Source: Methanothrix sp.
GTDB lineage: Archaea; Halobacteriota; Methanosarcinia; Methanotrichales; Methanotrichaceae
Reading direction: 5' to 3'
Assembly (NCBI GenBank): GCA_026394555.1
Contig: JAPKXZ010000021.1
Location: forward strand, 1 to 64,000
DNA: 64,000 bases
Program-made: the position numbers and the translations under genes
Notes under the pieces: generated by a model
Seen by the model: only the letters and a program-made list of their open reading frames with translations
What the model was told of the DNA's origin: nothing
Databases searched by the model: none
Shown: one piece after another, positions 1 through 64,000 of the stretch
Numbering within the stretch: the first letter of the stretch is position 1
How the letters are laid out: each line of letters opens with the position of its first letter

Positions 1-187
1 AAGTATAGGGATGATCAGGGGAAAATAAATTTCAACTGCCCCGCGAAGCAAGCTGGCTTAATAGATCATATCTGGAGCCTGCATGAATTATTGACATTTC
101 CATATCATATAATTAAAACCTATTAAAGATTCACGACCCAGAATCTTTATATGGGCAAAATTCATCTGTTCTATCTCAGGTGATCCT

Positions 188-814
188 TTGAAGATAATGG
201 TTTTGCTGATAACTGTATTCTGCTTAATGGCTCTATCTTTGACAGGCATATCTGCTGCTGCTGATGCAAAATCACCCGCGAATCAGGTGATATATTCATA
301 CGAAGGGAATATTACAGAGAAGGATATTATTCCCGTTGATTTGCTATCGCTTATCGGCGCTCCTGCATATTTCTTTGCGGAAGCAGTTAAGTTTAAGGCA
401 CCAAAAGCCGATTGGAAAGTAAATGCTGTGCAACTCTACGGATGGGATGGTTTTAACGGCAGCGATCAGTCGATTCCGAAGGAGCGCATCATCGCCATCG
501 AAATAAGAGACAAGAATCTTAAATTGCTATATAAATTTGCGGATTCTCAACTCCCTTACTCCAATTATGCACGCAATGCAACATTAATGTATCCATTAAC
601 TATCCCCATTCCAAAAATACCTGTTAGCGATGACTTCTACGTATGCTTCTATGATAGGGGGGCAATTGCAGTCGCCAGTGAACGCCTCAATGAGACCAGC
701 AAGAATTCTTTCATCTATGTCGAAGATGGAAATCAGCTATTGCCTGCGGCACTGCCAACCCGAGAGAATGCAAGCACACCCATTAATTGGATCATGGCAA
801 TTAACGGAGACTAG
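188..814 (+). CDS. Secreted hypothetical protein, paralogue of the next ORF (likely TTG start at 188)
   Basis: Signal peptide; shares 'AVKF.APKA.WK...GW.GFN.S.Q..P' and 'DFYV.FYDRGA' with ORF 902..1516. Confidence 0.8.
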   Translation: MKIMVLLITVFCLMALSLTGISAAADAKSPANQVIYSYEGNITEKDIIPVDLLSLIGAPAYFFAEAVKFKAPKADWKVNAVQLYGWDGFNGSDQSIPKERIIAIEIRDKNLKLLYKFADSQLPYSNYARNATLMYPLTIPIPKIPVSDDFYVCFYDRGAIAVASERLNETSKNSFIYVEDGNQLLPAALPTRENASTPINWIMAINGD

Positions 815-913
815 ATTTCATCTTTTTATTTCACACGTCTTATTTATCATATTGTTTTAATCATCAGAATCTTTATATGGATAAAAATCATTTGATAGAT
901 CTTGGGTGATCAC

Positions 914-1516
914 TTGAAGAAGACGATATTATTACTGGCTTGCCTATGTTGCGCAGCACTATGCATAAACGCTATTGCGGCACAGATCGCAACATCAAAA
1001 TTAACTACACTGAGGGAAGATAGCGGAAAGAATTATTCGGAGATGAATTTTACATTATTCTCTTCATTAGCTAAGTTTGGCATTCTGGATGCAGGAGAGG
1101 CAGTAAAGTTCACTGCTCCCAAAGCAGGCTGGAAGCTGCAAAAGGTGCGAATTGTAGGGTGGAGCGGATTTAATCAGTCCGCACAAAAGTTCCCGGACGA
1201 TGGAAACATCATGCTGGAGATAAGAGACAAAGATCTCAATATTCTCTACAAATTTGCCGATGCCCAGAACAATTACTTCCTGTCTGATGCGGGGCCGTTA
1301 TTCGGTGAGATAGAGATACCTACAGTACTGGTAACAGGAGACTTTTATGTAGTCTTCTACGATCGCGGTGCCGCTCGCATCGGCATGGAGACCACTGATA
1401 GTACCGGAAAATCCTTCCTATTTATGGACGGCCAGATGCAGCCGGGAGATATCCCCCTCGGTGAGACTAATGAGACCGTTAAGATCAACTGGCTGATCGA
1501 GGCTCTCGGCAAATGA
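914..1516 (+). CDS. Secreted hypothetical protein, tandem paralogue of 188..814
   Basis: Track ORF 902..1516; TTG at 914 aligns with TTG 188 behind the same GGTGATC motif. Confidence 0.8.
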   Translation: MKKTILLLACLCCAALCINAIAAQIATSKLTTLREDSGKNYSEMNFTLFSSLAKFGILDAGEAVKFTAPKAGWKLQKVRIVGWSGFNQSAQKFPDDGNIMLEIRDKDLNILYKFADAQNNYFLSDAGPLFGEIEIPTVLVTGDFYVVFYDRGAARIGMETTDSTGKSFLFMDGQMQPGDIPLGETNETVKINWLIEALGK

Positions 1517-1590
1517 GAAGGCATTAGTATTAAGTATCGGAAAATGGGGTTGGCGAAAGTATGTTATAGCTGCACGCCAACCTTATTCCG

Positions 1591-2253
1591 ATGTTTGAGT
1601 CTCGTTTCATCTGCATTTGCGGTCTTCCGGGAATTGGAAGCGTTGGCAAAGTGGCTGCCGATTACCTGGCTACTGCCCTGGAATGCAGTACCATAATGCC
1701 CTTTTTTTCAAACAGTTTTCCGCCCCAGGTTATGGTCTCCCAAGGGTTAGCGGAGTTGATGCATGCGCAGCTGATGCGTCCCAGGGAAAAAAATAACCTG
1801 CTTATTCTCTCCGGCGATGCTCAGCCCCTGGATGTAGTAGGCATGTATGAGCTGGCGGGAAACATTCTGCAGGCCTTAAAGGAACAGGGAGTTACGGATG
1901 TGATCACCCTGGCGGCTTATGTGGGAGAGACGAACGAGACGGTCCTTGGTACTGCTACGGATCTTGATTCTGCTACGGCTCTTGGTCTGTGCAAAATACC
2001 CTTGCTGCGAAGCGGTGCTATCGGCGGATTAAACGGCCTTCTGGCAGGGCTTGCGCCTCTGTATGATCTGCGTGGCTTCTGCCTGCTTGGAGCCAGCTCT
2101 GGAGCCGACCCCGTGGACATTCGGGCGGCAACTAACTTGCTCGGTGCAATAAAAGAGCTTTTCCACCTCGACATTGACATCACTCTCATGGAGCCAGCCC
2201 TAGAGGAGCCACAAGAGCTAGCTCCTCAAGAAGTGGATATGAACTATAGGTGA
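1591..2253 (+). CDS. PAC2 family (proteasome assembly chaperone-like) protein
   Basis: N-terminal GLPGIGSVGKVAADYL and overall PAC2-like pattern. Confidence 0.75.
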   Translation: MFESRFICICGLPGIGSVGKVAADYLATALECSTIMPFFSNSFPPQVMVSQGLAELMHAQLMRPREKNNLLILSGDAQPLDVVGMYELAGNILQALKEQGVTDVITLAAYVGETNETVLGTATDLDSATALGLCKIPLLRSGAIGGLNGLLAGLAPLYDLRGFCLLGASSGADPVDIRAATNLLGAIKELFHLDIDITLMEPALEEPQELAPQEVDMNYR

Positions 2254-2259
2254 AAAACA

Positions 2260-3138
2260 CTATATCGATTTTGCCACCAGAGTTCCCCTGGGCACTCCAA
2301 TCACATTGGCCACCGGCTCGCATTTGGCTCTCATAATGTAGATAAGCCGGCCCGACAGCCGCTTTTCGAACTCAGAGATGGTCTCGAAGTTGCCCATGCC
2401 TTTGGACAATATCAGCCAGCTGGGATCGAATAAAAGAGTGCAAGCCTCTGGCTCCAGGTGCTCTTGGGCCGTTCCCACTACATTTCCGGTGGGAATGACC
2501 TCGACCTCCATATCGGTCAAGGAGGATAGCTCCCTCACGGTAACATCATTGAGAACCGGCTCAGACTTTGACCCCACTACCACCTGCTTTCCCATTTCCA
2601 GAAGCTTTCCAATTACGAAGAGATCGAATACAACTTCCCCGCTATTGTCAGTAAGATAAAAGATATTGCTAAAGCTGCCTAGACGCCTTTTAACTTCGCC
2701 AATATCGCCATGCAGCTTTTCGCAAAGTGTTTTTAAGAAAACCCCGGCAAAGGTACTGTTATCGAAATCATGGCCCTTGACGCCAAACTCCATGGAATTG
2801 GCGGCCGCTGCAATGCGAATTAATGCTTCAATCTTGTCATCGGCTTTTTCATAGAATTCTTCGGCCAGGGGCAGAAGATCCAAAGCTACCCGATTGCTCT
2901 CTTCTTTCAGTTTCTGGTACGGATCATGATTTTCGCTGCGCCTTTTGATGATGTTCTCTCGCTCTGTCCCTACCAGCGCCGGCACTCCGCCTTTGTGGGT
3001 GGCCATGTAGTCCAGCAGCTCTTCCATAGCCGCCTTCTTTTTCTCCTCTTCCTCTAGGGAAAAGACGAGATCACACTCGAATTTGGCCCGGTCCATGATA
3101 CAGGGATAACAGTTGGAGGCCATTCTCAAGACGGCCAC
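2260..3138 (-). CDS. DUF89/ARMT1-like damage-control phosphatase family protein
   Basis: N-terminal CYPCIMDRA, 'YLTDNSGEVVFD' and 'ILSKGMGNFE' motifs. Confidence 0.8.
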   Translation of the reverse strand: MAVLRMASNCYPCIMDRAKFECDLVFSLEEEEKKKAAMEELLDYMATHKGGVPALVGTERENIIKRRSENHDPYQKLKEESNRVALDLLPLAEEFYEKADDKIEALIRIAAAANSMEFGVKGHDFDNSTFAGVFLKTLCEKLHGDIGEVKRRLGSFSNIFYLTDNSGEVVFDLFVIGKLLEMGKQVVVGSKSEPVLNDVTVRELSSLTDMEVEVIPTGNVVGTAQEHLEPEACTLLFDPSWLILSKGMGNFETISEFEKRLSGRLIYIMRAKCEPVANVIGVPRGTLVAKSI

Positions 3139-3971
3139 CTTCCTGCCAAGACACAGATCACATCAGGGATAACTCGCTCTGCAACATGCACACACGAGCC
3201 GCCGCTCAGCACAAAGACCAGCCCCCTATCGCCAACTGCCTCCATTATCAATTGCACCATCCTGGGATAGGCTTCAAAAGTGAGATTGAAACCCCCATAA
3301 TCGTCCTGATGGGAGTCATGGCCGAAGATGACAAAAGCCATCTGAAAGTCAAAATCCTTGGCCAATTCCAGGGCGCTTTGCAGAGCTGAGAGGAACCGCT
3401 CATTGTTGCCACCAAAAGTAAGGCCGATGTCGTAATTGTTCTTTACGGGATCATGCGCTTCGCCGGTGCCGCTGTGCATGTTGATATGAAATACATCGGC
3501 ATCGTCTTTGAAAAAGTCGCGCGTTCCGTCGCCAAAATGAGGATCTACATCCACGATAAGGAAGCGGCATAATCCCATCTGCCGCAGACGAAGTATGGTG
3601 ATAGCCACGTCGTTGAAGTAGCAAAAGCCCCAGCAACTGCCTCGCGAAGCATGGTGTCCGGCCGTCCCGGTATATGCGAAGGCCCTACGGGCTTTGCCCG
3701 TGGCCACCATCTCTGCCGCCATCATCACGCTGCCTGCGGAAAGCATTGCTACATCCCGGTATGGATCATTCTCCATATTGGCCATGTGAGCCGCGGTATG
3801 AGCCTGCGCCACCAGCTCTCGGGGGGCGGGCCTTGCCTTGAAGACCTGCACATCTGTGCCATCCACCAGCCCCGACTCCATCAGCTTCTCGAATGATGGC
3901 CGGATTCGCTCTTTCAGTACGCTAAATCCCCGCTTTCCGAAATCCTCGTGATAAGTAATTGCGACCAACAT
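3126..3971 (-). CDS. Histone deacetylase superfamily protein
   Basis: TGTAGHHASRGSCWGFCYFNDVAI and DVDPHFGDGTRDFF motifs. Confidence 0.85.
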   Translation of the reverse strand: MLVAITYHEDFGKRGFSVLKERIRPSFEKLMESGLVDGTDVQVFKARPAPRELVAQAHTAAHMANMENDPYRDVAMLSAGSVMMAAEMVATGKARRAFAYTGTAGHHASRGSCWGFCYFNDVAITILRLRQMGLCRFLIVDVDPHFGDGTRDFFKDDADVFHINMHSGTGEAHDPVKNNYDIGLTFGGNNERFLSALQSALELAKDFDFQMAFVIFGHDSHQDDYGGFNLTFEAYPRMVQLIMEAVGDRGLVFVLSGGSCVHVAERVIPDVICVLAGRWPS

Positions 3972-3994
3972 TTTTTGTGCCCTCTGACGCCTTT

Positions 3995-5509
3995 TTATAA
4001 CTCGGTGATCCTGGGGTACCTCTCCAGAAGCATTCCCTCAACTACGATTGGCATCTGCCTCTTGGCATCCTTTACGGCGCTCTCCAGTTGCCAATCCGAA
4101 GAGGAGCAGATGGTGATCAAAGGCTCTCCCTTCTTTACCAGCTCTCCCATCTTTCGATGGATTATAACGCCTGCCTTCTTGTCCGCGGGAGCGCCAGCCA
4201 TGCGAGCCAGCTCCACCAGTCGTTTATTATAGAAGGCCACGATGTAGCCGCCTGCCGGAGCAAGAATATCCTCACAGTTATCACCGATAACGATATCTTC
4301 GCTCTTCACCAGGGGATTGCCGCCCTGGACCTCGATGATCTCCATAAGCTTCTTGTGGGCTTTTCCGCTGGTGAGAATATCCTCTGCCGCCTTGTAGCCA
4401 TCTCCGCGCCCAGCGATTCCACCCATCTCCAGCAAAATGCCGGCCAAAGAGAGGCTCTTCTCCTTCAGGCTGTTCGGTCCGCCCTTATTCTCCAGGACAG
4501 TGAGGGCTTCCTGTACCTCCACGGCTGGACCAATGGTTCGGCCTACCGGCGATCCACCGAAGGTCATGGCGCACTCCACGCGAATGCCCAGGCGTCCCCC
4601 CAGATCAATGAGATCTTTGGCTAAAGTGCGACCGGCCTCAGAAGTGGCAAGCTTGGTGCCGGGACCTACCGGCATGTCCACCACAACGGCATCTGCGCCT
4701 ACAGCTCCCTTCTTGGCCATGATGGATGCCAGCATCTGGCTGTAGGGATCGACGGAAAGAGCATATTCAGCTTTGATCAGCTTGTCGTCGGCTGGAGCAA
4801 TGTTGGTAGCTCCGCCCCAGACTATGACCCCGCCCACCTTCTCAGTCATTTCCTTGATCTCGTCGGCACTAAACTCGACCGGTGCCAAAATTTCCATAAG
4901 GTCCGCCGTACCGCCGGCACCGGTAATGGCCCGCGAACTGGTCTTGGGAATGAGAAGACCAGCCGCCGCGACTATCGGCACCACCAGCAAAGAGACCTTG
5001 TTGCCGGGAACGCCTCCAATGCTGTGCTTGTCCATGACGGGATGGGTGTCGAAGTGAATTCGCTCACCTGTATCAATCATGGCTTTGGTCAAATAAAACA
5101 CCTCCTCAGAGTCCATATTATGGATATAGGAGGCAGTAACGTATGCAGAAAGCTCAATATCACTGAGGTTATTATCCACAATATCCCGTACGATGGTGCG
5201 GATCTGGTCCTCGGTGAGCTTTTTCTTATCCATTATGCTCTTTATATAGCAGAGAGAGGCGGGCTTGGGTGCAGGCAGAATATCCACGCTGGTAGGATTC
5301 TTCAGGTCTTTTAGAGCCTCTGTGAAGATGCCGATCTCCCCTGCCTTGACCATCTCCAAAGTGACGTCGAGAATGGCTGTGGTCGCGGAACCCTTTGTTC
5401 TGACCCTGACCCGATCACCGGCATTAAGGCCTCTTTCTCTGGCATCCACTACGTTGAGCATGACTTTGTGCTGACCTATCTCGATATCAAAGGGACGAAC
5501 TTGCAACAT
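3995..5509 (-). CDS. deoA: AMP phosphorylase (archaeal DeoA-like)
   Basis: DKHSIGGVPGNKVSLLVVPIVAAAGLLIPKTSSRAITGAGGTAD; archaeal-type N-terminal extension, 504 aa. Confidence 0.88.
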   Translation of the reverse strand: MLQVRPFDIEIGQHKVMLNVVDARERGLNAGDRVRVRTKGSATTAILDVTLEMVKAGEIGIFTEALKDLKNPTSVDILPAPKPASLCYIKSIMDKKKLTEDQIRTIVRDIVDNNLSDIELSAYVTASYIHNMDSEEVFYLTKAMIDTGERIHFDTHPVMDKHSIGGVPGNKVSLLVVPIVAAAGLLIPKTSSRAITGAGGTADLMEILAPVEFSADEIKEMTEKVGGVIVWGGATNIAPADDKLIKAEYALSVDPYSQMLASIMAKKGAVGADAVVVDMPVGPGTKLATSEAGRTLAKDLIDLGGRLGIRVECAMTFGGSPVGRTIGPAVEVQEALTVLENKGGPNSLKEKSLSLAGILLEMGGIAGRGDGYKAAEDILTSGKAHKKLMEIIEVQGGNPLVKSEDIVIGDNCEDILAPAGGYIVAFYNKRLVELARMAGAPADKKAGVIIHRKMGELVKKGEPLITICSSSDWQLESAVKDAKRQMPIVVEGMLLERYPRITEL

Positions 5510-5547
5510 GCAAAAGACCTCTTCATATATAATTTATAATCTGTGTT

Positions 5548-6468
5548 TTAGCTTTCCAGCAAGGTTAGCGATTTGATCCATTCACCGCGGGCCTCGCGTG
5601 TGGTTCCCACTACCAGCCGAAGGCCTTGGGCAGTCTCTTCCAGCACGCCTTTCGCCTCTATAGTTTCGCCGGGCAGCGCCTGGCCGGCATAGGTATGCGA
5701 ATAGCAGAATATCTCTTTTACCTCTGGGTGATCCAGACGGTAAATGGCTGGACTGTCAAAGGCAAAATCGGCGTTAGTTACTCGGGCCTCAATGCGCCGC
5801 TCCCCGGCCGGCTTGCCGGCAGGCTGGGTTTGTATCTGGTTCCATTCACGAGTGAAAAGGAGGTCAAAGTAGGTGCCTTCGATCATGCCTCGATTTCCTT
5901 TGCGCGTCTCATGCCGCATGAAGTCCTCGAAGCTGATCTCCGGCTTTCGCTTGGAGTAGATCTTCCTCCAGGTGGGCTCGTCCAGGTCTCCGATTTTTCC
6001 TTGGGCCTTGGCCCGGGCCACAATATCCCTGGCCTTCCACCAGATAGGGCCATAAACCACAAAATCGATATCTGAGCTGGGACTGGACAGACCGACCAGC
6101 ATAGATCCGGTGATGCCCATCTGCTCGCATGACACTCCATCTTTCGCCAGCAGGCCGGCAATCTTTCCCACTCTCGGGTCCCGCTTCGCCACGGCCAAAA
6201 GACCCTCAGACGGCCGATAAATCCTGAGCACTTCATTCTCAGGAACCACGTGCAGGTCGCGGACCCAGTCTGGTCGCTCTCTTCTTAGAAATTCATAGGC
6301 CGGAAGGAAGTCCATTTTGCGATAGCGTTTGCCATCATTCTCGCGCTCTCCTGCTGGATCAGGAACATAGCGTAGCATGGAGCGAAGACCATCCGGGTGG
6401 CAGTAGTCCGCGACAGCGAAGATCCAGCCTTCTTTGCTCATAAAGAAGTCTCTGATTCTGGCCTTCAC
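5548..6468 (-). CDS. Predicted nucleotidyltransferase-domain protein
   Basis: GITGSMLVGLSSPSSDIDFVVYG (Pol-beta NTase core). Confidence 0.75.
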   Translation of the reverse strand: MKARIRDFFMSKEGWIFAVADYCHPDGLRSMLRYVPDPAGERENDGKRYRKMDFLPAYEFLRRERPDWVRDLHVVPENEVLRIYRPSEGLLAVAKRDPRVGKIAGLLAKDGVSCEQMGITGSMLVGLSSPSSDIDFVVYGPIWWKARDIVARAKAQGKIGDLDEPTWRKIYSKRKPEISFEDFMRHETRKGNRGMIEGTYFDLLFTREWNQIQTQPAGKPAGERRIEARVTNADFAFDSPAIYRLDHPEVKEIFCYSHTYAGQALPGETIEAKGVLEETAQGLRLVVGTTREARGEWIKSLTLLES

Positions 6469-7037
6469 GATATCGCCTTCATTACCTTATCGAGGCCAGC
6501 TCCCGGCCGAATGATCTCCCTTTTTTGCAGATCCAGGAGAGTTGAGGGCTGTGCGTATCTGCATTTTCCTCCGTCCACGACGGCGTCCACTCGATCCCGA
6601 ATATCCGAGGAGACGGAGGCTGCGCTTGTGGGTGGCAGGGCGCCGGTGCGGTTGGCACTGGTGGAGGTGATGGGTCCGGCCAGATCGATGATCCTTAAAG
6701 CCGTCTCATGATCCGGGTACCTGATGCCGAGCCATGGCGAGCCGGCGGTGAGTATATCCGGAACTACGCTTTTTTTCCTGACAAGAACGGAAACAGGACC
6801 AGGCAAGAGCTGCTTGAGAAGATCCAGGTCATCTTGGCTCACCTCTGCAACATTCATCAGCATATCAAAGTTGGAGACGGCCAAAAAGATGGGCTTGGAG
6901 AGAGGCCTTTTTTTAATCTGAAAAACCCTCATCACCGCTTGCTCATCCAGAGCATTGGCGCCCAGGCCGTAAACGGTCTCGGTAGGGTATACTATCACAC
7001 CCCCACCAATGACATAGCGAGCTGCACTGGCGATCAT
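6465..7037 (-). CDS. L-threonylcarbamoyladenylate synthase (Sua5/YciO/TsaC)
   Basis: GGGVIVYPTETVYGLGANALDEQAVMRVFQIKKRPLSKP; TSTSANRTG. Confidence 0.9.
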   Translation of the reverse strand: MIASAARYVIGGGVIVYPTETVYGLGANALDEQAVMRVFQIKKRPLSKPIFLAVSNFDMLMNVAEVSQDDLDLLKQLLPGPVSVLVRKKSVVPDILTAGSPWLGIRYPDHETALRIIDLAGPITSTSANRTGALPPTSAASVSSDIRDRVDAVVDGGKCRYAQPSTLLDLQKREIIRPGAGLDKVMKAIS

Positions 7038-7531
7038 TTCTCAGTTTTCCGTTTGATGCTGGCAATATCTCCTAAAGTCAATCCACGGCCAGAGCTGCCG
7101 GACTTGACACGAGTCTCGCTCGCCTCATCGGACAGTTTGATCTTCAGCTCCTTTTCGAGCTTTTTTCTAATTCCATCCTCTGGAGAGATCTCCTCCCTCT
7201 CGATCTTCTTTAAGAGAGTCACCTTCTCTTTGATCCTACCTCCCAGCTCCTCTGGAGAGAGGCCCAGGCTCTCGCGTGCCTCTCTGATCTTGCGCCCGAA
7301 ATCCGGGACCAACTCTGCCAAGTCCTTGAAATAGTCGCGCGGTTTGGGCCGACTTTCCGTGAAGGCCCTCGCCACAGGAACCATCTTCTTGGGAACCAAA
7401 GACCATTTGTCTTCCGGTTTTCCGAAGCGCGCACAACTCTTGCATACCTCCATCGTTGAGCGGTCGATCACAATCCTCTGGGGCACTCCTGTGATCTCAG
7501 CGCCGCAAATCTCGCATTGCTTCTCGTTCAT
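7034..7531 (-). CDS. Archaeal multiprotein bridging factor-like protein (aMBF1)
   Basis: N-terminal Zn ribbon CEICGAEI...CKSCARFG followed by HTH '[19 protein letters not shown]'. Confidence 0.88.
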
Positions 7532-7576
7532 TTCGGAAACCTTTATAGGGGTCGGTGTTTAATAATCTTTGTAATT

Positions 7577-8812
7577 ATGGATAGTGGAGAAGGCATGAAT
7601 GAGTCACAGGCCGGCGCGGATTTTTCGCGCTACATCCTGGACCGCATGCGCCAGCTTGAAGAGCGCAACCTGGCGCTGCGAGAGCAGAAGGACCGCGTGG
7701 AAGGCGAAAAGCGGCTCATTGAGAACCAGAAGCTCAAGTTCGAGCGAGAAGCCCGCAAGCTGAGAAGCGAGCTGGAGCGCCTGCGCGTCGGTCCCATGAT
7801 TGTGGGCACCATTGTAGATGTCCTGGACGAGAACAGGGTTATCGTCAAAAGCAGCACCGGCCCCAGGTTCGTGGTAAATCTCTCCCAGTTCATCGAAGAA
7901 GAGATCAAGCCCGGCGCACAGGTCGGCCTAAATCAGCAGTCTTTTGCTGTGATGTGCGTCCTACCCTCCCCCCGCGACCCGGCAGTCTTTGGCATGGAGA
8001 TAGAGGAGGCTCCAAATGTGCGCTTCTCACAGATTGGAGGCCTGGAAACTCAGATCTCCGAGATCAGGGAGATTGTGGAGCTGCCCCTCAAGCGTCCGGA
8101 CCTTTTCACGGCCGTAGGTATTGAGCCGCCCAAGGGGGTCTTGCTGCACGGACCGCCGGGGACGGGCAAGACCATTTTAGCCAAGGCGGTTGCCCAGAGC
8201 ACCGATGCTACATTCCTTCGCGTGGTGGGCTCAGAGTTCGTGCAAAAGTACATCGGAGAGGGGGCGCGCCTGGTGCGTGAGCTCTTCGAGCTGGCCAAGA
8301 GCAAGTCGCCCGCCATCATCTTCATAGATGAACTGGATGCCATCGGCGCGCGGCGCATGGATGGAGCCACCAGCGGAGACCGCGAGGTGCAACGCACTCT
8401 CATGCAGATCCTGGCGGAGATGGACGGCTTTGATGCGCGAGGCGAGGTCAAGCTCATCGCTGCCACCAACCGCCTGGACATGCTCGATCCGGCCTTGCTG
8501 CGACCAGGCCGATTCGATCGGATCATCGAGATTCCCATGCCCAGCCGAGAGGCACGTGAGGCGATTCTGAAGATTCATACCTCAGGCATGAGACTGGATG
8601 AAGATGTGAACCTCAAGTTGATCTCCGATATGGCAGAGGGATCGAGCGGTGCAGATCTAAAATCGGTGTCCACCGAGGCGGGTATGTATGCCATTCGCGA
8701 GGAGAGGACAATAGTATACCAGAGCGACTTTGAGGGGGCAGCGATAAAGATACTGCACAAAGAGAGAAACCATATAAGCGAGCCCGAGGGGCTGGTGCAG
8801 CAGTACATTTGA
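7577..8812 (+). CDS. pan: Proteasome-activating nucleotidase PAN
   Basis: Track ORF 7517..8812; coiled-coil, [23 protein letters not shown] 7577 is the likely start. Confidence 0.92.
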
Positions 8813-8859
8813 AGACCTGTGAAGAGGGGCCGAAAATAGGGCCCATTCATTCCTTATCC

Positions 8860-9288
8860 ATGGGCAAATTTTATAGAATTGGAGCAGTTATCGTCCTGTT
8901 CATCCTTTTAACATTGTTAGCAGCGCCCGGCTTTGGCCAGGAGACCAAGACGGCGTACACAAGGGATGGTATTCAATATGTTAGCAAGGAAAGGGTGGAC
9001 GAAAACATAAGATATGAATACGCGAAGCCTGGCGATTATAGGGAAGTGCAGGTCCCCATCAATACAATAGTAGTAGGCGCATCCGCCATTCCGGAAAATA
9101 TATCCCTGCCGGAAGGGGAAAAGGAGCCCGTTATAGAGGAGAATTCGCCACCAAAATCCAACCGGAATGCATCTGCTTCATCTTCGGAAAATAAATATCC
9201 TTATGCATCACTCTTCATAGGACTGCTGGCAATTGGCGGGCTGGTTTTCTTTATTGCATCCGTTTTTTCTGGGCGGGATCGTCAATAA
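8860..9288 (+). CDS. Small membrane protein, hypothetical
   Basis: N-terminal signal/TM and C-terminal TM; ATG 8860 within track ORF 8809..9288. Confidence 0.6.
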   Translation: MGKFYRIGAVIVLFILLTLLAAPGFGQETKTAYTRDGIQYVSKERVDENIRYEYAKPGDYREVQVPINTIVVGASAIPENISLPEGEKEPVIEENSPPKSNRNASASSSENKYPYASLFIGLLAIGGLVFFIASVFSGRDRQ

Positions 9289-9328
9289 CAAAATGCAAGT
9301 GAAATCATAGCAGGGGAGATAGGCAGGA

Positions 9329-10348
9329 TCAAATCACTGCTTTTTTCACCCGAAAGTCTATGACCACATTGCTTCTGTGGGGCGCATAGCTTCTCACTAT
9401 ATTTTTGTAGAGCACTTCCCCACCGGCACCTATCTCCTCTGCCGCCTTTCTTATCAGGGCCTCATCTTTGTAAAGATCCTCTTCCAGAGCGATGCAGTAG
9501 TAATGGACCACGCCCCCCGACCTTGCCGCCCGCATGGCGGGAAGAAGGAATTCAGAGGCGCTGTGAGGAAGGTTCATGATCACGTGATCGGCTCGGTTCT
9601 CGTAATGCCGGGCCAGCTCTGCTGCATCGCCTTCCAGGATCTCGATATTATTTATTTTATTCAAAAGCGCATTTTCTCGCAGGTATTTCACGGCCACGGG
9701 ATTTTTGTCCATGGCGATGACGTCTGCCCCCTTTTTGGCCAAGAGCAGGGCAAACGGCCCCACGCCTGCGAACATATCCAGCACGACATCGCCCGGGCTG
9801 ACCAGGCTGGCGATGCGAAGTCGTTCCGTGCCCAGACGAGGCGTGAAATAGGCACCTTCCAGGTCCACCCGGTAGCGCCGGCCGTGCTCCCTGTGCAGAG
9901 TGACCGTGCCAGCCTCTCCGGCCACGTGCCGGAAGCGGCGGGTGCGAAATTCCCCTTCTACGTCGGAGATGGGAGCAATGACCGTCTTTATGCTCTTGCT
10001 GGTGGACATGAGGGCAGCGGCCACGCGTTCTGCATCGCTGTCCTCCACCATGGCAATGTCGCCCACCACCTCGAAGCTGGGCCGAAAGCCCAGGAGATCC
10101 TCCGGGCTAGGGATCTTCTCTTCCGGCGGGAAGTTGATCTCTACCAGCTCAAACTCTGCAATGTTGCCGACCATCGCGGAGGACTTTTCATCCATCTGCA
10201 AAACCGGCAGATAGACATGGGATTCATCTGAGCAAATCTTGCGGCTGCGATCGAAGGCGCCCGTCTCCACCAGAGCTTTGCGAATTTTCTCTCCATTTTT
10301 TCGGCTAACCTTCAAACCCAGGGATTTATCCAGCATCTGGGGAGACAA
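9329..10348 (-). CDS. trm5: tRNA (guanine37-N1)-methyltransferase Trm5-like
   Basis: FRTRRFRHVAGE, VVLDMFAGVGPFALLLAKKG, VIMNLPHSA. Confidence 0.88.
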   Translation of the reverse strand: MSPQMLDKSLGLKVSRKNGEKIRKALVETGAFDRSRKICSDESHVYLPVLQMDEKSSAMVGNIAEFELVEINFPPEEKIPSPEDLLGFRPSFEVVGDIAMVEDSDAERVAAALMSTSKSIKTVIAPISDVEGEFRTRRFRHVAGEAGTVTLHREHGRRYRVDLEGAYFTPRLGTERLRIASLVSPGDVVLDMFAGVGPFALLLAKKGADVIAMDKNPVAVKYLRENALLNKINNIEILEGDAAELARHYENRADHVIMNLPHSASEFLLPAMRAARSGGVVHYYCIALEEDLYKDEALIRKAAEEIGAGGEVLYKNIVRSYAPHRSNVVIDFRVKKAVI

Positions 10349-10461
10349 AAGGATGCATTCTATTAAATCTGTCTGTCCTGGCTGTGTCTTTGGAGCCTCG
10401 CTATTCAGTTAGGTATGCCGGAAATAGCTTTATCTCCATTCGAATCCTGGACAAAATCATT

Positions 10462-10734
10462 ATGCTAAAACGCAAAAATGGATACAAGGCAATATCGGCA
10501 TCCGAGATATCGCAATATGTCTACTGCCCTGTATCCTGGTACCTGAAAAGAACCGGAGTGCAGCCGCAATCATTCGGCCTGAAGAGAGGAATCGATGCGC
10601 ATGAAAAAGCAGGGAGCAGGCTGATTCTTCTGGAGAGGCGGGAGAGGGCAGCCGGCATGTTCCGACTGCTGGGTTATTTCTCTGCGATTGCTGCTATTTT
10701 ACTCACAGGATGGTTTTTATGGAATTATTTTTAA
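10462..10734 (+). CDS. N-terminal part of a Cas4-like (PD-(D/E)XK) protein with C-terminal TM
   Basis: SEISQYVYCPVSWYLKRTG...G.DAHEKA (Cas4 N-terminal Cys and His motifs) then hydrophobic segment; stop 10732-10734. Confidence 0.7.
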   Translation: MLKRKNGYKAISASEISQYVYCPVSWYLKRTGVQPQSFGLKRGIDAHEKAGSRLILLERRERAAGMFRLLGYFSAIAAILLTGWFLWNYF

Positions 10735-11264
10735 TTTTATTTTTCTTGGTTTTTGCTCTCTTGATTTTGGCGGTTGCTTTTCAGTGGCTGTCAAAGAGAG
10801 AGTCGTCATCGGCAGAGACTATGCGCATGGTTTATGGAATTCCTGCGGGAAAGGTGATCTACTCAGATCTGGATCGCCCCGGAAAGGCCCTGTATTCCAG
10901 GAAACTAGGCATCAGCGGCAAGCCGGATTACATAGTAAAAGGCAGAGGCCGTAGCTTGATTCCTGTGGAGATCAAAAGCGGGCGAGCCGTGCAGCCCCAT
11001 AGGAATCACATCATGCAATTGGCAGCCTACTGCTACCTGGTGGAAGAGAACTACCGTCAGTCGGTACCCTTTGGGATAATTGTCTATTCCGATGCAAAAC
11101 AGCATAGAATCAATTTCGATAAATACCTGCGCTCCGAATTGCTGGCAACGGTAGACGAGATGAAGAGGACAATAGGACATGATTGTCCCAAAAGAACGCA
11201 TAACTACAAACAAAAATGCCGTCACTGTTCATTTAACGGGAGCTGCAAGAACAGTCTGCTTTAA
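10710..11264 (+). CDS. C-terminal part of a Cas4-like nuclease with N-terminal TM
   Basis: GKPDYIV, PVEIKSG, QLAAYCYLVEE and KCRHCSFNGSC (nuclease core plus Fe-S Cys cluster). Confidence 0.8.
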   Translation: MVFMELFLILFFLVFALLILAVAFQWLSKRESSSAETMRMVYGIPAGKVIYSDLDRPGKALYSRKLGISGKPDYIVKGRGRSLIPVEIKSGRAVQPHRNHIMQLAAYCYLVEENYRQSVPFGIIVYSDAKQHRINFDKYLRSELLATVDEMKRTIGHDCPKRTHNYKQKCRHCSFNGSCKNSLL

Positions 11265-11370
11265 TAAGTAGGTATTTTTTATATCGCGATTAAACTTTTA
11301 ACAAAATGGCAGCCATGTCGAGGGGAATCATTATTAATTTTGAAACCGCATTAGTTTTGATGGAGAACGG

Positions 11371-12027
11371 ATGGTCATGATACGGCAGTTGGCTTTATTG
11401 GTTTTGTCATTGCTTCTGGTTTTGTTGCCCGCGGCTTTAGGGCTGCCTGACGAGGCAATTGGGCGTGTGGTAAGCGTGATCAGCGGCGACTCGCTGGGCA
11501 TAGAGATGCTGATCGCCGATGCAAGGACAAACAACATCGACAGCATCAAGCTCGCCGATATCCAAGCGCCCTCAACCGTAACCAAAGAAGGCAAAGCCGC
11601 CCAAAAATACGCCCTTTCTTTGCTCAAGAATAAGACCGTGTACCTCGATATCAATGACAATGCCTCCGGCGCACGAAACGAGTGGAGCCAGCTTATCTGT
11701 GTCATTTATCTCATGGATTCCGAATACCGCCCTGTCTGGCCGCCCGTTAACAGAATCCTTGTGGACGGCGGCTATGCCAGGCTCATTGACGAGAAGAATT
11801 GTGAATTCATTTCATCCGCCTGGTGGCTGCCTCCTCCCGTCTTCCCGCCGGGTGAAAATAGAGACCGGCTTTTGGCCATGCTGGAAGGAAGGCCTCAACC
11901 AGAACCGGTGACCTTTGTAGGGCCATCTTCCTCTTCGAACGGAGTGATAATGGGCAGTTCCAAAAAGGGCAGCATCTTGGAGAAGGACAGCGTATCCGGG
12001 CGCATGAGCATCGGATATCGCACCTGA
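11371..12027 (+). CDS. Secreted staphylococcal-nuclease (SNase)-like fold protein, possibly degenerate
   Basis: Signal peptide; 'GRVVSVISGDSLGIE...IKLADIQAPS...GKAAQKYALSLLKNKTVYLDI' resembles the SNase pattern with altered catalytic positions. Confidence 0.6.
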   Translation: MVMIRQLALLVLSLLLVLLPAALGLPDEAIGRVVSVISGDSLGIEMLIADARTNNIDSIKLADIQAPSTVTKEGKAAQKYALSLLKNKTVYLDINDNASGARNEWSQLICVIYLMDSEYRPVWPPVNRILVDGGYARLIDEKNCEFISSAWWLPPPVFPPGENRDRLLAMLEGRPQPEPVTFVGPSSSSNGVIMGSSKKGSILEKDSVSGRMSIGYRT

Positions 12028-12077
12028 GGCGCGGGGAACTATCCTGAACGCCAAATAAACCAATGTTTTGACTTCGC

Positions 12078-12120
12078 GGCTTCGCGTGAAACCGGAACCG
12101 GTTGAATCTCACGCGAAGCC
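12078..12120. repeat. Perfect 12-bp inverted repeat GGCTTCGCGTGA/TCACGCGAAGCC with inner ACCGG/CCGGT stem
   Basis: Read directly; lies between convergent genes; resembles the CGCGAAG-type repeats at 45.6 and 60.3 kb. Confidence 0.85.
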
Positions 12121-12211
12121 TCGATTGGCGCAAAGAACGATTAGCCGTTCACAGAGAACGCATCGATGTTGATAAAAAGAGTGCGGCGGTTTTGGCACTC
12201 TCGCTCCGTTT

Positions 12212-13669
12212 TCAGTACTGCCGGGCCATGTAGGTTCGCCCCGCGCTCAACTTGCCGCAGACAGCACAGGCGGCCTCAGGGAAGCTCTGGTACTGCGGCT
12301 CGCCCAGCATGTTCGCCTCCACCTGGTTCTCCAGCTGATGGCCGCATTCCACCGCTCCACACCAGGGCACCAGGGCCACGCCCACCTGCGTCTGAACCTT
12401 GGCTTCCTCAATGCTGGCGGTCTCTTTTACCTTGGCATCGTGAAGATTCGTGGCCTTAGTGTAGAGCGCTGCCTGAAGCTCTTCCGCCTCTTTGTTGATG
12501 GCTTCGACCAGCCCAACCAACGGCACTGCTTTCTTGGCTCCGTCGCGACGGACCAGGGTGACGACACCCTTCTCAATGTCTCTGGGCCCAACCTCCAGAC
12601 GGATGGGCACGCCCTTCATCTCCCACTTGTAGAACTTGGCTCCCGGCCGCTCATCGCTGGTATCCAGCTTCACGGCAACGCCGGCAGCAGCAAGCTCGCC
12701 CTGCAGATTCCGACTGACGGCCAGCACCTTCTCTTTGTCGCCCAGAAGAATGGGCACTATTACTACCTGAATAGGGGCCACGCCCCAGGGCAGGACCAGG
12801 CCCTTTTCGTCTCCGTGCACGGATATGAGAGCGGCAATGCAGCGCTCCGATATGCCGTAGCAGGTCTGAGAGACCAGCTTCTGCTCGCCGTTCTCTGCCT
12901 CGTAGGTGATCTCGTAGGTCTTGGCGAAGGTAGATCCCAGGTGGTGCGCCGTGCCCACTTGCAGCGTCTTGCCGTCGGGCATGATCACATCTATGGCCGT
13001 GGTGTAGTCCGCACCGGGGAACTTGTCCCAGCTAGGGCGGCGGCTTACCAGGAAGGGCAAAGCCAGGCGGCGGTAGAACTCCGAGTACCGGGAAATGGCC
13101 ACCTCTACCTGTTCTGCCGCATCTTCCCAGGTGGCGTGAACGGTGTGCGCCTCCTTGAAGGAGGTGATCTCGCGCAGACGTATGAGCGGCCGGGTGTGCT
13201 TGGTCTCATAACGAAAGGTGTTGACAATCTGGTAAATTCGTAGCGGCAGATCGGCATGCGACCTGATCCAGAGCTTGAACATGGGATAGATGGCCGTCTC
13301 GCTGGTAGGCCGCAGCGCGAGCTTGACTTCCAGGGGCGTTGTCCCGCCAGAGGTCACCCAGTAGACCTCCTCCTCGAAGCCCTTGATGTGCTGCGCCTCC
13401 TTCATGAACTCGTTTTCCGGTATCAAGAGGGGAAACTGGGTCTCCTGATGATCGGGATCTAAGAGCTCGCGGATAACTGCGTAGACATTCTTTTTGAGGG
13501 CAAAGCCGAAGGGAAACCAGACGCACATGCCCTTGACGGGATATCGGTTATCGACGATCTCCGCCGTCATGAGCAATTCATGATACCACTCGCTAAAGCT
13601 GTCCTTGCCGGGAAGCTTGGCTTGCTTGTTATCCTTTGCCTTGGATTTAATTATCTTGGAATCGGTCAT
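12212..13669 (-). CDS. proS: Prolyl-tRNA synthetase, archaeal type
   Basis: [33 protein letters not shown]; class II motifs RPTSET..YPMF, FRYET. Confidence 0.95.
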
Positions 13670-14268
13670 GTAACCACCGATATAGCGATAGGGGTAATAA
13701 AAGTTTCAATGGCCGCGGCCAGGAAGAGCAGCGGCGTAACAATGCGCCAGAGGAAATGAATTGCGATCCGAATCTCGCCGGAAAGGTCTGCCTTCTCTTT
13801 GGCCAGGGTCAGAGCCAGCAGATAGCCCAGCCTAAAGCCGATAGCAATGCAGACCAGGACTACAGGCAGCTCAATGATGCCGTGGGGCAGGATGCCGGCC
13901 AGCAGAAAGAGCCACCCTGCTTTTTGCACGGCAGCGTAGCCCACTATGCCCAACAGAAATCCGTTACTGGTAACGACCATCAGGGGAATAAGCCCCAGGC
14001 CCAGACCCAGCAGCATGGCCATTGCGCAGGCCAGGAGATTCTTCAGGAATATTATTACCATTATGAGTAGGGGTGGCTGATCCAAAATCCACTTCAGCAT
14101 CTGTAGCTCTTTCGTCCAGTTGGACGCCAGCTCTGGATCGAGCGCTGCGGCATAATAACCCATTACAGTCGTAATCCCGAAGATGAAGACAGACAGACCA
14201 ATGAATATGCGAATCGACTTCAGATAGGCCAGATCATCCTTAATTGACAAGCAATATCTCCCCTTCAA
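13666..14268 (-). CDS. SpoIIM/DUF95-like membrane protein
   Basis: [38 protein letters not shown]...[13 protein letters not shown]. Confidence 0.8.
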
Positions 14269-14302
14269 CCTCGCCCGGCCTTTATTTAAGGATAGCGTGG
14301 TT

Positions 14303-14926
14303 TTATGATAGTGACGCGCTCAGGAAATAGATGCCAAAGCAGACCAAAAAGCCGCCGCATATTCCCAGGATTCGTCGATAATTCGTCTCGGAGAGGATGC
14401 TGCGTCCCCGGTCCAGGCTGATCGAGACCAGGGTGTACCATCCGAAGTCCGCGCCCCAGTGGCCGATCATGAAGAGGGCGGCTATGATTACTCCCGAGTG
14501 CAGGCCGGAGAGCACCAGGGCGCTGCCGATGGAGAGCCACCAGATCCAGAAGTAGGGATTGGCCGCGCTGGTGATAATTCCCGCCAGATAAGCATTGCCT
14601 ATTATCTGCCCCTCCGGCACGGCCAGTGTGGCGCTGCGGCTCCCCAACACAGTCATAAATCCAAAGATCATAAGGGCCAGGCCGCCCGCCAGAGCGATAG
14701 CGCGGGAATACCCTTGCATGGCATCAGCCAGCCCGCCGATGATGAGGAGAAATATCAAGGTCTCAACCAGAGCGTGGCCTGCTGCCACCTTGGGGCCGGC
14801 CGTCCAACCGTCTTTGAGAGAGGAGTTGACCGTGGCCACCAGCGTCGGCCCGGGAGCCAGCGCGCCCGTAAGGCCGATGGTAAAGGCCATTGCCAGCATC
14901 TGTAGGATCTCGTACATCTCCCTCAC
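14303..14926 (-). CDS. LysE/RhtB family translocator
   Basis: GLTGALAPGPTLVATVNSSLKDGWTAGPKVAAGHALVE. Confidence 0.85.
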   Translation of the reverse strand: MREMYEILQMLAMAFTIGLTGALAPGPTLVATVNSSLKDGWTAGPKVAAGHALVETLIFLLIIGGLADAMQGYSRAIALAGGLALMIFGFMTVLGSRSATLAVPEGQIIGNAYLAGIITSAANPYFWIWWLSIGSALVLSGLHSGVIIAALFMIGHWGADFGWYTLVSISLDRGRSILSETNYRRILGICGGFLVCFGIYFLSASLS

Positions 14927-15050
14927 TCCTTTGTCGGATTTCCAGACAAAATACGCTCTAATCTAAGCCAATGACCAAAGACCTTCGGCATAAGCCTTTG
15001 CCCTGAGCAATGATGCTCGAACGAATTAAGCCACGGAAAAGAGACAAAAA

Positions 15051-15123
15051 TGGACAGGTCGGGATTTGAACCCGAGGCCTCTACCATGCCAAGGTAGCGA
15101 TCTTCCAGCTGATCTACCTGCCC
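15051..15123 (-). tRNA. tRNA-Ala (GGC)
   Basis: 73-nt cloverleaf; acceptor GGGCAGG/CCTGTCC with G3:U70; loop TTGGCAT gives anticodon GGC; T-arm TCGGG TTCAAAT CCCGA. Confidence 0.95.
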
Positions 15124-15457
15124 AACAGCACTCAAGGTAAGTCGTACCCCATTTAAACATGTCGGTAGGAGGTCAGCCAATGGACTATCCGCATGTTAGC
15201 CTTTCCCTATTCTTCCCACAGAAAAAGCAGTATCTTGCTTTTATTGGCCATCGAGCAGGAGGAGAAGAGCTCGATTAGCCGGAAGAGGCGATCCAGGTTT
15301 CCGATGAGATAAATTCGGGACATGGGGCCGAATTCCATTTTTATATGGCAGGAATGGACCATTTCCATCCAACTAGCATGGTGCGCGCAATGCCGCGAGA
15401 ATGCTCAGCCCAGATCCTAAGAGTTATATCCACCTTATCAAAATAGTAGCGACTATC

Positions 15458-15988
15458 ATGAAACATTTGGCAATAATATCTCTCTTGTTCATCCTTTCTG
15501 CAGGCAGCGGCGAAGGGACCATGTATCTCTATGGCGGCAGCGACGCCTACGGCCAAGGTCTGAGCTATCCTGGTTACACCAGCCCTCTCTCCCTCGCCTC
15601 CTTTGTGGCCAGCAACAACACCACCGCCGTATCACCAGTATTCCTGATCGCCACGGTCTTCCGGCCCGAGTTCAGGTTTATAAACCAGAACCGCTCCGGC
15701 TATTATCATCCCATCCAGCCCCTCTGGGATCAGTTTACCTTTTATATGCCGTTTCTCAGCAGCCAGGACTGGTTTTCCGGCAGCAACATTAGCTATGTCC
15801 CTGCCGTCAAGGATTTCCTGAAAGAGGACTGGAAACCGACAGACCCGAATTATGACACTCCGGCGATAAGGCAGTTTATGCAAGAAGACGGCTATCGGGA
15901 AGGCGTCGAGCAGCACAACGATCCGGACCGCCTGGAACTGAATCATTTCCTGGATGATGATGAGCCGCCTGGTAGGCCGCTATTATGA
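15458..15988 (+). CDS. Secreted hypothetical protein
   Basis: Signal peptide MKHLAIISLLFILSAGSG; within track ORF 15401..15988. Confidence 0.6.
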   Translation: MKHLAIISLLFILSAGSGEGTMYLYGGSDAYGQGLSYPGYTSPLSLASFVASNNTTAVSPVFLIATVFRPEFRFINQNRSGYYHPIQPLWDQFTFYMPFLSSQDWFSGSNISYVPAVKDFLKEDWKPTDPNYDTPAIRQFMQEDGYREGVEQHNDPDRLELNHFLDDDEPPGRPLL

Positions 15989-17392
15989 AATTGAGAACCG
16001 CTCTCCTCTTGCAGGAATTACCACATTGCCAATTCCCAAACGGCTCAGCCCTGCGGCCATAGCCTTTGTCGCATCCGGCTCGCCGTGCACCACAAACACA
16101 CGTTCTGGCTTCTTCGGAATTGCTGCGATGAAATCGAGCAGCTCGCCCTCATCCGCATGGGCGCTGTAGCCATCAATTTCCTCTATTCTTGCCCTTACTT
16201 CGTACTCCTCGCCGTATATGCGCACGGTCCGATCTCCCTGCAAGAGCTTTCGTCCCAGAGTATTCTCCGCCTGGTAGCCTACGAAAAGTACTGTGGTCTT
16301 GGTTTCGCCGATATTGCGGCTCAGGTGATGCAGCACTCTTCCCCCCTCGCACATACCCGAAGCGCTGATGATTATGGCTGGCTTTCCCAGGTTGTTAAGC
16401 GCCTTTGACTCCTCCGTACTGCGGGTGTACTTCAGCATATCAAAGCCAAAGGGGTCCTTCCCCCCATCTTGCAGCAAGAGCTTCTCGGTTTCCTCATCAT
16501 AGCACTCGGGATGCTGCCGGAAGATCTCGGTGACATTGGTTGCCAGAGGGCTGTCTACAAAAACGGGCATTGAGGGAATTTGTTTTGATTCCATCAATTC
16601 GTGCAGATGATAGACCACGTCCTGTGTTCTCCCTACGGCAAATGCGGGAATTATTAAGAGGCCGCCTCTATGCGCCGTCTCGCGTACGATTCTGGCCAGC
16701 TTCTCTTTGGCCTCACTCAAAGGACCGTGATTACGGCCGCCATAAGTCGACTCCGTGATGAGAACATCCGCCCGGCTGATAATATCCGGATCTCGCACTA
16801 CGGCGGCACCTTTTCTTCCCAGATCACCGGTGAAGGCGAGCGTTGTCACCTTCTTTTCCTCTTGCCCCTCGGCAATCTCCAGCGTCACCGTTGCCGAGCC
16901 AAGAATGTGTCCCGCATCTCTGAAGGTGAGTTTTATGCCGGGAAGGATCTCAAGTGGCCGACCGTATTCTACGGTTTGAAAGAGACTAAGTGTTGTCGTA
17001 ACATCATGTACTGTGTAAAGCGGCTTGAGAAAAGGCAATCTCTTTTCTATGTTTAGCTTGTTTACATATTTCGTGTCCATCTCCTGAAGGGAGGCGGAGT
17101 CGCGCAGCATGGCACTGCACAGGTCGCGCGTCGCTGATGTCGAGAAAATGCTGTTGTCAAAACCTAATTTTGCCAGCAGGGGCAATTTGCCGCTGTGGTC
17201 AAGATGGGCATGAGACAGCACAACCGCATCGATGCTCTTGACGTCAAAAGGAAATTCGGAATTTAGCTTCCTGGCTTCCTGCCGTTTGCCCTGCACCATT
17301 CCGCAGTCCAATAACACACGATGCCCATTTGCCTCAACCAGATGCATCGAGCCTGTCACGGCCTGCGCGGCTCCAAAGAATTGCAGTATCAA
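15983..17392 (-). CDS. Beta-CASP metallo-beta-lactamase RNase (CPSF/RNase J-like)
   Basis: SHAHLDHSGKLP, AFTGDLGRKG, SASGMCEGGRVLHHL, GYSAHADEGEL. Confidence 0.92.
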   Translation of the reverse strand: MILQFFGAAQAVTGSMHLVEANGHRVLLDCGMVQGKRQEARKLNSEFPFDVKSIDAVVLSHAHLDHSGKLPLLAKLGFDNSIFSTSATRDLCSAMLRDSASLQEMDTKYVNKLNIEKRLPFLKPLYTVHDVTTTLSLFQTVEYGRPLEILPGIKLTFRDAGHILGSATVTLEIAEGQEEKKVTTLAFTGDLGRKGAAVVRDPDIISRADVLITESTYGGRNHGPLSEAKEKLARIVRETAHRGGLLIIPAFAVGRTQDVVYHLHELMESKQIPSMPVFVDSPLATNVTEIFRQHPECYDEETEKLLLQDGGKDPFGFDMLKYTRSTEESKALNNLGKPAIIISASGMCEGGRVLHHLSRNIGETKTTVLFVGYQAENTLGRKLLQGDRTVRIYGEEYEVRARIEEIDGYSAHADEGELLDFIAAIPKKPERVFVVHGEPDATKAMAAGLSRLGIGNVVIPARGERFSIS

Positions 17393-17526
17393 TTTAAACC
17401 ACCATTTCTAAAAGTCTTCTTTTTCTATATTCAGAGTTGGGACATCAGATATTTAGCCTGCTTAAGATAAATATCCTCTGTCTAGAAACTATTTAATGCC
17501 TGGAAAACTTATTTAAGTCAGTTGGA

Positions 17527-17910
17527 ATGATGTTGATTATGATTCATCCCGAGCGCGTATTCTCCTTCAAGGAGCTGGAAAGCGAGGACGATCTGGTAGA
17601 GGCCATGATCAACCATAAGTGGCCTATCTGTTACGGCTTCTACTTTGGAAATCTGCTCTACCTGGGTGACGGAGATAACGAGGATAAACCCGAGTACGCT
17701 GTCATGACGATCGATAAAACAGAAGGCCACCATGGCGTTCATGGCCGCGAGGTGGGAAGGATTAAACCTACTGGTTTGTCCGCAGAACAGGTCCATAAGT
17801 TCATCCAGGAGATGGCGGCAGGCCACTACAGCAGCGAAAATCCAGTCCAAATCGAGGCCGAGCCCATATGGCACCATAGCTGCCATTTCTGCCGGCTGGA
17901 AGAAGAATAA
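17527..17910 (+). CDS. Conserved hypothetical protein
   Basis: 128-codon ORF, no overlap with a better candidate. Confidence 0.5.
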   Translation: MMLIMIHPERVFSFKELESEDDLVEAMINHKWPICYGFYFGNLLYLGDGDNEDKPEYAVMTIDKTEGHHGVHGREVGRIKPTGLSAEQVHKFIQEMAAGHYSSENPVQIEAEPIWHHSCHFCRLEEE

Positions 17911-17927
17911 GAATTTGATATATGTAG

Positions 17928-18932
17928 GTGATTTTCATACCAATAAGTGATTATGGCGTGCTAAAGGGAAAGGCGAAAGACAAAAGAGAGGGACAGGGAA
18001 AAAGCCCGCATTTCCATGTAAAGGTAAGCGATCAGGAAAAGTTTCGCATAGCTGTCAACGTCAGATCCCAGGTTGAGCCATCGACTCTGCTCTACTACAT
18101 AGATGAGAACTTCGATCACCCCATCCTGAAATATCTGCAATCACTCCCCAACGGTTTCAAGAATTTGGACTGCAAAGCCGATGGCATGGCCCTGGACTTC
18201 ATCCGCGGCAACATGTTCGACACCGCTCAAATGAAGCCGCTGCCCTATAACGTTCCCGGCCCGGACAACGACCTGAACGAACTGCTGCAAAAATACGTAA
18301 AGAGAAGTATGGCTATGCAGTCGAGCGTGATCTATGCCTTTGGCCAGAGGTGGGGGCCTGAGATGGATAAACCTGACGATTACTTTGATTTCCTGCCGGG
18401 AAACGGCATCCATGACATCCATATGAATCAGGGGAACGCCACCCAATGGAAAGAGGATGATGGGCCCTGGCAGGACGGGGGACTAATATTCCATTTTCCT
18501 GATGAAAACCGCTGGGTAGCCCTGTTCACGGCCTTCCAGTCCCAATGCTTCCATACCGATGATGCTACCGGTCACAGAATTTCTGAAGCCTGCGATGTAC
18601 CAGCCGCAGATGGGCGTGTGTGCATAGTAGCCGCTTTGGTCAATCCCGTGGGTCCCGACAATGGATTGGAGAGCGTCATCATCCTCAACATCACTCCCAA
18701 GCCCATCGATCTCAAAGGCTGGAAATTGGTAGACAGCGAAAAGAAGAAAGCTCCGCTATCCGGAATTCTGAAGGCCGGGCAGATTATGACCTTTTCCCTT
18801 CCCGGGACTGGCATTACGCTTCCCAACGACGGAGGAATCATAACCCTGCAGGACAACAAAGGCCTGAAAGTGCATGGAGTTAGCTACACCGCAAAGGATG
18901 CTGCAAAAGAGGGATGGACCATAGTTTTCTAG
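17928..18932 (+). CDS. DUF2278 (YukJ-like) protein with C-terminal lamin-tail-like domain
   Basis: YGVLKGKAKD..REGQGKSPHFHVKV; GIHDIHMNQGN; C-term 'ILNITPKPIDLKGWKLVD...LPNDGGIITLQDNKGLKVHGVSY'. Confidence 0.75.
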   Translation: MIFIPISDYGVLKGKAKDKREGQGKSPHFHVKVSDQEKFRIAVNVRSQVEPSTLLYYIDENFDHPILKYLQSLPNGFKNLDCKADGMALDFIRGNMFDTAQMKPLPYNVPGPDNDLNELLQKYVKRSMAMQSSVIYAFGQRWGPEMDKPDDYFDFLPGNGIHDIHMNQGNATQWKEDDGPWQDGGLIFHFPDENRWVALFTAFQSQCFHTDDATGHRISEACDVPAADGRVCIVAALVNPVGPDNGLESVIILNITPKPIDLKGWKLVDSEKKKAPLSGILKAGQIMTFSLPGTGITLPNDGGIITLQDNKGLKVHGVSYTAKDAAKEGWTIVF

Positions 18933-19141
18933 AAGCCATTGATATAGCTCTTCGTGGGACAAATTCTGCGCAGACAAAGAGTCCCACCGCAGTTTAATGC
19001 CCGATCTTATGCTTCTTCACCCATTTAGAGATTAAAATCCAGAAGATTCTCTTGCCATCTACATAAAATTAATATAATGGTATTCTGTATAACAATTATT
19101 CAAATAGCATTCGGATTGGTTGGGAAGCACGGAGGGATTTG

Positions 19142-19414
19142 ATGGCTGAGACAAGAAATTTCGCCCTCAGGGACGAAAAAGGCAATGAGATCGGTGTCTT
19201 TACAGGAAAGCAACCAAGACAAGCAGCCTTGAAAGCGGCCAACAGAGGCATCACGGACATACGGCTCCGGGAACGCGGCACAAAGAAGGTGCACATATTC
19301 ACAGGGGAAAGGGTTCAGGTAACAAAGCCCAAAGGAGCACCTACCTGGATGCCGGATAAGATCTGGAAGCCAAAGGTAAAGAAAATGGGCGTCGAGAAGC
19401 TGGAAGAGCTATAG
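19142..19414 (+). CDS. Non-histone chromosomal protein MC1
   Basis: MAETRNFALRDEKGNEIGVFTGKQPRQAALKAANRG; 90 aa. Confidence 0.93.
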   Translation: MAETRNFALRDEKGNEIGVFTGKQPRQAALKAANRGITDIRLRERGTKKVHIFTGERVQVTKPKGAPTWMPDKIWKPKVKKMGVEKLEEL

Positions 19415-19733
19415 AAATGCATTTTTCTCCCGAACAATGAGTTTTGTACGGCTTGATCTGTCAGGCGAACATATCTCATTGCGTCTCTTATTTTATTCTG
19501 GTTGCTACCAATCCCTCGCGAAGGCCCGCGGTCAAAACAACTGGATTTTGCCCGGAACACATGATAAGATCGGTTAGTTTCTGGCAGGCATGAACCCTAG
19601 CTAGGAAAAAAGCGAGACTTTTGATCACCATTTCTTCGACTCTTCCTAGCCTTGGCATACAAGAAGGAAGAAGTCGCTGGCCTGAAAGCCGGCGTCCTGT
19701 AGCCGCAATCTATATCAATTTTGACATAGACGG

Positions 19734-19982
19734 ATGGCAATGGTAACTATGGCAAAAGACAACAAGACGAGCAAGGGTCCCAAAGATCGCAACAGCAATT
19801 ATCAAATGAAAAACGGCAATCCCGTCTCCAAGAAAAAGGATAAGAAATCCAATGCTTCCAAGCCCAAAGAGACGAAATCTGCTGCCCAGACAAAGCCTGC
19901 GGAGCCTAAGAGCTTCATTTCAGGCATTTCCAGCAGCATTTCCCATGCCACAAACAGCATAAGCAAAATGTTCAAACACTAA
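19734..19982 (+). CDS. Small Lys-rich hypothetical protein
   Basis: 82-codon ORF with strongly basic composition; followed by a hairpin. Confidence 0.45.
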   Translation: MAMVTMAKDNKTSKGPKDRNSNYQMKNGNPVSKKKDKKSNASKPKETKSAAQTKPAEPKSFISGISSSISHATNSISKMFKH

Positions 19983-20003
19983 AAAATACAAAGAATAGAT
20001 CGG

Positions 20004-20032
20004 TCCGGCGCAACATGATGACATGCGCCGGA
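20004..20032. terminator. 9-bp perfect hairpin TCCGGCGCA/TGCGCCGGA between convergent genes
   Basis: Read directly; downstream 'ggGTTTTTTgg' for + strand. Confidence 0.6.
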
Positions 20033-20066
20033 AATCCTGGGTTTTTTGGGCGATTTCGATTAAATC

Positions 20067-20975
20067 CTATCCCTGTTCCTTGGTTCTGCTAGCAAACTCA
20101 TTCTGCACATCGCATCCCAGCCTTCCAATGGCATCAGATCGACATTGCCGGCAATGTTTCATCTGCTTGATGATCTTGCCCAATTCTTCCTGGATATTTC
20201 GTTTCTCCTCGGGCGAGGGGGGCTTGATGTGGGCAAACTTGTATTGGGGAATGAGGGGCATGACATTATGGATATAAACACCCATGGACTTAATCTTGCG
20301 GGCGATGTCAAAGACATGTTTGTCGTTGATGCCTGGAATGAGGACGGTATTAACCTTCACGATCTTTTTTAGCTTGAGGGCCTCTTCTATGCCTTTGAGC
20401 TGGTGGTCGCGAAGGATTGTTGCCGCCTCCAGACCCTCGTATCTCTTGCCCTGATAAGTCACATATTCGTAAATCTGCTGGCCAATCTCCGGGTCTATGG
20501 CATTCATAGTAACTGTGATGTTAGAGACGCCCAAAGCATCCAGCTCCTTGATCCTGTCCGGCAGAAGCAGGCCATTGGTGCTGAGGCAGAGAATGACGCC
20601 CGGATACTTTTCGCCCACCAGGCGCAGCGTCTCAAATGTCTCCTCATTGGCCAGAGGCTCGCCGGGACCGGCTATTGCCACGACTTTGATGTAGTGATAC
20701 TTCTCCAACACCTGATCCACGCGCTCCAGCGCTTCCTCTGGCTTTAGAACTTGAGACGTTACCCCTGGCCGGGACTCATTAACGCAGTCGAAGTCCCGTA
20801 CACAGTACTTGCACTGGATGTTGCACTTGGGGGCCACCGCCAGGTGCATTCTGCCAAAGGCATGGCAGGCCTTCTCACTGAAGCATGGATGCTCCTGGAT
20901 CCGTCTGAGTTGATCCGGGTCGTATGGAATATCCTTTCCACCGACATTGGCAACGGGAAAAGTCTCTTCGCTCAT
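20067..20975 (-). CDS. NifB-like radical SAM protein
   Basis: HPCFSEKACHAFGRMHLAVAPKCNIQCKYCVRDFDCVNESRPGVTS; AGPGEPLAN. Confidence 0.92.
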   Translation of the reverse strand: MSEETFPVANVGGKDIPYDPDQLRRIQEHPCFSEKACHAFGRMHLAVAPKCNIQCKYCVRDFDCVNESRPGVTSQVLKPEEALERVDQVLEKYHYIKVVAIAGPGEPLANEETFETLRLVGEKYPGVILCLSTNGLLLPDRIKELDALGVSNITVTMNAIDPEIGQQIYEYVTYQGKRYEGLEAATILRDHQLKGIEEALKLKKIVKVNTVLIPGINDKHVFDIARKIKSMGVYIHNVMPLIPQYKFAHIKPPSPEEKRNIQEELGKIIKQMKHCRQCRSDAIGRLGCDVQNEFASRTKEQG

Positions 20976-21066
20976 TATTGAAAACTCCGATCAATTATGG
21001 CTCAACATGGCTAAAGACTTTTCGTGCCGGAGAATACTTTAATCATGCGGAGCAAGACCTTGATCT

Positions 21067-21369
21067 ATGCCCGAGAAGGACAAGCTTGTCATATGGCCCA
21101 TCTACTTCGACGTAGCTCGCACCAGGTCGGAAGGCAGAATGGTTTCCCATCAAGATGCCGTCAATGAGCCGAACCTGGATATGTTGATCACAGCCTCACT
21201 GAAATCCGGGTTTAAGCCGGAGATTGAACGCGAAAAGAAGCACCCTAAGACCTGGCACCAGGAAGAGGCTTCCGGGAGAATACTGGTTGCCAAAACCGGT
21301 CCCAAATCCGCCGTCTTAAAGAGAATCGCCGGCTCCATGAAGGCAAAATACAAGAAGAAGGGGCATTAA
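21067..21369 (+). CDS. srp19: Signal recognition particle 19 kDa protein
   Basis: VIWPIYFDVARTRSEGRMV...; C-terminal basic tail KAKYKKKGH. Confidence 0.9.
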   Translation: MPEKDKLVIWPIYFDVARTRSEGRMVSHQDAVNEPNLDMLITASLKSGFKPEIEREKKHPKTWHQEEASGRILVAKTGPKSAVLKRIAGSMKAKYKKKGH

Positions 21370-21370
21370 T

Positions 21371-22009
21371 ATGATCGATCTGCATACTCACACCATTTTC
21401 AGCGATGGCGAACTCATTCCTTCCGAGCTGGTACGCCGGGCGGAGGTATTGGGATATACGGCCATCGGCATAACCGATCATGCCGACTATACCAATATCG
21501 AGCACATCTTAGCTTGCGTATCAAAAGTCAAATACTTGGAAGACGTATTGGATATCAGAGTCCTGGTAGGAGCAGAGCTGACCCATGTGCCCCCCCAGAA
21601 AATCGGGCCGCTAGCTGCGCTTGCCCGTAGGCTAGGGGCAAAGATCGTGGTTGTGCACGGGGAGACGCCCGTAGAACCGGTCCGGCCAGGCACGAACCGC
21701 GCCGCCCTGGAGGCAAGAGTGGACATCCTGGCTCACCCCGGCTTCATCACTCTGGAAGAGGCAGAGCTGGCCCGCGAGAACAATGTCTGCCTGGAGATCA
21801 CATCACGCTACGGCCACAATATCACTAACGGCCATGTGGTGCGCATGGCAAAGCTGGCCGGGGCAAAAATGGTGGTGGATACGGACAGCCACGCCCCCCG
21901 AGATCTCATAAATAGCGAGCGTGCCATAGAGATCGCGGTTGGTGCAGGCTTAGCTCGGGAAGAGGCTACCGCCATAGTAAGAGAGCACGCCATCATCAAA
22001 AGGGGTTGA
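21371..22009 (+). CDS. PHP-domain phosphoesterase, histidinol phosphatase family
   Basis: MIDLHTHTIFSDGELIPSELVRRA; DTDSHAPRDL. Confidence 0.88.
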   Translation: MIDLHTHTIFSDGELIPSELVRRAEVLGYTAIGITDHADYTNIEHILACVSKVKYLEDVLDIRVLVGAELTHVPPQKIGPLAALARRLGAKIVVVHGETPVEPVRPGTNRAALEARVDILAHPGFITLEEAELARENNVCLEITSRYGHNITNGHVVRMAKLAGAKMVVDTDSHAPRDLINSERAIEIAVGAGLAREEATAIVREHAIIKRG

Positions 22010-22052
22010 ATAGATAGACATCCTGGCAATTGATATTTCCGGCCGGCATGCC

Positions 22053-22403
22053 GTGAATGGCAGATATATGATGGTATGCGCAGTCGTCTCTGCCCGCATA
22101 TCGCCCAATTTTATTGAAAAAATCCACTCGGTGAGACTGATACCTCATGAGGCCAGGGCGTTAGACTTCAATGTTGTGGCAAACTTCATAAGCAGGGCTT
22201 GTACGTGCCTTCCCGGAACAATCGTCGCTGAATCCGGAGACCTCTACAACCTGGAGATCTGGAGGGTGAAAAGCATCCTGGGTAGGGACTTCAAGTATCC
22301 TGAGACCATCGCGGAGAGGACGGCGATTGAAATGGCCCATCACACCTCGGTGGCGGGACGAAGGCTTATCATTGATGCACGCGAAGATGATACCGATGAA
22401 TGA
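22053..22403 (+). CDS. DUF2209-like protein (true start probably upstream of GTG 22053)
   Basis: In-frame upstream peptide ILAIDISGRHA extends the ORF back to 22014. Confidence 0.65.
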   Translation: MNGRYMMVCAVVSARISPNFIEKIHSVRLIPHEARALDFNVVANFISRACTCLPGTIVAESGDLYNLEIWRVKSILGRDFKYPETIAERTAIEMAHHTSVAGRRLIIDAREDDTDE

Positions 22404-23637
22404 AGAAAAGACCGCCGTCCTGCTTATACGAGAGAATCCGATCAAGTCACCAGACCCCTACAAAATAAAAGAGCTGCGGGGCCTGGCAGACGCCGCCGGA
22501 TATCGGGTTTTGGCGGAGGTTTTCCAGCGTAGGAGCCGGGACTTTCGCTTCCAGATGGGAAGGGTAAAGATCGAACAGGCCTTGAGCTACAATCCGGAAA
22601 AGCTGATTTTTTACAATGCACTCAGTCCCAACCAGGTCTTCAACATAAGAAGCGAGTTTTCCGCCCAGGTACTGGACCGGTTCAACCTCATTTTAGAGAT
22701 CTTTTCCACCCGAGCCTCCACCCGCGAGGCCAAACTACAGGTGGAGCTGGCAAAGCTCAGCTATGATGCGCCCCAGGTAAAAAGTGCCCTCGCCCTGAAA
22801 AAGCGTGGCGAGCAGCCGGGCTTTCGCGGCGCCGGCGCTTATGAGCAGTCCATGTACCACGACATCCGGGGAAGAATGTCCAAGATCAAGGCCGAGCTTA
22901 AGGATGTGGAGAACATGGGCGAGGACAGACGGCAGAGGCGCAGAGAGCAGGGCTTTGATCTGGTGGCCCTGGCCGGTTACACCAACGCCGGCAAGTCCAC
23001 GTTGCTAAACTCCCTCACCGGCTCCAAGGTAGAGGCTAAAGACCAGCCATTTACCACTCTTTCGCCCACTACCCGGGCGCTGGAGGTTTTAGGCAGAAAG
23101 GTCCTTCTCACAGACACCGTGGGCTTCATCGACGATCTGCCCCACTTCCTCATCAAGGCCTTCCGTTCCACTCTTTCCGAGATCTCTGAGGCCGATCTGG
23201 TGCTCCTCGTGGCGGACATTAGCGATCCACCTGAATTGTTGCGGCGCAAATTGGCGGCCTCTCACAAGGCACTTTTTGACTGCGAGGTCACGGCGCCCAT
23301 AGTGACCGTCCTGAACAAGGCGGACCGGCTGGAAGAGGGCAAGGCGGAAGAATTGGTGGAGCTGATCCGAGATTTGGCTCCCTATCCGGTTTTGGCATCG
23401 GCTATTACCCGCCAGGGCCTGGGTGTGCTGGAAGAGTGCATCGCTCAGCGTCTGCAGCCTTTGCAGGAGTATAAGATCAGTCTGCCTTACACGGCGGAAG
23501 GTCTACGCGAGCTTTCCCGGCTCTACGAGACGACCGAGCTATTGTCAGTAAGCTATGAGGAGGAGCTGATTGTCCGGCTGCGGGGAAAAGAGGAGACGGT
23601 AGCCAGGGCCGGGCTATCCGGAGCGCGCCGGCTGTGA
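22399..23637 (+). CDS. hflX: GTPase HflX
   Basis: GYTNAGKSTLLNSLTG, TTLSPTTRALEV, DTVGFIDDLPHFLIKAFRSTLSEI. Confidence 0.93.
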   Translation, partial: NEEKTAVLLIRENPIKSPDPYKIKELRGLADAAGYRVLAEVFQRRSRDFRFQMGRVKIEQALSYNPEKLIFYNALSPNQVFNIRSEFSAQVLDRFNLILEIFSTRASTREAKLQVELAKLSYDAPQVKSALALKKRGEQPGFRGAGAYEQSMYHDIRGRMSKIKAELKDVENMGEDRRQRRREQGFDLVALAGYTNAGKSTLLNSLTGSKVEAKDQPFTTLSPTTRALEVLGRKVLLTDTVGFIDDLPHFLIKAFRSTLSEISEADLVLLVADISDPPELLRRKLAASHKALFDCEVTAPIVTVLNKADRLEEGKAEELVELIRDLAPYPVLASAITRQGLGVLEECIAQRLQPLQEYKISLPYTAEGLRELSRLYETTELLSVSYEEELIVRLRGKEETVARAGLSGARRL

Positions 23638-23643
23638 GCAGCC

Positions 23644-24366
23644 ATGCCTGAAATTATCCGGGAGCATTTCCAGCTCAAAGAGACCATTGTCACCATTTTT
23701 GCCCGCGAGATCTGTCACATAGATGCGGCCCGAGAATCCATAAGAGAGCAGCGCGCCTATCTGGAGGATTTTATAAGCAAAGATCCCTTCTTTCAGATAA
23801 CCTTGGAGCCCTACGACCTTGTGTATGACGACGCCCCGCGAATCGTCCAGCAGATGATAGAGAAGAGCGCCGTCTTTGGCATCGGCCCCATGGCGGCGGT
23901 AGCTGGCGCCATTGCCGGAAATGCCTTGCAGGCCATGATGGATGAAGGAGCCACTTACGCCGTGGTGGATAACGGCGGAGATATCTGCATCTTAAATGAT
24001 CAGCCCATAGTAGTAGGAATATATGCAGGCAGCTCGCCCATTCGGGACCTGGCCTTCCAGCTTCCGGCCCGGCGGGCGCCTTTGGGCATCTGCACCAGCT
24101 CGGGCAACGTGGGGCCTTCCATCTCCTTTGGCTTTGCTGATGCGGCGGTGGTGATAGCCGAGGATGTGGCTCTGGCAGACGCGGCGGCTACGGCTCTGGG
24201 AAATGCCGTTACGGCAAAGGGGCCGCTGGAGGAGTGCTTCCCGGCCATCGATCGGCCAGGGATCGAAGGCGCCCTGGTCATACGGGGCGAAAAAATGGCG
24301 CTGTGGAAGGAGCTGCCCCCCCTGCGGCGCGCCCGAGTGGGTGCGGAGAGGATAACCAAGGGATAG
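23644..24366 (+). CDS. UPF0280 family protein (ApbE-related)
   Basis: GPMAAVAGAIAGNALQAMMDEGATYAVVDNGGDI; GICTSSGNVGPSISFGFADAA. Confidence 0.88.
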   Translation: MPEIIREHFQLKETIVTIFAREICHIDAARESIREQRAYLEDFISKDPFFQITLEPYDLVYDDAPRIVQQMIEKSAVFGIGPMAAVAGAIAGNALQAMMDEGATYAVVDNGGDICILNDQPIVVGIYAGSSPIRDLAFQLPARRAPLGICTSSGNVGPSISFGFADAAVVIAEDVALADAAATALGNAVTAKGPLEECFPAIDRPGIEGALVIRGEKMALWKELPPLRRARVGAERITKG

Positions 24367-24432
24367 AGAATAGATATAATAATGCGCTGCGCATTCCAGA
24401 TTGTCAATTAGAAGTTCGCAAGAAGGGCAAAA

Positions 24433-25617
24433 ATGATGAGACAAAAGTTAAAGCAAAAAAGGCCTTTTCACGTCATGATCATCCCCACCTTAGGCTGTCC
24501 TTCCAAATGCGCCTACTGCTGGAGTTCAGAGGTGGATTCCCCCGTAATGAGCATAGAGACCGTTAAGGATATCGTGGCCTGGCTCAAGGATTTTCGCAGT
24601 GATCCCGTCACCTTCACATTTCATGGAGGGGAACCGCTCTTGGCCGGGGCCGATTTCTACAGGCAGGCTCTCCCCCTGCTTATCGGTGAACTCCAGCATA
24701 TCGAGCCCAACTTTGCTCTGCAGACCAACCTCTGGAAGCTGACACCCGAATTGGCAGACGTCCTGGCCCAGTACAGCATCCCCATCGGTTCCAGCCTGGA
24801 CGGGCCCCAGGAGCTCAATGACCTACAGAGGTCGGAGGGCTACTACGAGAAGACCATGCGAGGCTATGAGCTGGCGAAAGAGCACGGTTTGCAGGTGCAG
24901 TTCATATGCACTTTTACCTCCCACTCGGTGCAGTTCAAAGAAGATATATTCAATTTTTTCCTGGAAAACGATCTCACTCTCAAACTGCATCCCGCATTGC
25001 CGTCGCTACGAAGCAACGATCCGGACAAGTGGGCGCTCTCTCCGGAAAAGTACGGCGAGCTGCTGGTCTACCTGCTGGACAAGTACCTGGAAAACATGAA
25101 TCGGATAGAGGTCAGAAACATCAACGACTACTGCCGATGCGTCTTCACCGGACGGGGCACAGTGTGCACCTTTGTGGATTGCATGGAGAATACCTTTGCC
25201 GTAGGCCCGGATGGCAGCATCTATCCCTGCTATCGCTTCGTGGGCATGCCGGAGTACGTCATGGGCCATGTCCGAGATCGGCCCAGCCAGAAGGAGCTGG
25301 CAGAATCTGCGGCTGGAGTGCGCATGCTTCGCTTCAAGGAGTATGTGGACATAGAATGTAAGGGCTGCAAGCACATTCGCTACTGTCGGGGAGGCTGCCC
25401 CTACAATGCCATAGCGCCCACCAACGGCGAGATTAAAGGCGTCGATCCTCATTGCATTGCCTATCAGAGGATCTTCGATGAGATCGCGGACCGCTTTAAC
25501 CAGGAGATGATGGGGTCCCTGGGCCAGGAGATGAGCTTATCTGCGGGGCAGGCGAAGCCTGCTAAAGGCACCAGGCCGGCCATCATGCCTCTTGTCCGAA
25601 AGCTGGCCTCGAATTGA
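24433..25617 (+). CDS. Radical SAM/SPASM enzyme, peptide-modifying-like (TIGR04083-type by recall)
   Basis: TLGCPSKCAYCWSSE; FHGGEPLLAG; C-terminal ECKGCKHIRYCRGGCPYNA SPASM motif. Confidence 0.85.
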   Translation: MMRQKLKQKRPFHVMIIPTLGCPSKCAYCWSSEVDSPVMSIETVKDIVAWLKDFRSDPVTFTFHGGEPLLAGADFYRQALPLLIGELQHIEPNFALQTNLWKLTPELADVLAQYSIPIGSSLDGPQELNDLQRSEGYYEKTMRGYELAKEHGLQVQFICTFTSHSVQFKEDIFNFFLENDLTLKLHPALPSLRSNDPDKWALSPEKYGELLVYLLDKYLENMNRIEVRNINDYCRCVFTGRGTVCTFVDCMENTFAVGPDGSIYPCYRFVGMPEYVMGHVRDRPSQKELAESAAGVRMLRFKEYVDIECKGCKHIRYCRGGCPYNAIAPTNGEIKGVDPHCIAYQRIFDEIADRFNQEMMGSLGQEMSLSAGQAKPAKGTRPAIMPLVRKLASN

Positions 25618-25708
25618 GGCCTAATGCTTATGGTCTTTGCAGGCATTGTCTATTTGAAGAGCGAACTGATTCGATAATCTGATATATTCAGCCGAGCTAT
25701 ATACTAGC

Positions 25709-26335
25709 ATGAAGCCAATCATTGTCGCTCTATTTTTAGGTTTGCTGCTCTTTTCCTCCGGCTGCATTCAGCCTGAAAAAGCTCCAGTCGTGGCGGAGAG
25801 GACCGCCACGGAGGAGTGGAAAGCGGATGGAATTGTGGGGGATAGCGAATACTCTCGCAGCATGCTCCTGCAGGCCCCGGCCAGGCAGGGATACAGCGGA
25901 GGCGAGATGCAGATCTCCTGGAAGAACGATCCGGAATATCTCTACCTGGCCCTGAACGGCAGCACGGATGGCTGGCTGGCTATTGGCTTTGAGCCCCAGG
26001 AGTGGATGAAGAACGCCGACATAATCCTGGCCTCGGTACAAGGAGGCAAAGCGACAGTGCTGGACGAGTATTGCACGGGCAACTACGGTCCGCATATCGA
26101 GGATACGTTGCTGGGAGGCACAAACGACATCGCAGAATTTGGCGGCAGCAAAGGATCCGGTCGCACGGTCATCGAGTTGAAGAGAAAGCTGAATACGGGA
26201 GACAAATTCGACAAGGCGTTCTCGCCCGGCCAGACGATCTCCATAATCTGGGCATTGTCCCAAAATCAAGAACTCAGCCTCAAGCACAATGTGGCCTACG
26301 GCGAGGGCGTTATGACCCTGACCAGGATGAGCTGA
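25709..26335 (+). CDS. DOMON-domain lipoprotein
   Basis: Lipobox LLFSSGCIQP; DOMON-like 'MQISWKNDPEYLYLALNGSTDGWLAIGF'. Confidence 0.75.
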   Translation: MKPIIVALFLGLLLFSSGCIQPEKAPVVAERTATEEWKADGIVGDSEYSRSMLLQAPARQGYSGGEMQISWKNDPEYLYLALNGSTDGWLAIGFEPQEWMKNADIILASVQGGKATVLDEYCTGNYGPHIEDTLLGGTNDIAEFGGSKGSGRTVIELKRKLNTGDKFDKAFSPGQTISIIWALSQNQELSLKHNVAYGEGVMTLTRMS

Positions 26336-26396
26336 AAGCTACGGCCACCTTCGAGAGATCGTAAATGCGAATTAAGCCCGTAATCCAAAATTAGCG

Positions 26397-26415
26397 GGGA
26401 GCCACATGGGCTCCC
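26397..26415 (+). terminator. Hairpin GGGAGCC-ACATG-GGCTCCC followed by TATTTTT
   Basis: Read directly, downstream of the DOMON lipoprotein. Confidence 0.75.
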
Positions 26416-26513
26416 TATTTTTCAATTTTCTCTATGCAGGCGCAATGTATTTTAAAATCACGATCTAATTAAAATGGAAATATCGCAAAACAGCTAAAAA
26501 AGAAAAAAAGAGA

Positions 26514-26532
26514 TGTAGGCTTTTGGCCTACA
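26514..26532 (-). terminator. mcrA terminator hairpin TGTAGGC-CAAAA-GCCTACA followed by T-run; contains the mcrA stop codon
   Basis: Minus strand reads CAGTGTAGGCCAAAAGCCTACATCTCTTTTTTTC. Confidence 0.8.
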
Positions 26533-28207
26533 CTGCGGGCATGACCAGGCTTCTCTCGCCTGCAGCACGGAACTCGCGGGCTCCACCCTTGCCGAAGCAA
26601 GCGCGGACATCTGCCCAATCGAATACCATGCCGGGGTTGGCGAAGGTAACCTTGATCAAGGGGTTGCATGCGAAGGCGTCCATGCGGCCGGCGTGTGCGG
26701 CGCTGGAGATGCCTGCGTACTCGCCCTGGTGACCTACGTTCATCGCGTAGTTGGGGTAGTTAGCTCCCCTCAGCTCGAGAGGCGAGCCCTCGTCGGACTG
26801 GTAGGAGAACACGTTGGTTGGACCGCATTGATCCTGCAGGTCGTAGCCGAAGAAGCCCAAGCGTCCCCAGCCTTCCTTGTGCAGGAGCATAGACAGGTAC
26901 CAGCCAGCAAGGCCTACCTGGCTGTGGCCAGAGGCGATGGCGGAGGTGATACCGGATGCGGCTGCCAGAACGGATGCTCTCTGGGATCCACCGAAGTGAT
27001 CCTCGAGAACTGTCGGGAACAACTCGTACTGCTCCATGCCGTAGGCGTTGACCTCAGTGGCCAGCTCCTTGGCAAGATCCAGGGTCTTGGGTGCCTTGGC
27101 GAATCCTCCGAACTTATCGGCGGCAAAGTCGACGCCGTAGTAGCAGAAGTCGTCCAAGATATCGTTGGTGTAGGCTGCAGTGGCGTACTGGGTGAATCCC
27201 ACACCGCCGGACATGTAGCTGCCCAGCCAGATCTGGTCGTAGAGCGCAGCGCCTGCGGCGACTACGTTCAGGGAGACCTTCACTGGATCAGCTGCTGCCA
27301 CACGGGAGGTCTGGACCATATCGGCCAGGAATCCGAAGGACAGTCCACCGGGGTTGTTGGGTCCGCGTGCGCGCCTTGCGGGCAGCATCTCGGACATCTG
27401 CAGAACGGCTGCGTGCTTGGCAGCGTAGGCCAGATCAGCCACAGCGGCCTCACCGGCGCACATGTTGTAGGCGTCGATGAAGGTCATACACAGCTGCATG
27501 GCGCTCCACCGGGAGGTGGTGCCGCCGTCGCAGGATCGCACGACGATGGTTGGGATGTGGATGGCCTGCCAGCTAGTCTTGCCGATAGCGGCCTTGAGGG
27601 CCTCGGCCTGCTCAGCAGGGAACATCTTGTTGATGTCGATCAGGTACTGGTCGTCAATCTCGTCTGCCAGGGCATCGTCGCCGGTGAAAACGCGAACGTT
27701 GCAGTCATCGACAAGGCCAGGGTGAGTCTCCACCATGTGCTCCTGAACTACGGCTGCGCCGGGCATGGCGTGGTTGAGGATCTCGAGGTAGTTGTTGATG
27801 GTCTCGGGTGTGACTTCCTTGCCGAGCCTCTTCTGCAGAACCTCATGGGCCATGTCCAGACCTACTACAATGGTCCTTCTGACATCATCCCACATCTGCT
27901 GAATGGCTGGGTTGTTGACGAAGTGCAGATCGTCGCCCTCTACAACATACTCGGTTCCAGAGAGCTTGTAGGGTACGAGCTGCCTCTGTCCCATAGGAAT
28001 GCCGCCAGCGTGGACCATGGGGTTGTAGCCGGTCATACCGCGCTTGCCCTCGACCTTCCTAGCGTACTCGATGAACTCTCTCTTACGAGCGCTCTGCTCG
28101 ATACCAAGTCTCTTATACTCTACCTTCTGGCCTGCAAGGTCGAAATCCTTTCCGAACTTCTTGTTAAGAGCCTTTATGAATAGTTTTTTGGTGTGTTTAA
28201 CTGCCAT
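26528..28207 (-). CDS. mcrA: Methyl-coenzyme M reductase alpha subunit
   Basis: [46 protein letters not shown]. Confidence 0.99.
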
Positions 28208-28222
28208 TTTGTATCACCCCAT

Positions 28223-28990
28223 TTACTCCGGCCTGAATCCCCACTTGCTGCGCAGCTCCCACATATGGTGCAGAGCTTCGACTGCCTCGTCGTACTTCCT
28301 GGCGCCGACTGCTCCGCACATGGGAACGCCGTCCGCCCGGAATATAGTGGTTCTCTTCTTGGCCTCGGCCTCGGTCATGGGCTTGCCCAGGTTGACCTTC
28401 TTATCCAAGGGAATGCCTACCTGATCCTTGACTGCATAGACGTTTCCATCCTTGCCCATCTCGGTTCTGGCCAGCATATCGAACTGCATGCCGTTCTCTT
28501 CCAGTCTCAAGGAGTGGCCGTGTACAGTGCAGCCTCTCATGGAACAGAGTGCGACATCAGTCATCTCGCTATCGTACTGAGCCTTGGTGTAAGCCTCGAT
28601 ATCCCTTTCCCTGGCCTCGATGATCTGTCTGCCGGACAGGGTGCCTGGATCGCAGCCCTTACAGTTGATGGCTCCCCAATAGGATCTCCAGTATGGAGTG
28701 GATGGGGCGAAGTACATAGAGTCAGTCCACTGGGAGTACCTAACACGGTCACCAGCGGCTGCGCCTGCTGTGGGTGCAACGAGCTGCCTTACTGGGCAGT
28801 CGGGCTCGCCCATCTCTTTAAGGGGTGGGTGAGTGCTTGAGTAATCGGCACCTGGAGCCCTGTGGCCCATGATCGCCGTGACGTCTGCCTCAGGAATATC
28901 TCTGAGCTTCTCGAGGTTACCGGACATGTGCTTTCTTCTGTTGATGCCAACAGAGGTGCTTCCGGGATAGAATTGTGGTTTGTATGCCAT
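28223..28990 (-). CDS. mcrG: Methyl-coenzyme M reductase gamma subunit
   Basis: MAYKPQFYPGSTSVGINRRKHMSGNLEKLRDIPEADVTAIMGHRAPGADY. Confidence 0.99.
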   Translation of the reverse strand: MAYKPQFYPGSTSVGINRRKHMSGNLEKLRDIPEADVTAIMGHRAPGADYSSTHPPLKEMGEPDCPVRQLVAPTAGAAAGDRVRYSQWTDSMYFAPSTPYWRSYWGAINCKGCDPGTLSGRQIIEARERDIEAYTKAQYDSEMTDVALCSMRGCTVHGHSLRLEENGMQFDMLARTEMGKDGNVYAVKDQVGIPLDKKVNLGKPMTEAEAKKRTTIFRADGVPMCGAVGARKYDEAVEALHHMWELRSKWGFRPE

Positions 28991-28993
28991 ATT

Positions 28994-29497
28994 TTATCTC
29001 TCCTCATCGTCAATAGTCACTCTTTCTTCAGACAATATGGCCAGCCTATCTTTCTTGGCCCTTGGATCGATCAGTCCCAGGATGCGTGTGTCCTCCACCT
29101 TGCCAAATTTGGCATAGTCCGTTATGGTTTGCCGGGTGTGGAAGAACTTGCCACGCCTGATCTGGAAGGATATGGGCAGCGCTCGCTCACACGCTGCTTT
29201 CAGCCCGTCGTAGTATTTTGCACTCTCCAGTTCGAGCCTGATCCTTCCAACTTTGACGCATAGCTCAAATGCCTGCCCGCCCACCTCGATGAGAAGGTCT
29301 CTATTCTCGTCGATAGGGGCACCCCTGCCGGGGCCATAGGGCACGCTTCTAGGGAGGTTGGGGCCGTGGATCATTATCCTGATGAGGCCACCATTCCCAT
29401 AGATCTCGTTTAGCAGCTTTTGAGCCGATGCCGGCATAAGAAACCTGCTAGGGACTATTTCTACCTGTATCGATTCCGTGTCTGATTCTGTGACCAT
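28994..29497 (-). CDS. mcrD: Methyl-coenzyme M reductase operon protein D
   Basis: IQVEIVPSRFLMPASAQKLLNEIYG..GGLIRIMIHGPNLP, located between mcrB and mcrG. Confidence 0.95.
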   Translation of the reverse strand: MVTESDTESIQVEIVPSRFLMPASAQKLLNEIYGNGGLIRIMIHGPNLPRSVPYGPGRGAPIDENRDLLIEVGGQAFELCVKVGRIRLELESAKYYDGLKAACERALPISFQIRRGKFFHTRQTITDYAKFGKVEDTRILGLIDPRAKKDRLAILSEERVTIDDEER

Positions 29498-29508
29498 TTC
29501 TTCCGCCT

Positions 29509-30813
29509 TTACACAGCCTCCGCAACCGATACGATCGGCTCACGGAATTCTTTGATCTCGCCGTATATGGCACCGACCAGTCCAGATGTCATCTCAGGTG
29601 TGAACATCTGAGTACCGGCATCAAGTGCTACTGCTGCAGCCACGCAGGGTATGGCAAATCCTCTGGAGTGCCTGGTTACCACGTGGTTGCCGTTGAATAC
29701 ACCGGGGCCGCCGCCGCCGTAGATGGAGTGGCTGAAGAATGAGAATCCGACAGCAGTTCCCATTACCCTGCCGAAATCGCATCCGGGCAGAGCGGTTTCC
29801 TTCTCAATGATATCGTTGAAGTACAGCAGTGTCGAGGACACAGCCTGTGCGCCCCGGAGGGAGCCGCAGTTGACCATGGTGGCAGCCAGTACGCCAGCAG
29901 CGCAGTAGGCGTTCCACTTGGATACATCATTGGCCTCGTACAGTACATAGCCGGAGGGCAGCTTCTTGCCAGCCTTGATGACCTTGTCTTCAAGGGCTGC
30001 AGCAACTGTGCTCTGGACTACTGTGCCGATGGTTCCGGTCTTGCCGTTAGCCTTAACGCAATTGTAGACCATGTTGTTGGCGTTCAGACCCTGGTATGCC
30101 ATGCCCAGGAGCTGGTGGCGCTCGAATATGCCCATAGCATTGCCCATCTCCATCTCGCCGATCTGCTCGTAAATAGATGCGAGAGCTGCGGAGTTCATGG
30201 CGTTCCTCTTGGTGATGACGGCAAGGTGGTTTGCCATGACGTTTCTGAGGGCAAAGCCCAGACCTTCATCGTTCTGGGGGATGTTGAGAACAGATGCGAC
30301 GTTTCCGCCGGACATGCCTACTGTCTGCGGGTACTCGCCCCAAACAGCGGCGTGAATCATGGGGGCCTCAACCATACCGGCCTTGAACGTCTGGATAAGT
30401 GTCTCAGTTGTTGCTGCGGCTGCTGCGGTCAATCCGACCACGAACTCAGAGGCGGCGTTGAGCCTCATTGTTGGGATCTGGACCATCAGCTGCTTGCCGC
30501 CGCCGAGCACCTGAACATTGGTGTCGTCGCCGGGAGTAACCTGCAGCAGTGCCTTGATCTTATCAGCAATAACGCCAGCGTTGGCAATAACATCGTAGTT
30601 AAGCTCGCGTCCCTTGATTTGCCTGCGGCCTCCTGCGACCTTTCCGGTCTTAAGAGCGCCTTCGATGCCGGCCAGGTTGACGGCTACGGTTCGCTTTGTA
30701 AGAGAAATGAGTCTCTGCATGGCCGCGTTCTTGAGAGGGCTGACGGCACTCAGCTCAACGTCGCTCTTCAAAAGAACTCCGCGGTCGCTATATAGGTCTA
30801 TCTTGTCAGACAC
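29509..30813 (-). CDS. mcrB: Methyl-coenzyme M reductase beta subunit (GTG start)
   Basis: DKIDLYSDRGVLL; FSFFSHSIYGGGGPGVFNGNHVVTRHSRGFAIPCVAAA; GGAGG SD before GTG. Confidence 0.99.
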   Translation of the reverse strand: MSDKIDLYSDRGVLLKSDVELSAVSPLKNAAMQRLISLTKRTVAVNLAGIEGALKTGKVAGGRRQIKGRELNYDVIANAGVIADKIKALLQVTPGDDTNVQVLGGGKQLMVQIPTMRLNAASEFVVGLTAAAAATTETLIQTFKAGMVEAPMIHAAVWGEYPQTVGMSGGNVASVLNIPQNDEGLGFALRNVMANHLAVITKRNAMNSAALASIYEQIGEMEMGNAMGIFERHQLLGMAYQGLNANNMVYNCVKANGKTGTIGTVVQSTVAAALEDKVIKAGKKLPSGYVLYEANDVSKWNAYCAAGVLAATMVNCGSLRGAQAVSSTLLYFNDIIEKETALPGCDFGRVMGTAVGFSFFSHSIYGGGGPGVFNGNHVVTRHSRGFAIPCVAAAVALDAGTQMFTPEMTSGLVGAIYGEIKEFREPIVSVAEAV

Positions 30814-31208
30814 GTTCTTTATCCTCCTTTACCTTTTTAGCAGCAAAAACTGCAACGACGGCAATGCCGAAGCGATGATATGAGTGCCCAAGCTAAAAGG
30901 TATCATATCCGGCACCATCTCAATCCGTTACAATCTCTCGCCGCGTTCTGTAATGCTTAATAGCTACTTAAAGTTTTTGCGTGACGCATGCAAAGCTACC
31001 CAATTTATAAGGATCTGTAAGCCATTTTAGCATAAAATAAAAGCATTTTTCTGATATGATTTATATTATATAACCAAACTATAATTGTGCAATTCCATTC
31101 ATTAAGACCCCTATCAATCCCATTGCTTTACCGACAAAGCCCGGGCTTAATTCCAGCCATCGCGATAATCGTGTTGAATATCCTTGAGATAAGATTTTTT
31201 ATCTCGTT

Positions 31209-31728
31209 GGGGTACAGGGGTAGAGAAGACCCCAGACTTCAGGCTGGGGATGAATCGTACCCCGGTCATGATTACTTTCGCTGCGCACTAATTGACTTAA
31301 TATAGCATGGAACGACCCTATTAAGTTAATATGAAAACGGCCTACAAGTTCCGGCTATACCCAAACAGGCAACAAGAAGCACAATTGGCCTTAACGCTGG
31401 ATACCTGCAGGCATCTTTGGAATAAAGCACTTGCGGATCGCAAAAATGCCTGGGAACGCGAAGGCATAACCAGATCTTACGAAGATCAGGCCGCTTTGCT
31501 GGTCTTTGAGAAACGGTCCAATCTCAACCTCAATGCCGTCCATTCTCAGGTCGAACAGGATGTCTTGAGGAGGCTTCAGAAATTCTCAATGCAAGCATGG
31601 GAATCAGAACCCTCGGACTGAGTGGGATAGCCTGTGGAGAACCGACCTATGGCTTTGGCCTATGCCCAAAGTAAGCGCCGGTTCGTCGAAGCAGGAAGCC
31701 CCATCCTTTAGGGTGGGGAGGAAGTCAC
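31209..31728 (+). mobile_element. Decayed non-autonomous IS200/IS605-type (IS605 OrfB/TnpB) element
   Basis: LE hairpin CCCCAG-N8-CTGGGG (31230-31249); tnpB N-terminus; C-terminal remnant GIRTLGLSGIACGEPTYGFG and KQEAPSF; RE hairpin CCCCATCC-TTTA-GGGTGGGG (31699-31718) then AGGAAGTCAC. Confidence 0.85.
31331..31680 (+). pseudogene. tnpB: tnpB pseudogene: N-terminal ~80 aa joined to an out-of-frame C-terminus
   Basis: MKTAYKFRLYPNRQQEAQLALTLDTCRHLWNKAL is the canonical TnpB N-terminus; catalytic core missing. Confidence 0.88.
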
Positions 31729-31767
31729 GGAAAAACTTAAATCAACCGCCATATTTGGCACTCTGGA

Positions 31768-34038
31768 ATGCATCTCATAATAGCAGAGAAGCACGATGCC
31801 GCCAAGAGGATTGCAGAGATCCTGGCCGGCAGCAAGCCCAGCTCCGAACGAGTGGCAGGCGTAGATACCTATTGCTTTGACGACAAGGTGGTCATGGGCC
31901 TTTCCGGCCACATCGTGGGTGTAGACTATCCACCCGGATACAACAATTGGCAGAAGGTGGATTGCAAAGAACTGATCAGAGCTGAGATCGTGGTTCGTCC
32001 CATCCAGGAGAAGATCATCGCGGCGCTGCGTTCCTTGGGAAAGCGGGCCGATCGCATCACCATTGCCACGGATTACGATCGCGAAGGAGAGTTGATCGGA
32101 GTTGAGGCATTAAAGATCGTTAAAGATGTAAATCCCGGCCTTTATGCCGATCGCGTCCGGTACAGTGCTATTGTCAAAGAGGAGATACTAAAGGCCTTTA
32201 AAGACTCGGGAAAGGTGGATTTTGACCTGGCAGCCTCAGGCGAGGCCAGGCAGATCATAGATTTAGTCTGGGGCGCGGCCTTGACCAGATATATATCCCT
32301 GACCTCTGGGCGACTGGGCAAGGAGTTTCTCTCCGTAGGCCGGGTACAATCTCCCACCCTGGCCCTCATTGTCGATAGAGAGCGAGAGATTCAGGCATTC
32401 GTGCCCAAGGCTTACTGGGAGATCTTTGCCGATCTGGAGAAAGAGCTTCGCGTGCAGCATGCCGAGGGGCGCATCTGGGAGAAGGCCGAGGTTGACAAGA
32501 TAATAGCTCGGCTTGCGCCCATTGGCATAATCAAGTCCATCGAGACAAAACCGCGCATTGACAAGCCGCCTACTCCCTTTGACACCACGAGCTTCATCTC
32601 CGCCGCCAGCGGTATAGGCTTTTCCGCTGCCAATGCCATGCGTCTGGCCGAATGGCTCTACATCAATGGCTTCATCTCTTATCCCAGAACGGATAATACC
32701 GTTTATCCGCCATCTATTGACCTGGTGGCCCTAACCCGGCTCTTCCTGAAAGGCGCTTTTTCCGAGGAGGCAGCGCGCCTACTCAAGGGAAAGATGCAAC
32801 CCACGCGCGGCAAGAGGTCCACAACCGACCATCCGCCTATCTATCCTACCGTCCCCGCAACCAAGGACGATCTGAAGGACGATCAATGGCGCATTTATGA
32901 GCTGGTAGTGCGTCGCTTCTTCGCCACCTTAGCCGAGGAGTGTGTCTGGGATGCCACCAGCCTCAAGGTGGACATTGGACCCGAACCCTTCCGGGCCAAT
33001 GGTGCGCGCCTCGTGGAAGCGGGCTGGAGATACTATTATCCTTACAGCAAAGCGGAAGAGCATATCTTGCCAAAGCTTAAGGAAGGAGAGCGCCTGGCGG
33101 TCTTAGGTCACAGCGTGGATGCTAAAGAAACCCAGCCACCAGCTCGCTTCGGTCAAGGCAAGCTCATCAAGGTCATGGATGATCTGGGGCTGGGAACGAA
33201 GTCCACAAGGCACGATATCATCAGCAAACTCTATGCGCGAGCTTACGTGCAGGGCAATCCCATGCGGCCCACCAATACCGCTTATGCTGTGGTGGACACG
33301 CTGCAAAAATATGCACCCACCATTACCAAGCCGGAGATGACCCAGACTCTAGAGAACGATATGACCCTCATCTCAGAGCGAAATATCAAGGAGGACGAGG
33401 TCATCGAGAAGTCGCGGGTCATGCTCACATCGGTCTTCGATGAGCTAACCTCAAACCAGGATGGCATCAGTCAATCGCTCAAGGATGGCCTGCGTACCGA
33501 CAAGATCGTGGGCACCTGTGAAAAGTGCAAATCCGATCTCATAATTCGGCGCGGCCACAAGGGCACCCGGTTCATCGGCTGCTCCGGCTACCCGGAATGC
33601 CGGTTTACTCTGCCCCTACCCCGGTTTGGAACGTTGATTGTAACCGACAAGATTTGTGATGTGCATGGCATGTTCCATACCCGGATTATCAACAAGGGCA
33701 AGAGGCCCTGGGATCTGGGTTGCCCGCACTGCAACTTCCTGGAGTGGCAGGCCAAGAAAGCTCAGGAAAAGGCAGATCCTGCGAAGACAGGAGAAGACGC
33801 GAAACCGAAGGCCAAGAAAGCGACGGGTGCGGCAAAGAAAAAGGCAATTTTGGCAAAGGGCGACGGCCTGGTGGATGTGCCGGGAATAGGACCCAAGACC
33901 CTGGAGAAGCTGGCCGCGGCAGGAATTAAAACGGCTGCGGATCTGGCAGGGGCAAAGGCCGGCAGCCTGGCGAAGATGACAGGCATCAGCGCCAAGAAGA
34001 TCGTGGCCTGGCAAGAAGCCGCCGGCGCCATGAGCTAA
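31768..34038 (+). CDS. topA: DNA topoisomerase I, type IA, with C-terminal Zn finger and HhH
   Basis: MHLIIAEKHDAAKRIAEIL; DYDREGELIG; SYPRTDNTVYP; CEKCKSDLIIRRGHKGTRFIGCSGYPEC. Confidence 0.95.
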   Translation: MHLIIAEKHDAAKRIAEILAGSKPSSERVAGVDTYCFDDKVVMGLSGHIVGVDYPPGYNNWQKVDCKELIRAEIVVRPIQEKIIAALRSLGKRADRITIATDYDREGELIGVEALKIVKDVNPGLYADRVRYSAIVKEEILKAFKDSGKVDFDLAASGEARQIIDLVWGAALTRYISLTSGRLGKEFLSVGRVQSPTLALIVDREREIQAFVPKAYWEIFADLEKELRVQHAEGRIWEKAEVDKIIARLAPIGIIKSIETKPRIDKPPTPFDTTSFISAASGIGFSAANAMRLAEWLYINGFISYPRTDNTVYPPSIDLVALTRLFLKGAFSEEAARLLKGKMQPTRGKRSTTDHPPIYPTVPATKDDLKDDQWRIYELVVRRFFATLAEECVWDATSLKVDIGPEPFRANGARLVEAGWRYYYPYSKAEEHILPKLKEGERLAVLGHSVDAKETQPPARFGQGKLIKVMDDLGLGTKSTRHDIISKLYARAYVQGNPMRPTNTAYAVVDTLQKYAPTITKPEMTQTLENDMTLISERNIKEDEVIEKSRVMLTSVFDELTSNQDGISQSLKDGLRTDKIVGTCEKCKSDLIIRRGHKGTRFIGCSGYPECRFTLPLPRFGTLIVTDKICDVHGMFHTRIINKGKRPWDLGCPHCNFLEWQAKKAQEKADPAKTGEDAKPKAKKATGAAKKKAILAKGDGLVDVPGIGPKTLEKLAAAGIKTAADLAGAKAGSLAKMTGISAKKIVAWQEAAGAMS

Positions 34039-34102
34039 ATTCTTTCTCCAGAAAAAATTAAGGGGAAACATCCATCTACTTACAATCGTTACAATATTAC
34101 TC

Positions 34103-34288
34103 ATGCTTGCTGTTAAACGCATTCCTGTGACTGAGGCCGTGTGGGTTGAGCTGTCTGACCTCAAGACGGCAGGACAGACCTATTCCCAGCTCCTGGAAGA
34201 GATGATCGAAGATAGGAAAAAGGCTCGTTTTTTCCGAGATATGGAACGAATTGAGGAAGAAGGCGAATTTGTGGAGTTCCCGTGGTGA
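34103..34288 (+). CDS. Putative antitoxin of a TA pair
   Basis: Small acidic 61-aa ORF overlapping the RelE-like ORF by 7 nt. Confidence 0.7.
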   Translation: MLAVKRIPVTEAVWVELSDLKTAGQTYSQLLEEMIEDRKKARFFRDMERIEEEGEFVEFPW

Positions 34289-34530
34289 CCTACCATCTGG
34301 TCATCGGGAAGAAAGCTTTGGAGTTCATCAGCGCATTGCCCTCAAAAAGCAAGAGGATAGTGATCGAAAAATGCAAAACACTTGCAGACGATCTATTCCC
34401 TGGCCAGGGTGACAAAGAACTAATTCACCGAAAAGACCATAAAGACATCTATCGGCTGCATATCTCAAGATCCTACACCGCTTTTTACAAGATAAATAAA
34501 TTGATTTTATTAAATTATTATTTAACTTGA
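34282..34530 (+). CDS. RelE/ParE-family toxin, possibly C-terminally truncated
   Basis: FISALPSKSKRIVIEKCKTLADD...KELIHRKDHKDIYRLHISRSYTAFYKI; usual C-terminal H-x(n)-Y end is absent. Confidence 0.72.
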   Translation: MVTYHLVIGKKALEFISALPSKSKRIVIEKCKTLADDLFPGQGDKELIHRKDHKDIYRLHISRSYTAFYKINKLILLNYYLT

Positions 34531-34583
34531 TGGATTCGACGCATATTTAAACTATATTATTCAAATTAATACAAATTACTATA

Positions 34584-35159
34584 ATTGCCGCGGAGTTTAG
34601 GCCCTATCGCACCAAGTACGACAAGCTTAACATTCGCGGGTCCTCCATCCACGACCTGTCTTACGACGACACAGCTTATTACCTGTTGATCGAGAACTTC
34701 AAAAAACTGGGCTTTACCGACGATGCCGGCGAATGCTACTACTCCTATCGCTGCAAACATATGTGGGAGCTGCTCCGCCAGGGCAAATTCGATAGCTGGT
34801 TCTTCGACCTCCTGGCCTGGGCCACCAACGGCTACGGCCTGCGTCCGGTGAGGCCCCTGGGATGGTCTGTGCTCTTCATCCTGCTGGGGGGCACATTCTT
34901 CTTCGTCACCAAGAGCATCAACAGATCAAAATGTCCGGAGCCGTCCGGAAGAAGACGGCGCGCCATTCGCGGCAAAGATAGCTCGCCGCGAGAAGGCGAG
35001 GTCTCTTTCTGGGAGGACCTCTTGCTCAGCGCCATCATCTCCTCCGTGCCCCAGGAGTTCAGCCCACTGGGCAGATCGAGATACGTGGTCGTGATTCTCA
35101 GGCTGCTGGGATGGATCTTCTTCGTGCTGTTCCTTACATCTCTGGGCAAAATAGCTTAG
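34584..35159 (+). pseudogene. C-terminal fragment of a channel-like membrane protein
   Basis: Open frame before ATG 34686 (FRPYRTKYDKLNIRGSSIHDLSYDDTAYYLL) has no start; C-terminal two-TM region. Confidence 0.5.
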
Positions 35160-35213
35160 AGCCGCGGCAGAGCCATCTGTCCATTTTCATTTTATAAGCT
35201 TCTGATAGTATTA

Positions 35214-35322
35214 ACCGCAGAGACGCAGAGTTCGCAGAGACGTGAAACTTACCTTATTACCAGCAATCGAGTAATAGTCGTCTCAGTTCGTTCGTCCTCC
35301 GCGCGCTCTGCGACTCTGTGGT
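35214..35322. repeat. Imperfect inverted repeat of the ACCACAGAG type (ACCGCAGAGACGCAGAG ... CTCTGCGACTCTGTGGT)
   Basis: Read directly; similar to 60433-60577. Confidence 0.75.
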
Positions 35323-35420
35323 ATGATTTGGTAAACCCCAGGTATAATCATCATCTCCGTAATTCAATCAATTTTGTGCTTGAGGTCATGAGAGAAGGAC
35401 AATTCTTGCCATGCATCCGG

Positions 35421-38243
<2,823 letters not shown>

Positions 38244-38418
38244 TTAGATCTTCCGTCCATTTTCCGACCATAATACAATAGATTATGATATACTTTAATC
38301 TGATGGATTTATTGATCGGTATTCTATTAGTTATTTCTACGGCCTCACGACGCAAACTTAGGTGATTTTCTTAAAAAATAGCGAAGATTATTTACCTTTA
38401 TTCCTCAATCGGTCTGCC

Positions 38419-39363
38419 ATGAGATATCTTATGCTTTTGGCGCTGACCCTGCTGCTCTGCTGCTCTGCAGCTCTCGGCCAGACTAACAACACCACTTTAG
38501 ATGATTTAATGACCTGTGCATTGCAGTCTCTGGTGGTCGATTCTTCTGCCAATCTCGGGTCCTACCGCTTTTCCCTGGAGATGGAGCAGAAAGTAGATCT
38601 GATCAACCTTACCTCGGGTGATGCCCAGAAACTCCACACGCGCTCTTTCGGCTACGGCATGGCCAACATGACCGATCGTGCTCTAAAGCTGTCCATGGCC
38701 TCCCTCTCCTACGCAAAGGGCGATGAGGATAACACCAGCGCCATTGCGCTGGAAGAGTATCTTATCAACGACACCCTCTACCTCAAGGTCGATGGAAACT
38801 GGACGGTCATGAAGATGCCCGACGTGGCTAATGCCTGGTCAAGGCAGAACACAATGACCCAGCAGCTTGAAATCTTCAATCAGTCTCGCCTCACCCTGAT
38901 CGGCTCGGAGAAGGTGGAGGGAGTGGACTGCTACATGGTTCGGGCGGAGATGGATCTGAGCAAAGTGGCCAATCAGCTCGCCGGAGATGTGCCTTCTCTT
39001 GTGCCCATGCAGAGCATGAACTACACTGAACTCTTCCGCAATATGAGACTGGACGTTCACTATTGGATCACCAAAGATACTCACCTTCTCAAGAAGACGG
39101 ATGTAACGGAGGTCTTCACAGTGACCCCGCAGTCTTTGGGCCTGCCTGCAAACGAGTCAATGGAGATGCAAATAAATTCTGAGGTATCCATACTCTTCGA
39201 GGACTTTAATGAAAGCGTGAATGTCAAGCTTCCGGCTGAGGCAATGAAGGCCCAGTCCTTTCCATCGGGTTTAATGGTCTCCAGAGAAGCAGTTCCCGTT
39301 GTGCCAGCGAGCAATGAGACGATGACTAAAAATAATACCACTCAGGCCGCCGCGACTGCCTGA
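38419..39363 (+). CDS. Secreted hypothetical protein (LolA-like/DUF-type)
   Basis: Signal peptide MRYLMLLALTLLLCCSAALG; within track ORF 38362..39363. Confidence 0.7.
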   Translation: MRYLMLLALTLLLCCSAALGQTNNTTLDDLMTCALQSLVVDSSANLGSYRFSLEMEQKVDLINLTSGDAQKLHTRSFGYGMANMTDRALKLSMASLSYAKGDEDNTSAIALEEYLINDTLYLKVDGNWTVMKMPDVANAWSRQNTMTQQLEIFNQSRLTLIGSEKVEGVDCYMVRAEMDLSKVANQLAGDVPSLVPMQSMNYTELFRNMRLDVHYWITKDTHLLKKTDVTEVFTVTPQSLGLPANESMEMQINSEVSILFEDFNESVNVKLPAEAMKAQSFPSGLMVSREAVPVVPASNETMTKNNTTQAAATA

Positions 39364-39375
39364 GTGGTATTATTT
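39330..39375. terminator. 18-bp perfect hairpin (AAATAATACCACTCAGGC ... GCCTGAGTGGTATTATTT) containing stop codon TGA 39361-39363
   Basis: Read directly; between convergent genes. Confidence 0.9.
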
Positions 39376-39378
39376 AAT

Positions 39379-40855
<1,477 letters not shown>

Positions 40856-40858
40856 GTA

Positions 40859-41779
40859 TTAATTGCCTTCCACTATTCGTTTGCGTGCTATTTCAACATA
40901 TTCCGGTTTTAATTCAATGCCAACAAATCTTCGATTTAGCTCAAGACATACAACTCCAACTGTGCCGGAACCGAAAAATGGGTCCAGCACAATGTCATTT
41001 TCATTTGCGCTTGCCAGGATACATGGCCTTACCAGTTCCTTGGGAAATGATGCAAAGTGCGCATAATGGTAGGGTTCAGTATTTATGGACCAAACGGTGC
41101 GACGGTTGCGAAAGCCGTTCTTGGACTTGGAAGGTTCAACAAGCTCATCGTAAACATAATTGTATTTCTCAGATTTGGAGAGGAGAAACATATACTCATG
41201 GCAGCGCGTGGGCCGGTCTTTGACGGATTCCGGTTGGCAGTTCGGCTTATGCCAGATGATATCCGAGCGCAAATACCATCCATCTGATTGCAGGGCAAAA
41301 GCCAGTCTCCAGGGGATGCCGATCAGATCTTTGGGTTTCAATCCCTGGGGGGTCGGGGGCCGGTAGCTCATAGCCCTTGCAGGATTCTTCCGGTCTGCGT
41401 CTCGCCAGGCGCGGTTGCCGCTGGTGTATGAATCACCAATATTGAGCCATAAAGTACCGTCTTGTGTAAGAGTGCGTTTGACTTCTCTGAATACTCGCAC
41501 TAAATTTTCTATATAATCCAGCATCTCTGGTTCTGCGCCGATTTGATGAGGATCTCCATAGTCTCTGAGGCCCCAATAAGGTGGACTTGTAACGCAACAT
41601 TTAAAATAATTTTCTTTAAATTTCATGAGGTTTTCTAATGCATCGCCCCGTATGATCAATGAATCAAAATCTTGATTGGAATAATTTGAGGTTAGGGTTA
41701 CCTTCTGTGATGCGGGAAACCTTGGGCCGATGCGGGGCATTGATTTTATGCATACGTCGTCTTCTATTATTTGGCACAT
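40859..41779 (-). CDS. DNA N4-cytosine (or N6-adenine) methyltransferase, SPPY type
   Basis: CCVTSPPYWGLRDYGDP; C-terminal VLDPFFGSGTVGVV. Confidence 0.92.
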   Translation of the reverse strand: MCQIIEDDVCIKSMPRIGPRFPASQKVTLTSNYSNQDFDSLIIRGDALENLMKFKENYFKCCVTSPPYWGLRDYGDPHQIGAEPEMLDYIENLVRVFREVKRTLTQDGTLWLNIGDSYTSGNRAWRDADRKNPARAMSYRPPTPQGLKPKDLIGIPWRLAFALQSDGWYLRSDIIWHKPNCQPESVKDRPTRCHEYMFLLSKSEKYNYVYDELVEPSKSKNGFRNRRTVWSINTEPYHYAHFASFPKELVRPCILASANENDIVLDPFFGSGTVGVVCLELNRRFVGIELKPEYVEIARKRIVEGN

Positions 41780-42032
41780 ATCTGATCTGTTGCAATCCTC
41801 TGGTATCGTGGCATTAGGTGTAATGGTTTATGAAAGTTCTTAGGCTTATCGGTCTGCTCGCAGCGCAAAACCAGCTAACGCTAAGGTAGCTTCAACCGAC
41901 ACAGTTATTAAGGGGTAATTGGTTTGCTGATGGCTCGTGGCCTGGGGCGGCTTTTTGTTACAATCTCCCTCCTTTACCTTTTGCAGCCTCGGGCCCTTTC
42001 CTCCTTTCCATCCAATGGCAGTTCTTTGCAGA

Positions 42033-43667
42033 TCAATTTGTCGGATGAGGCTGGCAAAGCTCCTCAATCATTTCTGCCTGCGCGATCACTTTTGCAAAGT
42101 TGGTTGCCGACCTTCCCCAGGCAGTCGCCTTTGCAGAACCATTTCTCTCCAGCACGGCCAGGTCAAGCCACCAAATCGCTTCCCAGTAATTGTTTTCCGC
42201 CTCCGCCCATAAATTTGCGGCCTTTTCCGGCGGCTGCTTTCCCATCCCCTGGACCGTCATCCACATGACCGCCGATGCATCCTCTTTGAGGTCAAATACG
42301 AGGTCTTCCGGCCTTTTTCCTAAGGTAAAGTTGACATAAGTTCCTGTCTGGCCGCTGGCCAGAGTGCCCCAGTAGGGCATGTTGGGATTTCCCGTGCAGA
42401 TGGAGACTTTATGATCGCTGGGAATGGCTATTGCCGAATAAAGGGTAGCAACATCAGGGCGGAAGCGGTTGATGGTATTGGTGCTCCAGGGATCGTCAAG
42501 ATGCCATTGTTTCCCATCCCACCAATCGGTTAACGAGAAAGCCTGCACGGCTGTTGTATAGTTGAATCTGCCCTGCTGGTCGGCGATCATCTTCTCGGCG
42601 GTGATGTATCGATAATAGCTGGAGGGGTAGTACTTTTGTGGGTCCCAAATCGGTTGAGAGGGTTTCATATTGGGATTGAGATAATGGTTGGTCACCACCA
42701 GATAATCCGACTCATTGTTGTCCCCGGCTCGGCGCAGGGCATATCTGGCCCGGGTGGCCTCCAGAACCGTGGCGTTGCCCCCGGCATCAAGTAGGAGGTG
42801 GTTAAGTCCGAACATGCGGGTCGAGTTGATGAGGAAACTTTCCGCCTGGGGGGCGGTGTCGCAGGTCATGGCCACGTAGGGCAGCTCCAAAAAGCCGGTA
42901 ATGCCGGGGCCATTGTCGCCGGGACCCTTCTGTGGCGCTGCTGCCATGATGTATATCAATCCCTTATCGTTGAAGGCAGAGTTGCTTCCTGTTCGCCCTG
43001 CCCCGGAGGGAATGATGCAGGAATTACCTGAATTTGGATATAGAGCCAGGAGCACCGGGTAGGAGTTAGAGGGCAGATGATAGTAATCAAAATTTGTCCC
43101 CGCGATCATACCTCTGCCGGTGGCGTTGCCGAAGGCGGCTATGGCCGTGCAATGATCGGGAGGCTCCGGACCCTGCCGTCCGCCCCAGTAGAGCATCACC
43201 ACCGGGTCATCCGGGCCGAACTGCAAACCCTGATCGTTCATGGCATCGGCCATACCACGGAAGAATAAGCCAAAATTAAATTGGGGCAGTTCTCTTGTGA
43301 TATATTGCCGGTATTCCTGGCAGGTCTGCAGGATCTCTGGCGATGAGTTCTTTGAGAGAGCACTGGCCCAGGCAGCGTCCCGCACGATTGCAATGTAATC
43401 TTTGGCCTGAAGGGCATACTGATATCCCATCTCATAGGGGTCTCCCTGCAGCACGACAATAGGCATTATGCCCGGTGGGGGGATATAAGATTTTGATGAT
43501 ATGCACACGGATGGATCAGAATTAGTGGGAATTATCTTTTCCATATTTTCTGCATTTGCGAATCCTGGCAAAGAACAGGAAACGAAGATACAGAGCAGGA
43601 CAAGAGCTGATTGAAGGGAGCATTTCCGGGAATTTTGTCTGTACATACTACGAGGTAACGTCTGCAT
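42033..43667 (-). CDS. Secreted C45-like (acyl-CoA:6-APA acyltransferase-like, Ntn) peptidase
   Basis: Signal peptide; DHCTAIAAFGNATGRGMIAGTNFDYY; ALQAKDYI, LLDAGGNATVLEAT. Confidence 0.75.
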   Translation of the reverse strand: MQTLPRSMYRQNSRKCSLQSALVLLCIFVSCSLPGFANAENMEKIIPTNSDPSVCISSKSYIPPPGIMPIVVLQGDPYEMGYQYALQAKDYIAIVRDAAWASALSKNSSPEILQTCQEYRQYITRELPQFNFGLFFRGMADAMNDQGLQFGPDDPVVMLYWGGRQGPEPPDHCTAIAAFGNATGRGMIAGTNFDYYHLPSNSYPVLLALYPNSGNSCIIPSGAGRTGSNSAFNDKGLIYIMAAAPQKGPGDNGPGITGFLELPYVAMTCDTAPQAESFLINSTRMFGLNHLLLDAGGNATVLEATRARYALRRAGDNNESDYLVVTNHYLNPNMKPSQPIWDPQKYYPSSYYRYITAEKMIADQQGRFNYTTAVQAFSLTDWWDGKQWHLDDPWSTNTINRFRPDVATLYSAIAIPSDHKVSICTGNPNMPYWGTLASGQTGTYVNFTLGKRPEDLVFDLKEDASAVMWMTVQGMGKQPPEKAANLWAEAENNYWEAIWWLDLAVLERNGSAKATAWGRSATNFAKVIAQAEMIEELCQPHPTN

Positions 43668-43727
43668 TCAATAAAATTCTTTTGAGTGACGATCGCTCTT
43701 GGCACCGCCTTCTCTTGTATTCATAGC

Positions 43728-45479
43728 TCATCCGCAGTACTTGCACCCCGGCACCGTTTCTCCGTGCCCCTGGTAGAGTACTTGACTGCGGCTGCCATAG
43801 CGAAATACCGTCACGCCCTTGCACCCCAGGTCGTAAGCCAGATTGTACACATTCAACACATCGTCCACCGTGGCGCTTTCGGGCAGGTTGACCGTCTTGG
43901 AGACGGCGTTGTCCGTGTATTTCTGGAAGGCGGCCTGGATGCGCACATGCTGCTCGGCAGGGATGTCCAGAGCCGTGACGAAGAGCTCTTTCAGATCCTG
44001 GGGTAAGCCCGCCATATCCGCAGCCGAGCCCTTTCTGGCCAGCTCCGCTTTCAGCTCAGGAGTGTAGATGCCGCGCGCCACTGCTGCGTCCTCAAAGAGG
44101 GACGAGACCTCCAAAAGCCGCGCGCCCTCCAGCACCCGGCGCACAAAGGCCAGAGCAAAGAGGGGCTCAATGCCGCTGGAGGTCCCCGCGATGATGCTGA
44201 TGGTGCCCGTGGGCGCAATGGTGGTCACGGTTGCATTTCTCATGGCGCTCCAGCTCTTGAGCCGGGACTCTTCGAAAAGGGGAAAGGAGCCGCGCTCTTC
44301 GCCCAGGCGGGCTGACGCCTCGCGCGCTGCCTGGGTGATAAATTTCATGACCACTTCTGCCAGGCGCACGGATTCCTGAGAGTTGTAGGAGATATTCATC
44401 AAAATCAGCATCTCGGCAAAGCCCATCACCCCCAGACCGATCTTTCGCGACTGCAAGGTGGTCTCTTCGATTTGCTGCAAAGGATAGCAGTTCATATCGA
44501 TGACATCGTCCAGGAAGCGCACGGCCAATGAGACCAGCTCCATAAGTCGTTCCCAGTTCATCTCACCCCTCACCACCAGCTTGGCGAGATTGATGGACCC
44601 CAGATTGCAGGACTCGAAAGGCAGCAAGGGCTGCTCGCCGCAGGGATTGGTGCTCTCAATAAGGCCTGGCAGAGGGTGAGCGGCATTGATGCGATCGATG
44701 AAGATCATGCCCGGATCGCCACCTTGCCAGGCAGAGTTAGCGATGCAGTCCATTGTCTTTGCGGCATTGATCCGGCCTGTGGCCTGCTCTGTTCGCGGAT
44801 TGATCAGCTCGATCTCTCCGCCCTGCCGCGCCCTGCGCATGAATTCATCCGTTGCCGCCACCGAGATGTTGAAGTTCTCCAAGAACCCCGGCTTTTCCTT
44901 AGCCTGGATGAACTCCAGAATGTCAGGGTGATCGACGCGTAGCGTAGCCATGTTGGCGCCCCGGCGGCGGCCTCCCTGCTTGATCACATCCGTGGCCGTG
45001 TCGAAGATGCGCATGAAGGATACCGGGCCGCTGGCCACGCCGCCCGTCGCGCGCACCACATCATTTTTAGGCCGCAGCCGGGAGAAGGAGAAGCCCGTGC
45101 CTCCTCCACTCTGGTGGATGAGGGCCATGCACTTCAGAGCCTCGAAGATACCGGCGAGAGAGTCCACTACGGGCAGGACGAAGCAGGCGGACAACTGCCC
45201 CTGCGGCAGGCCGGCGTTCATGAGCGTGGGGGAGTTAGGCAGAAATTCCATCCTTTGCATCATCGTTAAAAATTTTCTGCGGAAAATTTTTTCATTGCCT
45301 CCCTGCTTTATCTCAGCTTGCGAGACATGAGCGGCCACACGCAGGAACATCTCTCCCGGCGTCTCCATTACCAGGCCGCGCTCGTCGCGACATAGATATC
45401 TCTTCTTGAGAACTTCGGCGGCGTTGGCAGACAGATTCTGGCTAGCAATGACTGCTGCAATCTTCTCCTCTTTTATCAT
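43728..45479 (-). CDS. Adenosylcobalamin-dependent (class II) ribonucleotide reductase
   Basis: [11 protein letters not shown]...[34 protein letters not shown]-term GCKYCG. Confidence 0.93.
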
Positions 45480-45569
45480 CCCGGTGTCCCAGTAATGCTA
45501 TCATGCAGAATCGATTTAAACATAAGTGTCCGATACTGTAGCAGAACACATAAGAGCTTCATCATTGAC

Positions 45570-45602
45570 TTCTTCGCGCCCTTCGCGGCTTCGCGCGAGA
45601 TC
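45570..45602 (-). repeat. 33-nt intergenic repeat, minus orientation (TTCTTCGCGCCCTTCGCGGCTTCGCGCGAGATC)
   Basis: Exact reverse complement of 60264-60296. Confidence 0.95.
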
Positions 45603-45668
45603 CCGGTTCACGCGAAGGCGCGAAAGGTTTCCGAATAAGACCCAATCACTCTCAAGAGGTTCATAAAA

Positions 45669-46439
45669 ATGAAAATTGCAATCTCAGGAAAAGGCGGTGT
45701 GGGCAAGACCACCCTGGCCGGCACCTTAGCCCGTCTCTTTGCCCGCGACGGCTACAATGTTCTAGCTATTGACGCGGACCCGAGCATGAACCTGGGCTCA
45801 GCTCTGGGCATCCCTAATTTGCCCAAGCCCGTCACCGAGCACAAAGACTTGGTCGAGGAGCGGGCGGGCATGCCGGGCGGCATGTTCAAGATGAATCCCA
45901 AGGTCGACGACGTGGTGGCCATGTGCGGCTGCATCGGTCCCGATAATGTCAAGCTGGTGGTCATGGGCACCATCGATTCCGGCGGCTCGGGCTGCATGTG
46001 TCCCGCCAATGCCTTTGTCAAAGCACTCATCAGGCACGTCATCGTCCGGGAAAAGGATCTGGTGATCATGGATATGGAAGCGGGCATCGAGCACTTAGGC
46101 CGGGCCACGGCTCGCGGGGTCGATGCCATGATCGCTGTGGTAGAACCGGGCATGAGATCCATTGAGACTGTGGAGAGGATAATGCATCTGGGCAAGGAGA
46201 TCGGCATTACCAGGTACTTTGCCGTCATAAACAAGGCCGATGACCCGGGTCCCGTGGCCGAGAAGCTGGCCTTGATGGGCATACCGGTCCTGGGGACCAT
46301 TCCCTTTGACAAATGCCTGGTAGAAGCGGACCTGGCAGGCAAGCCGCCCATTGATGTGAATTGTCCGGCCATAGAATCCATACGAAAGATAAAGACCAAA
46401 TTAGAAGAGATGTTCGGCGAAAAAAAGAAGCAGGCCTAG
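45669..46439 (+). CDS. cooC: CooC-like MinD/ParA-family ATPase (CODH nickel insertion type)
   Basis: MKIAISGKGGVGKTTLAGTLARLFARDGYNVLAIDADPSMNL; GSGCMCPANA. Confidence 0.88.
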   Translation: MKIAISGKGGVGKTTLAGTLARLFARDGYNVLAIDADPSMNLGSALGIPNLPKPVTEHKDLVEERAGMPGGMFKMNPKVDDVVAMCGCIGPDNVKLVVMGTIDSGGSGCMCPANAFVKALIRHVIVREKDLVIMDMEAGIEHLGRATARGVDAMIAVVEPGMRSIETVERIMHLGKEIGITRYFAVINKADDPGPVAEKLALMGIPVLGTIPFDKCLVEADLAGKPPIDVNCPAIESIRKIKTKLEEMFGEKKKQA

Positions 46440-46458
46440 AAGGTCATGCGGCCTGCTT
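46428..46458. terminator. Bidirectional 9-bp hairpin AAGCAGGCC/GGCCTGCTT at overlapping convergent stop codons (CTAG)
   Basis: Flanked by A-run left and T-run right; contains TAG of both genes at 46436-46439. Confidence 0.88.
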
Positions 46459-47431
46459 TTATTCCCTCTTTTACAATCGATCCGATTACCTTTGCGCCCG
46501 GCCCCATGATACTGCAGGCCTTTTGGGACTCATCTTCGGCTACTACGACCACGAAGCCCATGCCCATGTTGAAGGTGCGGTACATCTCGGCAAGATCCAC
46601 ATTGCCCAGCTCCTGCAGGAAGCGGAAGATGGATTGCGGTTCCAGGGGATCGGTGATCTCAAAGCCGAGCGCTGAGATGCGGCGCAGCTTGAGAAGGCCC
46701 GAGCCGGTGATGTGGGCGAGGCCATGCACATCGCACTCCTGCACCAGTTTCACGATCTCGGGATAGATCCGGGTGGGTGTGAGTAGCTCCTCTCCAATGG
46801 TATTCTTCCCGCCGGGCATCCGGTCGAAGTAGGTGTACTTAGACTCGGCAATGATGCGCCGGGCCAAAGTATAGCCGTTGCTGTGCAGGCCGCTGCTGGG
46901 CACGCCCACCAGAGCATCACCCAGTTGGATCTTCTCGCCCGTCACAACTTTGTCCTTGTCCACGACGCCGATGGCGGTGCCGGCCAGGTCGAAGCCCCGA
47001 ATGATCTGTGGCAAGGAAGCTGTCTCCCCTCCCACGATGGTCATATTGGATATCTCGGCGCCGCGGGCCAAGCCTATCGCAATTTGCCCCGCACGCTCTG
47101 GGTCCACTTTTTCTACAGCCAGATAGTCCACAAAGGCGATGGGCTCGGCCCCGATAGCATAAAGGTCGTTGACATTCATGGCGATGCAGTCGATGCCGAT
47201 CGTATCCCACTTGGAAATAGCATTGGCAATGAGGACCTTGGAGCCCACACCATCCGTGGTCATGGCCAGGGCAAAGCTGCCCATATCCAGGAGTCCGGCG
47301 TAGTGGCCGATTTCAGTCATGGGCGCTCCGAAGCCTTTGCGTTTCGTCGTCAGCACGGCCTTCATGGCATCAATGGATCTGTTCTCCTGGTGAATATCCA
47401 CGCCCGCCTCTGCGTACGTCAGCCCCTTCAT
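46436..47431 (-). CDS. purM: Phosphoribosylformylglycinamidine cyclo-ligase
   Basis: LTYAEAGVDIHQENRSIDAMK; ATDGVGSKVLIA; GGETASLPQI. Confidence 0.94.
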   Translation of the reverse strand: MKGLTYAEAGVDIHQENRSIDAMKAVLTTKRKGFGAPMTEIGHYAGLLDMGSFALAMTTDGVGSKVLIANAISKWDTIGIDCIAMNVNDLYAIGAEPIAFVDYLAVEKVDPERAGQIAIGLARGAEISNMTIVGGETASLPQIIRGFDLAGTAIGVVDKDKVVTGEKIQLGDALVGVPSSGLHSNGYTLARRIIAESKYTYFDRMPGGKNTIGEELLTPTRIYPEIVKLVQECDVHGLAHITGSGLLKLRRISALGFEITDPLEPQSIFRFLQELGNVDLAEMYRTFNMGMGFVVVVAEDESQKACSIMGPGAKVIGSIVKEGIKAGRMTF

Positions 47432-48822
47432 GCTTCTCCTCCCAGGCCAAACTCACGGTGCAGCTCTCTTACCGCCTGCTCGGCGTCCTTGGAGGCGACA
47501 ACGAAGGAGATGTTAAGCTGACCCGATGCCTGGCTGATCATGACCACATTTATCTTGGCCGCGCCCATGGCCTTGAAGACGCGCGCGGCAACGCCCGGTG
47601 TGCCTGCCATTCCTGCGCCAACTACTGCCACGGCAGAGACATCATGATCGTGAGAGATATCTTTGACCAGATCTCTGGGAAACTCTGCTCTCAGGGCGTC
47701 CTCGGCCTTCTCCACCTGCCGCTCCTCAATGATCATGGAGATATTGACCTCCGACGATCCCTGGCTGATCATGACGATATTGATGCCGGCCTTGGCCAGA
47801 GCAGAAAAAGCGCGGGCGGCGACGCCCAGCGTTCCAATCATGCCTGCGCCGGAGATGTTGAGCAGGGCCACATTCTTGTGCAACGTCACTGCCTTTATCA
47901 CATCTGCTTTGGGTACAACTTCATGCACAATTAGTGTACCAGGAGCATCGGGATCGAAGGTGCATTTTACGCGCACAGGGATGTCCTTTCGGATGGCAGG
48001 CTCAATGGAGCGGGGGTGCAATACCTTGGCCCCAAAGTTAGACAGCTCCATGGCCTCCCGGTAAGAAATCGAGGGGATGGACCTGGCCTCGGGCACGATC
48101 TTGGGATCGGTAGTCATGATGCCATAGGTCTCCTTCCAGAACCAGATCTCATCGGCATCAATGGCCGCCCCGATGAGCGAGGCGGACAGATCCGAGCCGC
48201 CCCGTCCTAAGGTTGTGATTGTGCCTTTTTCGTCCTTGGCAATGAAGCCGGTGACCACGGGAACGCCTTTGAGCGGCAAGAGCCTTTGGGGAATCAAATT
48301 GTAGGTCTTTTCCAGGGGCCTGCTGTCGCCATAGTTGCTGTCTGTGACGATTCCTGCCTCTGAGCCGGTATAGTGCTGAGAAGGTATGCCCATATCTCTT
48401 AAGACTCCGGCCAGAATGGGCGCCGCCAGTTGCTCGCCATAGCTGGATATATAATCCAAAGAGCGTGCAGTAAGCTCACCCAGGTAGCAGATGCCGATGT
48501 AGGCTTTCTCGAGCTCAGACAGCTTGTTAGATATCGTCTCACTGACCTCTTTGGCGATTTGAGGATCTTTTATGGCATCAGTTATGGCCTGATTGTGCCT
48601 ATCCGTGAGCTTCTCCATGAAATCGATCACTTCTGAGACATTTCCCTCCTTTGCTGCTTTTTTGGCACAGGCCAAAAGGTCGTCAGTGACGCCTTGCAGG
48701 GCGGAAGTAACCAAAACGATCTCATTGTCGCGGCTAAAATGTGAGACCAGATCTCCTACATGCCGCAGTCTGTTTCCGTCAGCAACGGAAACACCACCAA
48801 ACTTCATTACCAAGCGCGCCAT
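47428..48822 (-). CDS. lysC: Aspartate kinase
   Basis: MARLVMKFGGVSVADGNRLRHV; two C-terminal ACT-like segments. Confidence 0.94.
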   Translation of the reverse strand: MARLVMKFGGVSVADGNRLRHVGDLVSHFSRDNEIVLVTSALQGVTDDLLACAKKAAKEGNVSEVIDFMEKLTDRHNQAITDAIKDPQIAKEVSETISNKLSELEKAYIGICYLGELTARSLDYISSYGEQLAAPILAGVLRDMGIPSQHYTGSEAGIVTDSNYGDSRPLEKTYNLIPQRLLPLKGVPVVTGFIAKDEKGTITTLGRGGSDLSASLIGAAIDADEIWFWKETYGIMTTDPKIVPEARSIPSISYREAMELSNFGAKVLHPRSIEPAIRKDIPVRVKCTFDPDAPGTLIVHEVVPKADVIKAVTLHKNVALLNISGAGMIGTLGVAARAFSALAKAGINIVMISQGSSEVNISMIIEERQVEKAEDALRAEFPRDLVKDISHDHDVSAVAVVGAGMAGTPGVAARVFKAMGAAKINVVMISQASGQLNISFVVASKDAEQAVRELHREFGLGGEA

Positions 48823-49002
48823 CGTAAAAACCGTTGATCAGCTTTTCTCGCCGCGATTTAAGCTTTACCCATAATTATAATTTCGCGCCAAATTCGATTT
48901 TGAAACCGCCCTGAGATGGCCGAAGGCTTAAATAGATTGAGTCCGAGGAATCTGAGTCCTAGTCTGGATTTAACATTTATCTTAAACTTCGCGAGGCGTA
49001 TT

Positions 49003-51198
49003 ATGGGCAAGAGGAAGAAAATAGCAGAACGTGTAACGACTCTGATGGACAAGCCTGAGTTTATCCGGAACATCGGAATCGTAGCACATATTGACCACGG
49101 CAAGACAACCCTTTCTGATAACCTTCTGGGAGGCGCAGGCATGATCTCCATGGACCTGGCAGGCAAGCAGCTCTTCATGGATTTCGATCCCCTGGAGCAG
49201 GCGCGCGGAATTACTATCGATGCTGCCAATGTATCCATGGTTCACGAGATAGATGGCAAGGAATATCTCATCAACATGATTGATACTCCCGGCCACGTGG
49301 ACTTTGGAGGCGACGTTACTCGGGCTATGCGGGCGGTTGACGGCGCAGTGGTTGTAGTGGATGCTGTTGAAGGCGCCATGCCTCAGACGGAGACCGTGCT
49401 ACGACAGGCTCTCAAGGAAGGTGTCAGGCCGGTCCTTTTCGTCAATAAAGTGGACCGCATGATCAATGAGCTGAAAGTTGAGCCGAAAGATATGGCCATG
49501 CGCCTGGGCAAGGTCATTGACAATGTCAACAAGCTCATCCAAGGAATGGATGAAGAGAAATATAAAGCCGGCTGGAAGCTGGATGCTTCTCGGGGAAATA
49601 TCGCCTTTGGTTCGGCTCTCTATAATTGGGCCATCAGCGTGCCCGAGATGAAGAAGACAGGCATCGGCTTTGAGCAGGTCGTCGAATACTGCCGGGCAGG
49701 AAAGATGAAGGAGCTGGCCGAGAAGGTTCCACTTTATATCGCTGTAAACGATATGATCGTCAAGTTCCTTCCCAGCCCCATTGCAGCCCAGAGGGAGAGG
49801 GTCAAGGTCATCTGGCATGGCGATTGGGATAGCGCGGTGGGAAAAGCCATGGCTACCTGCGATCCAAAAGGTCCCGTAGCTTTCATGATCAACAAGTTGA
49901 AGATCGACCCGCATGCAGGCGAAGTGGCCACGGGCAGGCTCTTTTCCGGAACCCTGCGTCGAGGCATGGAGCTGTATGTATCCGGCGTGGTCGATACCAA
50001 TCGTATTCAGCAGACGGGCATCGTCATGGGTGCGGAGAGAGTTGAGGTAGAGGAGATACCAGCCGGAAACATTGCTGCCGTGACTGGTCTTCGGGACGCC
50101 ATTGTGGGCTCTACCATCTCTTCGGAACAGAACATGTCGCCCTTCGAGCAGATCAAGCACGTCTCCGAACCGGTCATGACCGTAGCCGTCGAGGCCAAGA
50201 ACACCCGCGACCTGCCAAAGGTAGTAGAGGTCTTAAGGCAGATCGCCAAAGAGGACCCAACCTTGCAGGTCACCATCAACGAGGAGACCGGCGAGCACCT
50301 TCTGGCCGGCATGGGCGAACTGCATCTGGATGTCACTGTGACCAGGCTGCAGCGCGATCGCGGTGTGGAGCTGAAAACCTCTCCGCCTATAGTCGTATAT
50401 CGTGAGTCCATCGGCGGCAGAGCAGGACCCGTGGAAGGCAAGTCACCTAACCACCACAACCGCTTCTACATCGAGTTTGAGCCCCTGGAACCGGGCGTGA
50501 TCGAGTCCTTGAAAGAGGGCAAGATCAGCATGAAGATGGAAGAGGTTGAGCGCAGGAAGGTTCTTCTCGATAACGGCATGGAAAAAGATGAGGCGAAGAG
50601 CATTGTCGGATACTTTGGCACCAACATGTTGCTCAACATGACCAAGGGCATCCAGTACCTGAGAGAGACCATGGAGCTCATCTTAGAGGGCTTCGAGGAG
50701 GCTCTGAAGAACGGCCCCATCTGCAGGGAACCCGCGCAGGGTATAAAAGCCAAGATCGTGGATGTAAAGCTGCACGAGGATGCAGTGCACCGCGGCCCCG
50801 CTCAGGTCATTCCGGCAGTCAGGCAAGCCGTGCAGGCTGGAATACTTATGGCGGATCCGGTTTTATTGGAGCCCTTCCAGAATGTCTATATACAGGTGCC
50901 TCAGGATCAAATGGGTGGAGCCATGTCTGAGATCCAGGGAAGGAGAGGCGTTATCCTGAATATGGACAGCCAGGGCGATATGATTATCCTTAAATCCAAG
51001 ATGCCTGTGGCCCAGATGTTCGGATTCTCCGGGGCCATAAGGTCGGCCACCGAAGGGAGAGCTCTCTGGTCTTCGGAGTTCGCCGGCTTTGAGCCCTTGC
51101 CTGCCAATTTGCTGCAAGATACCGTCAAGCAGATTCGGACCAGAAAGGGCCTGAAACCGGAAATGCCCAAGCCTTCCGATTACCTGAAGGTCGTTTGA
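49003..51198 (+). CDS. fusA: Elongation factor 2
   Basis: Track ORF 48916..51198; [27 protein letters not shown]; likely start ATG 49003. Confidence 0.97.
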
Positions 51199-51263
51199 GC
51201 GCGACCTCTAGAAAAGATGAAATACTGAAAAATATTGATAGTGCCAGTTGGAGGAGATAAATT

Positions 51264-52538
51264 ATGGCAGATGCAAAGCCACACCTCAATCTCGCATTCA
51301 TTGGACACGTCGATCACGGCAAGTCGACGACCGTAGGCAGATTGATGTTCGAGACGGGAGCTGTAGATGCTCACGTCATTGATGAGTACAGGAAAGAAGC
51401 GGCATCCAAGGGAAAGGCGACCTTCGAGTTCGCCTGGGTCATGGATAGCCTGAAGGAAGAGCGCGAGAGAGGCGTTACCATTGATATCGCCCATCATCGC
51501 TTCGATACCGCCAAGTTCTACTTTACCGTGGTGGACTGCCCCGGTCACAGGGACTTCGTAAAGAACATGATCACCGGCGCCAGCCAGGCTGATGCCGCGG
51601 TGCTGATCGTGGCCGTCCCGGACGGCGTCATGGCTCAGACCAAGGAACACGTCTTCCTTTCCAGGACACTGGGAGTCAGCCAGCTTATCGTGGGCATGAA
51701 CAAGATCGATGCCACCACCCCACCATTCGACGAGAAGAGATTCAACGAGGTCAAAGAAGAGGTAGCTAAGCTGCTCAAGATGGTTGGATTCAAGGTAGAG
51801 GATATACCCTTCGTGCCCATATCCGGCCTAATGGGAGACAACCTTTCCAAGCCCAGTGACAACCTGAAGTGGTACAAGGGCCCAACCCTGCTGGAATCTT
51901 TGAACAACCTCAAGGTGCCCGCGAAGCCGACCAACCTGCCGCTACGCGTACCAGTGCAGGATGTCTACACCATCTCAGGTGTGGGCACAGTGCCAGTAGG
52001 CCGCGTCGAGACGGGCGTCATGAGAAAGAACGATAAGATCATCTTCGAGCCTGCCGGATCTACTGGCGAGGTCAAGACCATCGAGATGCACCATGAGGAA
52101 GTCCTAGAGGCCTTCCCCGGCGACAACATCGGATGGAACGTGCGCGGTGTCGCCAAGAACGACATTCGTCGCGGCGACGTCTGCGGATCAGTAGCTAAGC
52201 CCCCGACCGTGGCCAAGGAGTTCAAGGCCCAGATCGTAGTGTTGCAGCACCCCAGCGCCATATCGGCGGGATACACCCCGGTGTTCCACTGCCATACAGC
52301 GCAGATCGCGTGCACCCTCACTGCTATTCTGGCCAAGCTGGACCCAAGGTCCGGAGCGGTCAAGGAAGAGAATCCTGCCTTCATCAAGGCTGGAGATGCG
52401 GCCATCATCATGGTTACTCCCTCCAAGCCCATGGTCATTGAACCGGTGAAGGAGATTCCTCAAATGGGAAGGTTCGCCATTCGAGATATGGGCACGACCG
52501 TCGCAGCCGGCATGTGCATCAGCGTGATACCACGCTAA
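51264..52538 (+). CDS. tuf: Elongation factor 1-alpha
   Basis: [51 protein letters not shown]. Confidence 0.97.
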
Positions 52539-52560
52539 ATTAATTTTTTGGTGTTAAAAC

Positions 52561-52869
52561 ATGCAAAAGGCAAGAATTCGACTTTCCGGCACTAATCCCT
52601 TGATGCTGGACGATATATGCAGCCAGGTAAAGGGGATTGCTCAGAGAACAGGCGTTCACATGGCGGGACCCATCCCGCTGCCCACCAAAAAGATGGTGGT
52701 TCCCTGCCGAAAGAGTCCCGATGGCGAAGGAACTGCCACCTGGGATCACTGGGAAATGAGAGTGCACAAGAGGCTCATCGATCTGGATGCTGATGAGAGG
52801 GCGCTTCGCCAGCTCATGAGAATCCAGGTTCCAAAGAATGTAAATATTGAGATTGTGCTGGAAAGCTAA
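52561..52869 (+). CDS. rpsJ: 30S ribosomal protein S10
   Basis: [48 protein letters not shown]. Confidence 0.96.
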
Positions 52870-52942
52870 ATCATTAGTTAGGGGCTGCTTCCTTAGGTTG
52901 AAGGGCCCGCTAACTTATATATTCTACAATTTCACTCATAAT

Positions 52943-53016
52943 GGACTCGTAGTATAGTCTGGATAGAATAGAGGCCTCCGGAGCCTCGGACCCGGGTTCG
53001 AATCCCGGCGGGTCCG
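52943..53016 (+). tRNA. tRNA-Arg (CCG)
   Basis: Acceptor GGACTCG/CGGGTCC; anticodon arm GAGGC CTCCGGA GCCTC; T-arm CCGGG TTCGAAT CCCGG. Confidence 0.93.
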
Positions 53017-53026
53017 CTACACTTTT

Positions 53027-53308
53027 TTAATTCATGGCATCAGAACGTGGCGGCACGATCACTAAACCACCTGTATCGATGGGATTGGCGGCCAGCTTTC
53101 CGGAAGCATTAATAAAATGGCCTATGGGCAGCTTTCCCCAGCTCCATAGCTGTGTCTCATTGGTGGTGTTGGTCATGTTGGTGCTGTTGTTTAGATCAAT
53201 TGTGCTGAGAATGGCACGGCCAGAGTTCCCGCTTAGCTGCAAAGGTACGGCAAAAGAGCTGCCTGCCAATAACACGAATATTAAGCCTAACACTATCGAG
53301 TTATTCAT
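53027..53308 (-). CDS. Small secreted hypothetical protein
   Basis: Signal peptide MNNSIVLGLIFVLLAGSSFA; Asn/Thr-rich; within track ORF 53027..53356. Confidence 0.55.
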   Translation of the reverse strand: MNNSIVLGLIFVLLAGSSFAVPLQLSGNSGRAILSTIDLNNSTNMTNTTNETQLWSWGKLPIGHFINASGKLAANPIDTGGLVIVPPRSDAMN

Positions 53309-54148
53309 ATCACTCACCCTTATATTCACACATTTCATTTCTTTAATCCATGCCACACTCTATTACTATGCCTTCATGGCTAATTAATGGTTTGCCTCTC
53401 CAGTCATCATTGGTCGTCGCAGGAAATACCAGGGCGAGATAATGGAGGTTCGCGACATACCCCAAGCACCAGGCCAGGCTGGTCTTTTCGCACGGCAAGT
53501 GCTTGTTTGGATGTGCCTTCGTCTCCTTTTCATCCCTTCCCTGGCTCAGCCGCAAACTACAAATATCTATAACGATCATATAGATAGTTTGTCGCGTCCT
53601 GCAAGGGTTGGCGGGCGTGTCGTGGGCTTAACCGCAATTCCGATAACGCTCTGTTTCAGGAGATGCATGCCTTCGTGGCAATGCATTCGGGCTATGGAGC
53701 CTGTGAGGCAAAATGATCCGGTGGCTGAAAGTTGCATGCCATAAACGGCCTAGCAATCTGCCGGGATCTCTCACGCTAATACACGACCGGGAAATAGGAG
53801 CGCGACGACGCAAACCATTGGCGGAAGGCGAGCACGAGGCCCCATGAGAACGGGTTCCTTTAAAACGGACGCTGTGTCAAATTCCAGTGCTCTGCCGCCT
53901 TCCGGCTTTTAGTCGGGCTTCGGGCAGGGTCAGGCCATCACTGCGGTGACTGGCTCCTTCATAAGGACGCTGTGGCTTTCGGCGCTGGCCTGCCTGAGAC
54001 CTCGATGGCTATTTTCTCCCTCCTACATCCAGATGACTTTTGCCCCCCTCCTTATTCTTCATCTTCGCTCGGAAAACCATCATCATTATAAGCTAAGCAT
54101 GCGACCGAAAGAGTGGAAAATTGCCGTGCGGCAGGGAGGCTTTTGCGG

Positions 54149-54451
54149 ATGATCAAGCATATCGTTATGTTCAAACTCAAAGAAAGGGCAGAGGGCAGGG
54201 ATAAGGCAGCAAATATCGAGATGCTGAAGGCTAAGCTGGAAGCCCTACCTGCCCAAATCGAGGAGATCAAGTTCTTCGAGGTGGGCATCAACTTTCTGGA
54301 GGCGAGCGTGGCCTATGATCTGGTCCTCGTTTCAGAATTCGAGAGCAAAGAAGCCCTTTACCGCTACCAGAAGCAGCCTGAACACCTCTTGGTGGCGGAA
54401 TTCGTCGGCAAAGTATGTGAGAGCCGGATAGTGGTGGATTATGTCCTCTGA
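54149..54451 (+). CDS. Dabb (stress-responsive A/B barrel) family protein
   Basis: MIKHIVMFKLKERAEG...; YQKQPEHLLVAEFV; within track ORF 54113..54451. Confidence 0.85.
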   Translation: MIKHIVMFKLKERAEGRDKAANIEMLKAKLEALPAQIEEIKFFEVGINFLEASVAYDLVLVSEFESKEALYRYQKQPEHLLVAEFVGKVCESRIVVDYVL

Positions 54452-54457
54452 TCTGCC

Positions 54458-57031
54458 CTAAGATATCTCATCCTTCAGCCCCTTCTGGAAGTGGCCGTGG
54501 GTAATGCCCCCCAGGGCCAGGGGCCGGATGGACTCCTTCAGGCTTTCCAGATCCTGGCGGAGAGTACCGCCTCCCTTCTCAGTCAGATCTATGGCCTTTT
54601 TGTAAATCTTTGTCATCTCGCGGGCGTACTCTCCCGTCCGGCCCCGCGCGTCCACGGCCACACCATCTAGATCGATGGCGAAGATTTCGGGCATCTGGTC
54701 GAGCAGGCAGGTCTCGGCGGAGTTAAAGATGTGCGTCCTATGATCATCATCCAGGCGCAGGGGAAAGATGCGTCTCATGTCCTGCAGGCCCCAGAATTCT
54801 TTTGCATCATATTCTCCTTTGGCGGGAAGGGGCATGCAGTCCTCAGCCACCATAACCTCCAGATTGCCCTGCACCATCAGCTCTATCTGGGGCGCGTCTG
54901 GGATAAGGCGCACAGCGGCTACGATATCGGCCAGTTGCCGGGCGGACAGTTCCGGCGAGAGGGTGAGTTGCTCTAAGGGCGGAGCGAGTGCCTGCACTGT
55001 CAGGTGATTGCAGACGTTGAGACCGGAGGCTCCATAAAGATGGACCTTGGGGCCGGCCTCTATAACGGCCTGTACGGCACCCACGTTCTCCACCATAATC
55101 GCGTCGACATTTGCTCTGGCCAGCAGGGGATTAGCGAACTTGAAAAAATCGGCGTTGGTGATTTTGGGCCACTTCCAGATGAGCGGCACTTTTCCGCAGA
55201 TGGCCTTTGCCTCTTCTATCAGCTTCTCGGCTTTTAGGGTCCGCTCTTTCTCCATCCATCCCAGGACGATCTCAAAGTAAACTCGCTGGCATCCACCCAG
55301 AACGGCGCCCCTCACCGTCTCCAGGCTGTCGGCATAGACGGCCAGCGAGGGTATGCGACCAACCGATGTGGTCGGGGCGGGGGAGGCGGGACCAGTCGAG
55401 GCAGGAGATGTAAAGGCAGACAGGTTCAGCTCTTTCAATATATCTCGTGCCCTCTCTACCTTCTCCTTCGTGGGGCGCCTCTTTTCCAAAATGGCCTCTT
55501 GCACCTTTTCCAGGAGATCGCGCCGAGCCTGGTTTAAGGCGCCGATGGGAGCGAAAAGATCACCCGCGTAGTCCATGGTAATCTTTCGGACGACAAAGAG
55601 CGTTCCACCCGTTCGCAGCATCTGCGAAACGATCTGCTGCCGGGAAGTGGGCTGATTTTTGGCCTTTTCCATTTTAAAGGCGGCTTTGACCTGAACGATG
55701 CGGCCGTCTTCCAGCCGGGCCTCTAGCAGAGGCGTGCCCTCCTGCCAGGTGATGGTCAAATCCAGGGGGATCTCTATCTTGTCGGAGGCGATGATCTCCT
55801 GCGCTTTTTTGGCCAGAGCGGTGCTGCCCGTCAGATAGACTTTGCTGCCTGGGCGCACCCTCTCCGGCGTCATCAGCCGCAGCAGACCATCCTTTTGCAC
55901 CACTTTTTGCACCACCAGGCCCATCTCTTGACCCGGGGCCAGAAAGACCAGACCATCGCCCTTTTCAGGGCAAAATGGGCCGGAGAGCCTTACTGCCGCC
56001 TCGCCTCTCTGCACATCGAAAGAGGCCACGCTGCCGATGAGAACGCCCCGGTTGTCCGACATCTCCCGGCCCATGACATCCCTGGCCTCCAGCAGGTGGC
56101 CTTTCGTGAAGTCGCGGTTGAAGGATAAGGCCAGGTCTCTTTCATCCTCAGAAGACGGCGACCACTTGCCTTTGGCAATGGCCTGCAGGGCTCTTTTGTA
56201 AATGCGGGTTACGATGGCCACGTACTCCGGGGACTTCATCCTCCCTTCAATCTTCAGGGACTCTATCGGCGAGCGGACGATCCTGTCCAGATGCTGGTAA
56301 ACGCAAAGGTCGCGGGTGGATATGAGAAAGCGCTCTCTTTGCGGCTGGGCTGCCAGGCCGGTCGGCCTGCCGTAACTGTCTTTTTCTCCTCTGAGCAGCA
56401 CGTAGGGCTTTCTACAGGGCTGGGCGCACATGCCCCGGTTGCCGCTGCGCCCGCCGATGGCCGAGGAGAGAAGGCACTGCCCGGAGTAAGAGTAGCATAG
56501 AGCGCCGTGCACGAAAACCTCCAGGCCGATTCCCTGCATGGCTGTATCCTTCTCATTCTCCAACTCTTGCCCCATCGTTTTTATCTCATCCAGTCCGACC
56601 TCTCTGGCCAGGACCGCTCTTCTAAATCCGGCGCGGGTCGCAAAGAGAGCACCCTCTTTGTTATGGATGGTCATCTGGGTGGAGGCGTGCCTCTCCAGCT
56701 CTGGCACCATGCGACCTGCCAGCAGGCCTAGCCCCAGATCCTGTAACAGCACGGCATCTACCCCCATCTCGAAAAGGCGGAGAAGATACACAGCCACATC
56801 GTAGAGCTCATTTTCTCGGATGAGAGTGTTGACTGTCACATAGACTTTTACGTTCCGGAGGTGGGCGTAGTCTATAGCCATAGCTAAGTCGGGCTCATCA
56901 AAGTTTGCGGCGAATTTTCGTGCCCCAAATCTCTTGCCGCTCAGGTAAACGGCATCGGCTCCCCCGGCAATGGCTGCGGCCAGGGCCTCTGGCGAGCCGG
57001 CGGGGGCGAGCAGCTGTGGCAGTTTTTTCAA
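54458..57031 (-). CDS. U32 family peptidase
   Basis: LLAPAGSPEALAAAIAGGADAVYLSGKRFGARKFAANF; CQPC-like GMCAQPCRKPY; EGRMKSPEYVA. Confidence 0.92.
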   Translation of the reverse strand: MKKLPQLLAPAGSPEALAAAIAGGADAVYLSGKRFGARKFAANFDEPDLAMAIDYAHLRNVKVYVTVNTLIRENELYDVAVYLLRLFEMGVDAVLLQDLGLGLLAGRMVPELERHASTQMTIHNKEGALFATRAGFRRAVLAREVGLDEIKTMGQELENEKDTAMQGIGLEVFVHGALCYSYSGQCLLSSAIGGRSGNRGMCAQPCRKPYVLLRGEKDSYGRPTGLAAQPQRERFLISTRDLCVYQHLDRIVRSPIESLKIEGRMKSPEYVAIVTRIYKRALQAIAKGKWSPSSEDERDLALSFNRDFTKGHLLEARDVMGREMSDNRGVLIGSVASFDVQRGEAAVRLSGPFCPEKGDGLVFLAPGQEMGLVVQKVVQKDGLLRLMTPERVRPGSKVYLTGSTALAKKAQEIIASDKIEIPLDLTITWQEGTPLLEARLEDGRIVQVKAAFKMEKAKNQPTSRQQIVSQMLRTGGTLFVVRKITMDYAGDLFAPIGALNQARRDLLEKVQEAILEKRRPTKEKVERARDILKELNLSAFTSPASTGPASPAPTTSVGRIPSLAVYADSLETVRGAVLGGCQRVYFEIVLGWMEKERTLKAEKLIEEAKAICGKVPLIWKWPKITNADFFKFANPLLARANVDAIMVENVGAVQAVIEAGPKVHLYGASGLNVCNHLTVQALAPPLEQLTLSPELSARQLADIVAAVRLIPDAPQIELMVQGNLEVMVAEDCMPLPAKGEYDAKEFWGLQDMRRIFPLRLDDDHRTHIFNSAETCLLDQMPEIFAIDLDGVAVDARGRTGEYAREMTKIYKKAIDLTEKGGGTLRQDLESLKESIRPLALGGITHGHFQKGLKDEIS

Positions 57032-57594
57032 GGTTGATCGCCCATAATATCATCAATAGCTTTCACTGCACTCTGCCACTGCGGGCAATAGTATACCTGG
57101 TCGGAGTAATCTTCAATATCCGTACCGTTTAAGCTCCAGGGGTGCAGGAAAAGAATTCCTCGTCGATTGGGATCGCTTCTGACAAATTCTACGATGTTCA
57201 TATCCAGGTCATCGATCAGCACGTCGGAGGGTATATTATGCTTGGTGCCGGTCCTGGCATGATAGTATTGCGTGAGGCTGGGGAAGTGCCAGTTCAGCCA
57301 TCTTCTGGTGGCCTCCTCGGCGTTGGGCCGTCTGGCCGTTACCACCAGAAGATCATGCCTGCAAAGCTGCTTTATGGCATTTTGAGAGCCCTCGATCAAC
57401 GGCACTCTCATAACGTATTCGGGGTCGGCCAACAACCGGCCTATTTCCGTCCATATCTCGATTCCCGCAAAGCTCCAGTGGGCACGATTGATATCGCTCT
57501 TGCAATACGTCTGTCCATAATCTTTTTCAATTTCCTTCAAAACAGCACTGACTTGGTCTGCCAGGACCCCGTCAATGTCTACCGCGATTTTCAA
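57028..57594 (-). CDS. HAD-type 5'(3')-nucleotidase-like protein
   Basis: MKIAVDIDGVLADQ; VVTARRPNAEEATRRWL; DVLIDDLDMN. Confidence 0.82.
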   Translation of the reverse strand: MKIAVDIDGVLADQVSAVLKEIEKDYGQTYCKSDINRAHWSFAGIEIWTEIGRLLADPEYVMRVPLIEGSQNAIKQLCRHDLLVVTARRPNAEEATRRWLNWHFPSLTQYYHARTGTKHNIPSDVLIDDLDMNIVEFVRSDPNRRGILFLHPWSLNGTDIEDYSDQVYYCPQWQSAVKAIDDIMGDQP

Positions 57595-57721
57595 ATCATG
57601 CCTCCCCTAATAATTATTCTACAAGCCTTTTTGTTCACAATAGTCCCACGGTTGCATTGTATGATAAATCTTTTCTGATTCAATAAATGCATGGGTTATT
57701 TATTGGAGAAGATGCAATTTA

Positions 57722-58744
57722 ATGGCGGTGAATGGGATGAAGTGTAATAAAGCAATTCTCGTTTTGATGACCCTTGTTCTGCTCTGCTCGTCGGGGCAGG
57801 CATTGCGGACTTTTTCAGGAGATACAATTACCATAGACACGGCTATTGCCGACGATATTATCGCTGCAGGCAACATGGTGAGCATCAACGCCCCGGTGGA
57901 CTCGGCCATAGTTGTCGGCGGCACGGTTAACATCAATGCCCCGGTGAAGGGGGATGTCATCGCAGCCGGTGGCCAGGTTTATGTCAACGCGAACGTGGGG
58001 GGAAAGGTTGTAGCTGCGGGCGGAAATGTCAACCTGGGCGGCAACATCGGCACCAATCTGGTGGCTCTAGGCGGCCAGGTGAACATCCTTCCCGGTAATA
58101 CGGTGGAAAGAGATGCTCTCATCGGCGGCAGCCAGGTGGTTAACGCGGGACGGGTCAACGGCACCATCACAGTCAGCGCCAACCAATTCAATAACACCGG
58201 CTCGGCGGGAAAGGTGAATTTCCACAAGGTAGAAGATCAGACTGAGAAGAGAGCGGACAATGATATGGGCTTTAACATCTTCAGCCTGCTGGCCATGCTT
58301 GGCTACTTCATTTTGGGATTGATCTTGGTTAAGTACCTGCCCGGCATCATCCAAGCAGTGGATCGCGAGGTAAGAAGCTCGACCCTGCTCAAGACCTTGC
58401 TGGGTTTCGTTATGATCATTGCCTCATTTATTGCCTTGCTGCTGGTGGCGGTAACGGTGGTGGGCCTGCCCATTGCCTTGATCTCAACTCTGCTATTCTT
58501 CGCAGCTCTCATGCTGAGCGGAACCTTCGTCTCCTTCAGCCTGGGCAAGTGGATTGGCGAGCGGGCGAAGATCAAGCAGGGTGATCTGGTCTACTTCGTG
58601 ATCGGATTTGTTATACTCAATGTGCTCTGCTGGCTGCCCTTGGTGGGAGGTCTGATCTCATTGATCTCCATGAGCCTGGGCTTTGCTGCATTGCTCTATG
58701 CAGCACGCCACCTGGCTACAGCTTGCCAAGCAAAGACGACCTGA
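57722..58744 (+). CDS. Bactofilin/polymer-forming-like repeat domain fused to C-terminal TM helices
   Basis: Repeats such as 'GGTVNINAPVKGDVIAAGGQVYVNANVGGKVVAAGGNVNLGGNIG' then hydrophobic segments. Confidence 0.8.
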   Translation: MAVNGMKCNKAILVLMTLVLLCSSGQALRTFSGDTITIDTAIADDIIAAGNMVSINAPVDSAIVVGGTVNINAPVKGDVIAAGGQVYVNANVGGKVVAAGGNVNLGGNIGTNLVALGGQVNILPGNTVERDALIGGSQVVNAGRVNGTITVSANQFNNTGSAGKVNFHKVEDQTEKRADNDMGFNIFSLLAMLGYFILGLILVKYLPGIIQAVDREVRSSTLLKTLLGFVMIIASFIALLLVAVTVVGLPIALISTLLFFAALMLSGTFVSFSLGKWIGERAKIKQGDLVYFVIGFVILNVLCWLPLVGGLISLISMSLGFAALLYAARHLATACQAKTT

Positions 58745-58914
58745 AATACTTTATTTTCTATTTTTTCTTTTTTTTCAAACAATAGCCAGAACGCGCTATT
58801 TGCCTGTCAATGGTATCTTTGCAGAAACGCTCAAGTCTAAATACCTTGATATCCAGATAATGGCTGCAACTAAAGAAAAGGCGAGCATGCTTTTATTGAT
58901 AGTGTGGTGAAGGC

Positions 58915-59700
58915 TTGAAACTGCTAGTATTCTATAATGGCCAATTTGGCGAGAGGGTGGTGGGCAATCTCATCAACTACTCGGGCTTTTGCATCTCCTG
59001 TGCCGATGCCTGCACCCAGTGCAGGAATGTCCGACCTGGCATTGCCCAGAACATCGTCTCCCTGGTGGAGATGCCCGATCCAGCATCCCTGGGGGACTTC
59101 ATTGATGATGTGGAACCACTGCTGCCCCAGAACATCCCTGCCGCAGACATTGCTCTGGTCATAAATGTTCATCCCGACATTCTCTTCGGCCTGCTACCCA
59201 AACTGAAGGAGGCGGGCGTGAAGGGCATTGTGGGCGGCTCGGAGTCGCCTCGCGATCTTCCTTTGGGCCAGAGAACGCAACTGGAGGAGAAGGCTAAGGA
59301 GCTAGGGATGGAGGCGGCCTTTGCCAAGCCCTTTTGCGCTCTAGTTCCTGATCCGGCCAAGCCGAACATTTATGCCTTTCTCATGGAGGCTGGCATTGGC
59401 GATCCCTTAATCGATGTGACGGTACAAAAGAGCCGGGAGGGAAAAGACCACATCTTAGCCGCCAGTGTAATCAGATCAGCGCCCTGCGGCTCCACCTGGT
59501 TTGTGGCCAAGCGTCTCCTGGGTCTGGAGCCGGATCAGCCCGACATCCGGGAGAGGATCTCTGAGGCGCATCATGCCTACCCCTGCACAGGATCGATGGA
59601 GAGGGACACGGAGCTTGGCGACACCGTGCTGCACAAGGGCGGCTACATCATCCGCGATGCAGTGGAGGACGCCTTCAAGAGGGCGAAGAGGCAGGACTAA
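58915..59700 (+). CDS. DUF166 family protein
   Basis: CISCADACTQCRNVRPGIAQNIVSLVEMPDP; PFCALVPDP, SAPCGSTWFVAKRL. Confidence 0.82.
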   Translation: MKLLVFYNGQFGERVVGNLINYSGFCISCADACTQCRNVRPGIAQNIVSLVEMPDPASLGDFIDDVEPLLPQNIPAADIALVINVHPDILFGLLPKLKEAGVKGIVGGSESPRDLPLGQRTQLEEKAKELGMEAAFAKPFCALVPDPAKPNIYAFLMEAGIGDPLIDVTVQKSREGKDHILAASVIRSAPCGSTWFVAKRLLGLEPDQPDIRERISEAHHAYPCTGSMERDTELGDTVLHKGGYIIRDAVEDAFKRAKRQD

Positions 59701-59754
59701 AGATATCTTCTCTTCGTCGAAACCTTTTTGCCATAGGAGACAATTCTCCAGTTT

Positions 59755-60246
59755 ATGTTCTCTCCAATTCAGGCTTTTTCCGTCCTCATGATGCCCTCGG
59801 CCAGTGAAACGCAGTCTGCCGATTTTTGGCTGGAGAAAGGAAATGAGCTAGGCAATAGCGGGCAGGGGGAAGAGGCGATCAAGGCATACGATCAAGCTCT
59901 TGGCATCGACAAGACCCTGATTGATGCCTGGAACAACAAGGGCCTGATCCTGGCCAGCCTGGAACACTTCCCTGAGGCCCTGCAGTGCTTCGAAGAGGTC
60001 CTCAAGCTCACACCAACGCATAAGCATGCTCTGAGCAACAAGGGCATGGTGCTGGCCCAGCAGAAAAAATATACGGAGGCGCTACGCTGCTTTGAGGCGG
60101 CCATTGCTGCGGACGCTTATTTTTCTGGAGCCTGGTACAACACGGCGCTGACCTTGCAGTGTCTGGGCCGGATAAAAGAGGCTGCGGCCGCCATGAAGAC
60201 CGCCGAGACCCTGGAAGGAGGGAGGGGCAGCTGCTGTAGACGGTGA
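59755..60246 (+). CDS. TPR-repeat protein
   Basis: Three TPR-like units (WNNKGLILASLEHFPEALQCFEEVLKLTP...). Confidence 0.82.
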   Translation: MFSPIQAFSVLMMPSASETQSADFWLEKGNELGNSGQGEEAIKAYDQALGIDKTLIDAWNNKGLILASLEHFPEALQCFEEVLKLTPTHKHALSNKGMVLAQQKKYTEALRCFEAAIAADAYFSGAWYNTALTLQCLGRIKEAAAAMKTAETLEGGRGSCCRR

Positions 60247-60263
60247 GTCATCTCCATCAAAAA

Positions 60264-60296
60264 GATCTCGCGCGAAGCCGCGAAGGGCGCGAAGAA
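60264..60296 (+). repeat. 33-nt intergenic repeat, plus orientation (GATCTCGCGCGAAGCCGCGAAGGGCGCGAAGAA)
   Basis: Exact reverse complement of 45570-45602. Confidence 0.95.
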
Positions 60297-60432
60297 ATCA
60301 TCCATCTTTGGATCAGCCTAAGTTGGCACATCGTTTATGCAGCGACACCTTTGGATGCACCGAAGATTGTGGCACTTCGCTATTTCCAGTTGCTAACCTC
60401 AGGTTACTATGTTTTTCCAGTCGTTAGTTAGT

Positions 60433-60577
<145 letters not shown>

Positions 60578-60693
60578 CGCGAAACAGCGAGGAACCAAGA
60601 TTGTTGCACGGTGAGCTACCGCCGTATCACTCTTCAATTTTAACCACCCAAAGTGTTATCATCTGAAACCAATCAATTCGAGGTAAAGAGGAT

Positions 60694-61101
60694 ATGCAAA
60701 TGGAAAAGAAAATATTGGCCGCCATCTTGTCATTTCTAATTCCTGGCCTTGGCCATTTCTATTCTCGTCGGTGGGCTCGTGGGATAGTCGTCTTTTCTAT
60801 ATACTTTCTAATAGCAGGTATCATCTCGGAGTTTTCTATCCACCTTATCCCTAGTGACATCTCGGATTTTCCTTTTATTCATATCATAATTGGATTTGTC
60901 GTGGCATGGGATGCCTATAAAGTGGCCCCCAAGGGGCATCTTATGGCTTGGCAATCGATGTCATTACTTTCTTTCATCTTTTTTTTCCTTGCCCTGCTAT
61001 CTTTAAAATCAGATAACCTCATCTTTTTTTTGGTCTTCGTAATTGCAGGTCTATACACTGCTAGAATCGTGTATGAATATGCTCGAACACTACCTAATTA
61101 G
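60694..61101 (+). CDS. Small multi-spanning membrane protein, hypothetical
   Basis: AAILSFLIPGLGHFYSRRWARGIVVF plus several TM segments. Confidence 0.65.
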   Translation: MQMEKKILAAILSFLIPGLGHFYSRRWARGIVVFSIYFLIAGIISEFSIHLIPSDISDFPFIHIIIGFVVAWDAYKVAPKGHLMAWQSMSLLSFIFFFLALLSLKSDNLIFFLVFVIAGLYTARIVYEYARTLPN

Positions 61102-61183
61102 CATCCTGAATTTCATAAACGATTCAATTCCAGACCCACTCTTCAAAGTTGCCAATCGTTATGTGATCTAATGGTTGCATTTT

Positions 61184-61936
61184 TCACGCCTTCTTGCGCA
61201 CTTCGTTTTGGACTACTATTCGGCCTTCTCCTATCCGCCAGCGAATTCTCTTTATCAAACCGAGCAGGGTGCGCGCCTCTCTCTGTGTCAGCTCCGCCCT
61301 GCCCAAGATGCGGCGCAGCATGAGCAGGGTGAACTCTACCTTGTGCACAGGATAACTGACCTCAGCGAGAAGCCATCTGGTCTTCTCTTGCAGCAGGGCC
61401 AGACTCTCCCCGCTGGCCATCTCCACTTTGTTGTCGTCTACGTTCTCGGATTGGGACAGCTCGTAGAAGAGCACGGCAGCGGAATGAGAGAGGTTCATGA
61501 CCGGATAATCGCTGCTGGTGGGAATGGAGACCAGCATGTCGCAGAGGGCCAGCTCCTCGGAATTCAGGCCGCAGTCCTCTCTGCCCAGGAGCAGGGCCAC
61601 GGTTCCCTCTTTTCCCCTCAGCTTTTCCGCGAGCGTTGCCGGGGTGAAGCAGGGCACGCGTAGATGCAGACGCAGGTGATGCTGCGCCTCATCCAGCCTC
61701 TTTCCGGTAGTGCCCACCACCAGGTTTGCGCCCGCCAGGGCCTCCGGCAGGCTGGCATAGGTGCGGGCCATCTGCAGAACATCTCTGGCGTGCGACGCCA
61801 TGGCCGATCCAAAGTCCTCGATCTTGCAGGGATTGACCAGCACCAGATCATGAAAGCCGAAGTTCTTCATGGCTCTGGCCACGGAGCCCACATTGCCCTC
61901 GTAAAGGGGCTCCACCAGGACGACGCGTAGGTTCAT
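61184..61936 (-). CDS. trmJ: TrmJ/SPOUT-family RNA 2'-O-methyltransferase
   Basis: MNLRVVLVEPLYEGNVGSVARAMKNFGFHDLVLVNP; LGREDCGLNSEELALCDMLVSIPTSSDYPVMNLSHSAAVLFYEL. Confidence 0.9.
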   Translation of the reverse strand: MNLRVVLVEPLYEGNVGSVARAMKNFGFHDLVLVNPCKIEDFGSAMASHARDVLQMARTYASLPEALAGANLVVGTTGKRLDEAQHHLRLHLRVPCFTPATLAEKLRGKEGTVALLLGREDCGLNSEELALCDMLVSIPTSSDYPVMNLSHSAAVLFYELSQSENVDDNKVEMASGESLALLQEKTRWLLAEVSYPVHKVEFTLLMLRRILGRAELTQREARTLLGLIKRIRWRIGEGRIVVQNEVRKKA

Positions 61937-61949
61937 CGATTCTATCCTC

Positions 61950-63377
61950 TTATCCCTTGGACACACCCAGCGGCACCAGCCTGGCCACCTTGGTGGCGAT
62001 GCCCAGATTATGCACCACGTCCACCACATCTCCGGAGGGCTTGTAGACCTGAGGAGCCTCCTCGGCCAGCATGCTGGGGCTGGTGGCTTTGACCACGATG
62101 CCGTCTCTGTTCAGTGCGGCCTTCACATTCTGACCGGTGAACAGCTTGAGGGCCTGGCTTCTGCTCATGACCCGGCCCGCGCCGTGGCAGGCGGAGCCGA
62201 AGGTGAGGTCCAGGGCCCGGTCGTTGCCGCAAAGAACGTAAGAGGAGGTTCCCATGCTGCCCGGTATGAGTACGGGCTGGCCTATGCCCTGGTAAGCCAC
62301 CTGCACTTCACTCCTGCTGGGGCCGAAGGCCCGCGTGGCCCCTTTGCGATGAACATAAAGCCGCTCGCGTTTTCCGTCCACCTGGTGCTCCTCGATCTTG
62401 GCCACGTTGTGGGCCACGTCATAGACCAGATCCAGCTTTGAGCCGGGGAAGTATCTCTCGAAGACCTCTCGCGTCCAGTGGGCGATGATATGCCGATTGG
62501 CCCAGGCGTAGTTGGCGGCACAGACCATGGCTCCGAAGTAATTGTCGGCCTCGGGCGAGCCCAGGGGCGCGCAGGCCAGTTGCTTGTCGGGAATGTCGAT
62601 GTTGTACTTTTTCACGGCCCGTGTTAGAACCTCCAGATGATCGGTGCAGATCTGATGGCCGGCTCCCCGCGAACCGCAGTGGATCATAACCGTAATCTGG
62701 CCCTTGAAAAGGCCGAATTTTTTGGCCACTGGCTCATCATAGATCTCCTCCACCCTCTGTATCTCCAGGAAGTGGTTGCCGCTGCCCAGTGTTCCCAGCT
62801 GGGGCCGGCCACGCTTGCGCGCCCTCACGCTCACCTGGGCCTGGTCGGCTCCCGGCATGTGTCCGCTCTCCTCGCAGTGGGAGAGGTCGGCCTCAACGCC
62901 GTAGCCCTCCTCCACGGCCCATTGGGAGCCGTTGGTGAAAACCTCGGTCAGTTGCTGGTCGCTGACATGCAACCGGCCCGTGGCTCCCAGGCCGGAGGGG
63001 ATGGCCTCGAAGAGAGCATCGATGAGGGTATTGATACGCGGCTGCACGTTCGTTGCCTGTAGATCGGTGCGTAGCAGTCGCACGCCGCAGTTGATATCAA
63101 AGCCTACTCCTCCAGGGCTGATGATACCATCCTCCTCGCGAAAGGCAGCCACGCCGCCGATGGGAAAGCCGTAGCCCAGATGGGCATCGGGCATAGCCAT
63201 GGAGTAGTTGACAATGCCGGGCAGGTTGGCAACGTTGGCCACCTGATCGATTGTTCCCGACTCCACCATATCCCGCAATGCCGCGGAGACAAAAATTCGT
63301 CCAGGCACGCGCATGCCTGGTCGGTAGCCGATGGGCACCTCGTAAGTATTATCATTGATCTTGCTGATCTCTGCCAT
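61950..63377 (-). CDS. rtcB: RNA-splicing ligase RtcB
   Basis: Track ORF 61950..63410; GGVGFDINCGVRLLRT; HCGSRGAGHQI; MGTSSYVL. Confidence 0.96.
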   Translation of the reverse strand: MAEISKINDNTYEVPIGYRPGMRVPGRIFVSAALRDMVESGTIDQVANVANLPGIVNYSMAMPDAHLGYGFPIGGVAAFREEDGIISPGGVGFDINCGVRLLRTDLQATNVQPRINTLIDALFEAIPSGLGATGRLHVSDQQLTEVFTNGSQWAVEEGYGVEADLSHCEESGHMPGADQAQVSVRARKRGRPQLGTLGSGNHFLEIQRVEEIYDEPVAKKFGLFKGQITVMIHCGSRGAGHQICTDHLEVLTRAVKKYNIDIPDKQLACAPLGSPEADNYFGAMVCAANYAWANRHIIAHWTREVFERYFPGSKLDLVYDVAHNVAKIEEHQVDGKRERLYVHRKGATRAFGPSRSEVQVAYQGIGQPVLIPGSMGTSSYVLCGNDRALDLTFGSACHGAGRVMSRSQALKLFTGQNVKAALNRDGIVVKATSPSMLAEEAPQVYKPSGDVVDVVHNLGIATKVARLVPLGVSKG

Positions 63378-63379
63378 AA

Positions 63380-63805
63380 TCACACGTCCAAAATAACCTG
63401 AATGCACCACACCTCATTCTTCTTGATGCCAAACTTGTGCCGGGTGATGGCCTTGACCTCATTCTCGAAGGCATGTCTCTCTAGGTCAATCCTCTCCCCG
63501 CCAATCTCTGCCAAAAGCCGCATAGATTCAGTCCCATCTTGCTCTAGATTGACGGAAAAGGTGGCGAAGACAGCCGATTCCGTCTCGAAGAGGAAGACAA
63601 TCTCACAGAGCCATTGGTAGGCCAGATCCTCCAGATCAAAGGCCTTCAGCTCCACCTTCCAGGTCTCTTTGACGACGATGGTTGCAGGTTCCACCATGGA
63701 TTTGAAGAGGGCGGCAGCGGCATTGGAAAGCATCTCTGCCGGCGTTTTTCCGTAGGCTCGAAACTTTATGTCGGCGGTGTGCTCCAGGTACTCGAAGGGA
63801 ATCAT
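63380..63805 (-). CDS. Archease
   Basis: FEYLEHTADIKFRAYGKTPAEMLSNAAAALFKSM; directly upstream of rtcB. Confidence 0.92.
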   Translation of the reverse strand: MIPFEYLEHTADIKFRAYGKTPAEMLSNAAAALFKSMVEPATIVVKETWKVELKAFDLEDLAYQWLCEIVFLFETESAVFATFSVNLEQDGTESMRLLAEIGGERIDLERHAFENEVKAITRHKFGIKKNEVWCIQVILDV

Positions 63806-63916
63806 CTACCTATTAATGGGGGCCGCCTGGCATTAAAGCATTCGCAAAAGAAGAAAGGTGCCTGAGCCTGGTGCGGCTTACCAGGGGCGTCTCTTCGCCG
63901 TCTTCAAGATGAATTT

Positions 63917-64000
63917 TTATTTAAACCTTTTTATAAACGACTTGTCAATCCAGCTCTTCAGCGAGTAGATCAGTCGGGTAGGCACGCCGATGCAGGTCTT
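63917..64000 (-). CDS. C-terminal end of a gene running off the window (...KTCIGVPTRLIYSLKSWIDKSFIKRFK*)
   Basis: Open minus frame from window edge to TAA at 63917-63919. Confidence 0.4.
   Translation of the reverse strand, partial: KTCIGVPTRLIYSLKSWIDKSFIKRFK

What the first reader, a model, noticed from the sequence alone, without database searches (positions are those of the whole stretch)
10462..11264. Membrane-anchored Cas4-like nuclease split over two frames with a slippery T5 immediately before the first stop
ORF A has the Cas4-type N-terminal Cys (YCP) and His (G..AHE) motifs plus a C-terminal hydrophobic helix. ORF B has a hydrophobic helix followed by GKPD, EIKSG, QLAAY and a CRHCSFNGSC cluster. 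Neither ORF alone holds all active-site and Fe-S residues. The A frame ends TAT TTT TAA (T5 at 10728-10732). A -1 slip there reads directly into LILFFLVFALL of ORF B, giving one protein with a TM hairpin inside the nuclease. The options are programmed frameshift, a coupled heterodimer, or an indel. No CRISPR array or other cas gene is visible here.
Basis: partly seen in the sequence, partly recalled or inferred. Interest (0 to 1): 0.68.

Follow-up and report, generated by a model that had tools for sequence, protein, structure and literature searches.

The report
Two-gene membrane-anchored Cas4-like nuclease
Two overlapping genes encode two membrane-anchored halves of one Cas4-type DNA-cutting enzyme; the split is old and shared by many archaea and some bacteria, so it is a real, apparently undescribed design and not a frameshift trick or a sequencing error.

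Summary
ORF A (10462-10734) and ORF B (10710-11264) are complementary halves of a Cas4/PD-(D/E)XK nuclease, each with one membrane helix. A carries the first Fe-S cysteine and the His; B carries D-E-K-Q and three cysteines.

The slippery-T5 idea fails. The T5 is missing in many species of the same genus; a sister genus uses the other reading frame; in 12 Chloroflexota loci B's open frame begins downstream of A's stop. An assembly indel fails too: the split recurs in independent assemblies, both genes are under purifying selection, and B's own start codons are conserved.

What remains is a two-gene heterodimer with a coupled, overlapping start. I found 101 split and 28 single-ORF family members (Methanotrichaceae, other Halobacteriota, Thermoplasmatota, Asgard, Chloroflexota, WOR-3). 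In single-ORF members the same membrane hairpin sits inside one nuclease (AlphaFold pLDDT 93.7). No CRISPR context, viral relatives or conserved cross-phylum neighbours were found, and no description turned up in the papers searched.

Function is inferred: a cytosol-facing nuclease held at the membrane, perhaps against entering DNA. Side finding: in most split Thermoplasmatota, B's only plausible start is AUA behind a strong Shine-Dalgarno.

The parts
10462..10734 (+). ORF A: N-terminal half of the Cas4-like nuclease with a C-terminal membrane helix (90 aa)
   Evidence: PADLOC Cas4 N-terminal match E 1.4e-5; conserved in all 29 aligned pairs
10710..11264 (+). ORF B: N-terminal membrane helix followed by the C-terminal half of the Cas4-like nuclease (184 aa; alternative ATG at 10719)
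10710..10734 (+). overlap of A and B: B start codons ATG 10710 (-25) and ATG 10719 (-16), A stop TAA 10732-10734
   Evidence: -25 ATG/GTG in 12 of 12 and -16 ATG in 10 of 12 aligned members of the genus
10728..10732 (+).
10525..10527 (+). Cys22 of A: first of four predicted Fe-S cysteines
   Evidence: invariant in 29/29
10600..10602 (+). His47 of A: predicted active-site His
   Evidence: invariant in 29/29
10666..10731 (+). membrane helix of A
   Evidence: hydrophobic helix in 29/29 A proteins; positive N-flank
10719..10790 (+). membrane helix of B
   Evidence: hydrophobic helix in 29/29 B proteins; positive C-flank; one helix 2-42 in the AF2 model
10926..10976 (+). Asp73, Glu87, Lys89 of B: PD-(D/E)XK catalytic residues
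   Evidence: D 131, E 129, K 131 of 132 family members
11217..11246 (+). Cys170, Cys173, Cys179 of B: the remaining three predicted Fe-S cysteines
   Evidence: 132/132 family members

Best explanation
A and B are the two subunits of one membrane-anchored, cytosol-facing Cas4-type nuclease. Each subunit has one membrane helix, and the two helices form the hairpin that single-ORF relatives carry inside one chain. The active site (His from A; Asp, Glu, Lys from B) and the predicted 4Fe-4S cluster (one Cys from A, three from B) can only be completed when A and B pair. B is translated from its own start, which overlaps the end of A, so the two are made together from one message. Shown by sequence: the complementary halves, conserved residues, helices, conserved split, own start codons, and the existence of fused relatives. 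Inferred: heterodimer assembly, Fe-S binding, nuclease activity, topology, coupled translation. Most likely role, inferred only: a 5'-3' DNA exonuclease kept at the membrane so that it acts on DNA entering there (virus, plasmid or taken-up DNA) and not on the chromosome.
For: Invariant Cys and His in A; D/E/K/Q and three Cys in nearly all of 132 members. 101 split versus 28 single-ORF members in the tree set, with the split always between the two helices. One genus of another Halobacteriota family has both states (L170, L171, L174 split; L172, L175, L176 fused). AF2 of fused L172: pLDDT 93.7, pTM 0.89, two long helices H41-87 and H95-129 inserted in the nuclease; best PDB match is the I-C Cas4, then ACE1, Dna2 and AdnAB. 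B alone models less well (pTM 0.71). Helices in 29/29 of A and of B, with charge flanks that put both nuclease halves in the cytosol. Selection on B starts: the A-frame Leu codon before the -16 ATG is TTA/CTA in 12/12, against 7% NNA Leu codons in window genes. dN/dS 0.10-0.29.
Against: No direct evidence of a complex, of Fe-S binding or of nuclease activity. The function is not supported by any conserved neighbour. AF2 could be run only on a fused relative and on B alone, not on the A+B pair of this window. In two genus members (L011, L012) the -16 codon is ACG, and two Chloroflexota B genes had no detectable A.
Confidence: 0.85

Rival explanations
1. Programmed -1 frameshift at the T5 before the A stop makes one fused protein with a membrane hairpin.
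For: The window site TAT TTT TAA allows a P-site TTT to re-pair at -1 and continue into B; the same run is in L005, L006 and L010. Fused relatives with exactly this architecture exist.
Against: The last codon is CTC, ATC, TTC, TCT, TCA or TTA in the other genus members. Genus g5 (L021-L026) has B in the other register. Twelve Chloroflexota loci have B's open frame starting after A's stop. B's own start codons are under selection.
Confidence: 0.05
2. Sequencing or assembly indel, or recent pseudogenisation of a single ORF.
For: Homopolymers at the junction; the window lies in a draft genome of 75 contigs.
Against: The same two-ORF layout is in independent assemblies (L005/L034, L006/L036, L035, L037-L041) and in a single-contig 1,879,471-bp genome (G039); dN/dS well below 1 on both sides; all catalytic and Cys residues kept.
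Confidence: 0.02
3. A and B are two separate membrane proteins that work apart (B as a reduced nuclease, A as a regulator or remnant).
For: Separate genes, in some Chloroflexota up to about 200 bases apart; two Chloroflexota B genes without a detectable A.
Against: A keeps exactly the His and Cys that B lacks, in 29/29; the halves are fused in 28 members; nearly every B has A directly upstream.
Confidence: 0.08
4. On the role: membrane-associated DNA repair or replication-fork processing (housekeeping) instead of defence against entering DNA.
For: Present in 211 of 341 sampled Thermoplasmatota genomes; no defence neighbours; mostly phylum-wise clustering in the tree.
Against: Patchy within the window's genus: 5 of 12 genomes at least 90% complete; a membrane anchor has no evident use in ordinary repair.
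Confidence: 0.4

Closest known systems
Cas4 (CRISPR adaptation nuclease; Pfam Cas_Cas4/DUF83, TIGR00372; PDB 8d3l, 4r5q, 7mi4, 4ic1)
   Same: PD-(D/E)XK core, His, D-E-K, QxxxY and four cysteines placed 1+3; best sequence and fold matches
   Different: not near CRISPR or cas genes; a membrane hairpin between the His and the Asp motifs; two genes instead of one
solo-Cas4 (Hudaiberdiev et al. 2017, PMC5704561)
   Same: Cas4 family outside CRISPR loci in archaea and Chloroflexi
   Different: that survey's main text has no mention of 'split', 'fission' or hydrophobic segments; its one 'membrane' hit is an unrelated gene name. The window genome has separate Cas4-Cas1 fusions, G000:C28
ACE1, Argonaute-associated Cas4 family protein (PDB 9iab, 9iac)
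   Same: second-best fold match
   Different: single chain of 266-269 residues in the PDB entries; its other features were not compared here
SNIPE (PMC13190303)
   Same: membrane-bound nuclease facing the cytosol; a model for how anchoring can spare the chromosome
   Different: GIY-YIG nuclease with DUF4041, single chain; not homologous. Functional analogy only

Membership tests
Cas4 / PD-(D/E)XK superfamily | catalytic D, (D/E)xK, Q and active-site His | tested here: met
   D73/E87/K89/Q103 in B, His47 in A
Cas4 / PD-(D/E)XK superfamily | four Fe-S cysteines, one N-terminal and three C-terminal | tested here: met
   Cys22 in A 29/29; Cys170, 173, 179 in B 132/132. Cluster binding itself not testable
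Cas4 / PD-(D/E)XK superfamily | Cas4 fold and profile match | tested here: met
   TIGR00372 93.5 bits over cut-off 65 for B; Foldseek best hits Cas4
CRISPR-associated Cas4 | gene next to cas1/cas2 or a CRISPR array | tested here: not met
   no array in the window; neighbours Trm5-like, ProRS, SpoIIM, PAN-like ATPase and others; no cas genes in neighbour clusters of relatives
solo-Cas4 | Cas4 family gene outside CRISPR-cas loci | tested here: met
solo-Cas4 | single soluble polypeptide as usually described | tested here: not met
   two chains, each with a TM helix; single-ORF relatives also carry the hairpin
programmed -1 frameshift gene | conserved slippery site in an overlap of constant register | tested here: not met
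SNIPE-like entry-blocking nuclease | DUF4041 and GIY-YIG domains | tested here: not met
   no such match in the Pfam scan of A, B and the fused read-through
SNIPE-like entry-blocking nuclease | cuts incoming DNA at the membrane | not testable with these tools
   needs an experiment

The most novel reading that the evidence does not exclude
A cross-phylum family of membrane nucleases in which active site and Fe-S cluster are shared by two separately encoded membrane proteins, so that activity exists only where the pair assembles at the membrane; and in Thermoplasmatota the second chain is started from a conserved AUA codon (28 of 37 loci with the -4 codon in B's frame) in an AUAG/AUAA stop-start overlap behind a strong Shine-Dalgarno, which would tie its synthesis to termination of the first.
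Probability: 0.5. Interest if true: 0.75.

Novelty: new variant of a known kind. Interest (0 to 1): 0.62.

Why it matters
Cas4 is known as the CRISPR spacer-trimming nuclease, and solo Cas4 proteins have no known role. This shows a large, so far undescribed branch that is built into the membrane and, in most members examined, made as two halves that each lack part of the active site. It gives solo Cas4 a testable cellular place (the inner face of the membrane), explains why database annotation calls half of it 'CRISPR-associated Cas4' in loci without CRISPR, and offers closely related split and fused versions for experiments on why a nuclease would be divided. The conserved AUA start in Thermoplasmatota would be a rare case of a noncanonical start kept by selection.

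Tried and rejected
Programmed frameshift: rejected on lack of slip-site conservation, opposite register in g5 and no frame overlap in 12 Chloroflexota loci. Indel or pseudogene: rejected. A frameshift explanation for the Thermoplasmatota junctions (GGTGATNNNATAR): no re-pairing of the last tRNA fits the varied last codons (ATA, CTA, TTA, TCA, ACA), so AUA initiation is preferred, unproven. AUA start as a general habit of those genomes: the signal is at chance level elsewhere (14 hits, 5 of them this gene, against 11 in the reversed control, six genomes). Conserved neighbours as a clue to function: only lineage-specific ones. Viral relatives: none in viral contigs. Literature: no paper held with membrane or split Cas4 phrases. 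A first regular-expression count of catalytic residues misread Chloroflexota and was replaced by an alignment-based count.

Full report
Observation. ORF A (10462-10734) and ORF B (10710-11264) are present as described, with A ending TAT TTT TAA and T5 at 10728-10732. B has its own ATG codons at 10710 and 10719, inside the end of A. B matches Cas_Cas4 and TIGR00372 above its cut-off. A matches positions 4-48 and B positions 35-160 of one and the same PADLOC Cas4 model: the two ORFs are complementary pieces of one family.

Conservation of the split. In the window's family (Methanotrichaceae; family f1) A and B lie next to each other as separate ORFs in every genome where both sides of the junction are on the contig, including a single-contig genome, G039, of 1,879,471 bases (a length that I recall as that of Methanothrix thermoacetophila PT; not checked here). 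A single scan of named genomes found the pair in Methanothrix MAGs, Thermoplasmatota, one Lokiarchaeote, one WOR-3 and Ktedonobacterales. Whole-genome searches with the B alignment at E <= 1e-20 matched 211 of 341 Thermoplasmatota, 87 of 301 Chloroflexota and 29 of 295 Halobacteriota genomes; in Asgard 6 of 148. Some of the weaker hits, notably four of the six Asgard ones and many of the Halobacteriota ones, match only the nuclease core and look like ordinary Cas4.

Split and fused forms. I fetched and classified loci. In the tree set 101 members are split, 28 are a single ORF and 3 have no detectable A. Single-ORF members hold a hydrophobic hairpin of two helices, or four, exactly between the His motif and the G(K/R)PD motif; split members are cut between the first and the last of these helices. 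In one genus of another Halobacteriota family both states occur (L170, L171, L174 split; L172, L175, L176 fused). The tree needs at least five changes between the states; it has few columns and many open forks, so I draw no firm conclusion on which state came first.

Why not a frameshift. In the window's genus the codon before A's stop is TTT, CTC, ATC, TTC, TCT, TCA or TTA; only the window, L005, L006 and L010 of the 12 species have a TTT preceded by T. Genus g5 (L021-L026) has B in the +1 register, with an ATGAATGA overlap. In 12 Chloroflexota loci B's open frame starts downstream of A's stop, so no shift could join the frames. B's start codons are kept instead: -25 is ATG or GTG in 12 of 12 and -16 is ATG in 10 of 12 species; the A-frame leucine codon that supplies the A of the -16 ATG is TTA or CTA in 12 of 12, while such codons make up 7% of Leu codons in eight window genes. 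The species are related, so these counts are not independent trials. dN/dS is 0.10-0.29 for A and 0.12-0.20 for B outside the overlap.

Anatomy. In 29 aligned pairs A keeps Cys22, His47, Glu15 and Trp26 without exception. Over 132 members B keeps Asp73 in 131, Glu87 in 129, Lys89 in 131, Gln103 in 129 and Cys170, Cys173, Cys179 in all. The few losses include three Ktedonobacterales (L051, L052: Glu; L120: Asp), which may be inactive. Every A has a C-terminal and every B an N-terminal hydrophobic helix; net charge is +2.6 before A's helix and +3.4 after B's, near zero or negative on the other sides. By the positive-inside rule both nuclease halves face the cytosol.

Structure. AlphaFold2 on the fused relative L172 gave pLDDT 93.7 and pTM 0.89, with helices 41-87 and 95-129 as a long hairpin. 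Foldseek's best PDB matches are type I-C Cas4, ACE1, AdnAB, Dna2 and MGME1. Window B alone gave pLDDT 89.0 and pTM 0.71, matching Cas4/Cas1, Cas4, SSO0001 and ACE1. A profile search of PDB sequences gave four Cas4-family hits. The pair A+B could not be modelled with the tool.

Context. No CRISPR array in the window. Neighbours in the window are a Trm5-type methyltransferase, a proteasome-type AAA ATPase, ProRS, SpoIIM, LysE and a beta-CASP protein. Trm5 and a secreted-looking protein (11371-12027) recur in Methanothrix only; other lineages have other neighbours. The genome has its own Cas4-Cas1 fusion genes elsewhere. No relative was found in the viral contigs. In the window's genus the pair is in 5 of 12 genomes that are at least 90% complete (my count), so it is accessory there.

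How it probably works. The best reading is a two-subunit nuclease that assembles at the membrane, co-translated from overlapping genes, with active site and Fe-S cluster completed only in the pair. Membrane placement could restrict it to entering DNA, as shown experimentally for the unrelated nuclease SNIPE, whose anchor keeps it off the chromosome (PMC13190303). A soluble Cas4-like nuclease in Synechococcus reduces transfer or maintenance of a plasmid (PMC10653904). These are analogies. A repair role is a live rival.

Known or new. The Cas4 survey (PMC5704561) describes solo-Cas4 but its main text mentions no split or membrane form; its supplements were not read. Phrase searches found nothing. 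I therefore rate it a new variant of a known kind: Cas4 family by sequence and fold, but membrane-built and usually in two chains.

Side finding. In 28 of the 37 split Thermoplasmatota-type loci that have the -4 codon in B's frame (one of the 37, L050, is a Lokiarchaeote), B's codon at -4 is ATA, five bases after a (G/A)GGTG Shine-Dalgarno core; others have ATG (3), TTG (2), CTG (1), TTA (2) or GTA (1). In some the next ordinary start is 80-147 codons downstream (L067, L046, L069). The Lokiarchaeote L050 shares neighbours with this clade and probably acquired the locus from it. The signal is not used elsewhere in six such genomes above chance.

Noticed in passing
L042-L048, L050, L062-L070, L073, L074, L077, L079, L081-L084, L156, L157, L160 (junction of A and B): B's only plausible start codon is AUA in an ATAG/ATAA overlap with A's stop, behind a strong Shine-Dalgarno; conserved in 28 of 37 loci with the -4 codon in frame.
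   Followed up: partly
L051, L052, L120 (Ktedonobacterales): Catalytic Glu replaced by Ala/Val in L051 and L052, and Asp by Thr in L120, while all cysteines are kept: perhaps inactive members.
   Followed up: partly
L050 (Lokiarchaeota MAG) with L042-L048: The Loki locus shares two neighbour families (c3, which looks like a release-factor-type protein, and c7, a small protein) with Thermoplasmatota, which suggests horizontal transfer of the segment, or a binning error.
   Followed up: no
window 11371-12027: Protein with an N-terminal signal-like helix that looks like a staphylococcal-nuclease-type protein (my reading; no Pfam match at 1e-5), directly downstream of B in six of the Methanothrix loci.
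   Followed up: no
L158: A's frame ends early at a TGA one base off the usual register after a T6 run, while the AUA start of B is intact; possible homopolymer error in that assembly.
   Followed up: no
L170 against L171: In L170 both A's TGA stop and B's overlapping GTG start are lost by the same base change, leaving no ordinary start near the junction.
   Followed up: no
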